The notes below the pieces were generated by a model. That model had not been told where the DNA came from and ran no database searches. It saw only the letters and a list, made by a program, of their open reading frames with translations. Positions 1-64,000 of a stretch of 64,000 nucleotides of DNA are shown piece by piece. The translations under genes were made by a program, and so were the position numbers. Each line of letters begins with the position of its first letter. Position 1 is the stretch's first letter. The DNA is from an uncultured Armatimonadota bacterium (GTDB taxonomy: Bacteria; Armatimonadota; Fimbriimonadia; Fimbriimonadales; Fimbriimonadaceae). The DNA lies in contig CAIUHP010000079.1 of the NCBI GenBank assembly GCA_903899015.1, forward strand, positions 1-64,000, read 5' to 3'.

Positions 1-1
1 A

Positions 2-214
2 ATGCACAAAGTCGCCCGCACGCTCGAAAAGAACATACAGGGACTCCTCAACTACCTGAAGTGGCGAATCACCAACGCGTACGGGGAAGCCGTCAATGCT
101 CTCATTCAGGAGATTAAGACTGTAGCAAGAGGATTCAGACAATTTGGAAACTTCAGAATTGCAATCCTATTCTTCCTGGGAAAACTTGAACTCCATCCAC
201 ACAAAATCTCATAG
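2..214 (+). CDS. ISL3-family transposase, C-terminal fragment (cut by window edge)
   Basis: Seventy residues are visible and the frame is already open at the left edge, so the ATG at position 2 is probably internal. The segment around 'ITNAYGEAVNALIQEIK' followed by 'ARGFRQFGNFRIAILFFLGK' matches the C-terminal end of ISL3-type DDE transposases, which usually carry 'RITNAxxEGxNxxIQxxK' and then an aromatic-rich tail. In these elements the enzyme cuts and pastes the insertion sequence. The catalytic DDE residues would lie upstream, outside the window, so activity cannot be judged. I could not define an inverted repeat downstream of the stop. It is the only mobile-element gene I see here. Confidence 0.75.
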   Translation: MHKVARTLEKNIQGLLNYLKWRITNAYGEAVNALIQEIKTVARGFRQFGNFRIAILFFLGKLELHPHKIS

Positions 215-298
215 AGCCGACAGGAGGCGGCGGAGAAACTGGCGGTACCGGTGGAACGGCCCAAATAGATACTAGAACGAGACTGTGGTACACAGCTA

Positions 299-1360
299 AT
301 GGGTCTCCATTCGCGGTCATTTCATAAAAACCTAATTATGATCATTTCACTCTCAATCTGGCTTGTTGCCACCTTCCCCCAAGCAGCACCGCAGGCTCAT
401 ACGAAGCCAGCGGTGCTCTTGGTGTCGCAGAACCCTACGGACTTGGATCACTGGATCGTTGAAAGGCAAAATGCAGAAGACGTCCGCAAAATGGTAGAAA
501 AGAAAAAGCTGATAACCAAAGAATTCAAAGAATTCACCTTCTACTACTCGCCCAAAAGCCTTGGGATTGAAGACGCGAAGAATGAAGCTAAGCTAATGGA
601 CGAGATCTCCGAGCAGCTCAAGGGACGCTCAAGGAGTCTTGATACATCCAAATTATCGGAAGCGACCCGGGATACCCTCCGCGGGATTTTATCGTGTACG
701 CCTGGCGACGATGAGTTTCACACGGTCGCAGACAGTCCAAATCTAAAGCTGTCAGCCGGTATCGATAGCGAAATTGGCATTCACTACGGCACTAGTTCCA
801 CAAGCTATAACCTGCGTTCGGTGCCACCTGTCAAGAATTGGAATTCGATAATGAATCCGAAGCCCACAACGGATGATATTTCGAAGTGGAAAGGTCGAGT
901 AGCAAAATACCCAAACAATGATAAAAAACTTGCGGCCACACCGTTCCTTGCGTTCGTTTATTCCTCTTCCTTGGACTCGATACACAAACTCACCTACCTG
1001 GAACAAACGCAGATCTACCTGCGAGAACAGTGCGTAGAGGCAAAGCTTCTTTTTGATGAAGCAAGCAAGAAGGCGATGAGTAGCATTTATGGTGACTTCG
1101 CCAAACGATATGACAAACTCAATTCGCTCGACAGGCTACCTAAGTTCTCCGACCTCGGCCCCTATGACCAAGAAGACGTAAAGCGAATGTTTACCATGCT
1201 GCACCAAGCTGGAGGCACTGACCCCAATGTTTTTCTCAATTACGGTTCGACAGACTCCTTTAACACCTACTTCTCACTGACCCTAATGTATCCGGTCGAA
1301 TTAGGACAGCCTGCGGCCCACACGGTGACGATCCCATTTCAGTGCCCAATCGGACAGTAA
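299..1360 (+). CDS. Secreted protein of unknown function
   Basis: Open frame of 353 codons. A second ATG at 338 starts directly with a signal-peptide-like segment (MIISLSIWLVATFPQAAPQA), so the real product may be 340 residues; the first ATG at 299 would add a 13-residue basic leader. After the presumed cleavage site the protein is hydrophilic and mixed, with lysine-rich stretches near residue 65 and no further membrane segment. I do not recognise a domain or catalytic motif. It stands alone between the transposase fragment and a non-coding region, in what may be an accessory spot next to an insertion sequence. No clear ribosome-binding site precedes either start. Confidence 0.6.
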   Translation: MGLHSRSFHKNLIMIISLSIWLVATFPQAAPQAHTKPAVLLVSQNPTDLDHWIVERQNAEDVRKMVEKKKLITKEFKEFTFYYSPKSLGIEDAKNEAKLMDEISEQLKGRSRSLDTSKLSEATRDTLRGILSCTPGDDEFHTVADSPNLKLSAGIDSEIGIHYGTSSTSYNLRSVPPVKNWNSIMNPKPTTDDISKWKGRVAKYPNNDKKLAATPFLAFVYSSSLDSIHKLTYLEQTQIYLREQCVEAKLLFDEASKKAMSSIYGDFAKRYDKLNSLDRLPKFSDLGPYDQEDVKRMFTMLHQAGGTDPNVFLNYGSTDSFNTYFSLTLMYPVELGQPAAHTVTIPFQCPIGQ

Positions 1361-1374
1361 GATGGCGCATATGA

Positions 1375-1620
1375 TGCCTGCCGTGGGCCTAAAACGGGCA
1401 AACGATATCGCGATCTTATTGATCGCAACCCTTTAAGCCCAGTCCGCCCGAGCGGGCTGGTTAGCGATGCCGAATATGTGACCGGCGGGCTGAAGGTCCA
1501 GTAGCCGCAAGCTGCTTCCGGTAACCTGACTAGATCTAATCAGACCATACCGACGTAAAGTCGGGGTAGGCACCTAAGAAGAAATCTTCGCCTCCTCCTT
1601 AATCTGGGATCAGGTCAACT
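1375..1620. other. Structured GC-rich intergenic stretch, candidate non-coding RNA
   Basis: No convincing ORF covers this stretch, yet it holds several inverted repeats in series: GCGATC/GATCGC with a 5-nt loop (1410-1426), a 9-bp stem with CCGA loop and one G-T pair (1439-1460), a 7-bp imperfect stem with GATC loop (1526-1543), and CCGAC/GTCGG (1550-1564). The 1526-1543 stem pairs fully (with a G-U) only when read on the minus strand; the 1439-1460 stem works on either strand. The sequence is richer in G+C than the AT-rich stretch that follows (1620-1750). I could not match it to a known family; partial resemblances are listed under rejected items. It may equally be several terminators in tandem or decayed coding DNA. 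Confidence 0.3.
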
Positions 1621-1747
1621 CATCATTTTGGACTTCTGTGTGATAAGAAACCACAGATGGCCCCCCTTTGGAACCATGCTGTAAGAATCAAATTGCTTTG
1701 GATTGTATTTATGTGAAGAAATCGTCATGAGTTTCCACCGGGAGTCT

Positions 1748-1936
1748 CTACGCTGAATGCCCGTTTGAATGAAGGAAGTTGAAAATGTTGCCATTAAGCG
1801 ACAAGTAAAAAAGCGTCGCTCCCTTCCTATTCATATTCCGAAAGTGGCTGAAAACTCTTTTAAGGAACGCTATGATTTCTGGTGATGTACTTGCTTCTTC
1901 TTCTGATGAATCCAACCATTTAGAATACTCTCCCAT
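1748..1936 (-). CDS. Small ORF overlapping the end of the GMC gene
   Basis: A 62-codon frame starting at ATG 1936-1934, which overlaps the stop of the GMC oxidoreductase gene in a TGATG arrangement typical of translational coupling; TTG and GTG codons just upstream are alternative starts. The product is hydrophilic at the N-terminus (SSEEEAST) and more hydrophobic and aromatic towards the C-terminus (ATLFYLSLNGNIFNF). No domain is recognised. The overlap with a stop codon is the main support. Because the region downstream is non-coding, it could also be a chance frame. Confidence 0.3.
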   Translation of the reverse strand: MGEYSKWLDSSEEEASTSPEIIAFLKRVFSHFRNMNRKGATLFYLSLNGNIFNFLHSNGHSA

Positions 1937-3516
1937 CACCAAGACTTAATGAGACGATCAGTCGTTCGAAAGGATAGGGCCATGATTGTCAGGACAGGAT
2001 TGAATCCCCCGTTTGTCACGTGAACCGAGCTGTCGGCTATGAATAGGTTGTCGTGTCCGTGGACACGACAATCAACGTCGACGACCGAAGCCGCTGGATC
2101 CGTTCCCATGCGACAAGTTCCGGCCTGGTGCTGCCCGGCGCTGAGATGCAGTCCTGGTTCTCCATGGTAGGTTCGTTCCGCCCCCGATGCCTTGAGCCAT
2201 TCAGTGGCCCGTTCGAGCATAAACTTTGTGGTTCGCACCGTTTCTGGATGGGTTGTGCCGGAAAGACTCGCAGCCGGAACTCCCCATCGATCTCGAACAC
2301 TCGTGGAGACATTTACACGGCAATCCACCTTGGGGATTTCATGAATCGGACCGCCAACCTGCATAAACCTGCGGTAAGTCTCACGCATCCAATCCTTATG
2401 CGCTTGTCCCCAACTCGGAACACCAGACGGCCGGAAGTTCATCGCGTATCCAACCGGAAGCGTGATGAAGTCATCGGCCATCATCCCTCCCCCAATAATT
2501 CCCGGATTGCCATGGTTAAACTCAAGCGTGGATATCGACACTCCCGGGCCATCACCGTCCCAAATGGGATCGCGCATGATGCCAGCCACGATTGCATAGT
2601 AATGCCCTTGCAGGCTCGTTCCAACCATCGGACCACCTAGCCTGGAATTCAACATGAGGCGGGCAGTTTCGATGGCACCGCAAGCCAGAACGACGACTTC
2701 CGACGAAGCCGAACATCGCTCTCCTCTCTCGTTCACATAGCTAACGCCGGTTACTTTGCCTCCCCGTGACTTCAGGAGGCGAGTGACATATGCTTTTGAC
2801 TCTAGAACGCAATTCCCGCTTACGAGCGCTCGGGGGATGACGGTGTTTTGAGTTCCGTTTTTGGCATCTACCGGGCATGCAAATCCTACGCAGTGCTGGC
2901 AATGGGTGCAAGCTTTCCGGCCCGCATGGTCAACAGAGTTGATGAGTAAAGGTGGAGTTTGGTACGTCCATCCGAGCTTATCGCATCCCGCCTTCAGTTT
3001 CTTTGCCTTGGTAGTGTGAGGAAATGCCGGCATGGGATAGGGTCTTCGAGGCGGCATTTGGGGCGCAGGCTCGCCTCCCGCCACTCCGATCTCCCATTCT
3101 GCTCGTTCGTAATAGCGCTCTAAGTCCTCGTATTGAATCGGCCAATCGGCCAGCGAACTGCCATCTGGCACACCATAGGTGGTGGCCATTCGGAAATCAA
3201 GGGGGTGAAAACGCCACGCTTGGGCACCATATACAAGCGTCCCGCCGCCGACACAACTCGCATTGTTTTGGTAACCGCCTTCGTGCGGGCGGACCTGTCT
3301 TCCATTGAATAATCTTGGATTCCCGTCGATTTCCGGTCCCGTGCCATGGCCGTATTTGGCAAAGCGGTGGTTTCTGAGGTGGTCACGCGGAACGTCTGCG
3401 AACCCAAGTTCCCTTCCCTTTTCGAGGACCAAAACCTTTTTGCCCGCTTCCGCCAGCAGACAAGCCGCAATCCCGCCGCCCGCTCCCGAGCCGACTACAA
3501 TCGCATCATATTTCAC
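1936..3516 (-). CDS. GMC-family FAD-dependent oxidoreductase (gluconate/sugar dehydrogenase type, large subunit)
   Basis: The 526-residue product has the N-terminal FAD-binding motif GSGAGGG (residues 9-15) and the C-terminal GMC block with HQAGTCRMGTD and a final NGGFNPVLTIMAL, carrying the His/Asn pair that acts in alcohol or sugar oxidation. In this family the flavin takes electrons from a hydroxyl group of a sugar, polyol or sugar acid and passes them to a partner. Four cysteines in CTHCQHCVGFACP (C203, C206, C209, C214) could hold an iron-sulfur cluster, as known for FAD-glucose dehydrogenase alpha subunits; that is inference. The start ATG overlaps the small subunit gene by four bases, so the two are translationally coupled. 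No signal peptide is visible. No cytochrome partner lies nearby. Confidence 0.85.
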   Translation of the reverse strand: MKYDAIVVGSGAGGGIAACLLAEAGKKVLVLEKGRELGFADVPRDHLRNHRFAKYGHGTGPEIDGNPRLFNGRQVRPHEGGYQNNASCVGGGTLVYGAQAWRFHPLDFRMATTYGVPDGSSLADWPIQYEDLERYYERAEWEIGVAGGEPAPQMPPRRPYPMPAFPHTTKAKKLKAGCDKLGWTYQTPPLLINSVDHAGRKACTHCQHCVGFACPVDAKNGTQNTVIPRALVSGNCVLESKAYVTRLLKSRGGKVTGVSYVNERGERCSASSEVVVLACGAIETARLMLNSRLGGPMVGTSLQGHYYAIVAGIMRDPIWDGDGPGVSISTLEFNHGNPGIIGGGMMADDFITLPVGYAMNFRPSGVPSWGQAHKDWMRETYRRFMQVGGPIHEIPKVDCRVNVSTSVRDRWGVPAASLSGTTHPETVRTTKFMLERATEWLKASGAERTYHGEPGLHLSAGQHQAGTCRMGTDPAASVVDVDCRVHGHDNLFIADSSVHVTNGGFNPVLTIMALSFRTTDRLIKSW

Positions 3517-3893
3517 GCAGTCACCTTAAATCCGATCATCTCCCATGCTCGCCCGCCCCGGTTGGCTCCATTTCCAGGATCGCTGTAATAGCCCTCCATG
3601 GTCTGCCTGGCAACAAGAGTGATGAATTTCCTCGACCTGGGTTTCTTTGCCAATGATTCCAGGACCTCATCTTGCTGATGAGCAGATAGATCGGCGAACG
3701 CCGTTCCGTGGGAATAAGCTTCCACTCCGTCGAGGCCAATACGGTAGGAGTCAACGAGAGATTCCTGTTCAATCAGGTGGAGCAGAAATTCCACACAGCC
3801 TGCTTCAGACGCGCTCGGATAATCGTCCTTGGGAATGATTCGATCCACGACAGCGCGGAGGGTATGGACTTGCGATTCGGAAAGAGATTGCAC
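3513..3893 (-). CDS. Gluconate 2-dehydrogenase subunit 3 family protein
   Basis: A 126-residue protein with the features of the small (gamma or subunit 3) partner of membrane or periplasmic GMC dehydrogenases: an N-terminal 'LRAVVDRIIPKDDYPSASEAG' region and a C-terminal 'MEGYYSDPGNGANRGGRAWEMIGF', which is the most conserved part of the family. It is thought to help fold or export the flavin subunit. The start is GTG at 3893, with no Shine-Dalgarno site. Many relatives carry a Tat signal; here the N-terminus is short and no signal is seen, so the complex may be cytoplasmic or the start may be misjudged. It is the first gene of the operon and overlaps the GMC gene by ATGA. Confidence 0.8.
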   Translation of the reverse strand: MQSLSESQVHTLRAVVDRIIPKDDYPSASEAGCVEFLLHLIEQESLVDSYRIGLDGVEAYSHGTAFADLSAHQQDEVLESLAKKPRSRKFITLVARQTMEGYYSDPGNGANRGGRAWEMIGFKVTA

Positions 3894-3937
3894 TTCGAAG
3901 AAGAGTTTAAGGGGAAGTGGCTCCGAATGCTAGAAGC

Positions 3938-4013
3938 TGGTGGGCCCGGCGGGACTCGAACCCGCGACCAACGGCTTAAAAGGCCGATGCTCTACCGACT
4001 GAGCTACAGGCCC
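3938..4013 (-). tRNA. tRNA-Lys (anticodon UUU), CCA encoded
   Basis: On the minus strand the 76-nt cloverleaf fits completely: acceptor GGGCCTG paired with CGGGCCC, D arm GCTC/GAGC, anticodon loop CTTTTAA, T arm GCGGG-TTCGAGT-CCCGC, discriminator A and an encoded CCA. The anticodon TTT reads AAA and AAG lysine codons. The top pair of the anticodon stem (positions 27-43) is a T-T mismatch. The tRNA ends 44 nt before the start of the gluconate-dehydrogenase-type operon and points the same way, so read-through transcription is possible. No other tRNA was seen in the window. Confidence 0.95.
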
Positions 4014-4069
4014 ACCAGCAATCGAACATTTTACCCTGAGAGTCGGCAGACGGTATGAATTCCTGTTAC

Positions 4070-4093
4070 GAAGTAGCCTCAGAAGGCTACTTC
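4070..4093. terminator. Perfect 9-bp hairpin between tRNA-Lys and GH35 gene
   Basis: GAAGTAGCC pairs with GGCTACTTC around a 6-nt loop. It lies downstream of the GH35 gene (minus strand) and upstream of the tRNA. No T-tract follows on the minus strand; on the plus strand only TTT follows. It may be a back-up terminator or a processing site for the tRNA transcript. Confidence 0.45.
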
Positions 4094-4113
4094 TTTCCAA
4101 AAAATCCTTCGAT

Positions 4114-4137
4114 CGACGCGGCTTATTCGCCGCGTCG
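4114..4137 (-). terminator. Terminator-like hairpin holding the GH35 stop codon in its loop
   Basis: CGACGCGGC pairs perfectly with GCCGCGTCG (9 bp); the loop GAATAA read on the minus strand contains the TAA stop of the beta-galactosidase gene. A TTTTTT run follows 10 nt after the stem on the minus strand, so the terminator would overlap the coding end. Confidence 0.55.
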
Positions 4138-6813
4138 GTCGGGATAGGCGGCAATTTCTGCCGCATCAAAGAGCTCGACTCCATTTACGGGCCGAAGGCA
4201 AACTGTGAGATCATTGGGGCGATCATCCCAATTCAGCCAGTTCTCGGGCAAGAAATATTCGCGCTGCGGACCCTGTTGCCAGATCCTTCCAAGAAAGTGC
4301 CCGTTGAGATAGATGAAGCCGTTCCCAACCGATTTGATGAGCAATCGACGAGTTGCTTCCACCTTTCGCTTTGCAGGAAGGGTGAAGCTCATCTTGTACC
4401 AACTCATGAGATGTGAGGAAGCCGTTCCCGCTATGACGGGGTCGGATGGAGTTGTTTTTCGTCGAATGACACTTCCTCCATCGAGCCATTTTGAGGCCCA
4501 ATCATCTCCGGTATCGGTTCTCCAGAACCACTGAGCACGATTCCCCTCCATTTGCGGCGACCATTGCCAATTCATTTTCAGACTCGATTGAGGATTCGGC
4601 AGAAGGAAAACGGGTTTGGTGATTCCGCCGGAGCCATCTTGATTCTGGACAATGACTGCGATCGTGTTGTTTCCAACCCGAACGTAAGGCTTGATATCAA
4701 ATACTGCCGCAGTATCCCATCGGTGATGTTCGCCGACCTTCTTACCGTTTACGTAGACCCATCCGTCATCGTCAATGCTTCCAAACTCCAAAACAGTTTG
4801 GCCTGCGTCGATGGCAGCTTGAGTGAGAGTCACCGCCGTCCGATACACTGCAGTAGAACCCGATCCATCCAATTCTGGTGCGCTCTTGCCGTTGATGATC
4901 GTGACCGGTTTGAAATCAGCGTCTGAATACGCATCGGCGACTTCGGCGGTTACGTCCTTGGACGGCACCTTCTTGATCCACCACGAACTAAGCTCTTTGC
5001 TAGGAATTGCCGACGTGACAAATTTGACGTCTTCAATCCCTCGGGGAGCGTCCATTGCGCCACCGTTCACAAACCCTGCATTCTCAAGCAAAATCTGAAC
5101 TTGGTTTCCAGTGGGTTTCAACCCCAAAACGGTGTAGAGATGGGCTCCCATTCTTGAACCGTTGCTTGGAATAATCCTGCCATTGACTCTAAGCACAGCG
5201 TCTTGGTGATCAAACGTCTTGAGCCAAACCGTGAGGTGGCTCACATTTGAGTCAAAGGTTGCGGAATAGGCCACGTATCGAGCGTCATAGATGCCCTGAT
5301 TCGCGAGCGGCACACCGATGTGTGCGGGTTCCCACCGATTGCCACCATCATCAAACCGTTTGAGGGCTGTGACAATTCGAACTGGGTTTGCAGTTGGCGG
5401 AGCAGGAATCTCGGGCACTGGCTTTGGCAGCCAAGCTCCGGTATTCGGATCGTTTGAGCCTTTCGGAATATAAAGAATCTTTGAGCCAAAGGGAGCAAGA
5501 TCGTAGTGGAAGGTCATTCCCGCGATGGTAGTCTCTCCCGACTTCGGAGCATCGTGCAGTCGGTTACGGACGAAAACAAACTTATCGCCTTCTGGGTCAA
5601 GCCGAATGGCGACTTCAACATTCTCGTCGGTCTGAGTTGGCTTGTCCGGAAGAAGGACCGATCTCACTAGCTTTGGCCCATATTCTTGAAGCATCGCGCC
5701 AAGAGCCGAAACCGCTCGATATTTCTCACCCACCGCCCCATCTTCTCGGATCGGGGCAAAGTAGTCGTAGCTCGTCGTAATGTTCGGCGGCGTTCGGTCA
5801 CCAAAATTGGTTCCTCCAAACAACATGTAGTAATTCACTGCCGCAAGGCCGTTTTGAATGTTGTAAAGCGTGAGGTTATTGATCTGAGACGCGGTGATTC
5901 CTGCTTGGTCCTCGGCAAGAAGTCCGCCGTTCTCAGAGAACCAACCCCCTTGCTCTTCCATAACCATGAGTGGAGCTTGTGGTTGGAATTTGCGGAGAGA
6001 ATCCAGAGAGCCCTTTGTGCCCTCCACTCCCCAGCGCGGATAGAAATTGCAGCAATCGAAGACCTGACTAAGAACAGGATCTTTGCTGCCTCGCACCTGT
6101 CGGGTCCAACATGAAACGAGCGGAACATCGATTCCGCTGAGGTGCGCTTGGTCGGCAAGTGCTTTTAGCTGGCCAATATGAACTGCGTCTCCGCCACCTT
6201 GGTAGTCATACTCGTTTTCGATTTGGAAAAGAATAACGCCAGGCTTCCCAACGGGTTGATGAGTAATTTGGAATGGCGCAACTACTGGGCAGACTGCTTT
6301 GTACCAGTGACGACACCAATCCAGATAAGTTGGGTCATCGGATCTCAGCCATCTTCCTAGTTCCACATTGGCTGGCCGATGGGGCATGAGCCACTGTGGG
6401 AAGCCACCGGTGTCCCATTCGGAGCAAATATAGGGACCTGGGCGCACAATAACATTGAGCCCGTAGCCCTCAATCGCCAATTTGAGGAATTCTTGGCACT
6501 CTTTTAAGTCAACCTTTCCAAAATCGTTCAATCCGGAAGGAGAAGCCTTCTCGTGATAGTTCCACGCAATGTAGGTCTCAATCGTGTTGAAACCGGCCGC
6601 TTTGATCTTTTCGAGTCGATCAGCCCAAAGCTCCTTTGGACATCTAAAGTAGTGAAAGGCACCACTGAAGATAAAAGTGTCACGACCATTGATCGTAAAG
6701 CATTGGCCATCGTAGCGAATGCGATTCGCGTCGGCGAATTTGACTGTGGTCTGTGACTGCCCGACACAAGTTAGAGCGAAGACCGCTCCTGCGAGAAACA
6801 ACTTTCGGATCAT
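4123..6813 (-). CDS. Secreted GH35 beta-galactosidase
   Basis: The 896-residue protein starts with a signal peptide (MIRKLFLAGAVFALTCVGQS) and then a full GH35 barrel. The family signature is seen at 'VILFQIENEYD' (proton donor E201), 'VRPGPYICSEWDTGGFPQWL' (about residues 122-142) and the nucleophile region 'MEEQGGWF' near residue 286. The C-terminal half has two jelly-roll, galactose-binding-like parts ('DGWVYVNGKKVGEHHRWD', 'GFIYLNGHFLGRIW'). The family releases terminal beta-linked galactose from oligo- and polysaccharides. It is monocistronic, flanked by hairpins on both sides, and probably acts outside the cytoplasm on plant or algal galactans along with the other hydrolases in this window. 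Confidence 0.92.
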   Translation of the reverse strand: MIRKLFLAGAVFALTCVGQSQTTVKFADANRIRYDGQCFTINGRDTFIFSGAFHYFRCPKELWADRLEKIKAAGFNTIETYIAWNYHEKASPSGLNDFGKVDLKECQEFLKLAIEGYGLNVIVRPGPYICSEWDTGGFPQWLMPHRPANVELGRWLRSDDPTYLDWCRHWYKAVCPVVAPFQITHQPVGKPGVILFQIENEYDYQGGGDAVHIGQLKALADQAHLSGIDVPLVSCWTRQVRGSKDPVLSQVFDCCNFYPRWGVEGTKGSLDSLRKFQPQAPLMVMEEQGGWFSENGGLLAEDQAGITASQINNLTLYNIQNGLAAVNYYMLFGGTNFGDRTPPNITTSYDYFAPIREDGAVGEKYRAVSALGAMLQEYGPKLVRSVLLPDKPTQTDENVEVAIRLDPEGDKFVFVRNRLHDAPKSGETTIAGMTFHYDLAPFGSKILYIPKGSNDPNTGAWLPKPVPEIPAPPTANPVRIVTALKRFDDGGNRWEPAHIGVPLANQGIYDARYVAYSATFDSNVSHLTVWLKTFDHQDAVLRVNGRIIPSNGSRMGAHLYTVLGLKPTGNQVQILLENAGFVNGGAMDAPRGIEDVKFVTSAIPSKELSSWWIKKVPSKDVTAEVADAYSDADFKPVTIINGKSAPELDGSGSTAVYRTAVTLTQAAIDAGQTVLEFGSIDDDGWVYVNGKKVGEHHRWDTAAVFDIKPYVRVGNNTIAVIVQNQDGSGGITKPVFLLPNPQSSLKMNWQWSPQMEGNRAQWFWRTDTGDDWASKWLDGGSVIRRKTTPSDPVIAGTASSHLMSWYKMSFTLPAKRKVEATRRLLIKSVGNGFIYLNGHFLGRIWQQGPQREYFLPENWLNWDDRPNDLTVCLRPVNGVELFDAAEIAAYPDRRGE

Positions 6814-6841
6814 GCCTGTTGACAGTCAAGCATACGAAAGT

Positions 6842-6880
6842 AAAAAGGCGCAAGGGGAGAAGCCTCGCCTCGCGCCTTTC
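6842..6880 (-). terminator. Rho-independent terminator downstream of prepilin gene
   Basis: AAAGGCGC (6844-6851) pairs perfectly with GCGCCTTT (6872-6879), and on the minus strand the 3' arm runs directly into TTTTTA. It closes the zinc-ribbon/prepilin transcription unit and insulates the GH35 gene. Confidence 0.7.
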
Positions 6881-6898
6881 GCTCATAGGATCGTCGAT

Positions 6899-7696
6899 TT
6901 ATCGGAATCGCCAGATGATTCCCGAGCCACCTTCTGAGATCTGTTTGGCATCGTAGTCCTTAGCGTGGCCATCGGCAAAAACGACGGGAGTGAACCCTTC
7001 GTCCTTACCGGTGCTCATGTATCGGCAGTAAATCGGCTTAAGTGCATCCGCAGGCAAGCCCATTAACTCTTTTACCAAGTCTCGATCGCTGGCGAGCGGA
7101 GGACTCAATTGAGGCTTTTCGAGGTTGGGGGTTCCGTTGTACGGGCTGAACTCATAACCGCGGTAGTTGTCCTTGGTTGGGCCACTGGGAGTGACCGCGA
7201 ACAAGCCGATATTGGACGTGTTCTCACTCTTGTCAAACTCAGCAACCGACTTAAATGCAATGCAGCCTGATGTGTCTGCCTTATCATCTGGGCATCCTTG
7301 CTGTTTATCAACCGCGGTGGCGCTGCTATATCCGATGGACATCATGCCTCGGTCTTCCCATTTGTCAGCAAACTCGCCCTTGCTACCGGGAGCCACAAAG
7401 ATTCTCTGATCCTTCACGAGGCTCATCAATCCGTTCTGCCACATCTTCTCGGGGGCTGAATCAGGTAATCCGTAGTTCGTTGAAGGGAGAAATTTCTCGT
7501 CGTTCTGCCCGAGATACATGATCAACGCGGTTCCGATCTGCTTCGACTGAGTTAATGCGGTTGCCCGAAGTCCACTCTCTTTTGCGCGAGCAAAGACAGG
7601 GAAAAGGATGGCTGCAAGCACGGCAATAATGGCAATGACAACGAGCAGTTCCATGATCGTGAAACCCGCTCGTAAATTTAAATTCTTCTTCTTCAT
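6899..7696 (-). CDS. Type II/IV prepilin-like protein (pseudopilin) with C-terminal 'FADGH' motif
   Basis: The N-terminus has a short basic leader followed by G|FTIMELLVVIAIIAVLAAILFP: a prepilin peptidase site (after Gly11), Phe+1, Glu+5 and a hydrophobic assembly helix. The rest is a globular part with four cysteines and a C-terminal 'VVFADGHAKDYDAKQ', like the H-x9-DG end of the DUF1559-type prepilins that are abundant in Planctomycetes and Armatimonadota. These are exported, cleaved and held in the inner membrane or in a pseudopilus, but the role of the large family is not known. It lies 8 nt after the zinc-ribbon gene, so both are likely cotranscribed, and a strong terminator follows. 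No pilus assembly genes are nearby. Confidence 0.88.
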   Translation of the reverse strand: MKKKNLNLRAGFTIMELLVVIAIIAVLAAILFPVFARAKESGLRATALTQSKQIGTALIMYLGQNDEKFLPSTNYGLPDSAPEKMWQNGLMSLVKDQRIFVAPGSKGEFADKWEDRGMMSIGYSSATAVDKQQGCPDDKADTSGCIAFKSVAEFDKSENTSNIGLFAVTPSGPTKDNYRGYEFSPYNGTPNLEKPQLSPPLASDRDLVKELMGLPADALKPIYCRYMSTGKDEGFTPVVFADGHAKDYDAKQISEGGSGIIWRFR

Positions 7697-7704
7697 TTGA
7701 ACTC

Positions 7705-8505
7705 TTAGTTTCCAACTCCAGATCCGCTCTTATCTACCGATCCGCTTGATCCACTCGAATCGATCGAATCCGACGATCCTTCTGCATCTCCAGCCGCACG
7801 TTTCATATTGCTGATGATCCCTCGCATCTGCTCAGGAACTCGCCCGTCGTCCGGCTTGGCATCCTTGCGAAGCCCAATCTGCATAAATGTTGCCAAGTTG
7901 GCACCGTTCTTTTTTCGTTTTAGATATATTGCCTGAGATTTATCCATGGCGACGACACTGTCGTTGCCTGTCCACGCCAAATTCATATCTATGACGCTAG
8001 GGATCGGATTTCCTGACGTTCCAGTAGTCCGAACGTCCCGCATTGCAACAATAACACCTTTTTGCTCAAATTTTCCGTTGGCAACCGTTTCGGAGTCGCC
8101 AGACAGTAAGTCAATCGTCACGTTCCCCTTCTTCGAGAACTTCACGAGTCCCTTCTGAACGCTCGTTGTTGCCACCCAAGCTTGATCTTGTTTGATCGCG
8201 ATCGTCTTCACAACTTGCCACTCCCCTACCAAGCTGTGATGGCGGCCTTGCCCGATAAGCGCCAACACCATTTCCCAGTCATCTTGCCAAGGCTGGTATT
8301 TATAACAAGCATAACCAGCTAAGCATAAAAATACAAAGCTAAATAATCCTTTCGATGAGCCGGGATCCACATAACGGCGATTCTTTTTCTTCTTCTTCTT
8401 TGAAATTTTGTCGAGGCCTGCTCCAATCGGAACGAATTTACACGAAGTGCATTCGTCTCCTCCGCTCCAGGGCAAGCCACATCTCGGGCACCGATCTAGG
8501 TCCAT
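7705..8505 (-). CDS. Zinc-ribbon, single-TM membrane protein of unknown function
   Basis: The 266-residue protein opens with a zinc ribbon (CPRCGLPW...CTSC, residues 6-22), then a lysine-rich stretch (KKKKKKNRR), one membrane segment (about 52-67) and a roughly 120-residue beta-rich region beginning 'LVGEWQVVKTIAIKQDQ', which reads like a lipocalin-type or 'small-molecule burial' strand pattern. The C-terminus is a Ser/Asp/Gly-rich tail (SSDSIDSSGSSGSVDKSGSG), low complexity. The topology suggests the ribbon in the cytoplasm and the beta domain outside. Together with the downstream prepilin it forms a two-gene unit. A TATAAT box 6 nt before the ATG suggests leaderless transcription. No function is assigned. 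Confidence 0.65.
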   Translation of the reverse strand: MDLDRCPRCGLPWSGGDECTSCKFVPIGAGLDKISKKKKKKNRRYVDPGSSKGLFSFVFLCLAGYACYKYQPWQDDWEMVLALIGQGRHHSLVGEWQVVKTIAIKQDQAWVATTSVQKGLVKFSKKGNVTIDLLSGDSETVANGKFEQKGVIVAMRDVRTTGTSGNPIPSVIDMNLAWTGNDSVVAMDKSQAIYLKRKKNGANLATFMQIGLRKDAKPDDGRVPEQMRGIISNMKRAAGDAEGSSDSIDSSGSSGSVDKSGSGVGN

Positions 8506-8511
8506 AGACTT

Positions 8512-8517
8512 ATTATA
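8512..8517 (-). promoter_or_regulatory. -10 box TATAAT, 6 nt before the start of the zinc-ribbon gene
   Basis: A perfect TATAAT sits 6 nt upstream of the ATG at 8505. Transcription from it would begin at or next to the start codon, giving a leaderless mRNA. No good -35 hexamer is seen 17 nt upstream. The rest of the 311-nt gap (8506-8816) shows no gene or strong structure. Confidence 0.55.
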
Positions 8518-8816
8518 GTGATCTTACGCCAAGTTAATGAAACAACTTCTTTGGATCGTAGGTCTAAGGCCTGGTGTCGCAAGCAAAAAGAGGGCAAGAG
8601 TCCTAGGCGTACACCATCTAATTAACTCGAATCAATAGGTTTTTGAACTTGTAGAGTTTCAGTTAACCGTTAATTTCTCAGAAAGACCAATCGCGATGGT
8701 TTCGACATTGGCAGTTGCTGAAATGTCCAGGCGAACAGGTTCGAGGTGATTAAGGACAGACAGCGTCAAAAAGGTTTAAGCGGTATATCGCTTCACCATA
8801 AGCCGGTAATTGGTCT

Positions 8817-9704
8817 CTAGTCTTCGCCCAGAAGTTTACGAAGCCGCTCTTTCTCATCTCTCTCGCGTTGTCGAGCACTCACTTCACCCAGAAATTCCTG
8901 GTGCCTCGCTCTGCTCCGCTTGATGGCCGCTTCTTCTTCTTTCCTGGCGCGCCGATCTGCAAAGAACTCTCCGAACCTAAATCCACCGGTGTTCCTTAGT
9001 TCGGTGTAGCAAGTTATCAGGCCAACTCCGCCAAAAAGGAAGAAGAAATTGGCTTTCGTTGCAAACGCGTAAATGATGAGCGGAGGCGCAATGATCATCC
9101 CGAAGTGAGCGGCGGCTCGACTTGCTTTAAAGTAGCTAATCTTGAAACTAAGAATCGCTCGTAAAGCATGGCCACCATCCCAGGGCAAGAGAGGAATCAA
9201 ATTGAAAAATCCTAGGAGGATATTGATGTGGCCCAGGCTCTTGATGATCCAAAACTGCATCCATAAATCCTCGTTGGCCGCTGTTTGAGCGGGGGCTAGT
9301 TGGGATATGCCTAGGCAGACGATCCCAACTCCAAACGTAGCGGCTGGACCAGCTAAGGTAACGATCAAATCTTGACGTGGGGAGCGCGATCCTGTCGACA
9401 TCGCGAATCCACCAAACCCATGGAGTGTGATCGAAAGATCCCGTAATCGAAAATGCTTCGCGGACAAAGCGTGTCCCAATTCGTGAATTAGAATTGATAG
9501 AACAATCAGGACCGCATATTCGACGGATAAGCCGAATCCTAAACCGTCACCACTTAACACGGGCCAAAGAAAGAAGAGGATGGATATGTGAAGAAAAATC
9601 GGAATGCCAAATAGGCGCCCGACACGTACCTGCCAGTTCAATATCTTCAGAAAGCTTGACGAATTCACGAATGTCCACGCACTTTGGACTTTAGAATATC
9701 TCAA
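8817..9704 (-). CDS. M50 (site-2 protease family) intramembrane metalloprotease
   Basis: The 295-residue membrane protein has the zinc motif HELGH (residues 74-78) in a hydrophobic helix and the second motif 'NLIPLLPWDGGHAL', where the Asp completes the metal site. About six hydrophobic segments are visible. The N-terminal part (FGIPIFLHISILFFL) matches stand-alone small M50 proteases without PDZ domain. The C-terminus from about residue 245 is a charged Arg/Glu-rich helix (RRARKEEEAAIKRSRARHQE), probably cytoplasmic. Known relatives release membrane-bound regulators by cutting in the membrane; the substrate here is unknown. It is the last gene of a three-gene operon, 9 nt after the two-TM protein, which may be a partner or substrate (inference). 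A later start near residue 25 is possible. Confidence 0.85.
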   Translation of the reverse strand: MRYSKVQSAWTFVNSSSFLKILNWQVRVGRLFGIPIFLHISILFFLWPVLSGDGLGFGLSVEYAVLIVLSILIHELGHALSAKHFRLRDLSITLHGFGGFAMSTGSRSPRQDLIVTLAGPAATFGVGIVCLGISQLAPAQTAANEDLWMQFWIIKSLGHINILLGFFNLIPLLPWDGGHALRAILSFKISYFKASRAAAHFGMIIAPPLIIYAFATKANFFFLFGGVGLITCYTELRNTGGFRFGEFFADRRARKEEEAAIKRSRARHQEFLGEVSARQRERDEKERLRKLLGED

Positions 9705-9713
9705 TAGTCCTGG

Positions 9714-10223
9714 CTATGCTGAGCTTATATTTTCGATCGTCCTAGAAGCACTTGGCTTGACGATCTCTTTCGTGATCAAAGCAGACGTTGCCAAGAGAAA
9801 CATGACTCCGGTGATGAGAAAAAAGGCGACTTGGCGGGCTCTTCGGCCATTCAGCTCGGTATCAATGGCGGAATAAGCAGGGTCGGACTCCAAGTAGTGT
9901 ACGTCGGTAAAATCTAAGTTACCTGGAACCTCGCCGGTTCCGAAATAGCGTTTCCCTTTCACGATAAAGCTGTAGTTGGCTTCCGGTGCTTTCAATCGCT
10001 CCTTGGCAATCGGACTCAAAACTTCACCGAGGGCTGCCTTACTGTGGTGAATCAGTGTCGCGGCTCGGTCCATTTCGGGCAGGGCTCGTGTAACAAGTAA
10101 CCAGGAGGCAGCAACAAGCAAAGAAACGGTCACTCCTAAACACGCAATCAAACTTCGTTTTCGAGCATCAGACACTGAATTCATCAGTTTGGCTTCCGTA
10201 ATGAGTAACGACGTTCCACGCAT
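9714..10223 (-). CDS. Two-TM membrane protein with extracytoplasmic beta domain (DUF3592-like)
   Basis: The 169-residue protein has one membrane helix at about residues 25-45 (LIACLGVTVSLLVAASWLLV) and another at about 132-150 (VAFFLITGVMFLLATSALI). Between them lies an approximately 85-residue loop with 'EANYSFIVKGKRYFGTGEVPGN', similar in pattern to DUF3592 domains that sit between two helices. No catalytic residues are apparent. Its ATG overlaps the stop codon of the decarboxylase gene (TGATG), and the M50 protease gene follows after 9 nt, so all three are probably made together. The topology (two helices around an outside domain) would suit an M50 substrate or partner; that is a guess from context. 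Confidence 0.65.
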   Translation of the reverse strand: MRGTSLLITEAKLMNSVSDARKRSLIACLGVTVSLLVAASWLLVTRALPEMDRAATLIHHSKAALGEVLSPIAKERLKAPEANYSFIVKGKRYFGTGEVPGNLDFTDVHYLESDPAYSAIDTELNGRRARQVAFFLITGVMFLLATSALITKEIVKPSASRTIENISSA

Positions 10224-12094
10224 CAGACAAATACCTCGTCCGCGGCCGAATATAGGTTTTCAACTAATTCGCTGATGAAATATCGACCACGACGCTTCGC
10301 TTCGGTATACCAAGGATTCATCAGCACCGAGCGAAGCAGAAACACCCCTTCGCGCTCATATTCTTCGGCGGTCACTCCGAGCCGGTCTAAAAATGGCGAT
10401 ACGGTCTTCAGCGAATACTGATGATTGTGAAGACTCGTTCGACTTAGAAAGAACGGCTGATCGTACACCCGCTTGCCACTGGTATCGGAGACGTTAAATC
10501 TTTCGTAAATATCCCGATTGAACTCATTCAAGTCTTTCAAACATCGGTGAGACCGATCTCGAAATGCGAAACAAAGGATATTTGATCCGGGAGCGCATAT
10601 AGGTACCGCTTGGCAGTGAGTTCCCTCGACCAAAGATGGATACTTTTCGAGGAGTGCGTGCAGTTCACACGCGTTTCGAATTCCCTCTTGGATGAGTTTG
10701 CCGTGTCCGGACTTGTCGAGTGGAATCAGAGTGTGGCTGAGCCAAACGGCTGCAGCGGCGGCTCCCGGTTTGCTGCCCTCCAAAATGTAGAGTCCTATGT
10801 TTCCAGACTTTCGTTCAGCTTCTACTCCGCCAATGGAATCCTCAATGTAGGGAGCCTCTTGTCGTGCAATCGCCTTCACGATGTCGGACTTAAAGCAAAT
10901 CGCTCCGGCGGGATAGGGGACGTAACCTAGCTTATGAGGATCAATCGTGACCGAATCGCAACCACTCATGGCGTCGAGAGAATCACAGGTATTCCCGACC
11001 GGCAATTGCAAATCAACTTCGTGCCGTATGCCGTTCAAAGAAACGTGGGCCTTCGGCTCTCCCAATCCAAGCCGATCCGGTAGGGCTACCGTCCTCAAAT
11101 ATCCGCCGTAAGCTGCATCGACGTGAAGCCAAAAGCTTTGCTGTTGACATTCTCTGAGGCGGACAATTTCACCAACCGGATCGATCGCACCTTCTTCGGT
11201 CGTCCCGACAATGGTCACAACCGCAACAACGTGATCGCCTCTCGATTCCACTTGATGCAGTTTTTCTTGCAAGTCCTCAACATCCATTCGAAACTCTTGA
11301 TCCACCTTCACGGTGAGCAACGAGTTTCGTCCCATGCCAAGAACATCAAGAGCCTTCTTAATCGAATAGTGCTGGGTTTCTGGCGCCAAAACGACGGGGT
11401 TCGACTGGAGTTTGGCAATGATCTTCGAGTAGCCGTGCTCGACGATATTGAAAGGTGATTCGAGATAGGCCCGAATGGCATCTCGTGCAGGAGCTTCATC
11501 GAATAAGGCGGCAAGTGCATGAAGTGCGACCTGAGGCGAGCATCCAAATGAGATTTCACTTGCGGTGAGGCCAAGTACTTGGCGCATATCGTGAATCACT
11601 AGAGGAAGATATTTGACCGTCCGAGCGATCCAAAGGGCTTCGATATTGGCGAGAGTTCCCCCGCTCGTCAGATGCGCCCAACTGTCGTCACCATAACCGA
11701 CCATCTTTGAGATCATGCGTGACGCTTCCATCTCAAGCCGCACGGTTACCGGTGCCGCTTCCGAGGTTACGTTGTTGGGGTTGTAAAGCATCGCAGCAAA
11801 ATAGCCCGCGATAGCAGGCAATGTTTGCTCCGTGACCATGTGAGCCGCATACCGTGGACTTTGAAACGGGAAGTCTGCTTTTAGCCGAGCTAGCAACTCA
11901 AACAGGCGATCATCAAATCGATCCTGGAATGCTTCTCCTGCGCGCCTGCTTTCGGCATCAATGACGAGACCATCTTCAGGAAAGTAGTTTCGACGCCAAG
12001 CATAGTAGTCCTGAAGGATCTTGCCAACATAGCCAGCGAACCAATCGCCATTCTCGCCCTTAGGACCCGCAAACCAGGCTGAGGTTTCACTCAA
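10223..12094 (-). CDS. PLP-dependent group II decarboxylase, tyrosine decarboxylase-like
   Basis: The 623-residue length and many blocks match bacterial tyrosine decarboxylases (about 620 residues): 'FAGPKGENGDW' at the N-terminus, 'WAHLTSGGTLANIEALW' (about 139-155), 'HVDAAYGGYLR' with the cofactor-binding Asp (324-334), the PLP lysine K388 in 'SVTIDPHKLGY', and 'YILEGSKPGAAAAAVWLSHT'. The family removes the alpha-carboxyl group from aromatic or acidic amino acids; the exact substrate cannot be told from the motifs alone. The start appears to be TTG at 12094, with an in-frame stop shortly upstream. No amino acid/amine antiporter lies next to it, unlike acid-resistance tyrosine decarboxylase loci. 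It leads a three-gene operon with a membrane protein and an M50 protease. Confidence 0.82.
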   Translation of the reverse strand: MSETSAWFAGPKGENGDWFAGYVGKILQDYYAWRRNYFPEDGLVIDAESRRAGEAFQDRFDDRLFELLARLKADFPFQSPRYAAHMVTEQTLPAIAGYFAAMLYNPNNVTSEAAPVTVRLEMEASRMISKMVGYGDDSWAHLTSGGTLANIEALWIARTVKYLPLVIHDMRQVLGLTASEISFGCSPQVALHALAALFDEAPARDAIRAYLESPFNIVEHGYSKIIAKLQSNPVVLAPETQHYSIKKALDVLGMGRNSLLTVKVDQEFRMDVEDLQEKLHQVESRGDHVVAVVTIVGTTEEGAIDPVGEIVRLRECQQQSFWLHVDAAYGGYLRTVALPDRLGLGEPKAHVSLNGIRHEVDLQLPVGNTCDSLDAMSGCDSVTIDPHKLGYVPYPAGAICFKSDIVKAIARQEAPYIEDSIGGVEAERKSGNIGLYILEGSKPGAAAAAVWLSHTLIPLDKSGHGKLIQEGIRNACELHALLEKYPSLVEGTHCQAVPICAPGSNILCFAFRDRSHRCLKDLNEFNRDIYERFNVSDTSGKRVYDQPFFLSRTSLHNHQYSLKTVSPFLDRLGVTAEEYEREGVFLLRSVLMNPWYTEAKRRGRYFISELVENLYSAADEVFV

Positions 12095-12346
12095 AGGTAT
12101 TCACACTCAAGAATTGGAGTGTGTGAGGGTTTTTATGTTCCCGCCGGCACGGATCTTTGACGGATTTGAGAACCCATAGCTGGCCCTTCGAAACACGTCC
12201 ATGAAACTCCTGACGGGCGAGATTGACGGGTGAGGTCTATGCTGAAAGCTGTAGACCTCGTTCCATGAAGGTGAATCACGACAGGTTTTGAACCTGGTTC
12301 TGACTCTAAAAACTCTTTGGATCGATGCCGACCCAGGGAGTAATTT

Positions 12347-13984
12347 GTGAATCCGAATCGCACCGATCTCACCACGCCACCAGACCTGACCCACGAGAGA
12401 CGCACCGGACCGGTTCGAGTGCAACGGCCTCAGTATCTGGACCTCATGCCTCCATGCAACCACGCATGCCCGGCAGGCGAGAACATTCAGGCCTGGCTTT
12501 CCCTCGCGACCGAAGGGAAGTTTCGGGAAGCATGGGATGTCATCGTTCGGGACAATCCACTTCCAGCTGTTCATGGGCGGGTGTGTTATCACCCGTGCGA
12601 ATCGAACTGCAATCGAAAAGAGTTTGATAACCCGATCAGCATCCATGCTATCGAACGGTTTCTCGGCGACTTAGCGCTTGACGAAGCCTGGACACCCGCA
12701 ATCAACGTTCCACCATCCGGCAAAAAAGTTCTTGTGGTTGGTGCGGGCCCGAGCGGGCTTTCTTGTGCTCACCACCTCGCACTTCTCGGTCACGAGGTTG
12801 AAATTCGAGATGCGGCCCCGTTGGCGGGCGGAATGATGCGATACGGAATTCCCGCTTACCGCCTTCCACGCAACATCCTTGATGGCGAGATCGCCCGCCT
12901 CAAGCGAATGGGAATTCAAATAACACTCAGCGATCGAGTCATCGACCTCCTCGAATCGATTCACTTCGGTCACTTCGACGCTGCGTTTGTAGCGATCGGC
13001 GCGCACCTTGGAAAGAAGACGGAAATTCCAGCTCGTGATGCGGGCAAGATTCTCGATGCCGTTACTTTTCTTCGAGATGTCGAATCCGGAAAAGCACCTG
13101 CGCTAGGGCGACGGGTTGCCATCTACGGTGGTGGAAATACAGCAATGGACGCGGCTAGAGTTGCCATGCGACTCGGTTCGGAACCGCTCATTATCTATCG
13201 ACGCGACCGAGAGCACATGCCCGCTCACGAAATTGAAGCGGATGAAGCGATTGAAGAAGGAGTGGATATTCACTGGCTCCGAACCATTAAATCGATCGAA
13301 GCCACCACCTTTACGGTGGAGAAAATGCAGATTGACGAGAATGGTCGTCCGAGACCGACTGGTGAATATGAGACCATCGAAGCCGACGACCTCATTCTCG
13401 CTCTCGGTCAAGATACCGACACCACGTTCCTTCAGAAGGTGCCCGATATCAAGTTCAAAGATGACGGAACGGTCGAAGTCAACGCTCAAATGATGACGGG
13501 ACACCCCGGAATTTTTGCAGGCGGAGACATGGTTCCTTCGGAGAGAACCGTTACCATCGGTGTGGGGCACGGTAAAAAAGCCGCACGCAATATCGACAGC
13601 TTCCTTCGCCAAGAACCCTACTACAAGCCTTCACCGAAGCTGCTTGCTACCTACGACAAGCTGAAGCTGTGGTACTTCGCGGGTGTCAAACAGCAAACTC
13701 AAACTCAGATCGATCTCGCCCATCGCAAAGATGGCTTTGGCGAAGTGGTTGGTGGTCTCAGCAAAGAGGAAGCCCAGTTTGAATCCAAGCGCTGCTTCTC
13801 GTGCGGCAACTGTTTTGAATGCGATGGCTGTTATGCGGCATGTCCAGAAGACGCGATCATCAAACTTGGCCCCGGCAACCGCTACGAATTTGACTTCAAC
13901 AAGTGCACGGGCTGCGCCACTTGCTTTGACCAATGCCCCTGCCACGCCATTTCGATCATTCCCGAACAGGCGGCTTCTGCCTAG
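12347..13984 (+). CDS. GltD-like NAD(P)H/FAD oxidoreductase with C-terminal 2[4Fe-4S] ferredoxin domain
   Basis: The 545-residue protein has an N-terminal Fe-S domain of the glutamate synthase small-subunit kind (CNHACPAGENIQAW, later CYHPCESNC), an FAD motif VVGAGPSGLS near residue 127, a second dinucleotide site IYGGGNTAMDAA near 260, and a C-terminal pair of ferredoxin clusters (CFSCGNCFECDGCYAACP and CTGCATCFDQCPC). Such proteins move electrons between NAD(P)H and iron-sulfur partners. The start is GTG with GGGAG 6 nt upstream, one of the few good Shine-Dalgarno sites here. The NifJ gene follows 20 nt later and a DHOD-like gene after that, so its likely role is linking ferredoxin from pyruvate oxidation to pyridine nucleotide (inference). 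It could also be read as a PreT-like subunit. Confidence 0.85.
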   Translation: MNPNRTDLTTPPDLTHERRTGPVRVQRPQYLDLMPPCNHACPAGENIQAWLSLATEGKFREAWDVIVRDNPLPAVHGRVCYHPCESNCNRKEFDNPISIHAIERFLGDLALDEAWTPAINVPPSGKKVLVVGAGPSGLSCAHHLALLGHEVEIRDAAPLAGGMMRYGIPAYRLPRNILDGEIARLKRMGIQITLSDRVIDLLESIHFGHFDAAFVAIGAHLGKKTEIPARDAGKILDAVTFLRDVESGKAPALGRRVAIYGGGNTAMDAARVAMRLGSEPLIIYRRDREHMPAHEIEADEAIEEGVDIHWLRTIKSIEATTFTVEKMQIDENGRPRPTGEYETIEADDLILALGQDTDTTFLQKVPDIKFKDDGTVEVNAQMMTGHPGIFAGGDMVPSERTVTIGVGHGKKAARNIDSFLRQEPYYKPSPKLLATYDKLKLWYFAGVKQQTQTQIDLAHRKDGFGEVVGGLSKEEAQFESKRCFSCGNCFECDGCYAACPEDAIIKLGPGNRYEFDFNKCTGCATCFDQCPCHAISIIPEQAASA

Positions 13985-14004
13985 AACAAGCGCATTTGAA
14001 CCCC

Positions 14005-17000
14005 ATGAAACAAAAACAAGAAGCTCCCGAAGCAGTCTCAGCGAACGTCACGACGATCGACGGAAACGAAGCCGCCGCTTACGTGGCGTATCGTGTGAAC
14101 GAAGTCTGCTCGATTTATCCCATCACTCCTTCTTCAACCATGGCCGAACTGGCTGACCAATGGGCGAGCGAGGGGAAACGAAACATTTGGGGAGAAATTC
14201 CCGATGTCATCGAAATGCAAAGCGAAGCGGGTGCGGCGGGAACAGTTCACGGCTCGCTGCAAGCGGGCTCACTCACCACGACGTTTACCGCTTCGCAGGG
14301 ACTCTTGCTGATGATTCCCAACATGTACAAGATCGCGGGAGAACTTACGCCCTGTGTGATTCATGTTGCAGCTCGGTCCATCGCTACCCAGGGACTTTCG
14401 ATTTTTGGCGACCACCAGGATGTAATGGCGGCTCGATCCACCGGATTTGCTCAACTCTCCTCGGGCTCGGTTCAAGAAGCTCACGATATGGCGATGATTG
14501 CTCAGACTTCCACGCTAGAGAGTCGAATTCCATTCATCCACTTCTTCGATGGCTTCCGAACTTCGCATGAAGTTAACAAGGTTGAGCTTCTCACGGATGA
14601 ACAAATTCGAGCGATGATTGACGAGGAACTGATTATCAAGTTCCGAAATCGAGGAATGAATCCGGACAAACCGTTTATTCGCGGTACAGCTCAAAACCCG
14701 GACGTTTACTTCCAAAGTCGAGAAGCAGCAAGCATCTTTTACGACAAGTGCCCTGCGATTGTCGAAAAAGCGATGGCGCAGTTTGGAGATCTCACCGGCC
14801 GATATTACAAACTGTTCGAATACTTTGGCTCCCCAACAGCCACGCGCGTGATCATTTTGATGGGCTCGGGCGCCGAGACGGTCCGCGAAACATGCGATTT
14901 TCTCAACGCAAATGGAGAGAGTGTTGGAGTCATTCAGGTTCACCTGTATCGACCGTTTGCCGCCGATCGCTTACTCGCGGCGATTCCCACTACTGCAAAA
15001 TCCATTACGGTTCTTGATCGAACGAAGGAGCCCGGAGCTGGGGGAGAGCCTCTCTATGCGGACGTTATCGGCGCATTTGCGGAATCAGTTGCATCGGGTG
15101 ATGGTCCCTTCTCAACGATGCCTCGCATTCTTTGCGGCCGATACGGACTCTCATCGAAAGAATTCAATCCCGGCATGGTCAAGGCCGTCTATGACGAAAT
15201 GCTCAAGTCCAAGCCCAAGAACCATTTCACGGTCGGAATTAACGACAATGTAATGAACCTAAGCCTCGATTACGATCGAAATTTCGATATCGAATCTAAA
15301 GACGTTCACCGAGCAATTTTCTATGGATTAGGGGCAGATGGAACCGTCGGCGCCAACAAAAACACGATCAAAATCATTGGCGAAGATCCTAGATTCTATG
15401 CTCAGGGATACTTCCTATACGACTCTAAGAAATCGGGTTCCCAAACGATTTCTCACTTACGGTTTGGCCCAAGACCGATCCGCTCACCGTATCTGATTTC
15501 AAAGGCTCAGTTCGTCGCGTGCCACCAGTTCAACTTCGTGGACCGCACCGACATCTTGAAACCAGCCGCGGTGGGAGGGACTTTCCTTCTCAATAGCCCC
15601 TACTCGAAAGACGAAGTTTGGGACCAGTTGCCTCGAGTCATGCAAGAGCAGATCGTTGAGAAGAAGCTCAAGTTTTATGTCATCGACGCTTCTCAGGTCG
15701 CCCGAGCAGTTGGCATGGGCAACCGAACGAACACGATCATGCAGACTTGCTTCTTCGCCATTTCAGGAGTCCTTCCACGCGAACAGGCAATCGATCAGAT
15801 CAAGTATTCGATCAAGAAGACCTATGGCAAGAAAGGCGAAGAAGTCGTTCGAAAGAACTTTGAAGCCGTTGATGGAACGATCGCCAACCTCTTCGAAGTA
15901 ACCGTTCCCACCACCGTCAACAGTAGAGTTGAGCTTCGTGATCCGGTGTCAGCAGCGGCCCCCGATTTCGTTCAACGAGTTACCGCAAGGATCATCGCCG
16001 GAGAAGGCGACGACATCCCAGTGGGCGACTTGCCGATCGACGGCACATACCCAAGCGGAACTTCCAAATGGGAAAAGCGAAATATCGCCGAATTTATTCC
16101 GGTCTGGGAATCGGAAACGTGCATTCAGTGCGGGAATTGTAGCTTCGTTTGTCCGCATGGAGTCATTCGAACCCGACTGTTTCACAAGGACGAACTCTCT
16201 AAAGCCCCTGCCGGATTCCAATCCGCTCCCATTGAAGCCAAAGGATTCCCGGATACGCTTTACACCTTGCAGGTATATGCCGAAGACTGCACCGGATGCA
16301 CACTTTGCTTTGAAGCTTGCCCAGTTCGTGACCGAAACGAGGCGGGTAAGCGAGCGATCAACATGGTGCCCAAGCAACCCGAAATGGTTGCAACTGCCAA
16401 GGATCACAACGCTTTCTTTGAAACGATCCCCGTCAATGACCGCGCTTCAGTGGATTTCTCATCAGTGCGAGGAAGTCAGTTCCTAGAACCCCTCTTTGAA
16501 TTCTCGGGGGCGTGTGCCGGATGCGGAGAGACTCCGTATCTCAAACTGCTGTCCCAATTATTCGGAGATCGGATGCTGGTGGCGAACGCGACTGGTTGTT
16601 CTTCCATCTACGGTGCCAATCTGCCAACCACTCCGTGGAGCGTCAACCACGAAGGTCGAGGCCCCGCTTGGTCAAACTCTTTGTTTGAGGACAACGCCGA
16701 ATTTGGACTCGGTATGCGAGTTTCGGCTGACCGCCATCGAAACGCAGCCGAACGACTGCTTCATAAGCTTGCCGACAAGATCGGAATTGGCTTGGTAGAC
16801 GACCTACTTAATTCACCTCAGCGCATCGAGACGGATATTCGCCTCCAACGCGGTCGAGTCCAAGAACTAAAGAAGAAATTGATTGCGATCAATTCCCTCG
16901 ATTCCAAGGTGTTGCTTGCAGTGGCCGACTCGCTCGTTCGACGAAGTGTGTGGATTGTGGGTGGTGACGGTTGGGCCTACGACATTGGCTCGGGCGGTCT

Positions 17001-17586
17001 CGACCACGTTCTTGCATCCGGTCGAAACGTCAACATTCTCGTCATGGACACCGAGGTCTACTCGAACACGGGTGGTCAAGCATCGAAGTCAACCCCGCTT
17101 GCTGCAGTTGCGAAATTTGCCAACGGTGGCAAACAGATCAATAAAAAGGACCTTGCCCTCCAGGCGATTTCGTACGGCAATGTTTATGTTGCTCGGGTTG
17201 CCTTTGGTGCCAATCCTCAGCAAACGCTTACCGCCTTCAGAGAAGCCGAAGCCTACCAAGGGCCATCACTGATCTTGGCTTATAGCCACTGCATTGCCCA
17301 CGGAATCAATATGGAGCGCGGTTTAGAGCAACAACAACTCGCAGTTCATAGCGGATATTGGCCATTGCTTCGCTACAACCCAGAAGTCCGACAGTCCAAC
17401 GAGAATCCGTTCGTGCTTGACTCCGCACGTCCCAACTTGAAGTTCAGGGATTTCTCGGACAACGAACTTCGATTCCGCATGTTAAAGCAGACGAACCCGA
17501 ACGCGGTGGATCGCATGATGGAGAGTGCTCAAACCGCCATCGACAGTCGCTTTAAGCTTTACGAAGAAATGTCACAGGTGAGGTAA
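14005..17586 (+). CDS. nifJ: Pyruvate:ferredoxin (flavodoxin) oxidoreductase, single-chain
   Basis: Starting at ATG 14005 the protein has 1193 residues, the full length for single-chain PFOR; the frame is open further up to 13933 but that would overlap the previous gene. Visible parts: the pyruvate-binding N-terminus ([17 protein letters not shown]), '[20 protein letters not shown]', two ferredoxin motifs ([12 protein letters not shown] near 706 and [12 protein letters not shown] near 762), and the TPP domain with '[13 protein letters not shown]', '[10 protein letters not shown]' and '[16 protein letters not shown]...[11 protein letters not shown]'. All cluster cysteines seem present. It converts pyruvate and CoA to acetyl-CoA, CO2 and reduced ferredoxin. 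It sits between a GltD-like flavoprotein and a DHOD-like protein in one operon. Confidence 0.95.
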   Translation: [1193 protein letters not shown]

Positions 17587-17592
17587 TTCCCC

Positions 17593-18627
17593 ATGGATCT
17601 GAAAACTAAATATCTCGGCCTTGATCTTAAACACCCAATCGTTGCGTCGCCCTCACCCATTCCTCAGAAACTCGATGGAATCCGAAGGTTGGAGGATGCT
17701 GGAGCAGCTGCGGTCGTCCTGTTCTCTCTTTTTGAAGAGCAGATTCGCTACGAAACGGAATCTTACGACTATTTGAGTCAAGCCTCTTCCAACACGTTTG
17801 CGGAATCGCTCAGCTTTTTCCCCAATCTGGAAGACTTCAAAGCTGGCCCCGACGAATACCTGAACATCATTCGACGAGCAACCGACGCATCCGATATTCC
17901 GGTCATCGCGAGCCTCAATGCGATGACTTCTGAAGGTTGGAGCGACTTTGCTCATCAAATGGAGCAAGCCGGTGCGAAGGCGATTGAGCTGAATGCCTAT
18001 TACATTCCAAGCGTCGATCAGTCTTCTTATGATGTCGAGCAACGCTACATTGAGATGGTGAAGGCGGTTCGACAGTCGGTTAAAATTCCGATCGCGGTGA
18101 AGCTTCCTCCCTATTTCAGTTCGATGGGAGACATGGCATTGAAATTGATTGGCGCGGGCGCCAACGGGCTGGTGCTTTTCAATCGTCTTTACCAGCCAGA
18201 TATGGACATCGAGAACCGGGAAGTTGTGCCCTCTCTTGAATTAAGTAATCCGCACGAGATGCGCCTTCCTCTATTGTGGATCGCGAATCTGTACGGCCAT
18301 GTCGGATGCTCATTGGCCGGAACAACCGGCGTTCACCGAGGTAGCGATGTCGTGAAGTACATCCTCGCAGGAGCTGATGTTGCGATGACCACTTCGGCGC
18401 TTCTCAAGAATGGTATTGGCCATCTCAGCACAATCATTCGTGAGTTTGAGGAGTGGGGCGACGCCCACGAGTATCAGTCGGTAAGCCAGATGCGAGGTTC
18501 CATGAGCAAACTCAAGGTCCTTGACCCAAGTGCTTATGATCGGTCGAACTACGTGAAGGTTCTGCAAAGCTACCTTCCTAAACGCGACCTAGAAATCCGG
18601 CAAGGTCGTTGGGACCCAGTCGTCTAG
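17593..18627 (+). CDS. Dihydroorotate dehydrogenase-like FMN protein (PreA-like) in the NifJ operon
   Basis: The 344-residue TIM barrel resembles the DHOD/PreA family: 'KHPIVASPSPI' at the N-terminus, 'IASLNAMTSEGW', 'IELNAYYIP', lysine in 'IPIAVKLPPYFSS', and phosphate-binding glycine loops 'SLAGTTGVHRGSDVVKYILA' and 'ADVAMTTSAL'. It probably binds FMN. It lacks the C-terminal Fe-S domain of PreA, and the loop where catalytic Cys or Ser would lie reads PYFSSMG, so a Ser may serve. Pyrimidine synthesis is not its likely role, because no pyr genes are nearby and the gene follows nifJ after 6 nt with a GAGGT site 8 nt before the ATG. Relatives annotated only as 'DHOD-like' are known next to NifJ. 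The true reaction is unknown. Confidence 0.82.
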   Translation: MDLKTKYLGLDLKHPIVASPSPIPQKLDGIRRLEDAGAAAVVLFSLFEEQIRYETESYDYLSQASSNTFAESLSFFPNLEDFKAGPDEYLNIIRRATDASDIPVIASLNAMTSEGWSDFAHQMEQAGAKAIELNAYYIPSVDQSSYDVEQRYIEMVKAVRQSVKIPIAVKLPPYFSSMGDMALKLIGAGANGLVLFNRLYQPDMDIENREVVPSLELSNPHEMRLPLLWIANLYGHVGCSLAGTTGVHRGSDVVKYILAGADVAMTTSALLKNGIGHLSTIIREFEEWGDAHEYQSVSQMRGSMSKLKVLDPSAYDRSNYVKVLQSYLPKRDLEIRQGRWDPVV

Positions 18628-18635
18628 CGACTGGG
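18615..18635 (+). terminator. Hairpin at the end of the NifJ operon, stop codon in loop
   Basis: CCCAGTCG pairs perfectly with CGACTGGG (8 bp) around the loop TCTAG, which contains the TAG stop of the DHOD-like gene. No T-run follows, so it may act with Rho, protect the 3' end or serve the converging diguanylate cyclase gene too. Confidence 0.5.
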
Positions 18636-18659
18636 AATGCCCTTTAGAATGGTTGGCCG

Positions 18660-19739
18660 TTAAGCGAGTTTGCCGACGGTAACTCGATTTCGGCCGCCTT
18701 CTTTCGAGAGGTAGAGCGCCGCGTCGGCTGCCTCGAGAATTTCTTTCGTCGAATGATCGGTTCCGTGATAGGTGCAGATTCCCATGCTGATGGTGACTTC
18801 TCGCAGGTCCCAAGGAAAATTTTGAACCCCTTTGCGAATCCGTTCCGCGACAATGCTCGCTCCTTCTTCCATGGTGTTTGGCAACAGCAGAACGAATTCT
18901 TCCCCACCATATCGAGCCACGTAATCGGATGGGCGCTTGTTCTCATCAAGTAACTTCGCAACTCGTTGCAACGTGACATCACCGGCGGAATGGCCATACG
19001 TGTCGTTGAAGCTCTTGAATTTGTCGACATCCACGAGGACCGCAGAAAGAGGCCGATTGCGTCTCTCGGATCGCTCATATTCTTCGGTGAAGATCTCATC
19101 AAAGTGACGGCGGTTATTGATTCCCGTGAGCTTATCTGTCGTACTTTCCGAGTGAAGCGACGCGTTGATCTCCTCTAACTTCAGTTGGTAAGATTCGAGG
19201 CGTGCTTCATAGACTGCTCGCTCTTGCACGTGCTTTTCGAGTTCAGTCACTGCCTTTCTTAACTCAAGTTGAGCAACGATTTGTCGAGAGAGAGCTAAAA
19301 GAGCTTTGTGCTGACGAGCGGTTAAGTCTCTAGGCTTTCGGTCGATGACGCAAAGAGTCCCAAGGGCTGATCCGTCGGGAGTGACGAGCGGTGCACCTGC
19401 GTAGAATCGGATATCTGGATCGGCGGTTACGAGCGGATTGTTGGCAAATCGAACATCTTCCGTGGCGTCCTTTACCAAGAATAGGTTGCCTGGGTCGAGG
19501 ATCGCATGGTCACAAAACGCTTGATCCCGAGGAGTTTCAGTGGCATCCAAGCCAATTTTCGACTTAAACCACTGTCGATCTTTGTCGATGAGACTCATCA
19601 GAGCGATCGGCACACCACAAATTTCAGATGCCAAGAACGTGATGTCGTCGTAAGCTTGTTCGTCGAGCGTATCAAGGATGTGATACTGCTCAAGTGTTTG
19701 TAGCCGATGAGCTTCATTATCGGGAATTGGAGCAACCAT
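18660..19739 (-). CDS. GAF-domain diguanylate cyclase (GGDEF)
   Basis: The 359-residue protein has an N-terminal GAF domain (about 20-160, with '[21 protein letters not shown]' and '[22 protein letters not shown]'), a coiled-coil linker (about 160-205) and a GGDEF domain. The active-site loop is GGEEF, and the inhibitory site RxxD lies five residues before it ([14 protein letters not shown]), as in active, feedback-regulated enzymes such as PleD. The substrate-binding '[14 protein letters not shown]' is intact. It should make cyclic di-GMP from two GTP in response to a ligand or redox state felt by the GAF. No signal peptide or TM segment is present, so it is cytosolic. It stands alone, converging with the NifJ operon. 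No c-di-GMP effector is seen nearby. Confidence 0.92.
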
Positions 19740-19899
19740 AGGAAGTTTTGAGCCACATTCGGGCTTCCGTCCACCGACTCTGGTGTTTTTACGGATAAGC
19801 CATTCTACCGACCGTCAAGCCGGATTATAAACTCTCAGAATAGATAACGTAAGGCCGATTCGAGTTGTTTCAATGATGAAGATGTTTGAGCCTAAAACA

Positions 19900-19932
19900 C
19901 TCGTAAACTGACTCTTTATTCTAAGTTTCGAG
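19900..19932 (-). terminator. Terminator-like hairpin overlapping the end of the GH43 gene
   Basis: On the minus strand CTCGAAAC pairs with GTTT-A-CGAG (one bulged base) around a 16-nt loop that contains the TAA stop of the GH43 gene, and TGTTTT follows. This is the third gene here whose stop lies inside a hairpin loop. Confidence 0.4.
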
Positions 19933-20833
19933 CAAGAACGCCAGTGTCTGTGAGCCGAATTGGAGTGATGAAGTTATTGTCGTCAAAAGTCATTGTTTCT
20001 AAGCAAGTGACCCGATGATGTGGATTCAGGTCGCCAATGAGGCGGCGATGGTAGCAGATGATCCAATCGTCGGTTCCGGGAATTTGAAGAACCGAATGGT
20101 GTCCAGCACCATCTGCAACTCCTGGTTCGATGCCAAGAATTTTGCCAATTCGTTTGAATGGACCAAAAGGAGACGGGGAAAGTGCATAGGCAACGCTATA
20201 AGTTGAATCTCCCCAACTGCCTTCTGACCACATGAACACGTAGGTTCCTTTCCGCTTTGCCATGAACGGACCTTCAACGTAGTTTTCCGGTGTGATCTCG
20301 ACAATCTCCCCTTCGATGTGAATCATGTCCGGACTTAAGCGCGCCATGACTGCCTTTCGCCAGCCGCCCCAATAGAGGTAAGCCTGCCCGTCATCATCAA
20401 CATAGGCATGCGCGTCGATCGGTTGGGCGCCATGGTGATATTCCTTCACCAAGGGATGCCCCAGTGCATCGACAAACGGGCCAGACGGATGATCGGCCAC
20501 CGCGACGCCGATTCCTGCCCCGTCTCCGGCTGAGAAATAGATGTAGAATTTGCCGTCTTTCTCTGCAACTGAAGGTGCCCATGCGGCTCGGTTAGTGCTC
20601 CAAGGCACATCGGCAAAATCGAGGCCTACTCCATCCTTGGTCCAATTCGTCAGGTCGTCCGACGACCAAACTTCAAAGTAAGTCTGCTCTTCGTAAGGCG
20701 CGGAGAAAGTTGGGTAGATGTAGTACCGATTCTGAAAAACATGTAATTCCGGATCTGCATACCACCCGGGCAAAACCGGGTTCCCACTCATCTTCTGTGC
20801 CATCGGCGAGAAGATACCTTGCTTGAGAGTCAC
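19916..20833 (-). CDS. GH43-family glycosidase (arabinosidase/xylosidase type)
   Basis: The 305-residue protein shows the three acidic positions of the five-bladed GH43 propeller: the base in 'WYADPEL' (D27), the pKa-modulating Asp in 'PIDAHAYVDDDG' and the acid in 'YVEGPFM'. The metal-binding His near 'DGAGHHSVLQ' is also present. Members cut alpha-arabinosyl or beta-xylosyl links; the precise substrate is open. No signal peptide is seen, so it is probably intracellular and acts on imported oligosaccharides. The longest start is GTG at 20833; an ATG ten codons later (20803) is an equally good choice because homology begins near residue 17. Confidence 0.87.
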   Translation of the reverse strand: MTLKQGIFSPMAQKMSGNPVLPGWYADPELHVFQNRYYIYPTFSAPYEEQTYFEVWSSDDLTNWTKDGVGLDFADVPWSTNRAAWAPSVAEKDGKFYIYFSAGDGAGIGVAVADHPSGPFVDALGHPLVKEYHHGAQPIDAHAYVDDDGQAYLYWGGWRKAVMARLSPDMIHIEGEIVEITPENYVEGPFMAKRKGTYVFMWSEGSWGDSTYSVAYALSPSPFGPFKRIGKILGIEPGVADGAGHHSVLQIPGTDDWIICYHRRLIGDLNPHHRVTCLETMTFDDNNFITPIRLTDTGVLARNLE

Positions 20834-20917
20834 ACTAAGCGTAGAGGACTAATTGGGATGGCTGGGCCCATGCTTCGCCCATCGAATGCGGCGATTTGAG
20901 TGGTGACCGATTGATTA

Positions 20918-21856
20918 TTAGAAGTTATCTAAGTCGCTTCGGCGGCCTCGGGGGTCGGCATGGAGAGCCACTAGATCGGGGAGTGTGATTCGGTTGGCGA
21001 TGGGGAGGACCATCCAGGCTCGGTCTTCGGCAGGATTGACTTCGCTGCAGGCGGAGACGAACGCTTGGTGTCCGACACCTTGCTCGGCGATCATGGACGT
21101 GACGTTGCGAACGCCTTGAGTGTAAGCGTAGGCCATTCTTTTTGCGATGAGATCATCGAGAATGGCATCGGCACCGGGTGCACAGGCGGCTTCCACAATC
21201 TCCATTCGGCCTTCCCAGCGTCGGGTGACGAGATAGGCTTTTAGCCATTTGTCGTCAAATTGAGTAAACACTTCGTCGTTCGCCCCGGTGAGGCGATAAC
21301 GAACGGCGGTATCCCACATGACTGGTGCTCGACCATTGGACATCGGTTTTGATCGGAAACAATGCAAGTGGACTTGGCACATGGAGGCAAGCAAGGAATC
21401 CGATACGGTATCGGTGGCCAAGACTTCAGCAGAATTGACTTCCTTCAACTTGCCACGGAAGCATTGAGTGCTGACCGTTCGCCAGCCTTGTTTGGCGTAA
21501 TGGTCATTCACACCCGTTCCGAGATAGCTCCAAACACACTCTCGGGTCTCCATCTCTTTGATCGCCATTTGAAGCAGCTTCGATGAATAGCCTTTTGATC
21601 GTGCTTCCGGAAGGGTGCTCACGCTTCCGATGCCACCGACTTTAAGAGGGGTCGCGTCTCGATCGCGGAACCAGCGCATGAAGACGTGAACGGATGAAAC
21701 CAATCGGTCATCTTCAAACGCTCCCAGCGACACCCAATCCGCGGGATCACCATCAATCAGCGTTTGAAAGAACGCAGCCTCGACGCCGAAAACATCGACC
21801 CAGAGTTGAATCGCAGTTGGCATTTCTTCGAGGGTAAGCGTGCGAAAAGTGACCAT
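20918..21856 (-). CDS. GNAT-family N-acetyltransferase (Eis-like length)
   Basis: The 312-residue protein (from ATG 21856; a TTG two codons earlier is possible) carries a typical GNAT core: 'VGGIGSVSTLPEARSKGYSSKLLQMAIKEM' positions hold the strand-4 segment and the R/K-G-x-S acetyl-CoA loop, followed by 'SYLGTGVNDHYAKQGWR'. A second, degenerate acetyltransferase-like half follows, as in Eis-type enzymes, though no Eis C-terminal carboxylate motif is seen. The substrate is unknown. The gene is divergent from the alpha-galactosidase-like gene, with about 60 nt between them. The stop codon lies in a short inverted repeat (TTAGA/TCTAA). Confidence 0.8.
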   Translation of the reverse strand: MVTFRTLTLEEMPTAIQLWVDVFGVEAAFFQTLIDGDPADWVSLGAFEDDRLVSSVHVFMRWFRDRDATPLKVGGIGSVSTLPEARSKGYSSKLLQMAIKEMETRECVWSYLGTGVNDHYAKQGWRTVSTQCFRGKLKEVNSAEVLATDTVSDSLLASMCQVHLHCFRSKPMSNGRAPVMWDTAVRYRLTGANDEVFTQFDDKWLKAYLVTRRWEGRMEIVEAACAPGADAILDDLIAKRMAYAYTQGVRNVTSMIAEQGVGHQAFVSACSEVNPAEDRAWMVLPIANRITLPDLVALHADPRGRRSDLDNF

Positions 21857-21903
21857 ATCCAAATGCTACTCGACAAGTCCGGTTTAAGAGCCATCTCTCT
21901 CGG

Positions 21904-21909
21904 TAACAT
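21904..21909 (+). promoter_or_regulatory. -10-like box TAACAT, 6 nt before GTG start
   Basis: TAACAT ends 6 nt before the GTG at 21916, the spacing expected for leaderless transcription. A GTTTAA sequence 17 nt upstream could be a weak -35. Confidence 0.4.
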
Positions 21910-21915
21910 CGCAAC

Positions 21916-24240
21916 GTGAGTCAAAAAACGGTCACAAGTACAGGCGTTTTTCCTGGCGCAGATGAAAATTCACCCTCTCGCGCTCAATACTTTTCTTGGA
22001 TCAACAACACGAATGAAGGGGCGACCGAAGCCCAAACCCGAGCAAACCTTGCATTCTTCGATTGGCTTCGCCACGAATTCGGCATGCAATTAGACATCTA
22101 CGCGTTTGATGCTGGGGCTATTGATGGTGCGAGCTACTACGGAACCGACACCTCGGAACGATTCCACCGTCAATTTCCGCGAGGTTTTGGCCCGCTTGCC
22201 CAGCAGGCTGCCGAGGCAGGTTGCCGACTCGGTATCTGGTGCGGCCCCGATGGATTTGGCGATACGAAAGAAGAAGCGGACGCTCGAGTTGAAATGATGG
22301 TTGCCCTGTGCCGTGACTACGGATTTGATTTGTTCAAGATGGATGCCGTTTGCGGACAACTTCGTCCGGAAAAACGGGCCGACTTCAATCGAATGATGAC
22401 TGAATGCCGCAAATACTCACCAGACCTAATCCTTCTAAACCACCGACTCGAACTGGGGGAAGCCCTTCCCCACGCGACTACATTTCTCTTTGAAGGAGCC
22501 GAGACGTACATCGATATACATATGGCAAATAGCCAAACCGCGACTCACAGTCGTGCTGTTGCCCTTGAAAGAGGACTTGTTCCGGGGCTCAAGCGGTTAA
22601 CGGAGGATCACGGAGTTTGTTTGTCGTCGTGCCTCGATTATTGGGAAGACGACCTGATCTTGCAGGCGTTCAATCGATGCTTGATCCTCGCGCCCGAACT
22701 GTATGGAAACCCTTGGCTTTTGCGTGATGACGAATATCCTCGTCTCGCTCGTATCTTCAATTTGCATCGCAGGTATCGCGACATCATGGTTGACGGAGTC
22801 GAACTGCCAGACGAGGTGTATGGCCCCTTGGCGGTTTCCCGCGGCGATGCATCGACAAGGTTGATCACACTTCGCAACCTAACTTGGGAACCAGTGCGCC
22901 GAACCATTCATCTGAATGAGTCGATCGGGCTACAAGATAACCAAAAATCGGTGCACGTTCGTCGCTTCCACCCACATGAGCGGGTCTTCGGTGAGTTTGA
23001 ATTCGATTCAACGGTTGAGGTGGAAGTCCTTCCGTTCCGATCACTTTTACTGTTAGTCAGTAATGACGAAATCAAGGAAATCTCAATCAAGGGTTGTGAT
23101 TTCGATGTTATTCGCGATGTGCCTGGTCGACCGCTCGAAGTCAAACTACTGGGAGAGCCCGGAACAATGGCTGATGTTGTGCTACCTACGGGTGAACGTC
23201 AATCGATCACGTTCGAAGGCTCAAAGCGTCTGAAAGATTGGCATCGAAAGTTGGGTTCCCTGGTGGAGATTCCTGTTCCTGAGGATGCTCGAGCGATTTA
23301 TGAAGCAACCTGTTTTACGGCAGACAATAATGCCCTCGAAGTGAGAGAACTCAAGAGATCGGGACCGACGAAATTTGGACCGGTCCAGTCGGCTCGGGAT
23401 GCCTTCTTTAGCCAAGACGTCCTTCGTAGACGATACCTTTCAGACGATGCCCTTTTCGATGATGATCCTGAGACAGCATTTGCCACCAGTCGGCGGTGGG
23501 GCGAAGCACGTATCAACGGAGGAAGTTTCCGACTCGATCTTGGCAAGGAAATGCTGATCGACCGACTCGTACTTGAGGTTGGAGACGACTACAACTTGCA
23601 ACCCCTTAAGTCGGAGGAAGGTGCATGGGGATCGGTTTCTAGTGACTTAAAAACTTGGATTCCGCAGCGGTTTTGGTGTACCGATCAGATCGTTGCCACG
23701 TTTCCGACCGACCGCCCTATTCGATACATATGCCTGAACGGCTGTCCGGATAAGATTAAGCACGTTCGCGGATTCTGGAAGGGAGAGGCTCTGAACCGGA
23801 CGGGATGGAGAGCGAGCAACCTATTTGCGCCGTATGAGTTGGTACCGGCGAATCAGGCTTGGTCGCACGATTTTGTGTTAGATGAGTTCGTTCCGAATTC
23901 CTATCTCGCAATCGCTATTAACGGAACTCACGGTATCGAGAAAGCATACGCGGCGTTGCGTGTTGGTGACGGTTTCGCGGGCTCTCCACGTCGAGCCCCG
24001 TCGTTCGTTTCTAACACTTGGGAATGCCCGGTTCGAAAGACGGATCGTAACACGACTTACTTCATACCGTTAACTGAAGACATGATCGGTCAACCGTTGC
24101 AAGCAGTCGTTCTGCACCTCGGAGACCGACGATCGTCGTGGTCGCCTGTGGAATCAACGCAGGTGGAGTTGCAACCGGAAGTTTGGATCACGGCTTATCC
24201 CGTGCCATATGCCTCTTTCGACCTTGTCGTTGAGTTCTAG
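21916..24240 (+). CDS. Alpha-galactosidase-like glycoside hydrolase (clan GH-D type barrel)
   Basis: The 774-residue protein has a (beta/alpha)8 barrel with 'LGIWCGPDGFGDTKEEAD' and 'GFDLFKMDAVCG', where D143 matches the nucleophile of GH27/GH36 alpha-galactosidases; 'FLFEGAETYIDIH' and 'SSCLDYWEDDLI' follow, the latter a candidate acid. Beyond about residue 330 comes a beta-sandwich, and residues about 500-640 look like a discoidin or carbohydrate-binding fold ('NGGSFRLDLGKEMLIDRLVLEVG'). No signal peptide is seen. The exact family and linkage are not certain. It begins with GTG behind a TAACAT box. The last codon overlaps the convergent small gene: one CTAG serves as stop for both strands. 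Confidence 0.72.
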   Translation: MSQKTVTSTGVFPGADENSPSRAQYFSWINNTNEGATEAQTRANLAFFDWLRHEFGMQLDIYAFDAGAIDGASYYGTDTSERFHRQFPRGFGPLAQQAAEAGCRLGIWCGPDGFGDTKEEADARVEMMVALCRDYGFDLFKMDAVCGQLRPEKRADFNRMMTECRKYSPDLILLNHRLELGEALPHATTFLFEGAETYIDIHMANSQTATHSRAVALERGLVPGLKRLTEDHGVCLSSCLDYWEDDLILQAFNRCLILAPELYGNPWLLRDDEYPRLARIFNLHRRYRDIMVDGVELPDEVYGPLAVSRGDASTRLITLRNLTWEPVRRTIHLNESIGLQDNQKSVHVRRFHPHERVFGEFEFDSTVEVEVLPFRSLLLLVSNDEIKEISIKGCDFDVIRDVPGRPLEVKLLGEPGTMADVVLPTGERQSITFEGSKRLKDWHRKLGSLVEIPVPEDARAIYEATCFTADNNALEVRELKRSGPTKFGPVQSARDAFFSQDVLRRRYLSDDALFDDDPETAFATSRRWGEARINGGSFRLDLGKEMLIDRLVLEVGDDYNLQPLKSEEGAWGSVSSDLKTWIPQRFWCTDQIVATFPTDRPIRYICLNGCPDKIKHVRGFWKGEALNRTGWRASNLFAPYELVPANQAWSHDFVLDEFVPNSYLAIAINGTHGIEKAYAALRVGDGFAGSPRRAPSFVSNTWECPVRKTDRNTTYFIPLTEDMIGQPLQAVVLHLGDRRSSWSPVESTQVELQPEVWITAYPVPYASFDLVVEF

Positions 24241-24650
24241 TCGTCGTCGCGCCAACGGCGCCGACGGCGTGAGCCACGCAAAAATCCGCGCAGACTAATC
24301 GCCACGATTGCGAGCGCGGCATAAAAAACCGGGGTTGGCTCCCCACCATGGGGTGCGCTTGCCATAACGGCGACCATCATCGCAATGGCCGCGGCGGCCG
24401 CAATGATTCCAATGCGACGCCGATTCATGGGTTCAGCGGGGACTTCTACTTGCTTCTTAGTAACTTGGTGAAGGGCACTTTCCAGGTAGACCCGATCGAT
24501 GCCTGCTTCATCGGCCGTTCTTTGCAATTCGTCGATTGAAACTCGCTCACCCTTTTCCTGCTGAAGACGAATAGCCAGTGCCAGCGCTTCTTGAGCGGTT
24601 TTGGCATCAACAGTCGGCTGGGACTTCAGTGGATCCAGTTTCATTCCCAT
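24237..24650 (-). CDS. Small two-TM membrane protein, unknown
   Basis: 137 residues: a soluble helical N-terminal half (about 1-65, with 'AQEALALAIRLQQEKGERVSIDELQRTADEAGI', a DNA- or protein-binding-like helical bundle), two membrane helices (about 80-97 and 108-124) and a very basic, then acidic tail (GSRRRRRWRDDD). No known function. The ATG at 24644 (third codon) may be the true start, because TACAAT lies 8 nt upstream of it. Its stop shares CTAG with the convergent alpha-galactosidase-like gene. Confidence 0.6.
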   Translation of the reverse strand: MGMKLDPLKSQPTVDAKTAQEALALAIRLQQEKGERVSIDELQRTADEAGIDRVYLESALHQVTKKQVEVPAEPMNRRRIGIIAAAAAIAMMVAVMASAPHGGEPTPVFYAALAIVAISLRGFLRGSRRRRRWRDDD

Positions 24651-24652
24651 TT

Positions 24653-24658
24653 ATTGTA
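24653..24658 (-). promoter_or_regulatory. -10-like box TACAAT just upstream of the small membrane protein gene
   Basis: TACAAT on the minus strand ends 8 nt before the ATG at 24644 and 2 nt before the ATG at 24650. A leaderless transcript beginning near 24644 would fit. Confidence 0.35.
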
Positions 24659-24743
24659 CTGCTGTCATCTCTAACCGTTGCGCCTAACTCAAAAGTTGAT
24701 TCTAACAATCAACTGAGTGGTGCTAGAAGAAAAAGTCAAGGTG

Positions 24744-25619
24744 TCAACTGCGAAGTGCTCTTGATACGGCCCGGATGTGAGCCGGCGAAGTTCCGCAGCA
24801 GCCGCCGATCACGCTTACTCCCCGTGCGACAACGGCTTGGGCCCATGTTGCAAAGTCTTCGGGTGTCAAATCGTATTCGAATTGGTCTCCACGCAATCGA
24901 GGGCTTCCCGCGTTTGGTTGCAGTATCACTGGTGTTTTTGGGGCGGCATCAAGGATTGCCCCTCCCAACACTTGATAGTCTTGAAGACTCAACGAAGTAC
25001 CGCAATTTGCTCCAACGATACTAGCGCCAGCGTCAATCGCAGTTGCGATCGCTTGAGCCGGCTCCGTGCCCAACGCCGTTTGAAGACCGATCGCACCCTT
25101 TTCGAAAGTGAACGATGCGATGATGGGAAGACCGAACTCTCGAAGTGCTTGTACTGTTGTCTCCATTTCATTCGTGTCCGACATCGTTTCAACGATAAAA
25201 CCATCGACACCGGACTCAACAAGAATTCGGGCCTGATTCTTGACCGCCCTGGTCAAATCAGATGTTTCCAAATCACCCAGCGGTGCGAGGAAATCCCCGC
25301 AAGGACCGATATTGCCTAATACCAAACACCTGCCCGTGCTCGCCTCTTTTGCGATGGCGACACTTCCTCGATTGAGCTCTTCAAAGCGGTGAGCGTGCCC
25401 ACTTCGAGCCATCATGATTGGTGATCCACAAAAGGTATTCGTCGTTAGACAATCGGAACCCGCTTCGACATAACTCTTATGAACAGCGAGTACATCCTCA
25501 GCACGGTCTAGGTTCCACGCAATCGACCAGTCACCTTGTTTGAGACCACGTGCAATCAGTTGCGTACCCATAGCTCCGTCCAAAAGGAGAACTTCCCGAC
25601 CTTTAATGAGGGCGTTCAT
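24744..25619 (-). CDS. Homocysteine S-methyltransferase family protein
   Basis: The 291-residue barrel has all three zinc-ligand cysteines of the Hcy-binding domain: C206 in 'GANCGTS' and C274/C275 in 'GGCCGTSP', plus the N-terminal 'LLLDGAMGTQLIARG' and 'CLTTNTFCGSP'. It matches the N-terminal module of MetH and stand-alone MmuM/BHMT-type enzymes, which move a methyl group to homocysteine to give methionine. There is no folate, cobalamin or activation domain. It follows the MtaB-like gene by 15 nt in the same operon, which suggests the methyl donor comes from MtaB chemistry through a corrinoid protein coded elsewhere (inference). An ordinary betaine or S-methylmethionine donor remains possible. 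Confidence 0.87.
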   Translation of the reverse strand: MNALIKGREVLLLDGAMGTQLIARGLKQGDWSIAWNLDRAEDVLAVHKSYVEAGSDCLTTNTFCGSPIMMARSGHAHRFEELNRGSVAIAKEASTGRCLVLGNIGPCGDFLAPLGDLETSDLTRAVKNQARILVESGVDGFIVETMSDTNEMETTVQALREFGLPIIASFTFEKGAIGLQTALGTEPAQAIATAIDAGASIVGANCGTSLSLQDYQVLGGAILDAAPKTPVILQPNAGSPRLRGDQFEYDLTPEDFATWAQAVVARGVSVIGGCCGTSPAHIRAVSRALRS

Positions 25620-25634
25620 CGTTACTGAAAGGGA

Positions 25635-27017
25635 CTAATTGAGATCGTATTCGGCCGCGCGAAAAGTCGTGGTATCGACAACATCCATCATTTTAGCGAT
25701 GAAGACATCTTCTTGTTCCGGTAAGTCGTACAGTTCGTTCCTAATGCGATCGAGCCAGGGAGCCTCGCCATCAGGTAGGTGTAATCGTTTATCGTTGTAA
25801 GCATCGGAGAGAATATCGATCGCGGCCAAACCGGCGGCAACTCCTGCTCGGTAGGCGTTTGGCGCCTCGACAATCTCGGATGCAATTTCCACTGCGCTTT
25901 CGGGAGATAGGATGAGTGCTTGAGGGTCAAGGCCGATGTCGGAGCCAACCATCCATCGCTGCAACATTCCCGATGCGACCGGTCCATCGTTAATGGCCTG
26001 GTTCATTAAGCGAACATCGTAAATGAGTTGCTCCATGCTGCAAGTCGGCGCCATTCTTCCGAGGAGGCGAACATTTTGAACCGATTCATTGGACCATGTA
26101 TCGCAAGCCGCAGCGGCAACATTTCCCATTCCGTTAGCGTGAGCACAAGAGGCGGACTTCCCATCCATCGCCATGGGGAAGCCGGTGATTGCTTTGAGGA
26201 TCACATTTTCGTAGCCGCAATCCTTACCCGGTCCTACCGCTCCAAATTCGTAAGCGACCAAACTTCTAACAGCGGAAATGCTTCGTACTACCGCGGCAAA
26301 AACTTTGGGAATCGTCTTTTGCTCGGCCATGTCCATCGCGGTATTGGCAAAGCTGCATGCGGTGTCTCCCGCTGCGTAAGCTCCGTGACGGTCGGCAACG
26401 GCTTTGAGGTTGCTCCATAGAAATTCCATGTCACGAGCACCCATCACGCAGAGTGAAAAAATAACTTCGCCAACATCGCACGATTGAAGGGCGACGTCAT
26501 GGACCTCTTTTCCGCCAACCGACTCGATACTCAGTAATTCGGCACCCAAGGCAACAGCCCCTTCACACAGATCCAGGATTCCACCCCACAACATTCCTGA
26601 CCGCATCTTTGGAGGGTGCTCGGTTCCTCGCGTGTCACTAGGGGTCATGCGTAAGACTGATTTCAGTCCGTTTTTGACCTCGGCCTCGTGCATGGCATCC
26701 AGAAGAATCCGAACAATTTCGAGCCCCCACTCAGGGTTCTGAGTCATGGGAGGAAGGGATTCAAATTCAACGACTACACCGGGTGCCTCTAGCCCGGAGG
26801 CACGCGTGAGGACTCCGACAATCATTTCTCGATACTGCCGAATAACTTCGGGCATCGTCTCCAGATTGACGATCATCGACGGAAGCGTGAAATTGATCTC
26901 GGGGTAAACGATTCCCCCGCCGATGACCATGCCGGAACGTGTCCTAACTGGCTTCGGTGCATAGCCAAAGGTCAAATGGGTCGGGTTGGATATCGCAAGC
27001 GTGTCAAAAGATGGCAT
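25635..27017 (-). CDS. MtaB-like methanol:corrinoid protein methyltransferase
   Basis: The 460-residue length and N-terminal 'YAPKPVRTRSGMVIGGGIVYPEIN' match the methanol-activating subunit MtaB of methanogens and acetogens. The three zinc ligands known from Methanosarcina barkeri MtaB (Glu164, Cys220, Cys269) have counterparts at almost the same positions: E165 in 'LSIESVGGK', C221 in 'GDTACSFANT' and C267 in 'GKDCGYE'. MtaB cleaves the C-O bond of methanol and passes the methyl group to Co(I) of the corrinoid protein MtaC. No MtaC (DxHxxG motif), MtaA or reactivase gene occurs in this window. The homocysteine methyltransferase gene follows directly. Substrates other than methanol, such as a small methoxy compound, are possible. 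Confidence 0.8.
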   Translation of the reverse strand: MPSFDTLAISNPTHLTFGYAPKPVRTRSGMVIGGGIVYPEINFTLPSMIVNLETMPEVIRQYREMIVGVLTRASGLEAPGVVVEFESLPPMTQNPEWGLEIVRILLDAMHEAEVKNGLKSVLRMTPSDTRGTEHPPKMRSGMLWGGILDLCEGAVALGAELLSIESVGGKEVHDVALQSCDVGEVIFSLCVMGARDMEFLWSNLKAVADRHGAYAAGDTACSFANTAMDMAEQKTIPKVFAAVVRSISAVRSLVAYEFGAVGPGKDCGYENVILKAITGFPMAMDGKSASCAHANGMGNVAAAACDTWSNESVQNVRLLGRMAPTCSMEQLIYDVRLMNQAINDGPVASGMLQRWMVGSDIGLDPQALILSPESAVEIASEIVEAPNAYRAGVAAGLAAIDILSDAYNDKRLHLPDGEAPWLDRIRNELYDLPEQEDVFIAKMMDVVDTTTFRAAEYDLN

Positions 27018-27612
27018 GAACCTCTCTGTCTGGCCTAAAAGGAGGTTACAGTACGCACTGGTTTCAGATATGGGGTCAATTCTGTTGACACGAATCTGAG
27101 GTCAGTTCTTACTTATCGGAAATCGACATCTTACAGCGCATCCTTAGCCAACACGACGGCAGAGACGCAGATCGTGGCGTGAGAATCACGTCCCATGAGC
27201 GAATTCCAACCCGGATGGCGCGGACCGTCCAAGTTGTCTCCGAGAGCGATCCAAATGGAATTGGAATACTCTTTTTTGCCGTGGAACGCCCACTCATCGG
27301 ACAGTTTGCGGAGCGAGCGTTCCTAGTGGCTCCAAAGAGCATTTAACTTCGGCACATAAAACTCAACAAGACACTCTCTACTTTAACTTGGGGAGATGAG
27401 TAACGAACAATTTGCACGTCTAAAGGCTTTGAACCGCTGCGATTTGAATTGACGCGGTCAACTCAATTTGGAACCCGATGGGTCTCATCGCGTCACAGAT
27501 GGAAGAGATCCACTCGTCTTATTTGAGCTCGAAGCGCGGTCAAGACGACTAGGGTGACAGTTGTTAGCTTTCGAATACGGGTAGAAACTAACCCAATGGA
27601 GCATGGTCAAGG
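27018..27612. other. Intergenic region with decayed coding or mobile-element traces
   Basis: No intact gene is convincing in these 595 nt. On the plus strand a frame runs from 27089 to the TAA at 27344-27346 with protein-like composition (80 residues ending 'LFFAVERPLIGQFAERAFLVAPKSI') but without a good start codon; it may be a pseudogene tail. Next to it are two related words, GGGGTCAATTCT (27073) and GAGGTCAGTTCT (27099), spaced 26 nt apart, of a kind often seen near REP-type elements. The 270 nt before the next gene show nothing else I can name. Confidence 0.3.
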
Positions 27613-29418
27613 ATGAGGGCCCCGAGATTTTGGGGTCGGGCGGAACCGATCTGTCGGGTTGCTTATGAGTTCTGTCTCCTATTGGCCGTACTGAGCATGG
27701 TCGTGGTCCTGACCCTACGGTGGAATACTCGGTATTTCAACGTTGACGCGACCAACGATTCCACCCATGTAAGCGCAACCGTTACTACTCCTGAACGATT
27801 CTCGATTGGCGAGCATTTCTCCGCCTATCGCTTCAACCCGGACTGGCAGGAGCCCATTGGCAAAGTCGAGGTCGCGGGTCGTATTGAGAACTCGATTACT
27901 TTCAAGTTTGACCCCAGTTCTTTCCGATGGCCGATGGGTCGCCAAGGACGTGTGATCGGAGTGGAAAACAATGTTTACACAATCAATCTTGGATCAAACC
28001 TTGGACTCGTCAAAGGTAATCGACTCAACCTTTTTGACGAGCGATTGAGAGTTGGTCAGCTTGAAGTCATCGATCCGCAGCCGGACGAGTCACGAGCTGT
28101 TCTCGTGAGCTACCGAACGCCGAGCGCCGTTCCTCAATCGTTATTGGGGCTTACAGTCGGAGAATTTGAAATCGCCAATCAAATCACGGTCGAGCAAATA
28201 ACTGGCTTACCGGCAGTAGAAGGCGGACTTGTAATCGCGATCTTGCTTGGCTATTGCGGACTATGGATTCGACTGAAATCTTCGCCTCTCGAGGCGGTCG
28301 GTCCCAAATTATTAGCTCGCTTTCCGAGGCATCCCCTTACAACCAAGATTTTCCAATCGCTTCTCGGAATTCCGATTGCTTGGTTTGGATCGGAATTCCT
28401 CGCCCGATCGAGTTTTTATTTCATCCGAATCCTATCAGAGAATCTTGCCCATGCTCCGCTGAACCTCAATATTCCGTCTTGGCCGTTAGCCCTCGTTGTC
28501 CTCGGCATTTATGAAGGCTTGCTATGGAGCGGAAAGTCGCCTATTAAGGCAGCGGGAGCTTGGATCGCATTCAAAGGGGGCTTGTTCCGACGAGAGGCTC
28601 GCGAAATGCCGGAACATCTCACGATGTGGCTGTTCCACCTTGTCATTGTTTATGCTTTTGGTCGAACGCTTGGAGCGTTTCTCCAAGAAAATGCAAGCCA
28701 AGGTTTAAGCGCTTCATGGCCAAAAGCACCACCCGTTAAGTTGAGCGGCGTCGAACCAGTGAGTCTTGATGGGTTTGCCCGAACGATCCATTCGACCGCT
28801 TACGCACTCACAAACGCTCCGCACCCGGCGAATTTTGCAGATGGGTTTCTGACTTTTCAGACCGCGGTCTACAACCTCTGCATTCTGGGCTGCTTGCTTG
28901 GCTACGGATACTCCCTTTGTAGTTGGATATGGGGAAAGAAGATCCGAAATATCGACTTCACGCTTATTGGGTGGGCAAGCAATGCCGTGTGTTATGGGCC
29001 CTTGCTCGGAGTGGTACTTTGGCAAATGCTGCCCCCCGCAATGGGCAGAGAGCCGACGGTCACTAACGAATCGATTGTGGTCTTGATGCTGCTCGTCGCT
29101 GGACTTCTCAACGTAGCGTATACATTGAGCATCTGGAACCTTGGCACCATGTTCGGCGTGATGACCGACAAGGGGGTCCGAACGACCGGCTTTTATGCGG
29201 TGGTTCGCCATCCAAGTTACACGCTTGAATCTTTAATGTTCGTCGTGCTCATGTTTCGGGGCCTTTCGAATCCCGCCCAGTGGTTTGCAGTGATGGGATA
29301 TTTAGTGATCTACTGGCTCAGATCGGAGCGCGAAGACCAATTCATGACCGCTTCCAACCCCGAATACACCTCATACAAGGAGAATGTTCGGTACAAGTTC
29401 ATTCCTGGTATCTACTGA
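27613..29418 (+). CDS. Polytopic membrane protein with C-terminal isoprenylcysteine methyltransferase-like (ICMT/PEMT) domain
   Basis: The 601-residue protein starts with a membrane helix (about 17-36), then an extracytoplasmic beta-rich part (about 40-190, with 'GRVIGVENNVYTINLGSNLGLVKGNRLNL', the FlgT/Csg-like 'V-G-x-NxGLVxGxxL' pattern of secreted proteins), and then some eight helices. The last roughly 120 residues match the ICMT/phospholipid methyltransferase family: 'GFYAVVRHPSYTLESLMF' and 'WLRSEREDQFMTASNPEYTSYKENV'. That family takes a methyl group from S-adenosylmethionine in the membrane. The acceptor and the role of the outside domain are unknown. It may be cotranscribed with the GNAT gene that follows. 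Confidence 0.72.
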   Translation: MRAPRFWGRAEPICRVAYEFCLLLAVLSMVVVLTLRWNTRYFNVDATNDSTHVSATVTTPERFSIGEHFSAYRFNPDWQEPIGKVEVAGRIENSITFKFDPSSFRWPMGRQGRVIGVENNVYTINLGSNLGLVKGNRLNLFDERLRVGQLEVIDPQPDESRAVLVSYRTPSAVPQSLLGLTVGEFEIANQITVEQITGLPAVEGGLVIAILLGYCGLWIRLKSSPLEAVGPKLLARFPRHPLTTKIFQSLLGIPIAWFGSEFLARSSFYFIRILSENLAHAPLNLNIPSWPLALVVLGIYEGLLWSGKSPIKAAGAWIAFKGGLFRREAREMPEHLTMWLFHLVIVYAFGRTLGAFLQENASQGLSASWPKAPPVKLSGVEPVSLDGFARTIHSTAYALTNAPHPANFADGFLTFQTAVYNLCILGCLLGYGYSLCSWIWGKKIRNIDFTLIGWASNAVCYGPLLGVVLWQMLPPAMGREPTVTNESIVVLMLLVAGLLNVAYTLSIWNLGTMFGVMTDKGVRTTGFYAVVRHPSYTLESLMFVVLMFRGLSNPAQWFAVMGYLVIYWLRSEREDQFMTASNPEYTSYKENVRYKFIPGIY

Positions 29419-29463
29419 ATCCAAATCTGAGGATTGCGCGATGGTGCGGCTCATAATGAATTT

Positions 29464-30255
29464 ATGCTGCTGACGGACTCATTAATCGATCAGATTCACA
29501 CATTTCGGCTTGAGATGATGTCTCGATCCGTTGATGCGATAAAGGCGGTTCACCCTGATGCAGCAGGCTTGGCCATAGGTGGCGGCTATGCAAAATTCGC
29601 TGGAGACGGTTCACCGCTTACTCAGGTATATGGATTGGGACACCGCGGTTCCCATTATGATCTCGGTGAAGTGGACGATTTCTATCGTGGCCTTGCCACC
29701 AATTGGGAATTGATCGTCACTCCGTTTGCCTCTCCCACACTTCTTCCCGAAGCAGCCAAAGATGGATACATTCCCGACCACTTTGAATCTGTGCTCGCTC
29801 AAGTTGTAGAACGCCCGCTCGTCGAGATGACACCCGGCGTCGAGATCGAAGAAGCGGTCGACGACTTAACTGTTTGGATGCAAGTTTCGGATGCGGCGTG
29901 GAGTGGAAGTGAGGAACTCGCTCAAGACCTGAGCGATCTCGCAAGAATCATGACCGCCTATCCCTCCCGACGATACTTGGCTTCGCTCAACGGCGAGCCT
30001 GCGGCAATCGCGGCGATGGTTTCGATCGGTGATATGCACATGTTTGCGGGAGCGGCAACCCGCCCTCAATTTAGAGGGCAAGGGCTTCAGCAAGCCCTCA
30101 CCCAAAGACGCCTCGCCGATGCCGGGGAGGGCTCGTTCGTGCAAGTTGTCGCACTTCCAGGGTCGCAATCCCATCGCAACCTACAGCGCGTGGGATTCCA
30201 ACCCCTTTATAGTAAATTGGTGATGTACCGAAATCCGATTGTAAGTGCAGCCTAG
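29464..30255 (+). CDS. GNAT-family N-acetyltransferase
   Basis: From ATG 29464 the product has 263 residues; the frame extends to a TTG ten codons upstream. The C-terminal half holds the GNAT acetyl-CoA loop 'AATRPQFRGQGLQQALTQRRL' and the 'RNLQRVGFQPLYSKLVMYRN' ending. The N-terminal half is variable, as in DUF-type acetyltransferases of about 270 residues. The substrate is unknown. It follows the ICMT-like membrane protein by about 45 nt. Its stop codon shares CTAG with the convergent DUF3472-like gene. Confidence 0.8.
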   Translation: MLLTDSLIDQIHTFRLEMMSRSVDAIKAVHPDAAGLAIGGGYAKFAGDGSPLTQVYGLGHRGSHYDLGEVDDFYRGLATNWELIVTPFASPTLLPEAAKDGYIPDHFESVLAQVVERPLVEMTPGVEIEEAVDDLTVWMQVSDAAWSGSEELAQDLSDLARIMTAYPSRRYLASLNGEPAAIAAMVSIGDMHMFAGAATRPQFRGQGLQQALTQRRLADAGEGSFVQVVALPGSQSHRNLQRVGFQPLYSKLVMYRNPIVSAA

Positions 30256-31517
30256 TTCTTGCCCTTCGCTTCTTCCTTCTTGATGAGATCGAGTACATCT
30301 TGGCTGACCGGTTTCGAGGGCTTAACTCCGGAGAATCTGGCACCGTAAGTCGTCGGCCCCTCGTCGGTATAGCCTCCCGATGAAGCGGTAACCCGTGTGC
30401 CATTTACCTTGAAGAAATAATCGTCCCGATAATTGGGCATGCGCGCGGTGTGGGTAAAGGAACCAGCGGTCACTTGAGACCAAACGTCTCCCGTCCGAAC
30501 CAAAGCGGGTCCAAAATCGGCAACGCGTTGTTTTTGCCCCTCTCCGCCCCAGAAATCTTCGATGAAACTATAGAGGCTCTTCAAGTAATGACCATCTTGA
30601 GGTGCCAACCACGATGAGATCAGCCCCCACTTCTTGGTATCGTTAAAATAGTAGTAGCCTGAGTAAATAGTATGGTCACCCTTTGGTTCGGACCGAACTA
30701 GGAACCGCTGTACTTGGCCGGTTTTCCAAGGATATACCAAGTGAGAATGCCCGCCCGTTCCTTCGTTTCCAAAACTACCGGTAAAGACTCCCTTACCTTT
30801 ATCCATTAATTGGACTTGAAGGGTCTTATCGACTTTGTCACGACTCACTTTCTCGGTTCCGCTATCCCACACCGAGAAGATTACTCTTCGTTCTGTAGGG
30901 CTGTTGACCTGGATGCCGAAGTAGCCTCGACTCCAACCACAAGCCATGTAATACGTGGTGAGCGGCGACGTCTTGGGCAGGATTTCGTTATAGAACCAGG
31001 TAACCGGCGCGTCCTTCTCGGTCGGCCAGCGTAGATGAACAGATGCACTGCTGCGCCATCTCGTTTCGTTGGTCAACGCATCTGTTACAGGTTCACCGGT
31101 TAGCTTCAGACCCTCAAATTTGATACCCGTAATCGGGGCAGGACTCGAAAGCACGAAGCGCACGTATCCCACTTTACGAACCTTGAAATCTCCAAGATCA
31201 ACGTAATTGTCTCCCCCTTCTCTAATCTGCGACGTGCCGTTGCCAATTCTTCCATTCGTGTCAGAGACTTCTAGTCTCACCGACTGTTTGAGGGGTTTCG
31301 AGCTGTGGAAGTGGATGGCGGCGACGATGTCACCTGGTTTTCGGAACTTCACGTACCAAACCAAGCGATTCCTTGGATTATCCCAACCTGGCACGGGGCC
31401 CGAGTCGGGAATCGCGATTCCGTCTGGATTCGGCTCAGAATAGGCGCGGAATGCGGGAATTTCTCGAGTCGGAGATTGAAAATGAGGAGAGGTTAAGGCG
31501 AGCGCCATCAAGACCAT
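30252..31517 (-). CDS. Secreted DUF3472-domain protein
   Basis: The 421-residue protein begins with a short hydrophobic stretch (MVLMALALTSPHF), perhaps an abbreviated signal peptide. Residues about 20-145 form a beta-sandwich of the DUF5077 kind that often precedes DUF3472; residues about 165-365 match DUF3472 with 'WFYNEILPKTSPLTTYYMACGW', 'YFGIQVNSPTERRVIFSVWDS' and 'GGHSHLVYPWKTGQ'. The family has no proven activity and is found with polysaccharide-degrading genes, so carbohydrate binding is a fair guess. The ATG lies 4 nt after the stop of the kinase gene, so the two form an operon. Confidence 0.75.
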   Translation of the reverse strand: MVLMALALTSPHFQSPTREIPAFRAYSEPNPDGIAIPDSGPVPGWDNPRNRLVWYVKFRKPGDIVAAIHFHSSKPLKQSVRLEVSDTNGRIGNGTSQIREGGDNYVDLGDFKVRKVGYVRFVLSSPAPITGIKFEGLKLTGEPVTDALTNETRWRSSASVHLRWPTEKDAPVTWFYNEILPKTSPLTTYYMACGWSRGYFGIQVNSPTERRVIFSVWDSGTEKVSRDKVDKTLQVQLMDKGKGVFTGSFGNEGTGGHSHLVYPWKTGQVQRFLVRSEPKGDHTIYSGYYYFNDTKKWGLISSWLAPQDGHYLKSLYSFIEDFWGGEGQKQRVADFGPALVRTGDVWSQVTAGSFTHTARMPNYRDDYFFKVNGTRVTASSGGYTDEGPTTYGARFSGVKPSKPVSQDVLDLIKKEEAKGKN

Positions 31518-31521
31518 GGGG

Positions 31522-32496
31522 TTAGCTTACACTTTCGATTCGATCGACCAGTCGTTTCAATTCGTCCAACCGACTTTGGAACCAGCTTGGGGTCGCTTCC
31601 GCATGGAGATCAGAATCGCATTCGTTAATGATGATGTCGGTGACGAATATATTTCGAATCGCGGCCAGGATGGGCACGGCGCGTAACTCACACTCATTGA
31701 GTTTTCGAACCGACTCATAGCCAGCTAGGAAAGGAACCCAATTCGCTTCTATTTCGCCCGCACCACGTCGAAAGGTCGCAATATCCCACACGAAGGGAGC
31801 GATACCAGTCCACATAAAATCGAACCAAGTTAAGCTCCCATTGTCATCAACATGAGCGTTCCCACCCGCAGTATCTCCGTGAACAATTCCCACCGGCAGT
31901 TCCAACCAAAGTGGCTCGATCATGCTTGAAAGCTGGTCAGAGATTCTGCGCACTTCTGAAGTAGACAAGCTCATTGAGTTCAATCGTTTGATCCACCGGT
32001 CAGCGGGTTCGGAGAGCAGGTCTAGAAGAGAATAGTTGCGTAGACTTCTAGCCTGATCCTGAAGCAAAGGCGTTGTTTGATGAAGCAGAGCTAATTCTCG
32101 TCCAAAGATATCCCACCCATCTGGCGAATTCCTTGACAGCATCTTGCCGGGTGCGAAATCGAAAACGGCGATCGCTCGAATTCCTTCGACCGCTTGAACG
32201 CAGTGAAATAGTTCACCGTTAGCCGCATAGATGGGCGCCGATACCTTTGCTCCACACCTCTTCATGGCATCGAGCAACTCCAATTCAGCCTTTACGCGAC
32301 TCGAATCTGAATATCTCAACCGATAGGCTCGAAGGAACAATGGCTCGTCAGGTTGCTCTAATCGATAGCCATCATTTTCGCCACTATGAAAAAAGATGCA
32401 TCGAGTAATTCGCGGTAAGTTCCAAATGTGTTGAACCAATCGTGCTAACTCGAGAGGCTCTAGTCGCGAATATCTTGCTGGGAAGAATTGGTTCAT
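31522..32496 (-). CDS. Aminoglycoside phosphotransferase-like (APH) kinase
   Basis: The 324-residue protein has the catalytic loop 'GIVHGDTAGGNAHVDDNG' and the metal-binding 'WFDFMWTGIAPFVWDIA' of the APH/choline kinase fold, and the N-terminal lobe 'PLFLRAYRLRYSDSSRVKAELELLDAM'. This is the pattern of the homoserine-kinase-II/SrkA-like branch, which phosphorylates small hydroxyl compounds or proteins rather than being a proven resistance enzyme. The substrate cannot be told. It is upstream of and coupled to the DUF3472-like gene. The stretch 32497-32621 before the histidine kinase is AT-rich and likely holds the promoters of both divergent units. Confidence 0.8.
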   Translation of the reverse strand: MNQFFPARYSRLEPLELARLVQHIWNLPRITRCIFFHSGENDGYRLEQPDEPLFLRAYRLRYSDSSRVKAELELLDAMKRCGAKVSAPIYAANGELFHCVQAVEGIRAIAVFDFAPGKMLSRNSPDGWDIFGRELALLHQTTPLLQDQARSLRNYSLLDLLSEPADRWIKRLNSMSLSTSEVRRISDQLSSMIEPLWLELPVGIVHGDTAGGNAHVDDNGSLTWFDFMWTGIAPFVWDIATFRRGAGEIEANWVPFLAGYESVRKLNECELRAVPILAAIRNIFVTDIIINECDSDLHAEATPSWFQSRLDELKRLVDRIESVS

Positions 32497-32621
32497 AACT
32501 AGTCATTTTCTACGAATTGATTTTGAAAAATTCTCGCCTAAAGATAATCCGATCAAAGGTGCTTGGATAGTACAATGATCTATTTGATTTCGCCGACAAT
32601 TAAGATCTGGTTGACGACAAC

Positions 32622-35600
32622 ATGGCAGAAAAACCTAATAGACCCCTGTCAACTAGATTGACGTTTGAAAGCGAAATCGCCAAGTTAAACAATGCGGCTC
32701 GCCTGAACTTCAGTCTCCGAGAGACTTTAAAGCTGGTTCACGAAGTATTTACAACCGATTGCGGATTTGATCGGGCGGGAGTCTTCATTTATGACTCAGT
32801 AACGGAGAGTATCACGGGATCATGGGGAACCAATATTCTCGGTGAAACGGAAGATATCACCAGCGAATCTTACACGTTGACTCTAAACGAACGATCTGCC
32901 TGGGAAGCGATTATCCAAGGCAACGCAAGTTACGTCTTTCGAGAATTTGCTGAAGGAGAGCCGCGCATCGATCTACCGGAAGAAATGGCCGGCATCCATC
33001 ATCATGGCGAAGTCTATCTGGCGACCTCAACCCAACTTGTGGGTTACGTTGCAGTTGACAACCTCCTCTCGGGCTCACCCTTTTCGCAAGGGGATATTGC
33101 TGCACTAGTTCCCATTGCCAACACGGCAACGTTAGTCATTCTCAACGCGATCATGCGTGAGGAACGAGACGCGATGATTCGCCATCAAGAGCGAGTGATG
33201 GAGATTTCTCTTGCCATCTCTTCAAACGAAGATACGGAAACGGTCTTCTTGATGGTCAGAAATGCGATCCTGGAATTCGGATTCGTCGATCGAGCCGCGG
33301 TTTGGAAAGTTCACGATTACATGGCCTTTGGGACGTGGGGAACCGACATATACGGTGAGATAACAGACGAACATGATGTGAGTTTCCAAATAATGCCGGG
33401 AGGGAAATATTTTCTCCCCTTGCGCGAACATGGTCAAGCGTTTGTTATTGATTCCTTTTCCGTAAGAGCATCGGATGGTTCGATGATAGAGGATGTTTCT
33501 CATGCATACATCCCGCTACGAATCGGCAAAGAGTTGATCGGCATCATTACGGTGGACACACTTCTTACAAGGCGAAAAATAACCCCTGCAATGCTCGCTC
33601 CTATCATTACGGTGGACACACTTCTTACAAGGCAAAAAATAACCCCTGCAATGCTCGCTCCTATCATTCCGATTGCAGATCAAGCAGCAGTTGCAATTCA
33701 TAAATCGATGCTTCTTGACCAACAGAGGTCGGTTGTCAAACAACAGAAGCGGATCATCGATTTAGCCATCGCGATAACTGCCAACGAAGACCCTGATGAG
33801 GTCCCCAAAATGGTGCGCGACGCAATTCTTGATACCGGAAACATTGACCGAGTTGGAGTCTGGTTAGTTGATGGAGATTGGATGCACGGGACTTGGGGAA
33901 CCGATTCTGATGGGTTACCTCGCGATGAACATCACATGCAGTTTCCGGTTGATTCGATGCTCGAAAAGTACGCAGCATGTCTTACGGGCGACGAACCTTA
34001 CGTGATTGATCTGGACCACGAAGTCTTAATGCTCGATAGAACGATCAAAAGGAACGTTCCCTATGCTGTCATACCGGTAAAAGCGGGACCAAACCTCATC
34101 GGAATCTTAACTCTAGACACCGTTCTAACGATGCGAAAACTAACGCCGGATAAACTGGATGTCATCCTGCCTCTCGCAAAGCAGGCGGCAGTTGCTATTC
34201 AAAACCACCGTTTACTACGCGCAGCTAATCAAGAAATCACTCGGCGTCAGGAAGTTGAACTTCAGTTGCAAGCTCGGGCTGAAGAGCTAACGATTGCTCG
34301 CGACGAAGCGCTCGCAGGATCAAGGATTAAGAGCGAATTCCTAGCGAATATGAGTCACGAAATCCGAACTCCCATGAATGGAGTGATTGGAATGACTTCG
34401 ATGCTCCTCCAAACGCCGCTTTCCGCCGAGCAGTTTGACTACGCTCGCGTCATCCAAGAAAGTGCGGGTGCTTTGCTGTCGGTTATCGAAGACATTCTTG
34501 ACATCTCGAAGTTAGAGGCCGGAGTACTGAAAATTGACAAGCGAGATTTCAATATTCGAGACTGCATCGAGGACGTAGCAGAAATCATGTCGTCCCAAAT
34601 GAAAAGGGATTCGGTCGAGCTTAACTGCTATATCCCAGTTCATTTCCCTGCTCTCCTGTGTGGTGATGCCGATCGCGTACGGCAAATCATTACAAACCTC
34701 GTAGGCAATTCGATTAAGTTCACGGATGAAGGTGAAATCACGATTCGCGCTACATGTATCCAAGAGACTGAAACGGAAGCAACTATCCGCATATCCGTAT
34801 ACGACACAGGGATTGGAATCCCGGAAGATCAGCAAGCGGCCATATTTGAGAGCTTCACTCAGGTCGATGGCACTTCAACTCGGCGCCACGGAGGTGCGGG
34901 TCTTGGATTAGCTATTACCAAGCAAATAGTGGGACTGCTTGGGGGCATCGTTGGATTAGAAAGTGAACTTGGAGTTGGAAGTACGTTTTGGTTTGAAATT
35001 CCCTTTGCCAAGCAAGAGATAAACCTTGCGACGATTCCGACCGAAATAGAAGGAAAGTCGATCCTGATCGCGGCAAGAAACCAAACGAAGCGAGACATTC
35101 TGTGCCAAATCGCTACCGACTGGAACCTCCGAGCCAAGTGCACAAATGAGTTAACAACTGACGAACAAACGTATGACTTCCTTCTACTGGATGTCGACCT
35201 CGTTCTGGAATCGATCGCAAAAGGGAAAGATATTTCGGGCCTTATTGCGAAATGCTCGTCAAATTTGATTCTTCTCACAAAGGTCGCTCACCGACATCAG
35301 ATCTCACTTCAGTGCGATGCCGATTTTTCGGCAATTCTTCTTAAGCCGGTCCGCCTCGTGCAACTTCGAGACCTTCTCATAAGCTTAGGAACGGGATCAA
35401 GTCCCATCAAAAAAGTAGCGCACGTTGGTTCAGAAGAGCCGATCAACTTAGGCTTAACCGTTCTGCTTGCAGAAGATAACGAAGTAAATGCCATCGTCGC
35501 GGCCGCTCGGCTTGAAAAATGGGGATGCCAATGCGTCACGGTTGAGAATGGAGTCGAAGCACTTAGAATTCTTGAGTCTCTGCAATTTGATTTGATATTG

Positions 35601-35831
35601 ATGGATGTTTCCATGCCGTTCATGGACGGATTGCAGACGTCAAGGGAAATTCGATCTAGAGAGAAGCTTACTGGCACTCGTGTACCCATCATCGCTCTCA
35701 CTGCACATGCTTTGCAAGGCGACAAGGAAAGATGTTTACAGGCGGGTATGGATGATTTCGTTTCTAAGCCCATCCAGTTCTCGCAGCTATTAGAAAAGAT
35801 CACCCAGTGGCATCGACACAACGGCGATTGA
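32622..35831 (+). CDS. Hybrid sensor histidine kinase with three GAF domains and two receiver-like domains
   Basis: 1069 residues, no membrane segment. Order: GAF-like 1 (about 25-175), GAF-like 2 (about 195-365), GAF-like 3 (about 370-530), coiled-coil linker, HisKA with the phospho-acceptor H579 in 'NMSHEIRTPMNG', HATPase with 'NLVGNSIKFTDEG', 'DTGIGIPEDQ' and 'GGAGLGLAI', a degenerate receiver (about 805-925; the usual acidic pair is replaced by 'LIAARNQ'), and an intact receiver with D995 in 'LILMDVSMPFMDG'. It should autophosphorylate in response to a cytosolic signal and pass phosphate to D995; the output partner is not in the window. The second GAF carries an almost exact 20-residue duplication at 308-347. 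Confidence 0.9.
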   Translation: MAEKPNRPLSTRLTFESEIAKLNNAARLNFSLRETLKLVHEVFTTDCGFDRAGVFIYDSVTESITGSWGTNILGETEDITSESYTLTLNERSAWEAIIQGNASYVFREFAEGEPRIDLPEEMAGIHHHGEVYLATSTQLVGYVAVDNLLSGSPFSQGDIAALVPIANTATLVILNAIMREERDAMIRHQERVMEISLAISSNEDTETVFLMVRNAILEFGFVDRAAVWKVHDYMAFGTWGTDIYGEITDEHDVSFQIMPGGKYFLPLREHGQAFVIDSFSVRASDGSMIEDVSHAYIPLRIGKELIGIITVDTLLTRRKITPAMLAPIITVDTLLTRQKITPAMLAPIIPIADQAAVAIHKSMLLDQQRSVVKQQKRIIDLAIAITANEDPDEVPKMVRDAILDTGNIDRVGVWLVDGDWMHGTWGTDSDGLPRDEHHMQFPVDSMLEKYAACLTGDEPYVIDLDHEVLMLDRTIKRNVPYAVIPVKAGPNLIGILTLDTVLTMRKLTPDKLDVILPLAKQAAVAIQNHRLLRAANQEITRRQEVELQLQARAEELTIARDEALAGSRIKSEFLANMSHEIRTPMNGVIGMTSMLLQTPLSAEQFDYARVIQESAGALLSVIEDILDISKLEAGVLKIDKRDFNIRDCIEDVAEIMSSQMKRDSVELNCYIPVHFPALLCGDADRVRQIITNLVGNSIKFTDEGEITIRATCIQETETEATIRISVYDTGIGIPEDQQAAIFESFTQVDGTSTRRHGGAGLGLAITKQIVGLLGGIVGLESELGVGSTFWFEIPFAKQEINLATIPTEIEGKSILIAARNQTKRDILCQIATDWNLRAKCTNELTTDEQTYDFLLLDVDLVLESIAKGKDISGLIAKCSSNLILLTKVAHRHQISLQCDADFSAILLKPVRLVQLRDLLISLGTGSSPIKKVAHVGSEEPINLGLTVLLAEDNEVNAIVAAARLEKWGCQCVTVENGVEALRILESLQFDLILMDVSMPFMDGLQTSREIRSREKLTGTRVPIIALTAHALQGDKERCLQAGMDDFVSKPIQFSQLLEKITQWHRHNGD
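33543..33662 (+). repeat. 60-bp in-frame tandem duplication (59/60 identical) inside a GAF domain
   Basis: Copy 1 spans 33543-33602 and copy 2 spans 33603-33662. They differ only at one base (G at 33574, A at 33634; Arg versus Gln). Each encodes a unit beginning IITVDTLLTR and ending ITPAMLAP. The equivalent segments of GAF 1 and GAF 3 in the same protein have a single unit. Confidence 0.97.
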
Positions 35832-35892
35832 TTTGACAACCGGGGTTGCCGCCTCGCCTTAACTTGGTTGCCGTGATAAGCTAATTCCGACC

Positions 35893-38253
35893 GTGAGTAC
35901 GCTTTCTCGATTTCTCTTTTCGCTCTCTGCAATCGCTGTTGTAGGTTCGGCTTCCGCGGCTGATTTAAAACACAACTACGACCTGAAAAACGTCCTTTGG
36001 CATCTAACATTCTCGATGACCGATGGAACGATTGCAGGAGATGCGACCAACACCCTGCAGTTGACCGAAGACACGGCAACCGTCCAGCTAAATTGCTCCG
36101 AATTGAATGTAAGCGCAGTTTCGGTGAATGGCACTTCGGCCACTTTCACCAACTCAAATGACGCCCTCACCGTCAATCTTTCAAAGACCGCAAAGAAGGG
36201 CGAGACCCTTGATATCCGCACGATTTATACCGGCTCTCCCGTCAATGGTCTCTACTTTGTACCTGCTTCTCGGGCTTTTCCAGCTCACACCGGCATGCTT
36301 TACACCCAGGGAGAAGGCGAAGATAATCATTTCTGGCTACCAACCTACGACAAGCCGGACGACAAGGCGACTACCGAAGCCTTCATCACCGTTCCTCCAT
36401 CGTGGACCGCCATCTCGAACGGAAAGCTGATGGACGTTCAGTCATCTCCAGGTGGGAAAGTCTTTCATTGGAAGATGGATCAGCCCTACGCGACCTATCT
36501 GATCTCGCTCGTGGCGGGAGAATATGTTGAGGGCAAAGATAAATGGCATGACACGCCAGTCAATTACTATTCACCGCCCGGTCTAGAAGCTCAGGGCAAA
36601 GCCTCCTTCGGCAACACGCCAATGATGGTCGACTTCTTTTCGAAACAGACGGGGGTGGATTATCCCTATTCCAAGTTTGCCCAGGAAGTCGTCGGCGACT
36701 TTATGTTTGGTGGCATGGAAAACGTTACCTGCGTTACCCAAACGATCCGAACCCTCCATGCGGCGGGAACGGAACCCGTCCACGATTCAACCGGTTTGGT
36801 GGCTCACGAGTTAGCCCACCACTGGTTTGGGGATTTGATCACCTGTAAGACGTGGGAACACACCTGGTTAAACGAGGGGTTTGCTACATTCCTTCCTACG
36901 TTTCTTGACCGTTCTATGCACGGCAAAGACACCTTCGATTTCGACCGATATGGTTTGTTCGAAGGGGCGATTGATTCTATCGGCTCGAGAAAGCGAGCAG
37001 ACGTACCAGGATCGGTTGGGGCAGCGCCCGCCGTCACATTGGGTTCGCCCTATGCGGGCGGCGCCTCTCGGATGATGGTCCTTATGGAAATGATGGGCGA
37101 GCCACTATTCTGGAAAGGCGTTCACGATTTTCTTGAAAAGTATCAATTCCGATCGACCACCACGGATGAATTCTTTGATGTGATGGGCAAGACGGCAAAG
37201 AAGGATCTAACCGAGTTCAAGAAGCAATGGTTCTACTCGGTCGCAACACCGTCACTTTCCGTTTCGGTGGCGGGAACGGACTTAGTCGTCAACCAGCTTC
37301 AGCCGTATTACACTTTTGATCTGCCAGTTTGGGTTTTGGAAACTCCGGTCCAGACGACTTTGTTTTCGTCCCCAACTTGGACCAAGAAAGTCATCCATGT
37401 GAAAGGAGCAGAAACCAAGCATGCACTTGGACCTTTAGCTACGATGCCGATTTTGGTCGACCCAGAAGTTTGGACTCCGATGGAATTGACATACAAGATT
37501 GCTTATAGTCCCGATCAAGTCATCACGCTCTATAAGCACGCGCCCAACACCGCGCAAAGGGCTCGACTGATCGCCTCGTTTTTTGACGCACTTCCGGTTC
37601 CCTATAAGGAGCGAATCGTTCAAGGCGAGCACGCTTGGCAGTTGAGCGAAATGATCGCGCGACGGCTTGGACAAGACTCGGTAACGATCCTCGCAAACCT
37701 CACTCGTCACTCAGACAAGCGAGTGGTTAACAGTGCGATTACCACCCTTGGCAATCTTAACCTCGAACCGAAAGTATTGCCTCGCATCAAAGAACTAGCC
37801 GAAAAGGATGCGAATGAGGCCATCCGAGAACACGCCACACAAGCACTTTTGAACTGGAGCACGGACGAGAAACTCGCGCAGAAGGTTTGGACGCAGAAAG
37901 CATTCGACGACGGATATCGCATCATGGCGTTGAATTGGTGGGGCAAGCACGCTCCGGATACAGCTCGCACGATGAGTCTCGCGGTGATTGCCAAGCCAGA
38001 TAGCGAATTTCTACGAGTGGCCGCAATTCAGGTGCTCGGAATCGTGAAAGAGAAAGCAGGCGAGCATACGGTTTATGACGCTTTGATTGCAATAGCCCAG
38101 GAAACTTCATTCAATGCTCGCCGAGCCGCAATCAACTCGCTTGCAGCGCTCGGAAATAAGGCGGCGGTGGCCATTCTGCAACCCATCACGCTTCACGGAC
38201 CGGGTGGAATTAGAGGTGCCGCAACGGCTGCGATTGCCGCGTTGAACAAGTAA
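35893..38253 (+). CDS. Secreted M1-family zinc aminopeptidase with HEAT-like C-terminus
   Basis: The 786-residue protein starts at GTG with a signal peptide (SRFLFSLSAIAVVGSASA). It carries the M1 substrate motif as 'FGGMENVTC' (about 276-284) and the zinc site HELAHHWFGD with H305, E306 and H309 plus E328 in 'WLNEGFATF'. The last roughly 200 residues form alpha-helical repeats ('LANLTRHSDKRVVNSAITTLGNLN', 'AIQVLGIVKEKAG') of the HEAT type, which take the place of the ERAP-like C-terminal domain. The enzyme removes N-terminal amino acids from peptides outside the cytoplasm and would finish work begun by the secreted S53 and S8 proteases nearby. Confidence 0.92.
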   Translation: MSTLSRFLFSLSAIAVVGSASAADLKHNYDLKNVLWHLTFSMTDGTIAGDATNTLQLTEDTATVQLNCSELNVSAVSVNGTSATFTNSNDALTVNLSKTAKKGETLDIRTIYTGSPVNGLYFVPASRAFPAHTGMLYTQGEGEDNHFWLPTYDKPDDKATTEAFITVPPSWTAISNGKLMDVQSSPGGKVFHWKMDQPYATYLISLVAGEYVEGKDKWHDTPVNYYSPPGLEAQGKASFGNTPMMVDFFSKQTGVDYPYSKFAQEVVGDFMFGGMENVTCVTQTIRTLHAAGTEPVHDSTGLVAHELAHHWFGDLITCKTWEHTWLNEGFATFLPTFLDRSMHGKDTFDFDRYGLFEGAIDSIGSRKRADVPGSVGAAPAVTLGSPYAGGASRMMVLMEMMGEPLFWKGVHDFLEKYQFRSTTTDEFFDVMGKTAKKDLTEFKKQWFYSVATPSLSVSVAGTDLVVNQLQPYYTFDLPVWVLETPVQTTLFSSPTWTKKVIHVKGAETKHALGPLATMPILVDPEVWTPMELTYKIAYSPDQVITLYKHAPNTAQRARLIASFFDALPVPYKERIVQGEHAWQLSEMIARRLGQDSVTILANLTRHSDKRVVNSAITTLGNLNLEPKVLPRIKELAEKDANEAIREHATQALLNWSTDEKLAQKVWTQKAFDDGYRIMALNWWGKHAPDTARTMSLAVIAKPDSEFLRVAAIQVLGIVKEKAGEHTVYDALIAIAQETSFNARRAAINSLAALGNKAAVAILQPITLHGPGGIRGAATAAIAALNK

Positions 38254-38306
38254 GAATCACCGATCCGAGAGCTAATGCGTTAAGCTTTCGGTCGGCGAGT
38301 TTCTTT

Positions 38307-39422
38307 ATGCGTGAATATTCATCTTCCTGGTTTCGAATCGTTCTATCCTCGGCTTTGACGTTTGTGACCGTCCTCTCAGGCGCACAAACCTATTTCGAAG
38401 ACAAAGTATCGAACTCGGACCATTTACGGACTACTCAGGCGAAGGAACTAGACGCTTATATTCTCGCCATGAAGGTCGACAAGACCCGATTGAATGCCTT
38501 ATTTCATCCTGAATATTCTTCGGATCGCGCCTACGAAGCTTCAACAAAGGCTCTGCGAAAGGGATTCGCAGACAGTATCGGTTACCCTCCTCCTACCTCT
38601 CCCATTCATGAACCGGCGACATTTGACAAGATCGGGGAAGATGATCTGGGAATTTACTACCGCGCTCAGATTCCGATTTTAGCGGGAGTTCATTCGGAGG
38701 GCATCTACATCGTTCCGAAACATGTCAAGGGGCGCGTCCCACTCATTATTTCCATGCATGGAGGCGGTGGCTCTCCGGAAGTGGCTTTGTTCCATGGCGG
38801 CTCGAACTACCATGATATGGTTCGTGGAGGTATCAAACGCGGTTATGCCGTTTTCGCTCCGCAGCACCTCTTCTCTGCCCAGGGTTATCCGGGAAACATA
38901 CGTAATCAGATCGATGATCGGCTAAGACTTGTCGGGACCAGCCTCACCGCGATAGAGATTGCCAAAATAACTCGGAGCATTGATGTTCTCATCAAGCGAC
39001 CAGAGATCGACGCTAAGCGCATCGCGATGGTCGGTCTTTCCTATGGTGGTTACTATGCGCTGGTCACACCCGCGCTTGACTCACGAATAAAGGTCTCGGT
39101 TTCGAGTTGCTACTTTGGCGTTCAAGAATTTCGATACGAAGCAGATGAGAACTCGATTCCTTCTGATTTTCGCTTTACGGACCGATTTAGCCTCTACCAA
39201 GACCCTGAAATCGCGGCTCTTATTTGCCCAAGAGCGTTGATGATCCAAGCCGGTAAAAATGACGACGGCCCCCATCGAGACAAGGGGATCCAACTTTCAC
39301 CCAATGTTGCGGCTTACTATTCCAAGTTAGGCAAAGCAGACCGATTTCAGTTTGACTTGTTCGACGGTGGCCACGAATTTCACGACGATACCGCCTGGGA
39401 TTTTATCAAGAAGCACCTTTGA
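38307..39422 (+). CDS. Secreted alpha/beta-hydrolase (dienelactone hydrolase / prolyl oligopeptidase type)
   Basis: 371 residues with a signal peptide ending near 'VTVLSGAQT'. The hydrolase core shows the oxyanion region 'PLIISMHGGGGSPE', the nucleophile elbow 'GLSYGGYYA' with S245, a candidate Asp in 'QAGKNDDGPH' and the His in 'DGGHEFHDD'. The catalytic triad is therefore complete. Such proteins cleave esters or peptides; acetyl-xylan-like esterases and peptidases both look like this. It lies 53 nt after the aminopeptidase gene in the same direction and may share its transcript. Confidence 0.82.
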   Translation: MREYSSSWFRIVLSSALTFVTVLSGAQTYFEDKVSNSDHLRTTQAKELDAYILAMKVDKTRLNALFHPEYSSDRAYEASTKALRKGFADSIGYPPPTSPIHEPATFDKIGEDDLGIYYRAQIPILAGVHSEGIYIVPKHVKGRVPLIISMHGGGGSPEVALFHGGSNYHDMVRGGIKRGYAVFAPQHLFSAQGYPGNIRNQIDDRLRLVGTSLTAIEIAKITRSIDVLIKRPEIDAKRIAMVGLSYGGYYALVTPALDSRIKVSVSSCYFGVQEFRYEADENSIPSDFRFTDRFSLYQDPEIAALICPRALMIQAGKNDDGPHRDKGIQLSPNVAAYYSKLGKADRFQFDLFDGGHEFHDDTAWDFIKKHL

Positions 39423-39436
39423 TAGACATACATCGC

Positions 39437-41716
39437 TTATGGATGCTTACTCTTAATGACATCGATTTCAAAGATGGACCAGTGATAAAGAGGGTCCGTT
39501 CCCGATTGAGTAATGCGTAGGTAACGTGCCGTTTGAATCGGGAAATTGATCGTAGTGATCCCTAAATGACCTTCCCCTTGAGCCACCGGTGCGCTCCAAT
39601 GTTGACCGTCGTCCGAGACGGTGACTTCATATGACTTGGGGGAATCCCATAGCGCCCATGTGTTATCAAGCACGACCTTATCGAAGGTCTGGGTTCGTTT
39701 CATATCAACTTGGAACCATTGACCAGGATACTGAGTCTTGCTCATGTCTCTCCAGCCGGTCCAAACGTCACCATCCAGGGCGTTATTCGCAGAATAATCA
39801 ATAGGAATTTTTGCACCCGAGAAAGGGGAGCTGGAATCCGGAACCGAGGCCGTCGCGGTCCAAGTGCGGCTGTCCAGAGGAACTTCCGGTTTAGTAACTT
39901 GTCTTGGTTGCTTAGGAGAATTGAGGACAAGCTTCCCCTTTCCTTCAACGAGCCAATTGCCAGGTTGAACTTTGAATCTGAAGTAGCCGTTGCTTTCGCC
40001 TAGAAAGGTTGTGCCCGGGACAGATGAAGATTCAGACCCATTCCACACTGTTTTGCCGTTTACGGATAGCGAATTAAGTTCACTAAACGGCCGAGTCGGA
40101 ATGCCGATGATTCCGGAGGTGCCCGAGGGAACATCCAAAAGGATCGAATAGTGCTTCGTCGACTTCTTGATTTGTGCTTTAACGTGGCCTTTTACCGTTG
40201 GAACATCGATCTTAATTGAAGTAAGAAAAGTCTCATTAGGCATCACTTCGAAGGTCGTCCAACCCGGTTCGACAGGGCGAACTCCGGCGATTTCCTTACC
40301 CAGCAAGATCGCAGGGGGATTCCATCCGTGATTCAGGGAAGACCCTTCGTCGAAGGCATCAATCCAGGACGCCCACCAGCGATCGTAATGCTCCCAAAGG
40401 GTCGATACCCGACTCTCGATCATCGTTCGATAGCGATCAACCATTCGGAGCATTGCTTGGTCTTGCTTGCCAATTTTACAGAGTGCTTCAAACACCCACC
40501 GATCAAAGAAGCAGCTTGAGTAAGAGGTTTTACTCAGTACGTTTTGATAAATCGATTCCCACTTCGATGGCTCGGCTAATCCTGCGTTAATCGCCATCGC
40601 GTTGGCTCGATCGTCGGGAGTGTTGACATCGGACGATTGATAGAAGCTACCTCTCCAATATTTGGCATTGAATTGACTTCGAATCTCGCGGATGCGAGCA
40701 TCGATTGTCGGTAGATCGCTCTCATGATGGGTCACGACGGCTGCTTTGCGAAGCGTCTCAAGGTCAATCACTTCAAAGCAGTTCTCAATCACGCTCGTAT
40801 CTTTGATGTCCTTGCCCCAGTCGAACCACGTATTCTTGTTTCCGAACTTGTAGGTCTTTAAGAGGAACTCTTTGGTTGCCTCGTACACCTTCGAAAGTGA
40901 CTCTTCATCTCCGGTTTGCATGTAGTAGAACCACAGTCCGTACTCACCCAAGAACTCAAGATGCTGGCCAGGATAGAAGCTTGGCTCCAGTTTCCTCAGA
41001 ACGAGATCTTTGCAAAGAACGTGAGAGTTCTTGTCGAAGAGATAGAAGCATTGATCCAATTCGGGAGTTCCGTCACCCCAAAAACCGACTCGCTCTCGAT
41101 CGGGGCAATCGTAAAAATGATCACGCATGCACAAATAGGCCGTTCGCGCTGCCCTCCGCCACAGGATATTGAAGTCTTCGTCGTTGCATTCAAAGGCGCC
41201 GACCAATTGGGTATCAAACCCGGTCTCTCGATATTGGACAGACTGAACCGTCACGCCGGCTGGGATGGTATAAATCGCTCCTTCACCACTGACCCAATTC
41301 TTAGCTTCGTAAGTGTGTGTTCCGGCCAACGTGACGCATGTTTCGGTCGGCGTCAGATACTGCACCAAGGGATTGGTCGAATTGAAATCGAGGCTTTGAC
41401 CCGCTTGCGCGATCACCTTGATCGACGGCTGAAATTGGCAGTTATAAGGCAGTCTACAAACCAGCTTCCAAGGCCGATCTTCCCGATGTGGCAAGGTCTT
41501 TGTGAGCCTCAAATAGTTCTTCAACCCATAGTCTTTGATTCCTGGGCGCAAGCTTCGCTGATCCTGGTGGACTTCGCTACTTAGGCTCATCTTACTAAAA
41601 GGGTTTGGGCCCGAACCATAAGCATCAAAAAAACTAGCTACTAGAGAGCAGATTGCGAAGGATCGAAGGATTAGATTCATCATCAAGGTCAAAACCATTC
41701 TAAAGGAAATCAGCAT
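39437..41716 (-). CDS. GH78-type alpha-L-rhamnosidase with C-terminal discoidin (F5/8C) domain
   Basis: The 759-residue protein has an N-terminal membrane or signal segment (about 12-32). The (alpha/alpha)6 barrel shows 'FYDCPDRERVGFWGDGTPELDQ', the GH78 acid-rich region normally read as DCPQRDERxGWxGD, and 'STLWEHYDRWW...GSSLNHGWN', its usual distal motif. The barrel ends near residue 510, followed by a beta-sandwich ('VKGHVKAQIKKSTKHYSILL'). Residues about 620-755 form an F5/8 type C carbohydrate-binding domain ('NALDGDVWTGWRD', 'GQWFQVDMKRTQTFDKVVLD', 'ARYLRITQSG'). Many GH78 enzymes carry further N-terminal sandwich domains, which seem short here. It frees rhamnose from pectins or glycosides outside the cytoplasm. 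Confidence 0.83.
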   Translation of the reverse strand: MLISFRMVLTLMMNLILRSFAICSLVASFFDAYGSGPNPFSKMSLSSEVHQDQRSLRPGIKDYGLKNYLRLTKTLPHREDRPWKLVCRLPYNCQFQPSIKVIAQAGQSLDFNSTNPLVQYLTPTETCVTLAGTHTYEAKNWVSGEGAIYTIPAGVTVQSVQYRETGFDTQLVGAFECNDEDFNILWRRAARTAYLCMRDHFYDCPDRERVGFWGDGTPELDQCFYLFDKNSHVLCKDLVLRKLEPSFYPGQHLEFLGEYGLWFYYMQTGDEESLSKVYEATKEFLLKTYKFGNKNTWFDWGKDIKDTSVIENCFEVIDLETLRKAAVVTHHESDLPTIDARIREIRSQFNAKYWRGSFYQSSDVNTPDDRANAMAINAGLAEPSKWESIYQNVLSKTSYSSCFFDRWVFEALCKIGKQDQAMLRMVDRYRTMIESRVSTLWEHYDRWWASWIDAFDEGSSLNHGWNPPAILLGKEIAGVRPVEPGWTTFEVMPNETFLTSIKIDVPTVKGHVKAQIKKSTKHYSILLDVPSGTSGIIGIPTRPFSELNSLSVNGKTVWNGSESSSVPGTTFLGESNGYFRFKVQPGNWLVEGKGKLVLNSPKQPRQVTKPEVPLDSRTWTATASVPDSSSPFSGAKIPIDYSANNALDGDVWTGWRDMSKTQYPGQWFQVDMKRTQTFDKVVLDNTWALWDSPKSYEVTVSDDGQHWSAPVAQGEGHLGITTINFPIQTARYLRITQSGTDPLYHWSIFEIDVIKSKHP

Positions 41717-42205
41717 TCAAGCGATGTTCACTGGTTGCACGATCGCAGTTCCGTGCCGGAAAGGTTGGCAATACAGAAGCTCTGAGAACACCAATACATT
41801 TTGAATCCAGGAGATTCTTCGAAAGGCTAATAGCTGTCTTTGACTCGAATCAATTAATCTCCCAAGACTAGAATCATGTTTTAGGTCCAAACATTTTGCT
41901 TTGAAATATGGAGGCACTAACCTGCTTACCAGCAGATCGGCCTGCGCTCATCATGGCAATCAAGAAGGATTCGCTAATCTGGAGTTTGCCCCACACTAGG
42001 TCTAAAGACCTTGCACTTACTTGATAACAACCATTTGTCAATCTCAAGTCATAAGTCTTTAACCTTGATTTAGGTTCAAATGCGAACGTCCAGAGGACTA
42101 GATTTTGCGCAAATCCTCGATTGCGGTGCTTACCATGAAATCCGGACCGTTAACCGAGACCACTTGCCCTAGAATGAAGTCTAGTTTCGAAAATTTCTGA
42201 CTGCT
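41717..42205. other. 489-nt divergent regulatory region, AT-rich, no gene seen
   Basis: This gap separates the divergent GH78 and S53 genes. I see no convincing gene; a 66-codon minus frame (41717-41917) lacks any support. There is a short hairpin AGGTC/GACCT (41998-42011), a TAGAAT box near 42171 about 40 nt before the S53 start, and several T-rich runs. Promoters for both flanking genes are likely here. Confidence 0.4.
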
Positions 42206-42217
42206 TTGGACAGATTT

Positions 42218-45200
42218 ATGTTTTTACGAATTGCCTTGGTTTTGCCTTCCCTGCTTGCCTTGCTACCTCTGAGTTCGGCCCAAAGTTCGACTCAAAAATG
42301 GTCGCGTCTTAGGATGGAGGTGCCATGGGCCACGAATCTGGCGACGCCAGTGAGGGCGAAAGCGAAAACAGACATTCTCCATCTAACTATTGGGTTACCT
42401 CTTCAAGATCCGATTGGCTTACAACACTTTGTTGATGCGGTTTCAGATCCAAGGAGCTCTGATTATCGACAATTTATGACTCCCGAGGTAGTAGGGCAAC
42501 GATTTGGCCTTGACCCCACAAACATCAGTAAAGTAACCCACTACTTAGCTAGTCAAGGAATGACTTTAAAGCTAGTCGCTAAAAACCGGCTGACTATTCT
42601 TGCCGATGCTACGGTGGAACAAGCTGAAAAGGCGTTCAACACTTCGATAGTGGAATACATGGTTGTCGATCCAATATCAAAAACTTCTGCTAGAAGATAT
42701 GCGTTTACTTCCCCACCCAGCATTCCTCCAGCATTAAAGCCATTCGTCAAAGTTGTCGGCGGTCTAGAGAATTTTCTCCGTCCCAAGCCACTTAGCCCCC
42801 TAACATTTGATCAATTGCGGACCCTCTATAACGATGCTCCGCTTTATCAAGCGAGCTTTCGAGGAGAGGGCCGAACGGTAGCTATATCAAACTGGGATGG
42901 ATACCGACTCTCTAATATCGCGCTGCAATATAACAAGTTTAGTTTGCCGACTCCATCTGGAGGTATTGGCTCCAATGTCAAAGTAGTTTCCATTGACGGG
43001 CAAGATGGTAATACTTCGACGGCTCAAGGCGAGGGAGATATTGATATTCAATGCGTATTGGGTGTTGCTCCACTCTGCAACCTCGTTATCTACGACAATG
43101 CTAACCAGAGCGATCTGCTTGGAGTCTTGACAAAGGAAGTAAACGATAATCTCGCTGACATTATCAGCGAGAGCTATGGATGGCCCACAGTCAGGAACAA
43201 TGCTTACTTTGAGCAAGTGCATACTTTGCACCTATCGATGTCTGCTCAGGGGATCACCTACTTATGTGCCTCAGGAGACACCGGGGTGGCCGGTATTCAA
43301 ACCTACCCCTATCCTGATGAAGACCCAGATGTCCTGGTAGTTGGTGGAACTTCCGTGTTCACGGACAATAGCGGAAACCGCGTTTCAGAGTCTGTTTGGA
43401 ATAATTCGACAGGTGCAGCCGGGGGCGGATATTCTCAAACTTCAGAGACTTTCAATGCTTTACCTACTTACCAAAGAGGTAGTGGGGTGCCAAACAATCT
43501 TCCCTTTCGGCTAAGTCCTGACATCAGCTTGGATGCAGACCCCGAGACCGGATATGAGATATTTATTGGTGACTCTCTTTCCCTTGGATGGGGGGGGACG
43601 AGTTGCGCCTCTCCGACTGCAGCGGGATCATTTGCTCTCGTTGAGCAGCAACTTATTGCGAAAGGCGCTCTTACCGCAAATGCGGATGGCAACCGCAGGC
43701 TTGGTCGGGTTAATGATCTAATTTACTCTTTCAACGGAGATTCTACGGTCTTCTTCGATGTCACGACTGGTAACAACGGGACGCTGCTCAACAATATTCC
43801 GTCTGACGCTACGGTAGGTTGGGACACTGCATCTGGGTGGGGAGCACCCAATTTTAACGGGTTCGTCAACAAGGTTTTGAACGTTCCCGTTCCAAGTAGC
43901 CTCATTCTCAAGCCAAGCACAGTAATAGGTGGTACCAGTTCAGTTGCAACGCTGACCCTAAATCAACCGGCTCCAGCAGGTGGAATCTCGATCTCGTTAA
44001 GGTCCAGTAGTGTAAGCGCATCGGTTCCTGCAACGGTTACCATTGCAACAGGTTCCAATACCGCAACGTTCAATGTCAGAACCGTTGGATTGACAAACGC
44101 TGAATCAGTGACAATCAAAGCATCAGCAGCGGGAGGATCGGCGACTGCAATACTTACGATCAACCCAATCGCAATCATATCCCTCGCCATTTCTCAATCG
44201 CCTGTGGTAGGTGGGAATCAGGCTCAAGGAACGATCACGCTGAACGGGCCAGCCCCCGCAGGCGGTTTTGATATCAGTCTTACTTCATCCGATTCCGCCG
44301 CAACCGTACCACTTAGCGTTGCAGTTGCCGGTGGTTCAACGACCGACACATTTACGATCAACACAGTAGGCGTAAGCAGCCAAACTACGTCAACTATTTC
44401 TGGTTCGGATGGAACAAATACCGCGACTGGTAATCTGACGATCTACCCTGCCAACCTAACTAGCCTATCGATTTCGCCAACCAGCGTGGCAGGAGGTAGT
44501 ACGGCTATCGGAACGGTAACTCTCAGTGGAAACGCACCCCCTACTGGACTTCAAATTTCGTTAAGTTCTGGTAATTCGGTCGCTCAGGTGCCGGCAAATC
44601 TAACCGTTCCTTCTGGAAGTTCAAGTGCGACGTTTAGCATCACAACGAGTCCGGCACAAAGTTACACTCCAGTCATAATTACCGCAAGCCAGGGGACAAC
44701 GAATGTTAAGGCACAAATAACAGTCGGCCCAATTGGTCTTAGTTCTATTACTCTCTCTCCTTCAACCGTAATCGGAGGGAATAGTTCTGTCGGCACGGCG
44801 ACCATAAGCGGACCGGCACCCAATGGTGGATTGACCATAAACCTCACTTCATCAAATCCAAGTGCAGTTGTTCCAGGTGCCGTCATCATCCCAGCGGGAG
44901 CACTAAGCGCGACGTTTCAAACCACGACGACTGGCGTTTCGGTCTCGGTTGTTGCGACAATTACCGGCACACAATCGACAAATACCCAATCGGCTCAGCT
45001 AACCATCAGTCCGGCCTCGCTGGTGTCCAATAATGTCATACCTTCTATGGTGATTGGCGGTTCTAATGCCCTGGGAACCGTCACCTTATCGGGTACAGCT
45101 GGTCCAGGCGGTACGGTTGTGGGATTAGGGTCAAGTTCGAACAACGCGATTGTAGCAACTAGCGTTACGGTGCTTTCTGGGCAAAATTCGGCTACCTATC

Positions 45201-47011
45201 AAATTTCAACTTTGCCGGTGGGATCTTCGACAAATTCAACATTAACTGCAACATTGGGAGCGGTAAGCCAGACTGCGACTTTGGCTATTACACCAGCCGC
45301 CATTTCGAGCCTAGTTCTCAATCCAAATGCCGTTGTGGGTGGGTTGTCTTCAACAGGTACCGTATCTCTTGCAGGCAACGCTCCAAGCGGAGGGATTGTC
45401 GTTCATCTTTCATCAAATTCGGCGGTTGTGACGAGCCCCCAAACAGTAACAATTTCCGCTGGCTCTTCTTCAGCCAATTTCGTAATTAATACGTCCCCGG
45501 TGTTGAATGATTCTGCCGTCACCATCAGCGCAACCCAAGGTGGAATGACATTAAATGCTGCGTTGACCGTCCAGGTTCCTCTCCTCTTGAACCTTATGCT
45601 GAACCCGAACTCTGTAGTCGGAGGCAATCAAACAACGGGCACCATCACGCTAGCGAGACCAGCGACATCTGAGGGGGCGGTCGTAACCTTAGGGTCGGAC
45701 AGCCCCTGCGCGATTACAGTAGCTTCCGTAAGCGTACCAGCCGGAGCTATGTCCGCCACATTTGAAGTTCAAACTGTTGGTGTGGCAGCCACAACAGGTG
45801 CGAATATCTCAGCCAATATAGCTGGAACTATTCGATCTGCTCCTCTTAGTATCTTGCCATCTACTCTAGGAAGCCTCACCGTTAACCCTTCAACCATCGT
45901 TGGAGGAACTTCCACAACAGGAACGATTCAACTATCCGGTACGGCCCCTTCGATTGGAACTATCGTTAATCTAGCATCGAACAGTTTAAAGGCCATTGTC
46001 CCGTCCAGTGTAAAGATTGCTGCAGGTTCATCGACGGCTTCTTTTACAATCATCACCAAGCCAACGAGTAAATCGGACACCCTTCGGATTTTTGCAAAGA
46101 ATGGCGACGTTGCTAAGACTGCGAGCTTAACTCTGAGTCCAGCGTCGTTGCTCGGAATAACAACCAGTTCAGTTTCATTTGTTGGTGGCTCATCCGCAGT
46201 TGTAATGGGAACAATATCTCTCGATGGACCGGCTCCTAACTCAGGGGCTTCTGTGAGTTTGCGGAGTTCCAATACTTCTGAGATCAGAGTCCCTGCATTG
46301 GTAAGGATCATGAGCGGTGCTTCGTCTGCAAGTTTCGCAATCACTCATTCGGTCGTATTATCTCCGCAAACCGTGACCGTGACAGCCAATTACAACGGAA
46401 CTAGTGTCAGCATCTCATTGACTGAGAACCCATTTCAAATTGAAAATATCTTCCTAACTCCGACCTCAGTTATTGGTGGCACGCCTTCTGAAGGATTGGT
46501 TTCACTCAATGCTGTAGTTGGGCACGGCAGCATCGTTCGAGTCAAATTTACGTCAACGTCAACGGCAGCCATTCCTCCTGCAATCGTGCAAGTGCAAGCA
46601 GGAAAAGCAACTTCCAAATTCATCGTTGTCACGAAGGCGGTAGGAGCGAAAACGATCGCCGAAATTACTTGTACTGAAGGATCAAGTTCAAGTCAAGCTG
46701 ACTTGACTATTTTGCCTCCGAGTTTGAAGGGGTTCACTGTTACTCCGACCACAGTGAAGGGTAGCGGTAACGCCATAGTGACAGGAAATGTGACGCTTTC
46801 AAGCCCGGCGCCGATATCTGGGTTGACGATTTCCCTTTCCAATCCAAACTCAAATGCGGTTCAATTGCCGACTACAGTTGTGATCCCAGGGGGAAAAACC
46901 AGTGCAACCTTTAGAATTAGCCATTCTGCCGTAAGTAGCAACCAATCAGTAACGCTGTTCGCATCGCTCAATGGAGTCAGCCTAGCATCGACTCTTAACG
47001 TCACACCATGA
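42218..47011 (+). CDS. Secreted S53 (sedolisin / pro-kumamolisin) protease with eleven C-terminal VGG repeats
   Basis: From ATG 42218 the protein has 1597 residues (a TTG four codons earlier is possible). It has a signal peptide (LVLPSLLALLPLSSA), a pro-kumamolisin prodomain (about 35-175), and the S53 catalytic domain (about 185-560). The Glu/Asp pair is E272 and D276 in 'GEGDIDIQ', the same spacing as Glu80/Asp84 of sedolisin, and the nucleophile is S462 in 'GGTSCASPTA'. The calcium site near 'FFDVTTGNNG' and 'GWDTASGWGAPN' is present. Eleven repeats of about 85-95 residues follow (consensus S-V-V-G-G...G-T-V-T-L...P-A-G...S-A-T-F), likely beta-sandwich stalk domains. S53 enzymes work at acid pH outside the cell. 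The stop overlaps the next start by ATGA. Confidence 0.9.
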   Translation: MFLRIALVLPSLLALLPLSSAQSSTQKWSRLRMEVPWATNLATPVRAKAKTDILHLTIGLPLQDPIGLQHFVDAVSDPRSSDYRQFMTPEVVGQRFGLDPTNISKVTHYLASQGMTLKLVAKNRLTILADATVEQAEKAFNTSIVEYMVVDPISKTSARRYAFTSPPSIPPALKPFVKVVGGLENFLRPKPLSPLTFDQLRTLYNDAPLYQASFRGEGRTVAISNWDGYRLSNIALQYNKFSLPTPSGGIGSNVKVVSIDGQDGNTSTAQGEGDIDIQCVLGVAPLCNLVIYDNANQSDLLGVLTKEVNDNLADIISESYGWPTVRNNAYFEQVHTLHLSMSAQGITYLCASGDTGVAGIQTYPYPDEDPDVLVVGGTSVFTDNSGNRVSESVWNNSTGAAGGGYSQTSETFNALPTYQRGSGVPNNLPFRLSPDISLDADPETGYEIFIGDSLSLGWGGTSCASPTAAGSFALVEQQLIAKGALTANADGNRRLGRVNDLIYSFNGDSTVFFDVTTGNNGTLLNNIPSDATVGWDTASGWGAPNFNGFVNKVLNVPVPSSLILKPSTVIGGTSSVATLTLNQPAPAGGISISLRSSSVSASVPATVTIATGSNTATFNVRTVGLTNAESVTIKASAAGGSATAILTINPIAIISLAISQSPVVGGNQAQGTITLNGPAPAGGFDISLTSSDSAATVPLSVAVAGGSTTDTFTINTVGVSSQTTSTISGSDGTNTATGNLTIYPANLTSLSISPTSVAGGSTAIGTVTLSGNAPPTGLQISLSSGNSVAQVPANLTVPSGSSSATFSITTSPAQSYTPVIITASQGTTNVKAQITVGPIGLSSITLSPSTVIGGNSSVGTATISGPAPNGGLTINLTSSNPSAVVPGAVIIPAGALSATFQTTTTGVSVSVVATITGTQSTNTQSAQLTISPASLVSNNVIPSMVIGGSNALGTVTLSGTAGPGGTVVGLGSSSNNAIVATSVTVLSGQNSATYQISTLPVGSSTNSTLTATLGAVSQTATLAITPAAISSLVLNPNAVVGGLSSTGTVSLAGNAPSGGIVVHLSSNSAVVTSPQTVTISAGSSSANFVINTSPVLNDSAVTISATQGGMTLNAALTVQVPLLLNLMLNPNSVVGGNQTTGTITLARPATSEGAVVTLGSDSPCAITVASVSVPAGAMSATFEVQTVGVAATTGANISANIAGTIRSAPLSILPSTLGSLTVNPSTIVGGTSTTGTIQLSGTAPSIGTIVNLASNSLKAIVPSSVKIAAGSSTASFTIITKPTSKSDTLRIFAKNGDVAKTASLTLSPASLLGITTSSVSFVGGSSAVVMGTISLDGPAPNSGASVSLRSSNTSEIRVPALVRIMSGASSASFAITHSVVLSPQTVTVTANYNGTSVSISLTENPFQIENIFLTPTSVIGGTPSEGLVSLNAVVGHGSIVRVKFTSTSTAAIPPAIVQVQAGKATSKFIVVTKAVGAKTIAEITCTEGSSSSQADLTILPPSLKGFTVTPTTVKGSGNAIVTGNVTLSSPAPISGLTISLSNPNSNAVQLPTTVVIPGGKTSATFRISHSAVSSNQSVTLFASLNGVSLASTLNVTP
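43896..47008 (+). repeat. Eleven tandem VGG-type protein repeats (about 260-290 bp each)
   Basis: Units start near each 'S..L.PS.V.GG' and run to 'A.LT..P'. They are diverged at DNA level but share G-G, G-T-V/I-T-L, P-A-P, L-S-S, V-P-A and S-A-T-F positions. The strong codon bias of these repeats creates long antisense frames that are not genes. Confidence 0.85.
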
Positions 47012-50000
47012 TTTCTTTCTTTGAACCTACCGGAGCCTGTATCAAGATGATTAGCTTTATCCAAACATCCAAGAACCGCATCGAAAGTGCGTGTCGCATG
47101 GTAATACTCGGATTGATTGCAGTGTCCCCATGCATTGCCCACGCGCAGGTCAAATCTACGGCATGGCCCAAATATCGCGCTGGACTTACTAATTCAGGTG
47201 TCTCAGCTTTCTGGGGTGCAACTAGCACAGTGAATTGGACATCGAAATTAAGTTTTTCGACTTTTTCAGATTCCATGGCTATTGGAACAGACGGAACGGT
47301 TTATGTTGGAAGTGCGGACGGAAAATTGTCGGCAATTGACAATACACTTGGTTCAGTCAAATGGTTCTATCAGACTAACGGCGAGGTCGATGCGTCTCCG
47401 GTTATAGGTAAGGATGGAACGATCTACTTTGGATCGACTGACGGCAATATGTACGCCATCGATGGATCAGCAGGAACACTTAAATGGTCGTTCCCAACTC
47501 TTGGCTCGATCTATTCATCGGCAACAATTGATCCTAATGGCTCACTCTACTTCGGTTCAATGGATGGCAACTTATATTCTTTGAACAGTTCGACTGGAGT
47601 CCTCAATTGGACATTCCCGTCGTCAGTCGCAGGCAGTGTATTTGCTAGTTCACCTGCCATCGACTCCAACGGAATTCTTTACATTGGCTGCATGGATAGT
47701 TCGCTCTACGCGATCGACACAGCAACTGGGAAAAAGAAATGGTCGTTTCCTACCGGGAGTTCGATTTGGTCATCGCCAGCATTAGGTTCTAACGGTCTTC
47801 TGTATTTCGGCTCGGAAGACGGAAACGTATATGGACTCGACAGCGTCACTGGATCACAAAAATGGTTCTTTTCAACTGGTGACCTCATTGATTCTTCACC
47901 CGCCGTCGGTCCCGATGGCACGGTTTACATCGGTTCGAAAGATAACTTTTTATACGCACTTGATGGGGTCACGGGTAAATCCAAGTGGTCCTTTGTGACG
48001 GGAAGTTCCATCGATTCAAGTCCCGCCATAGGTGCTGATGGCACGGTTTTCATTGGATCCTGGGACAACAATATTTACGCCATAAACGGTACGACTGGCA
48101 AGCAAGTATGGAACTTCGCAACCGGAAACTCTGTAATTGCCTCACCCGTTATCGGTGGAGATGGTGCGCTTTACGTTGAGAGTACAGACAACCTTTTGTA
48201 TGCCTTTAAGAGCAATTACGCCGCCCCGGCGGTAACTAGTTTGTCGATTAATCCGAGTACGGTGGGCGGTGGAGCTACGACGACAGGCACCGTCACACTC
48301 AATGTTCCGGCAGTCGGAATTCAAGGTGTTAAGGTTTCATTGTCAAGTGATAATGCGGTTGCAAGCGTTCCAGCAACGATTGCGGTCCCTCAAGGTCAAA
48401 GCACTGCGACTTTTGATATCTTAACCAACTTTGTCACGTCGGCAACTTCAGCCAAGATTTCTGCAAGCCTAGGAAGTTCCAGCGCATCTGCAACGGTTAC
48501 CGTTAGCCCTGCCGTCCTTGCCAGCATTAGCGTGAATCCGTCCTCAGTAGTGGGTGGAACGCCCTCGACAGGCACGATTTCTATGTCCGGTCCCGCTGGG
48601 ACGGGTGGTTCGACAATTTCGTTAAGCTCGAATAATGCTGTTGCTAGCGTCCCGTCGACAGTCACCATTCCAGCAGGCGCTACATCGGCGACATTCACCA
48701 TTAACACATCTTTGGTAGCCACTACCGTCGGAGTTACCCTCACCGCTTCTCAAGGGACGTCAACTCAGTCCACGGTCCTAACCGTCCAAAGTCCCCTATT
48801 AAGTGGTATAAGCGTTGCGCCGACTTCTATCGTGGGTGGAAATTCAGCCACCGGCACAGTTACATTGAGTCGGGTTGCACCTACGGGAGGAGCAACGATT
48901 TCTTTGGCATCAGACAACCAAGCGGCAATGGTTCCAGCGACCGTGACGGTTCCAGCCAATTCGACAAGTGCCACATTTACAGTTGCGACCGGGGGAGTCA
49001 GTGGCAATACCACTCCAACTCTGACAGCTTCCCTCAGTGGTTTCAGTCAGTCCACGCCCTTAACAGTTCTGCCAGCCACACTCATCTTCGTGGCAGTAGA
49101 CCCTAATCCCATTGGAGGGGGCGCAGTTGGAAAGGGAACGCTCGGCTTGAACGGCGCCGCGCCATCGGGAGGCCTGACTGCCACGCTCAGCTCAAATTCT
49201 GCAATCGCGGTGGTTCCAGGTTCAGCAAGCATCGCTGCGGGCTCAACAACAGGAACTTTTGCAGTCTCCACTAAGTCAGTGACGAAGAGCAGCTCAGCAA
49301 CGATTAGTGCGCTCATAGGTTCAACATCTCAAAGTACGTCATTAACCATTAACCCTGCCTCACTTGCATCTATAACGATCAGTCCAAGCACGGTTGTTGG
49401 TGGATCAAAAATAGTTATTAACGGGCTCGTTTCAACGTTTGGCAATGCTCCAACCACTGGCATGGTCGTCAAATTGACCAGTTCCAATACGAAAGCAGTC
49501 ACCGTTCCAGCATCTGTCAAGGTGCTTTCTGGTATGTCTTCTGTAAAGTTTGTAGTGAATCATTTACCCGTGACCACGATACAAACGGTTACGATTTCGG
49601 CCACCTATGGTGGAATCACCAAACAAACGACCCTTGAGATCGATCCATTTGCGGTCACCGCAATTTCTCTTACCCCTTCAGTGGTGAGTGGTGGCAAAAC
49701 CATGGCTGGGACCGTAACCCTGAACGCTACACCAAAGGGTTCAGTCACTATAAAACTGAAGAGTAGTTCAACTTCTGTCGTGGTGCCCACGTCAATTTCC
49801 GTCTTGGCTGGCGCACAATCAGCCAAATTTACAGCCACTACAAAGGCGGTTGGAATAAAGACTTCCGGAACTGTGACCGCCACCCTCAATACGAGTTCTC
49901 AGGTGGCAAATTTCACCATCAACCCACCGCTATTGGTGTCGGTAACTCTGTCCCCGTCAACCGTAAAGGGTAGTTCAACTTCACCTGTCAAAGGCCGAAT

Positions 50001-50220
50001 TACGATTAGCAGCGTTGCTCCGACCGGAGGACTACTTATCCATTTAAGCAGTGACAATCCATCGATAGCATCGACCGTTGCATCGGTGACCATTCCTGCC
50101 GGAATGACTCAAGTTGGTTTCATGGTCGTTCACAAGGGAGTGACTACGCAAACAGTAGTCACGTTCACCGCGACGCTAGGAACCGAAACAGCAAGCGGAA
50201 CATTGACTGTCACTCCTTAA
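47008..50220 (+). CDS. Secreted eight-bladed PQQ-like beta-propeller with seven C-terminal VGG repeats
   Basis: The 1070-residue protein overlaps the S53 gene by ATGA. A signal-like segment (VILGLIAVSPCIAHA, about 32-46) sits behind a longer N-terminus, so an internal start (ATG 47047 or ATG 47098) is possible. Residues about 60-405 hold eight propeller repeats of about 42 residues, each with a pattern such as 'GTVYIGSKDNFLYALDGVTGKSKWSF' split over blade strands; the residues for binding PQQ or metal are not evident, so it is probably a binding module. Seven repeats of the same type as in the S53 protein follow. The two proteins are thus likely made together and placed in the same outer location. 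No enzymatic role is assigned. Confidence 0.82.
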   Translation: MISFFEPTGACIKMISFIQTSKNRIESACRMVILGLIAVSPCIAHAQVKSTAWPKYRAGLTNSGVSAFWGATSTVNWTSKLSFSTFSDSMAIGTDGTVYVGSADGKLSAIDNTLGSVKWFYQTNGEVDASPVIGKDGTIYFGSTDGNMYAIDGSAGTLKWSFPTLGSIYSSATIDPNGSLYFGSMDGNLYSLNSSTGVLNWTFPSSVAGSVFASSPAIDSNGILYIGCMDSSLYAIDTATGKKKWSFPTGSSIWSSPALGSNGLLYFGSEDGNVYGLDSVTGSQKWFFSTGDLIDSSPAVGPDGTVYIGSKDNFLYALDGVTGKSKWSFVTGSSIDSSPAIGADGTVFIGSWDNNIYAINGTTGKQVWNFATGNSVIASPVIGGDGALYVESTDNLLYAFKSNYAAPAVTSLSINPSTVGGGATTTGTVTLNVPAVGIQGVKVSLSSDNAVASVPATIAVPQGQSTATFDILTNFVTSATSAKISASLGSSSASATVTVSPAVLASISVNPSSVVGGTPSTGTISMSGPAGTGGSTISLSSNNAVASVPSTVTIPAGATSATFTINTSLVATTVGVTLTASQGTSTQSTVLTVQSPLLSGISVAPTSIVGGNSATGTVTLSRVAPTGGATISLASDNQAAMVPATVTVPANSTSATFTVATGGVSGNTTPTLTASLSGFSQSTPLTVLPATLIFVAVDPNPIGGGAVGKGTLGLNGAAPSGGLTATLSSNSAIAVVPGSASIAAGSTTGTFAVSTKSVTKSSSATISALIGSTSQSTSLTINPASLASITISPSTVVGGSKIVINGLVSTFGNAPTTGMVVKLTSSNTKAVTVPASVKVLSGMSSVKFVVNHLPVTTIQTVTISATYGGITKQTTLEIDPFAVTAISLTPSVVSGGKTMAGTVTLNATPKGSVTIKLKSSSTSVVVPTSISVLAGAQSAKFTATTKAVGIKTSGTVTATLNTSSQVANFTINPPLLVSVTLSPSTVKGSSTSPVKGRITISSVAPTGGLLIHLSSDNPSIASTVASVTIPAGMTQVGFMVVHKGVTTQTVVTFTATLGTETASGTLTVTP
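48234..50217 (+). repeat. Seven tandem VGG-type protein repeats
   Basis: These are the same repeat class as at 43896-47008. The last unit of both proteins carries the variant 'TVKGS' in place of 'VVGG', which marks it as a shared terminal unit. Confidence 0.85.
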
Positions 50221-52081
50221 GAGGAGGTAGATCATCGGCTTGGAGTGATCCAAATACTCCAAGCCAAGGTTCGTACCTCTTCCACCGAGCAACTGAACTC
50301 GTGTACACCGGTTGTCTAACTTGCCATTTACTAAAGGTGATCACCGATCGATCTCCTTTCTCGGGGTGCAAACAATTTTCATCCCACTCTAAATCGAGGA
50401 ACTCAATCAGACGTTTCGTCTCTTGCTCGGGATGCCCCACAAGTGATTCATAGTCCATATCTAGAAAAGAATCTTGAGGAAGGACTTCTTTCCAATGTGC
50501 CATTAACCGTTGGTAACCTCGATAGTTCTCAACGATACGCTCGCGATTACTTCCACCGAAGTGGGAGGCGAAAAATGGACGCATATAAATAGATAGGCAA
50601 GTATCAATGGGATTGCGGCGAGCATGGATGATTTTTCCATTCGGAAATACTTTCTTCAACAAGCCAATAAAGAGATAGTTGCTAGGAAACTTATCCGTCA
50701 CACGGCCGCTATCAGGCGATATCTTATGCAGCAAGTCTAGATACCTTTCCGCTGACGACAGAAGCTCTCTTACCTGAAACTCTTCGGTATGTAGATTTAT
50801 GATTCGACGACTACTGTCACGCCAAAATGGTAACTCTCCGGCCGCACCAATTTGGGAATGTCGAGAGAGAATCTGTTCAAGGAGAGTCGTGCCCGATCGA
50901 GGCATTCCCACGATAAAGATGGGTTTGTGAGATTCGAGTCCGACATTGTCCAACTGACTCAGAAACTCATTACTAACCATTTTGATGATGCCATCCACGC
51001 GTTGGGAGTGGCGGTCTGCTTCAGCCATGCCGACGAGGTCATTTATATCGGAAAAGGCTTCATTTGCCAGATCTAGGCTGTGAATGGCTCTTTCAAATTC
51101 GCCTAAATCATCGTAATACTTTCCAAGACCATAATTCAAATATTGGCGCTCTACGCGGTCTATGGTTGGGTCACTTGAAAAGCTTGCAGCTTTATCAAAC
51201 AAAGTCCTATCAGCTTCTCCAAGTTTTCGATTATGGGAAAGGACGTAGTATGCAAATCCTTGTTTAGGGTTAAGACGAATCGACTCGTTAAGCGACGCTT
51301 CAGCTCCCGTGAAATCTCCATCGTCCTGCAATCGGCTAGCCTTCAATGCGTGAAGAAATGCCGAATTTGGCGTGTTGGCGATGGCCTCACCGATGTAATC
51401 ACTCTTTCGATCACTAATTACAGCCGTATAGCTGGCAGCCGTTAAAACGCGTTTGACTGCGAGAGAATTGGGAAGTAACTCGGAAGCAATCTTGGCAGAT
51501 GCAAGGGCGGCTCCTCCTTGTTGATTTGCCAAGAATGTTCTCGCCAAATGAAGGTGTGACTCCGCCAGCTTGGGGTTATTTTTTATCGCGTTCTGAAAAG
51601 CCTCAATCGCCTGGTCGAAGCGTTCTTCGCGTTGGTAAGCTACCCCCAAATTATGATAGGCACCCGCCATTTCCGGGCTCAAAGATATTGCCCGCTCGAA
51701 ACTAGAAATGGCGAATTCATTCTGGCCAGCACCCAATTGAGCTAAGCCAAGAGCTACATGAGCTTGAGCGTCATCTGGGTGAACTTGAATTGCTCGCAAT
51801 CCAAATTTCACAGCCTCGATTCCGCCTGCGCGACCAATCGTTAGCGTGGTTAGCCACTTAAGCGCATTAAAAGAATCTGGGTCAATTTCGATTGCTTTTC
51901 TAAGTAGTTGTTCCCCTTCGTTGGGGCGTCCGTGTCCAACAACTAAGCCTCCCAACTCCGTCAAAGCGGCCACACATTCTGGATCAAGGTCCAACGTTTC
52001 CATGTACAGCCGAACAGCCAGTGGGATTTGGTTATGGTCCCGAGCTTCGCGAGCGGAATTGAGAAGATTTTGCGTATTCAC
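50210..52081 (-). CDS. TPR-repeat sulfotransferase
   Basis: The 623-residue protein has tetratricopeptide repeats over about residues 1-350 ('AYHNLGVAYQREERFDQAIEAFQNAI' is one unit) and a sulfotransferase domain over about 380-610. The 5'-phosphosulfate loop is 'GMPRSGTTLLEQILSRH' (near residue 400) and the 3'-phosphate loop is 'KIIHARRNPIDTCLSIY'. It resembles the bacterial TPR-sulfotransferases related to tyrosylprotein and heparan sulfotransferases. These move sulfate from PAPS to a protein or sugar acceptor; the acceptor here is unknown. It has no signal peptide. The start is GTG. Its last 11 bases overlap the convergent propeller gene. The location inside a secreted protease locus suggests a surface glycan or protein as target (inference). 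Confidence 0.85.
   Translation of the reverse strand: MNTQNLLNSAREARDHNQIPLAVRLYMETLDLDPECVAALTELGGLVVGHGRPNEGEQLLRKAIEIDPDSFNALKWLTTLTIGRAGGIEAVKFGLRAIQVHPDDAQAHVALGLAQLGAGQNEFAISSFERAISLSPEMAGAYHNLGVAYQREERFDQAIEAFQNAIKNNPKLAESHLHLARTFLANQQGGAALASAKIASELLPNSLAVKRVLTAASYTAVISDRKSDYIGEAIANTPNSAFLHALKASRLQDDGDFTGAEASLNESIRLNPKQGFAYYVLSHNRKLGEADRTLFDKAASFSSDPTIDRVERQYLNYGLGKYYDDLGEFERAIHSLDLANEAFSDINDLVGMAEADRHSQRVDGIIKMVSNEFLSQLDNVGLESHKPIFIVGMPRSGTTLLEQILSRHSQIGAAGELPFWRDSSRRIINLHTEEFQVRELLSSAERYLDLLHKISPDSGRVTDKFPSNYLFIGLLKKVFPNGKIIHARRNPIDTCLSIYMRPFFASHFGGSNRERIVENYRGYQRLMAHWKEVLPQDSFLDMDYESLVGHPEQETKRLIEFLDLEWDENCLHPEKGDRSVITFSKWQVRQPVYTSSVARWKRYEPWLGVFGSLQADDLPPLKE
50237..50265 (+). terminator. 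Perfect 10-bp hairpin just past the propeller gene, inside the opposing coding end
   Basis: GGCTTGGAGT pairs with ACTCCAAGCC around a 9-nt loop, 16 nt after the stop at 50220. It lies inside the coding 3' end of the TPR-sulfotransferase. No T-run follows. Confidence 0.4.
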
Positions 52082-52230
52082 GTACTTTTTTGCAACTGGG
52101 CGCGAGGGCGTGACCTTGTACCTATTGGAGAGCGTTTAAATTGTCGATAGAACATCAATAATCATCTCGGACTTGGTGACTATTACCTGGCTATCTTACA
52201 ATACAGTGGGTCGTTCGACCCGTTTTTGGG

Positions 52231-54861
52231 ATGATGTCCATGCTTAGCCGTTCTACCTCTACCCTTGCTTTATCCATGCTCATGGCGGTCGAAATTTCGT
52301 TCGCGAGCGGGCCAAAACTTCCGAAGTACATGCATTCGGACGGAATGCGCGGTGTGTTCCCCCGACGCTTGATGGTGAAAGTGAACGGAGCCGACCGAGG
52401 TGCGGGAAACGGCGTCAAGCTTTCCAAAGAGCAACTCACCCGATTGTCGTTCCGATTAAATGGCGCTAAATTCTTGGGTGGCATTGCGCACGGTGGATGG
52501 ACCATGTGGGAGATTCCCGCAAATGTGAATCCACGAACTGCTTGGATCGCTCTCAGTCGGGAACCTGATGTTATCTGCACCGAACCGGTCAACAGGGTCT
52601 ATCCAGTGGGCTTACCTGTTCCTAACGATCCGGATTGGAGCTATGTGGAAACAAGTTCCACCTATGTCCTAGGCGGCCATATTGGCGGTGGAAGCAGTTC
52701 TTCGGGTGGTTTGGGCACCGCAGGAGTCAGTGGTTTCAGACGGCTTTGGAACCTTTGGGATATCAATGCGGTGACAGACGATACCGGTGGCGTGGTATCA
52801 GGAGGTTGGGCGATCTATCCGGGTCAATGGTATACGGCGGCAAACAAGCCTTCTGATTGTCCGATAATCGCTGTCGTAGACACTGGCCTGGATATGGACC
52901 ATCCCGATTTTATCAATGCGGGCGGAACAGGGACCGATGTCTCGCAGGGTGGCCAGTTGATGAGATCACTTAGCGCTTACTTTCAGAACGGATCCGTAGT
53001 ACCGGGCGTTGTTCCAACTGATCTCAATGGGCACGGCACGCATGTCGCGGGAATCGCACTGGCCGCTGGTAATAATGGCACGTTCAATAAGGACGGCGTT
53101 ATCGGTGTTGGTTACAACTCACGAGGAATGATCCTACGAGTTTTCGACTCTCAAGGCAATGCCAGTGATGTGGATGCGGCAGCAGCGATTATGTATGCAG
53201 CGGATAAGGGGGCAGCCATTATCAACTGTTCCCTCGGGACAACAAATTATTCCCAGCTATTCCAGGATGCAGTGACCTATGCAACCCAAAAGGGGAGCCT
53301 GGTTGTGGCAGCAGGCAATGAGAGCGGTTCTGGTGGAGGGAACCTTGGTCCGATCTATCCGGCAGCTTGCAGCGGTGCACTCGGCGTTACCGCAAATGCC
53401 CCTGGTCTTTACCAAGCGAGCGATTACTATGCGGGATACGGTAACTACGTTGGTATCGCTGCGCCCGGTGGCGATCTCGTAACTGTCAGCGTTACGGAAC
53501 AGCTTCTGCAATATGTGTTTTCAACCGCTACCCGATATGATTCTGAGTTGAGTCAGAACCCAGCAGTCGTTCCTCCCTACACATTGAATTACACCTACCT
53601 GATTGGCACATCCATGGCATGCCCACATGTCTCTGGTGCGGCCGGTTTGTTCTATGGCCAAAACAACATGCACCAATCGGACGGGTTCGCGAATCTGCGT
53701 GCCTATCAAGCACTTCAGCAATCGTCACTCGGCACGGCTGGGGCTCAAAATGGAGGTTGGTCACCGACACAGGGCTTCGGCTCACTCGACGTCCAAGGCT
53801 TGCTGCAATATGGAACAAACTCTAACCCGCGCGGTTCAACAGTAGGTGACGTTACTGGAATCGTCTACTATGGCGGAACCCCTGTTCCAAATACCAAGCT
53901 TGTGGCCACGCAGACTGTAGCTCCGTTTACTTCCTTTACAACCACTACATTTGCCGATGGCACGTACCGTTTCGATGGTTTCCCTCCCGGGATTTACGAC
54001 ATCAAAGCGATTCCATTTGGGAGTTCTAAAACTAAGCGCGTTCAAGTTTCTGCTGGTTGTGACATGCCAGGTATCGATTTCTTTATAGGTCCAGCAATCT
54101 CGGATCCAACCCCTCCAACGATCGCTCGATTTAAGTTTCTTGGCGGCAATACATCAAGCCTGAGTTTCGATCAGTGGGCTTACGATACAGAAACTGAAAT
54201 AGATTCAGCGACGTGTGAAATCGGAACCACAGCCAATGGTTCTAATATTCTGCCACCCCAGCTAATTCTCCCTGGGACGACTCGAGTTGACCTAACGGGC
54301 CTTAGACTCCCGAATAACTATTACGCCACCTTTAGCTACACAAACGGCGTTGGAAATGTAAGTAAGGCAGTTCGGGCAGCGTTTGCAGATTCTCTCGACG
54401 GTTTTGCAACTGATGCAGCGCCCAACACCGTACACGCTTTGAGCCATCTGGACATAAAGAGTGGGGGCCCCGGAACAAACGATGTGGCTTATGTTGCGAT
54501 CGACTTGACTAGTTTTGGTGCCAATGTGGCTGACGCTAAAATTACACTGCACGGAGCAGCCAACGGAACGACAGTTCCTGTAGGGGTTTATGGAACGAAT
54601 AATCCGAAATGGAGCGAATCTAAGTTAACTTGGAATACCGCTCCAGTTGTCTCCAACACGGTTATTGCAGAAACAAATGTCGGTGCAAGCAATTCTTACA
54701 GTTGGAACATCGCCCCCCTGGTCCAAGCGGCAAAGAAAGCTGGAGCAACAACCGTTACAATAGCTTTCAAGTGCGATTCACCTTCTGCAACGGGAGCTAC
54801 GTTTAGTAGCCGGCGTTCCAAATCGACGCCGCCAATTGTTCAAATAACGGCACACGACTAG
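52231..54861 (+). CDS. Secreted S8 subtilisin-like protease with carboxypeptidase-regulatory-like and DNRLRE-type C-terminal domains
   Basis: The 876-residue protein has a signal peptide (about 5-25), a prodomain-like part (about 40-120), a Gly/Ser-rich insertion (about 145-170) and the S8 triad: D217 in 'AVVDTGLD', H268 in 'NGHGTHVAG' and S461 in 'GTSMACPHVSG'. The oxyanion Asn lies in 'VVAAGNES'. A domain of about 85 residues follows ('DVTGIVYYGGTPVPNTKL', 'DGTYRFDGFPPGIYDIKA') with the carboxypeptidase-regulatory-like fold. Residues about 720-876 contain 'KWSESKLTWNTAP', the mark of the DNRLRE domain found at the end of many large secreted bacterial proteins. It degrades protein outside the cell, in step with the S53 and M1 enzymes. 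Confidence 0.92.
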   Translation: MMSMLSRSTSTLALSMLMAVEISFASGPKLPKYMHSDGMRGVFPRRLMVKVNGADRGAGNGVKLSKEQLTRLSFRLNGAKFLGGIAHGGWTMWEIPANVNPRTAWIALSREPDVICTEPVNRVYPVGLPVPNDPDWSYVETSSTYVLGGHIGGGSSSSGGLGTAGVSGFRRLWNLWDINAVTDDTGGVVSGGWAIYPGQWYTAANKPSDCPIIAVVDTGLDMDHPDFINAGGTGTDVSQGGQLMRSLSAYFQNGSVVPGVVPTDLNGHGTHVAGIALAAGNNGTFNKDGVIGVGYNSRGMILRVFDSQGNASDVDAAAAIMYAADKGAAIINCSLGTTNYSQLFQDAVTYATQKGSLVVAAGNESGSGGGNLGPIYPAACSGALGVTANAPGLYQASDYYAGYGNYVGIAAPGGDLVTVSVTEQLLQYVFSTATRYDSELSQNPAVVPPYTLNYTYLIGTSMACPHVSGAAGLFYGQNNMHQSDGFANLRAYQALQQSSLGTAGAQNGGWSPTQGFGSLDVQGLLQYGTNSNPRGSTVGDVTGIVYYGGTPVPNTKLVATQTVAPFTSFTTTTFADGTYRFDGFPPGIYDIKAIPFGSSKTKRVQVSAGCDMPGIDFFIGPAISDPTPPTIARFKFLGGNTSSLSFDQWAYDTETEIDSATCEIGTTANGSNILPPQLILPGTTRVDLTGLRLPNNYYATFSYTNGVGNVSKAVRAAFADSLDGFATDAAPNTVHALSHLDIKSGGPGTNDVAYVAIDLTSFGANVADAKITLHGAANGTTVPVGVYGTNNPKWSESKLTWNTAPVVSNTVIAETNVGASNSYSWNIAPLVQAAKKAGATTVTIAFKCDSPSATGATFSSRRSKSTPPIVQITAHD

Positions 54862-55149
54862 ATTCCTAGTGAGAGCTTATCGAAATATCTTGAGCTCAAA
54901 GCCTTGGCCACGAGTCTACGTTTGAAGGTTGGATCAATCAAAGAATAGGAAAGCAAGCAGTTCCTGTGTGAATCGGACTCAACCCTGGCCAAGATTTGCA
55001 CAGTTAACATAACACGCCATTTTATTCTTATGATTTCTTCAGAATGGCGAAAAGATGGTGGGCCCCGATATTTTTGTGGACCGCGATATTGCTTCAGTCT
55101 CCTTCTCTTGTTCGAACTCTCCAGCATGAAACCGGCTTTCGGGACACTC

Positions 55150-56775
55150 TTATTCCTGGCGAGTAACGATCGGAACGTAACCTGTTTCAAGTCCTTTGGG
55201 TGGGGTTACGAGCATCGCGGAGTCAAGCACGGTTAGCGTTCCGGTTTTTGGTGGGGGAAGATACTCTTTACGCGTCGTCCAACTCGCGTGAATCTTCTCG
55301 ACGGTTGACTGAAGACGAGCTTTCTCGGCTTCCGTCAAATCAGCATCTTGGAGCGCAGGCTGATCGATAAAGCGAAACCAATAGTAGGTTAAAGTGCTAC
55401 CGTCAGCCATCTTGACACGGAAGGGACCAGCTTTTGGTCCCGAACGATGCCACACATTGTCACCAGACTCAGGCGACGTGTAGGGTCTTGTATGAGCTGC
55501 GGGCAGGAATTGAGCTTCTTTGAGACCCGTCTCGTTCGGAACTTCGTCGGCTCTTAAAGCGATCAATTGCTTGCCTTCTTTTCGCGTGTACTCTGGGAAA
55601 GATCCTCGCCGAACTTTGCCGTTCCAAGGCTCAAGGACGGAATCCTTCCACTGCAGGCCGAATGTTGTTCCGTCGAATGACTTAGGCTCGACCCACTTTT
55701 CGTAACCACGAATAGGCAGATTGTCAGTCCCTTGCTTCACATTAAGCGGCCAAGCTTTACATGGCGGAACGATCATTCCTTTCGTGTCGAATTTCCCGGA
55801 TGGCTCGACACCCCCGGAAAGCCATGCCGCAACTTGATCGTACAAGGCAGCTTTGGAATAGTGGCTCAAGTTGTGGATCAAAACCGTCTTACCGTCTTTA
55901 TCGGCTGGGAACTGCAATTTGGGAATCTTGTTATATACGTCCCCTTTAGAATCCTGTGCGGTGAACCTCGGAACGGTGTTCACCTCAATAGCTCCTCCGC
56001 TCACTAAGCCGGGACGAGCATCAAGGCCACGCCCCACTGCGAGCGGATAGTTGCGAGAAATTCTTGTCCAAGTAGAAGGAGTGTAGAAGGCTACCGGACC
56101 TCTGAAATTCTTCGAATTCAAGAAAAGAGTCCAACATTGATTGCCGGTTGGCACCGGAAGTCCCGCAGTGGTGGCTTTCGCCTGGGTGAGTGGAAGAGCC
56201 ATCCAAGCGTATCCGAGAAGGTCTCCGTTGGTTCCGGGTTTAAATGTGAATCCGTCGGGAGGAACCAGGATGTGCGAGCTAATTTGAGCGATCCCCATTT
56301 GGTCTGCCCGCAATGCTTTTCGACCTTCTCCCCCGCCAAATGCCCAACCAGGAGACGAAATCTCGTGGTTGTATCCGTTCGATGTGCCGTTCATTCGGAA
56401 TTTAGCGGTTGTACTGCCAAATGCGGTACTCGCCCAAAAACCGAGGCCACCTTCAATGGTCTGGAAAACATCCCGATAGCTCGGACCACGCTCTGGCCAG
56501 TTGTCCCGAGCAACAGTTCCATGCGGCAGCAAGGGGGTATTAATCTTTCGATTTTCGGGAATGATCCATATCGACGCTAGACCAATTTGAAAGTCGCGTA
56601 AGGGTCGCTCCACTAGAGGCCATGCCGTCGCGTAAAGACTCACACCGTATCCGTATTCATCAGGTGATGCCGGAACATCCATACCGATATAGCCGGCAAG
56701 ACCATTGGAAACTAGCTTAGGTGCCTGGTGAACATGGGTACCTACGTGTGACAGAGCGAGTAGTGCGATAAACAT
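55150..56775 (-). CDS. Large secreted protein of unknown function
   Basis: The 541-residue frame begins with a short hydrophobic stretch (MFIALLALSHVGTHVHQA) that could be a signal peptide. The body is rich in aromatic residues, Gly and Pro, and has blocks such as 'FWASTAFGSTTAKFRMNG', 'GYAWMALPLTQAK' and 'WTLFLNSKNFRGPVAFYTP', which suggest a beta-rich secreted fold. I do not recognise a family. No catalytic motif is apparent. It is transcribed alone on the minus strand. The 288 nt between it and the S8 gene show no gene; a 110-codon frame there has an odd composition and is rejected. Confidence 0.65.
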   Translation of the reverse strand: MFIALLALSHVGTHVHQAPKLVSNGLAGYIGMDVPASPDEYGYGVSLYATAWPLVERPLRDFQIGLASIWIIPENRKINTPLLPHGTVARDNWPERGPSYRDVFQTIEGGLGFWASTAFGSTTAKFRMNGTSNGYNHEISSPGWAFGGGEGRKALRADQMGIAQISSHILVPPDGFTFKPGTNGDLLGYAWMALPLTQAKATTAGLPVPTGNQCWTLFLNSKNFRGPVAFYTPSTWTRISRNYPLAVGRGLDARPGLVSGGAIEVNTVPRFTAQDSKGDVYNKIPKLQFPADKDGKTVLIHNLSHYSKAALYDQVAAWLSGGVEPSGKFDTKGMIVPPCKAWPLNVKQGTDNLPIRGYEKWVEPKSFDGTTFGLQWKDSVLEPWNGKVRRGSFPEYTRKEGKQLIALRADEVPNETGLKEAQFLPAAHTRPYTSPESGDNVWHRSGPKAGPFRVKMADGSTLTYYWFRFIDQPALQDADLTEAEKARLQSTVEKIHASWTTRKEYLPPPKTGTLTVLDSAMLVTPPKGLETGYVPIVTRQE

Positions 56776-56831
56776 GACGTTCTTGAATCTTTAGCCTATT
56801 CTGCCCGCACTGAGAGCTTTGGTGCTCGTGC

Positions 56832-56837
56832 TAACCT
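56832..56837 (+). promoter_or_regulatory. -10-like box TAACCT, 6 nt before GTG start
   Basis: TAACCT ends 6 nt before the GTG at 56844, the same layout as at 8512 and 21904. It supports GTG 56844 as start over the ATG seven codons later. Confidence 0.4.
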
Positions 56838-56843
56838 GAGAGT

Positions 56844-57566
56844 GTGCTTGAGCTTCCAAAGGCAATGCTAGTGGACTTGGACGACACGATCCTTTGGTTC
56901 GGAGATCGAAAGCAAGTTCTTACGCGCGTCTCGTTTGAATTTGAAGCTGAGTTAAGTCCGATTCAACCCATTAGAGCCGCTCAAGAGCTAGAAGATGCCC
57001 TTGCTGAATTTTGGGGAGATCAGGACCGCTATGAAAAGTGGCGATTTCTCATCCGCGAATCACGCCATCATCTGATCTCCGAAGTGTTTGAAAAATGGCA
57101 ATTTCGAGCCAACGGGCTGACTCCTGAGGTGGCTATTCGCTTCGCTGAGCAATTCCATCAGTATCGGTCAACGGAAGCGGTGCTGTTCTCGGGCGCGGTT
57201 GAGGCGCTCGTTAAGTTGCGAGAACAAGGAGTGCTCTTAGCTCTAGTCACCAACGGAGACAGTCAGGTTCAGCGCGCTAAGATTGATCGGTTTGACCTGG
57301 CCAAGCACTTTCACCATGTTCAAATTGAGGGTGAAATGGGTTTTGGTAAGCCGAATCCACGAGCCTATTTGCATGCGATGTCTGTTCTAGGCGTGAATGC
57401 TCACGAAACTTGGATGGTCGGAGACAACCTAGATTGGGAAGTGGCCGCACCACAAAGGTTGGGCATCTACTCTGTTTGGCACGACCATTCGAATAAGGGC
57501 CTGCCGCCTGGAACGAGCATTCGTCCTGATCGCATTATTCAACGCATTTCCGAGTTGGTTGCCTGA
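56844..57566 (+). CDS. HAD-superfamily hydrolase (phosphatase)
   Basis: The 240-residue protein has all four HAD motifs: 'LVDLDDTIL' (nucleophile and general acid Asp), 'LALVTNGD' (Thr), the lysine in 'FGKPNPRAY', and 'MVGDNLDWEV' (metal-binding Asp). A helical C1 cap of about 80 residues lies between motifs I and II. It is in the YjjG/pyrimidine-nucleotidase and haloacid-dehalogenase-like group that removes phosphate from small molecules; the substrate cannot be told. The stop abuts the convergent lipoprotein gene with no spacer. Confidence 0.88.
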   Translation: MLELPKAMLVDLDDTILWFGDRKQVLTRVSFEFEAELSPIQPIRAAQELEDALAEFWGDQDRYEKWRFLIRESRHHLISEVFEKWQFRANGLTPEVAIRFAEQFHQYRSTEAVLFSGAVEALVKLREQGVLLALVTNGDSQVQRAKIDRFDLAKHFHHVQIEGEMGFGKPNPRAYLHAMSVLGVNAHETWMVGDNLDWEVAAPQRLGIYSVWHDHSNKGLPPGTSIRPDRIIQRISELVA

Positions 57567-58304
57567 TTATTGACGGGTAAGAGTGAGCCAACATGTTCCT
57601 GGCTTCAGAGTTAGGCTATCGACCCGAATGACGAGGTTGGTTCCGTCATAAGAATAAGGAGCCGCACTCTTTTGAGTCGCAGTTCCATAGAAAGTTTTTA
57701 GCGACGGTGAAGTCAGAGCGCCGAGCGGGACGAAGTACCCGCCAAAGGTTCCCCCACCAATCCAGGGACCCACGCTCGAAGCAGTACCAACCCATTTCCC
57801 TTTTGCATCCACGGTGGAAGTCACACCGCCAAAATCGACGACTCGCCCCTGATCGAAAATGATCAACTCTCCGTTATAAGTTCCAGTCGTCGGAACTTGT
57901 TGTCCAGTTCCGAGTGTCGGACTCGCCTGTTGAGAGAGCGTTGCCGTCGCGATGGTGGTACTGTTCTGACTCAGCGTGAAGCTGAAATCGGTTGCGGAGT
58001 TGCTGGCAACGACGGAACCGTACGCCTTGGTTCCAGATTCGTCTAACACGCCGACGATGCCTGAGCGACTGATGGTTCCTTGGATGCTGGAGTTCCAAAA
58101 ATAGCCGCTAAAGTGTCCCGGAGCATAGAAATTCGCTACGATGGGTGAAGAACCGGTCGTTATATTTGACCCTCCCAGGACGTTGACGGTTCCCCGGTAA
58201 TACATGAGTGGGGTTTGAACAACATTCGATCCCGTCCCACCGCCTCCGCAACCGAAAATGGTGCCGAATGCAAAGACGGACAACAGACCCATTCGAAGCT
58301 TCAT
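57567..58304 (-). CDS. Putative lipoprotein, beta-rich, unknown function
   Basis: From ATG 58304 the product has 245 residues (a TTG three codons earlier is possible). It begins with a lipoprotein signal peptide 'MKLRMGLLSVFAFGTIFGC', with the lipidated Cys followed by a glycine run (GGGG). The remaining part is Gly/Ser/Thr-rich with alternating hydrophobic residues, as in a beta-barrel or sandwich ('GTYNGELIIFDQGRVVDFGG'). No known domain. It should be anchored to a membrane face. It stands alone. Confidence 0.68.
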   Translation of the reverse strand: MKLRMGLLSVFAFGTIFGCGGGGTGSNVVQTPLMYYRGTVNVLGGSNITTGSSPIVANFYAPGHFSGYFWNSSIQGTISRSGIVGVLDESGTKAYGSVVASNSATDFSFTLSQNSTTIATATLSQQASPTLGTGQQVPTTGTYNGELIIFDQGRVVDFGGVTSTVDAKGKWVGTASSVGPWIGGGTFGGYFVPLGALTSPSLKTFYGTATQKSAAPYSYDGTNLVIRVDSLTLKPGTCWLTLTRQ

Positions 58305-58426
58305 CGCAATCAATAAGATACAACACCGACAAACGAGCCGTGGAAAGACTTGGCAAAATCTTCGACCTTTAATAAGTTCTTATTCACCTAGAATGAGGGC
58401 GGGCATAAGATCCCGATTAAAAACCT

Positions 58427-60190
58427 ATGATCACCGCACTTATTGCTGCTCTCCTTATTCAATCGCCGTCCTCGGTATCGGTCAAGCAAGTATCTGGTCA
58501 CTGGACGATGACCGTTAGCGGTAAGCCCTTCACCGTGAAAGGAGCAGGCGGCGACGGGTCGTGGTCATTGCTAGCATCTGCCGGCGGCAATTCTGTGCGA
58601 ACCTGGGGTGCGGAGAACATTGAATCCGACCTCGTGAAGGCGCAAAAAGCGGGAGTCAAGGTGATGGTTGGCATTTGGCTGGGCCATAAAGAACATGGTT
58701 TCAAATATGACGATCCGGCCCAAGTAACCAAACAATTCGAGCAAGCCAAAGCAGTCATTCAAAAATACAAAGACAATCCAGCCGTGCTGATATGGGGCAT
58801 CGGAAATGAGATGGAAGGGTATGAACAGGGTGACGATCCTGCGATCTGGACCGCCGTTGAAGACATCGCGCACATGGCGCATAAAATCGATCCCAATCAC
58901 CCAACCGCAACCGTGATCGCCGAGATCGGCGGAAAGAAAGTGCCTGCCATTCACAACATGTGCCCGAGCATCGACATTATCGGCATCAACAGCTATGCAG
59001 GGGCATCCAGCATTTACGAGCGATATGTGAAGCAAGGAGGCACGAAGCCTTACGTAATTACCGAGTGCGGACCTCCGGGAGCCTGGGAATCCAAGAACTC
59101 TCCTTGGCAGCGCCCGATCGAATTAACGAGTACGGAGAAGGAAGCCTGGTATGCAAGAGCCTATAAGTCGAATGTTGTGGACTACCCGGATCTTTGCTTA
59201 GGTTGCTTTTCTTTCCTTTGGAGCCACAAGCAAGAGGCGACCGCAACATGGTTTGGTATGTTTCTGCCTGACGGTACAAAATTGGGTGCCGTCGATGCCA
59301 TGCAGAAAGCTTGGTCTGGAAAGCCGGTTGAACATCCGTGCCCTCGAATCGAAGCCATGTCGGTTGACGGAGATCCTGCCGTCGATCCTGGCGATTCCGT
59401 AAAGGCTCACCTTACTGCATCCGACCCGAAGTCGGACCCTATCAAATGCTCTTGGAGCTTAGTGAGTGACAGCGGAGTGATCGGGGTAAACGGAGACAAA
59501 GAAGACATTCCTGACACGGTTGCGGGAGCGATCTTGAGTTCGTCAAACGACTCTGCTTCAATCAAAATGCCGAAGACTCCTGGAGCGTATCGCCTCTTTG
59601 TGGTTGTTCGAAACACACATGGAGGAGCCGCCGTCGCCAATATCCCGTTGCGAGTTCGAGGCGCCATTCCGATTGCTCAGGGAGCAAAGGTCAAACTCCC
59701 TTTTGAAATTTATATGGGCGGCAAAGCCGATCTTCCTTTTGTTCCTGCCGGTTGGATGGGGGACGCGGGAAACATGAAATTGGAAATGAGTTCGCAGGAC
59801 GAATCTCATTCAGGCTCCAAATGCATTCGCTGGGACTACACTGCCAGCCAAGGTTGGGGCGGAATTGCATGGCAAAGTCCCGAAGGCGATTGGGGAGACA
59901 AACCAGGTGGTTACGATTTAACTGGTGCCAAGAAGCTTGTCGTGTGGGCCAAGGGAAGATACGGTGGCGAGCAAGTCACTTTTAGCCTCGGCATCATAAA
60001 GAACGACAAAAAATACTTCGATACCGCGATTGTAAACGGCGAAAAGCACGAACTGAGTCAATCTTGGCAGAAATTTGAACTGAGTCTATCGGGCAAAGAT
60101 CTGTCCCGCGTTAAAACGGGGCTGGTCATGGTAATTGCCAGTCAAGGGAAGCCGGCAACTGTTTACCTTGATGACATCAAGATCGAATAG
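58427..60190 (+). CDS. Secreted GH2-like (beta/alpha)8 glycosidase with C-terminal carbohydrate-binding-like domain
   Basis: The 587-residue protein begins with a short signal peptide (MITALIAALLIQSP). Residues about 35-300 form a TIM barrel with acid/base E128 in 'LIWGIGNEMEG' and nucleophile E213 in 'YVITECGPPGAW', the N-E and T-E pattern of clan GH-A enzymes such as GH2. A linker Ig-like domain ('VDPGDSVKAHLTASDPKSDPI') follows, and then a C-terminal beta-sandwich (about 430-587, 'DYTASQGWGGIAWQSPEGDWG') like CBM11/CBM-type glycan binders. The N-terminal sandwich domains of true GH2 are absent. The substrate is unknown. It converges with the GH50-like gene with a 3-nt gap. Confidence 0.75.
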   Translation: MITALIAALLIQSPSSVSVKQVSGHWTMTVSGKPFTVKGAGGDGSWSLLASAGGNSVRTWGAENIESDLVKAQKAGVKVMVGIWLGHKEHGFKYDDPAQVTKQFEQAKAVIQKYKDNPAVLIWGIGNEMEGYEQGDDPAIWTAVEDIAHMAHKIDPNHPTATVIAEIGGKKVPAIHNMCPSIDIIGINSYAGASSIYERYVKQGGTKPYVITECGPPGAWESKNSPWQRPIELTSTEKEAWYARAYKSNVVDYPDLCLGCFSFLWSHKQEATATWFGMFLPDGTKLGAVDAMQKAWSGKPVEHPCPRIEAMSVDGDPAVDPGDSVKAHLTASDPKSDPIKCSWSLVSDSGVIGVNGDKEDIPDTVAGAILSSSNDSASIKMPKTPGAYRLFVVVRNTHGGAAVANIPLRVRGAIPIAQGAKVKLPFEIYMGGKADLPFVPAGWMGDAGNMKLEMSSQDESHSGSKCIRWDYTASQGWGGIAWQSPEGDWGDKPGGYDLTGAKKLVVWAKGRYGGEQVTFSLGIIKNDKKYFDTAIVNGEKHELSQSWQKFELSLSGKDLSRVKTGLVMVIASQGKPATVYLDDIKIE

Positions 60191-60193
60191 TCG

Positions 60194-62227
60194 TTAATTC
60201 AGACCTAATCGAATACGATATCCGGCTCCATGAATCTTTCGTGCGGCCTGAATCATCTCGGGATACGGCTTGTCGGTAACCGACACAAGTCCGATGTTGT
60301 AGTTTTCGCCGTCCCACGATCGTCCAGTTAATGGCTCGTCCGTGTATTGGAACCAGTGGCAACCGATAAAGGATGGGTTCTTGAGAACACTGGTTACGTA
60401 ATCGTCATACATTGCTGCTCGAGCGGCTTGATCGGGTGTCGACACGAGTCCTGGGTGGAACATGCCACGGTCGAGAGCTCCAAAATGAAACTCGCCAATA
60501 ATGCATGGCTTGTTGAAGGCGGCCACTCTTCCCCACTTATCCTCGTCCAATCTGGGCGAATATATGTTGTAGCTCATCACGTCACAGATTTCCGAAGCCG
60601 CTTGTTCGGCTTCCGGGCCATACCATGCAAACCGACATCCCAAATAGAGGTGACTAGGATCCTGGACTTTCAGCTCGTCTCGAATAACTGAGAAATACTT
60701 CAGAGCCAAGCGTTTGACGAAAAGCGAGCAATCACCTCGACTCTCAGAAGTAAGCGACTTGAGTGTGACGGGTTGTGTGAACGCATCCCAGCTTGCAAAG
60801 CTTGTACTCCATGCCAAATTCAATCGCGCCACATCAACGTATTTCTTCTGAAGTTGATCGACAAAAACGGCCTTGCCCGGCGAACCCGCATTCGCTTTAA
60901 GTGCACCGATGGCGAGTCCATATCGACCGTCCGCCCCGTCGCCCGCCCAACTCAACTCGTTGTCTACGAAGTACCCAATACACCAAGGGTCGCCTTTAAC
61001 CTTGACGATGAGCGAGGACAAGCTTTGCTTTACATCGGCATTAAATTGAGGATCGAATGGATCGTGCATCTTGGACCAATAATCACTTCCACTGCTCAGC
61101 CGAGCGTGATTTCCGCTGATTCCTCCGGATGCAACGTAAGGCACTTTACCGTTTCGGTAAAAACTTTCGTCTGCCCAATTTCCAATTGTGTTAAAACCCC
61201 ATGACTGCAATCGAGCAAGTGTTTGAGAGCGCCAACTCTTCAGGTAGTTGTCACCAAATTTACGATAAAGGTTGGCCCCGTAGAAGTTGAAAACGTCCCC
61301 GCTTGTCACAGGCCCCGAATGCATCCCACTGACCGTCAATCGAAAGCGGCTCAATGGCGAGAATTTATCGGGAAGCGATTGAAACATTGTCTCGCGTCCA
61401 GTGATGAAAGTCGACTCATCTGGCACGATGGTGTCTATCCCGTACGAAAAGAACATCCGACCGGCAGGGTCAACTAGCCACCACTTACCATTAACTTTCT
61501 CGGTTCGAAAGAAACCGGTCGATTTGAGGGCCGGATGACTAAGGGTTCCCCCAAATTCATCCCGATCTTTCAAAACGGGAATGGCTTTCAATATCTTTTC
61601 TTCGGAATCTCTCTGGATGGCGAAGTCAGTGGTCGAGTGAACTTTTCCTGGCCAGTCCGCCTTTGCATACTGGCCGAATCCATCAACTATTCCGACCATC
61701 GAGGCTTCTGCGCCCGCTACGGTTTCAATATTCGTCAGTTCAAGCGGAGTGTCCGACTTTATGTCGTGCAAAAAGAATTGCAAGGAGACGACGTGACCGA
61801 GTTGAAACGCTCCGTCACCGTTGGCTGACGCATTGGTGCCACCTGCGACGGGAGGAATTCCTCTCATGCCCACTGACGTCGGATCTGGACCAAATGCGAC
61901 GACAATATGCTCGGTTTGTCCGGCGGAGACGGTTGTATTGGCTGTTCGAGAATGATGCCATCCGTCAGCCAAAACATCATCGTCAAATCGAATCCCTAGC
62001 GTGATCGGTACCGAGCCAGGATTGTGAACAGTGAACACGAGGCCCCGTGAATGACTCCAATTCCAAGGAGATTTGGGAGTAAACGTAATATTGGGCCATT
62101 CGTTTTGATGATAAACCACCGAGATTCCGCCTGGTAACGGCTGAACACTTGTGTTATTTGGTTTCAGATCAAAACCGCTTAAAGGCGCCTGCGCCGATAA
62201 AAGGACCAGAGCTTTCAGAATCAGCAT
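60194..62227 (-). CDS. Secreted GH50-type beta-agarase-like glycosidase
   Basis: 677 residues from ATG 62227 (GTG one codon earlier), with a signal peptide (LILKALVLLSAQA). The N-terminal 200 residues are a CBM-like sandwich; the barrel follows with 'GKWWLVDPAGRMFFSYGID', 'LQSWGFNTIGNWAD', acid/base near E425 in 'YFVDNELSWAG' and nucleophile near E580 in 'CIIGEFHFGALDRG'. The end 'HWFQYTDEPLTGRSWDGENY' is strongly like GH50 agarases. These cut beta-1,4 links in agarose or related galactans. In a non-marine organism the natural substrate may be another galactan (inference). Convergent with the GH2-like gene. Confidence 0.82.
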   Translation of the reverse strand: MLILKALVLLSAQAPLSGFDLKPNNTSVQPLPGGISVVYHQNEWPNITFTPKSPWNWSHSRGLVFTVHNPGSVPITLGIRFDDDVLADGWHHSRTANTTVSAGQTEHIVVAFGPDPTSVGMRGIPPVAGGTNASANGDGAFQLGHVVSLQFFLHDIKSDTPLELTNIETVAGAEASMVGIVDGFGQYAKADWPGKVHSTTDFAIQRDSEEKILKAIPVLKDRDEFGGTLSHPALKSTGFFRTEKVNGKWWLVDPAGRMFFSYGIDTIVPDESTFITGRETMFQSLPDKFSPLSRFRLTVSGMHSGPVTSGDVFNFYGANLYRKFGDNYLKSWRSQTLARLQSWGFNTIGNWADESFYRNGKVPYVASGGISGNHARLSSGSDYWSKMHDPFDPQFNADVKQSLSSLIVKVKGDPWCIGYFVDNELSWAGDGADGRYGLAIGALKANAGSPGKAVFVDQLQKKYVDVARLNLAWSTSFASWDAFTQPVTLKSLTSESRGDCSLFVKRLALKYFSVIRDELKVQDPSHLYLGCRFAWYGPEAEQAASEICDVMSYNIYSPRLDEDKWGRVAAFNKPCIIGEFHFGALDRGMFHPGLVSTPDQAARAAMYDDYVTSVLKNPSFIGCHWFQYTDEPLTGRSWDGENYNIGLVSVTDKPYPEMIQAARKIHGAGYRIRLGLN

Positions 62228-62310
62228 CACTTGATACGTAGTCTAATGCGTTACCGAAACTAGTTTTAAGTAAATCAACTCCCGAATGCTTCTACTGACC
62301 GATCAGTTTG

Positions 62311-62316
62311 TAAACT
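62311..62316 (+). promoter_or_regulatory. -10-like box TAAACT, 7 nt before the moeB-like start
   Basis: TAAACT ends 7 nt before the ATG at 62324 with no Shine-Dalgarno site, which fits leaderless transcription. Confidence 0.35.
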
Positions 62317-62323
62317 GTAAGTC

Positions 62324-63454
62324 ATGGAGTCCCCGCTTTCCCGCGAAGAACTGCTTCGGTACAGTCGCCATCTGATTTTGCCTGAGGTTGGTTTGGAGGG
62401 GCAACTGAAACTGAAATCAGCCCGAGTCCTACTTGTCGGTGCGGGTGGACTAGGATCTCCAACCGCTCTCTACTTGGCCGCATCAGGAGTAGGCACACTG
62501 GGAATCGTCGACTTCGATGCCGTTGACCTAACCAACTTGCACCGTCAGGTCATCCATGGGACCAGTGACGTCGGTCGTTCCAAACTTGACTCCGCAGCCG
62601 AAGCGATTCACGAAGTAAATCCGAATGTTCAGGTCATCAAGCATGAGACCCTTCTAACAAGTGAGAACGCCTTGGACATATTAAGTGGGTATGACCTGGT
62701 GGTCGATGGAACCGACAACTTTCCTACTCGCTACTTGGTAAACGACGCATGCGTGCTCCTAGGCAAGACGAACGTTTATGGTTCTATCTTTAGATTCGAT
62801 GGCCAAGCAACCGTCTTCTGCGCACCGGGAGGCCCTTGCTACCGATGTTTGTATCCCGAACCTCCTCCTCCCGGAATGGTGCCGAGCTGTGCAGAAGGCG
62901 GAGTGCTTGGAGTCTTACCTGGAATTATCGGTTTGATTCAGGCGACTGAGGCAGTCAAGCTTATTCTGGGTGTCGGCGAGCCGTTGATTGGCCGATTGGT
63001 ACTTTACGATGCGCTCGCGATGTCATTTCGCGAGCTTAAGATTCGCCGCGACCCCGCGTGTCCTATTTGCGGAGATCTTCCTTCGATTTCAGCCCTCATC
63101 GACTACAACCAATTCTGTGGGATCAAGCCGATTACAAATGAACCAGTGGCCTACCATGAGATCGAATCGAGCACTTTGAATGCAATGTTCCAGTCGGGCG
63201 AGGACTTTGTGCTTTTGGATGTTCGCGAGCCTGACGAATTCGAAGTTTCGCGCATACCGGGATCCATTTTGATTCCTCTCGGAGACGTCCCCAATCGACT
63301 CAATGAGCTGAATCCGTCAACGAAGACAGTCGTTCATTGCCGCTCTGGAATGAGGAGCGCAAAAGCGTGCGAGATCCTGATTGCCGCAGGATTCGGCGAC
63401 GTTTCGAACCTAAAGGGCGGAATTTTGGATTGGATGCAATCCGAGCAACCTTAG
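62324..63454 (+). CDS. moeB: MoeB/ThiF-family adenylyltransferase with C-terminal rhodanese domain (MoeZ type)
   Basis: The 376-residue protein has the nucleotide loop 'VGAGGLGSP' (38-46), 'DFDAVDLTNLHRQ' and 'DGTDNFPTRYLVND' of ThiF/E1-like enzymes, the zinc pairs C172/C175 and C246/C249, and a Cys in 'VPSCAEGGVLGVLPG' (C189). The last 100 residues are a rhodanese domain with active C339 in 'VHCRSGMRSAKAC'. It adenylates the C-terminal Gly-Gly of MoaD/ThiS-type carriers and loads sulfur onto them for molybdopterin, thiamine or cysteine synthesis. A MoaD-like gene converges on it and overlaps by four bases, which makes the partnership likely. Which pathway it serves is open. Confidence 0.88.
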   Translation: MESPLSREELLRYSRHLILPEVGLEGQLKLKSARVLLVGAGGLGSPTALYLAASGVGTLGIVDFDAVDLTNLHRQVIHGTSDVGRSKLDSAAEAIHEVNPNVQVIKHETLLTSENALDILSGYDLVVDGTDNFPTRYLVNDACVLLGKTNVYGSIFRFDGQATVFCAPGGPCYRCLYPEPPPPGMVPSCAEGGVLGVLPGIIGLIQATEAVKLILGVGEPLIGRLVLYDALAMSFRELKIRRDPACPICGDLPSISALIDYNQFCGIKPITNEPVAYHEIESSTLNAMFQSGEDFVLLDVREPDEFEVSRIPGSILIPLGDVPNRLNELNPSTKTVVHCRSGMRSAKACEILIAAGFGDVSNLKGGILDWMQSEQP

Positions 63455-63753
63455 CCGCCCGCAATCGCACCGATAATTAAGAAAGGCTCTCGGCCCGAGG
63501 AAATCGGCTCGGGAAGCGTTTCTGTAGGCGGTTCGAGGGAGATATCTTCCGCACAAGCGAAGAACCTGAGAAAGGCTCTTCGCTTATGGGTCTGATGTTC
63601 TCGAATGGTGCCTTTCAGCACGGGGTAGGCAAGTTCAATCGCGTCGAGGATGCTCGAAACCGTCACGGGATCGGCGACCGAGACCGTGATCTCATTGCCA
63701 ACGTGAGCAAGGTTTCTCAGGTGAAAAGGCAGAACGACGCGAATTTGACTCAT
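63451..63753 (-). CDS. MoaD/ThiS-family ubiquitin-like sulfur carrier
   Basis: From ATG 63753 the protein has 100 residues ('MSQIRVVLPFHLRNLAHVGN...VTVSSILDAIELAYP'), the beta-grasp pattern of MoaD, and ends 'GAIAGG', the Gly-Gly that is adenylated by the E1-like enzyme. A longer frame to 63819 adds an unlikely leader. The middle 'REHQTHKRRAFLRFFACAEDISLEP' resembles the MoaD-like proteins near sialidase/BNR genes. The stop overlaps the moeB-type stop by four bases, and the gene lies 2 nt after the BNR gene in the same direction. Confidence 0.82.
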   Translation of the reverse strand: MSQIRVVLPFHLRNLAHVGNEITVSVADPVTVSSILDAIELAYPVLKGTIREHQTHKRRAFLRFFACAEDISLEPPTETLPEPISSGREPFLIIGAIAGG

Positions 63754-63755
63754 GA

Positions 63756-64000
63756 TTATCGAAGAGTTTGTACCTCTACGGAAAGCACCGATGGGAAATG
63801 CTCGTTGATCGCCGACCAATTATCACCACCGTCAGCTGAAACGTAAACCTGGCCGCCAGTGGTTCCGAAGTAGATTCCGCAATCATCCAACGAATCGACG
63901 GCCATCGCATCGCGCAAGACATTGACGTAACAATCCTGCTGAGGCAGACCGTTGGTCAACGCCTCCCATTCGTTACCACCTGTCTTGCTTCGGTAGACGC
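63756..64000 (-). CDS. BNR/WD40-like beta-propeller protein, C-terminal part (cut by window edge)
   Basis: Only the last 81 residues are visible; the frame is open to the right edge. They contain a typical BNR/Asp-box repeat '[21 protein letters not shown]' split over the motif S-x-D-G-G-x-x-W, preceded by '[14 protein letters not shown]'. Such repeats build sialidase- or sortilin-like propellers; activity cannot be judged because the active-site residues would be further upstream. The MoaD-like gene follows after 2 nt, so both are cotranscribed. Confidence 0.75.

Follow-up and report, generated by a model that had tools for sequence, protein, structure and literature searches.

An mtaB-like gene and a homocysteine methyltransferase gene in an armatimonad genome: probable remnant of a corrinoid methyl-transfer operon

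The window analyzed here is a stretch of 64,000 nucleotides from the draft genome of an uncultured bacterium of the family Fimbriimonadaceae (Armatimonadota), designated G000 (4.94 Mb in 119 contigs, 99.87% complete), whose source is described as a soil-type bacterium. An earlier note had placed an MtaB-like methyltransferase gene and an adjoining homocysteine methyltransferase (HcyMT) gene at positions 24744-27017; these coordinates were correct, and both genes were real, intact and encoded on the minus strand. The features of the locus were as follows, G018 and G020 being two genomes of the same genus.

24744..25619, minus strand: stand-alone homocysteine S-methyltransferase (HcyMT), 291 aa, PF02574 match, with zinc cysteines
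25620..25634, minus strand: junction of 15 bp, reading mtaB stop TAG, tccctttcagtaacg, HcyMT ATG
25635..27017, minus strand: mtaB-like gene, 460 aa, PF12176 match, predicted zinc methyltransferase with a corrinoid as methyl acceptor and methanol or a similar compound as donor
27041..27053, minus strand: second conserved upstream element, TACTGTAACCTCC, the same in G000 and G018 and partly kept in G020
27075..27090, minus strand: first conserved upstream element, TGTCAACAGAATTGAC, lying 58-73 bp ahead of the mtaB start
27613..29418, plus strand: 601-aa protein with a PEMT-like C-terminus (PF04191, 26.5 bits), divergent neighbor of mtaB

The mtaB reading frame encodes a protein with a full-length match to PF12176 (516 bits, E 1.4e-154, model positions 4-460 of 460), and the three zinc ligands named in the earlier note, E165, C221 and C267, were all found and aligned with those of Methanosarcina barkeri MtaB (2I2X_A), with E311 present as well. 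Because the protein scored 389 bits against the NCBIfam MtaB_Meth equivalog model, under the cut-off of 720, that model does not vouch for methanol specificity; MtaBs from relatives with an intact operon likewise scored below the cut-off (411 and 417 bits). The protein was 73% and 69% identical to the MtaBs of the intact operons in G018 and G020, respectively. Judged from sequence, the substrate is expected to be methanol or a similar compound. The HcyMT frame also gave a whole-length domain match (S-methyl_trans PF02574, 217 bits, E 5.6e-64) and retained the noted zinc cysteines C206, C274 and C275, which aligned with those of Thermotoga MetH (1q7m), and it stayed below the threshold of the betaine-homocysteine methyltransferase/MtgE-like model PRK07534 (202 versus 338 bits). 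In the HcyMT tree the G000 protein clustered with operon-borne HcyMTs, outside the YitJ-type enzymes and the MetH homocysteine domains; the operon-borne proteins and those from Verrucomicrobiota and Planctomycetota formed one supported group (98/99) separate from both, a group that leaves out the divergent L068 copy. The missing Shine-Dalgarno sequence before HcyMT was uninformative as a sign of decay, since only 6 of 34 genes in the window have one, approximately the background rate.

No corrinoid protein was encoded within the window, as the earlier note had observed, and the search for MtaC-like and RamA-like proteins that it had suggested found neither in G000. The best genome-wide match to MtaC was MetH at 102 bits, compared with 348-399 bits for genuine MtaC-like proteins. 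B12-binding_2 domains occurred genome-wide only in the C-terminal half of MetH, an ArsR-B12 regulator and a MerR-B12 regulator, and a fourth, sub-threshold B12-binding match was a radical-SAM protein. Thus, the suggestion that an MtaC partner lies elsewhere is excluded for the G000 assembly by genome-wide profile and domain evidence, such corrinoid domains being confined to MetH and the two regulators. The ArsR-type helix-turn-helix fused to B12-binding domains (316 aa, L011 2214-3164, minus strand) is a candidate cobalamin-sensing regulator. Across the genome there was also no RamA/RACo reactivase (the RACo C-terminal domain was absent) and no UroD-like methyltransferase of the MtaA/CmuA type, the sole URO-D protein being HemE. 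A folate-directed MtvA-type enzyme was rejected, as the only two Pterin_bind matches were the N-terminal half of MetH and a 286-aa frame on contig C45 that is presumably FolP. Nor was a complete MtaC/MtaA set with its own MtaB, which the earlier note had regarded as a sign against coupling of the pair, found elsewhere in G000. The four-part corrinoid methyl-transfer system was therefore incomplete in this genome, which retained the donor and acceptor enzymes only; G018 and G020 encode donor enzyme, corrinoid protein, acceptor enzyme and reactivase.

In both of these congeners the genes were arranged in the order mtaB, mtaC-like, three UroD genes, HcyMT and two further UroD genes, with a RACo-type reactivase gene lying opposite the operon, and the G000 locus corresponded to such an operon from which mtaC, the three UroD genes after it and everything past HcyMT are missing. 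The 601-aa divergent neighbor was 46-47% identical and identically arranged beside mtaB in all three genomes, and a DUF3472 protein and a histidine kinase near mtaB were also common to G000 and G018; owing to this neighbor and the further ones shared with G018, the three mtaB loci can be regarded as positional orthologues. We do not think that the 601-aa protein belongs to the pathway, and it serves here as a synteny anchor. MtaB was found in 6 of 85 family genomes, and an MtaC-like protein was present in all five of the others but absent from G000. Since the missing MtaC, UroD-like enzymes and reactivase occupy the syntenic place in relatives, their absence from G000 is a secondary loss. For the same reason the earlier proposal that the mechanism must differ in the absence of MtaC was unsupported. 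With respect to gene order, the two genes share an operon in relatives but are not neighbors there, direct mtaB-HcyMT adjacency being seen only in G000. The corrinoid protein of the relatives scored higher with MtgC and MtbC models (190 and 167 bits) than with MtaC_Meth (110 bits).

Where G000 has its 15-bp junction, the relatives carry about 4 kb of sequence with mtaC and three UroD-like genes, and tblastn detected no remnants of the missing genes near the pair. The deletion joint sits exactly between the mtaB stop and the HcyMT start, which is most easily understood if both genes were still useful at the time of the deletion. Both elements upstream of mtaB were positionally conserved with G018 and partly with G020; the 16-bp pattern TGTCAACARAAYTNAC occurred, among 152 loci, only upstream of mtaB in G000, G018 and G020. 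Outside the window, the TGTCAACARAAYTNAC and TACTGTAACCTCC elements were located ahead of mtaB at about 9929-9944 in loci L028 and L029, which makes three genomes in all. They are possibly part of an operator or promoter of the operon.

Across the family, stand-alone HcyMTs close to that of G000 and MtaC-like proteins were each found in 12 of 85 genomes and occurred together in 11 (Fisher p = 7e-12), with one exception each way: G000, which has HcyMT without MtaC, and the 73%-complete, fragmentary G074, which has MtaC without HcyMT. Clusters of mtaC, several UroD-like genes and HcyMT without MtaB were present in seven genomes (L143 in G010, L144 in G054, L146 in G034, L147 in G063, L148 in G055, L149 in G049 and L150 in G075), several with a RACo-type reactivase alongside, and they look like the real, wider system; MtaB would thus be an optional input to a core consisting of HcyMT and the corrinoid protein. 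A scan of species genomes, in which gene content was judged within the fetched stretch, kept 80 MtaB loci, of which 50 had an MtaC-like gene and 12 an HcyMT gene, all 12 also with MtaC. The order MtaC-MtaB-UroD-HcyMT-UroD recurred in other Armatimonadota families (L171 and L175, with a similar set in L174), and clustering of MtaC, MtaB, UroD and HcyMT was likewise found in Verrucomicrobiota/Planctomycetota. Of 18 genomes from other phyla in which MtaB had no MtaC beside it, 15 carried MtaC elsewhere; in the other three, which are of no stated completeness (G086, G090 and G093, with MtaB loci L041, L070 and L083), no MtaC-like protein except MetH was found. In another armatimonad the MtaB match was split over neighboring frames of 299 and 254 aa (G201:C4:136527-137880), probably a broken copy.

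The MtaB tree placed G000 as sister to G018 on a long branch (0.42 versus 0.15 and 0.18). The G000 MtaB branch measured 18.5%, compared with 8.9 for G018 and 12.8 for G020, and the corresponding values were 23.8 versus 21.2 and 20.9 for HcyMT and 6.2 versus 10.0 and 11.8 for the cobalamin half of MetH (MetH-C), such that, relative to MetH-C, MtaB evolved about 3 times and HcyMT about 2 times faster in G000 than in its relatives. At alignment columns with 97% or higher conservation across 81 MtaBs, G000 carried 8 changes, G018 one and G020 none. The G000 changes included G222S, beside the zinc ligand C221, and S295N/P296G; they need not destroy function, since the M. barkeri enzyme, too, differs from the bacterial consensus at those places. 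Codon models rejected omega = 1 on the G000 branch for both MtaB (2dlnL 22.3) and HcyMT (2dlnL 18.2), while the two-ratio omega for MtaB on G000 (0.06 versus 0.014) was not significant (2dlnL 3.2); synonymous sites were saturated, and therefore the deletion cannot be dated with these models.

We are confident that the mtaB-HcyMT pair is what remains of a corrinoid-dependent operon for methyl transfer to homocysteine. By analogy with MtaBC, MtoABCD and MtgBCDE, on which the catalytic route is modeled, MtaB in the intact relatives would take a methyl group from methanol, or from a similar compound, and place it on Co(I) of the MtaC-like protein, the UroD-like enzymes would load the corrinoid from other methylated substrates or act as further methyltransferases, HcyMT would transfer the methyl group from CH3-Co(III)-MtaC to homocysteine to yield methionine, and the RACo/RamA-like protein would rescue oxidized corrinoid by restoring Co(I). 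Homocysteine as the acceptor is suggested by conserved co-localization of the genes. With mtaC, all UroD-like genes and the reactivase lost from G000, mtaB and HcyMT would have been left end to end. The functional coupling proposed in the earlier note was supported by the clusters of relatives, but not as a corrinoid-free mechanism. As the best overall explanation we favor, with moderate confidence, a relict pair on which constraint has relaxed. The syntenic full operon, the absence of MtaC, UroD-like enzymes and RACo, the co-occurrence pattern and the faster MtaB branch count for this explanation; the intact reading frames, rejection of omega = 1, zinc ligands, upstream elements and exact joint count against it. 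At lower confidence, the pair most likely no longer forms a complete dedicated pathway, with HcyMT possibly useful on its own, and we infer that the pair is idle at present. The locus is thus probably a reduced leftover of that operon, and not a novel route that dispenses with B12.

Among the alternatives, the one that survives best, although we consider it rather unlikely, is that the pair still works by borrowing the cobalamin carrier of MetH, which is split in G000 into a 647-aa homocysteine and pterin half and a 574-aa cobalamin and activation half. The halves lie on different contigs (L010 2546-4270 and L026 5308-7251, both minus strand). In this scheme the methyl group would go from MtaB to the cobalamin in the 574-aa half and then, by way of HcyMT or the homocysteine half of MetH, to homocysteine, and the SAM-dependent activation domain of MetH would replace RACo. 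Such borrowing would cover the loss of MtaC and RACo at once, and the C-terminal half of MetH is the only corrinoid methyl carrier in G000 (B12-binding_2, B12-binding with GDVHDIGKN, and Met_synt_B12). Purifying selection, the conserved upstream elements and the clean joint also favor a pair that still works. According to Sauer and Thauer in 1999, free cob(I)alamin reportedly replaces MtaC in vitro with M. barkeri MtaB, which makes an MtaC-free reaction chemically conceivable. Sharing of a corrinoid protein has a precedent in Ruegeria pomeroyi, in which MtgC is common to methionine synthesis and glycine betaine demethylation (PMC12478193). The split of MetH, however, is family-wide and was rejected as a special adaptation: a separate cobalamin half was found in 13 of 13 relatives examined, mostly without MtaB, and so does not represent an adaptation to the loss. 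In addition, MetH-C evolved slowly in G000 (branch 6.2) and gave no indication of having acquired another partner, the MtaB sequence has unusual substitutions, one of them next to C221, and the mtaB-HcyMT arrangement occurs in no other genome. We regard the more specific proposal, a working two-gene methanol-to-methionine bypass created by deletion of the operon middle, with MtaB charging the cobalamin half of MetH, as doubtful.

Less probable still is that HcyMT has been kept for itself, with another methyl donor (for example S-methylmethionine, a betaine or methylcobalamin), and that mtaB is carried along unused on the shared transcript. The YitJ-type HcyMT-MTHFR fusion present in most members of the genus is lacking in G000, G018 and G020, for which a second homocysteine acceptor could be valued, and the relative rate increase was smaller in HcyMT than in MtaB; core-MetE provides a precedent for corrinoid-to-homocysteine transfer by a single enzyme (PMC7005905). 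Against this stand the company of an MtaC-like gene that the HcyMT clade keeps in all other family members and the rejection of omega = 1 by G000 MtaB itself. That an intact operon exists and mtaC and the UroD genes were dropped in assembly or binning is very improbable even for a draft in 119 contigs, as the joint is internal to a 189,651-bp contig of a genome 99.87% complete, neither copies nor remnants of the roughly seven missing genes were found anywhere in G000, and a joint falling by chance exactly between a stop and a start codon is unlikely.

The relict pair and the clusters of its relatives can be compared with several known systems. An MtaB homologue was noted in 2008 in the verrucomicrobial strain TAV2 (PMC2474590), and a floodplain study reported mtaB in 1.6% of its MAGs (PMC11264602). 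The cluster of MtaC-like, UroD-like, HcyMT and RACo genes, with MtaB optional, is apparently undescribed and widespread in Armatimonadota, Verrucomicrobiota and Planctomycetota; searches of the open full-text literature for an MtaC/UroD/HcyMT cluster found none described from the first two of these phyla, which is weak evidence, subscription papers falling mostly outside that literature. MtaBC (M. barkeri 2I2X; acetogens) shares the MtaB fold family, zinc ligands and E311 position with G000, and its corrinoid protein is encoded beside MtaB, as in the relatives of G000, whereas G000 has no MtaC; the acceptor enzyme here would, from its sequence, be homocysteine-directed rather than CoM- or folate-directed, and the corrinoid protein of the relatives is nearer to MtgC/MtbC than to MtaC_Meth. 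In the accessible part of the source on the MtoABCD/MtvABC O-demethylases (PMC8630106), donor enzyme(s), corrinoid protein and reactivase are clustered as in the intact relatives, but the methyl acceptor is H4MPT or H4F rather than homocysteine and no HcyMT gene is reported. Type 1 mlp clusters, in the portion of the source available (PMC10418091), likewise combine SCMT/UroD homologues with corrinoid proteins in non-methanogens, and the account there includes neither MtaB nor a homocysteine acceptor of this type. Core-MetE also transfers a methyl group from corrinoid to homocysteine without folate, but it belongs to the MetE fold family whereas the HcyMT of the window is a PF02574 protein (PMC7005905). 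MtgBCDE of R. pomeroyi, an aerobic heterotroph, comprises a separate donor, corrinoid protein, homocysteine enzyme and RamA-like reactivase, and its methyl group can end on homocysteine; it differs in that its donor enzyme is MttB-like rather than MtaB/UroD-like, in carrying the folate-directed MtgD, and in having the corrinoid protein that the window lacks (PMC12478193). G000 offers a natural test of whether MtaB can survive without its partner by using MetH. If the proposed route is true, these bacteria would turn methanol or methoxy groups into the methyl group of methionine through a corrinoid protein, and the cluster would be a cousin of the marine MtgBCDE route.
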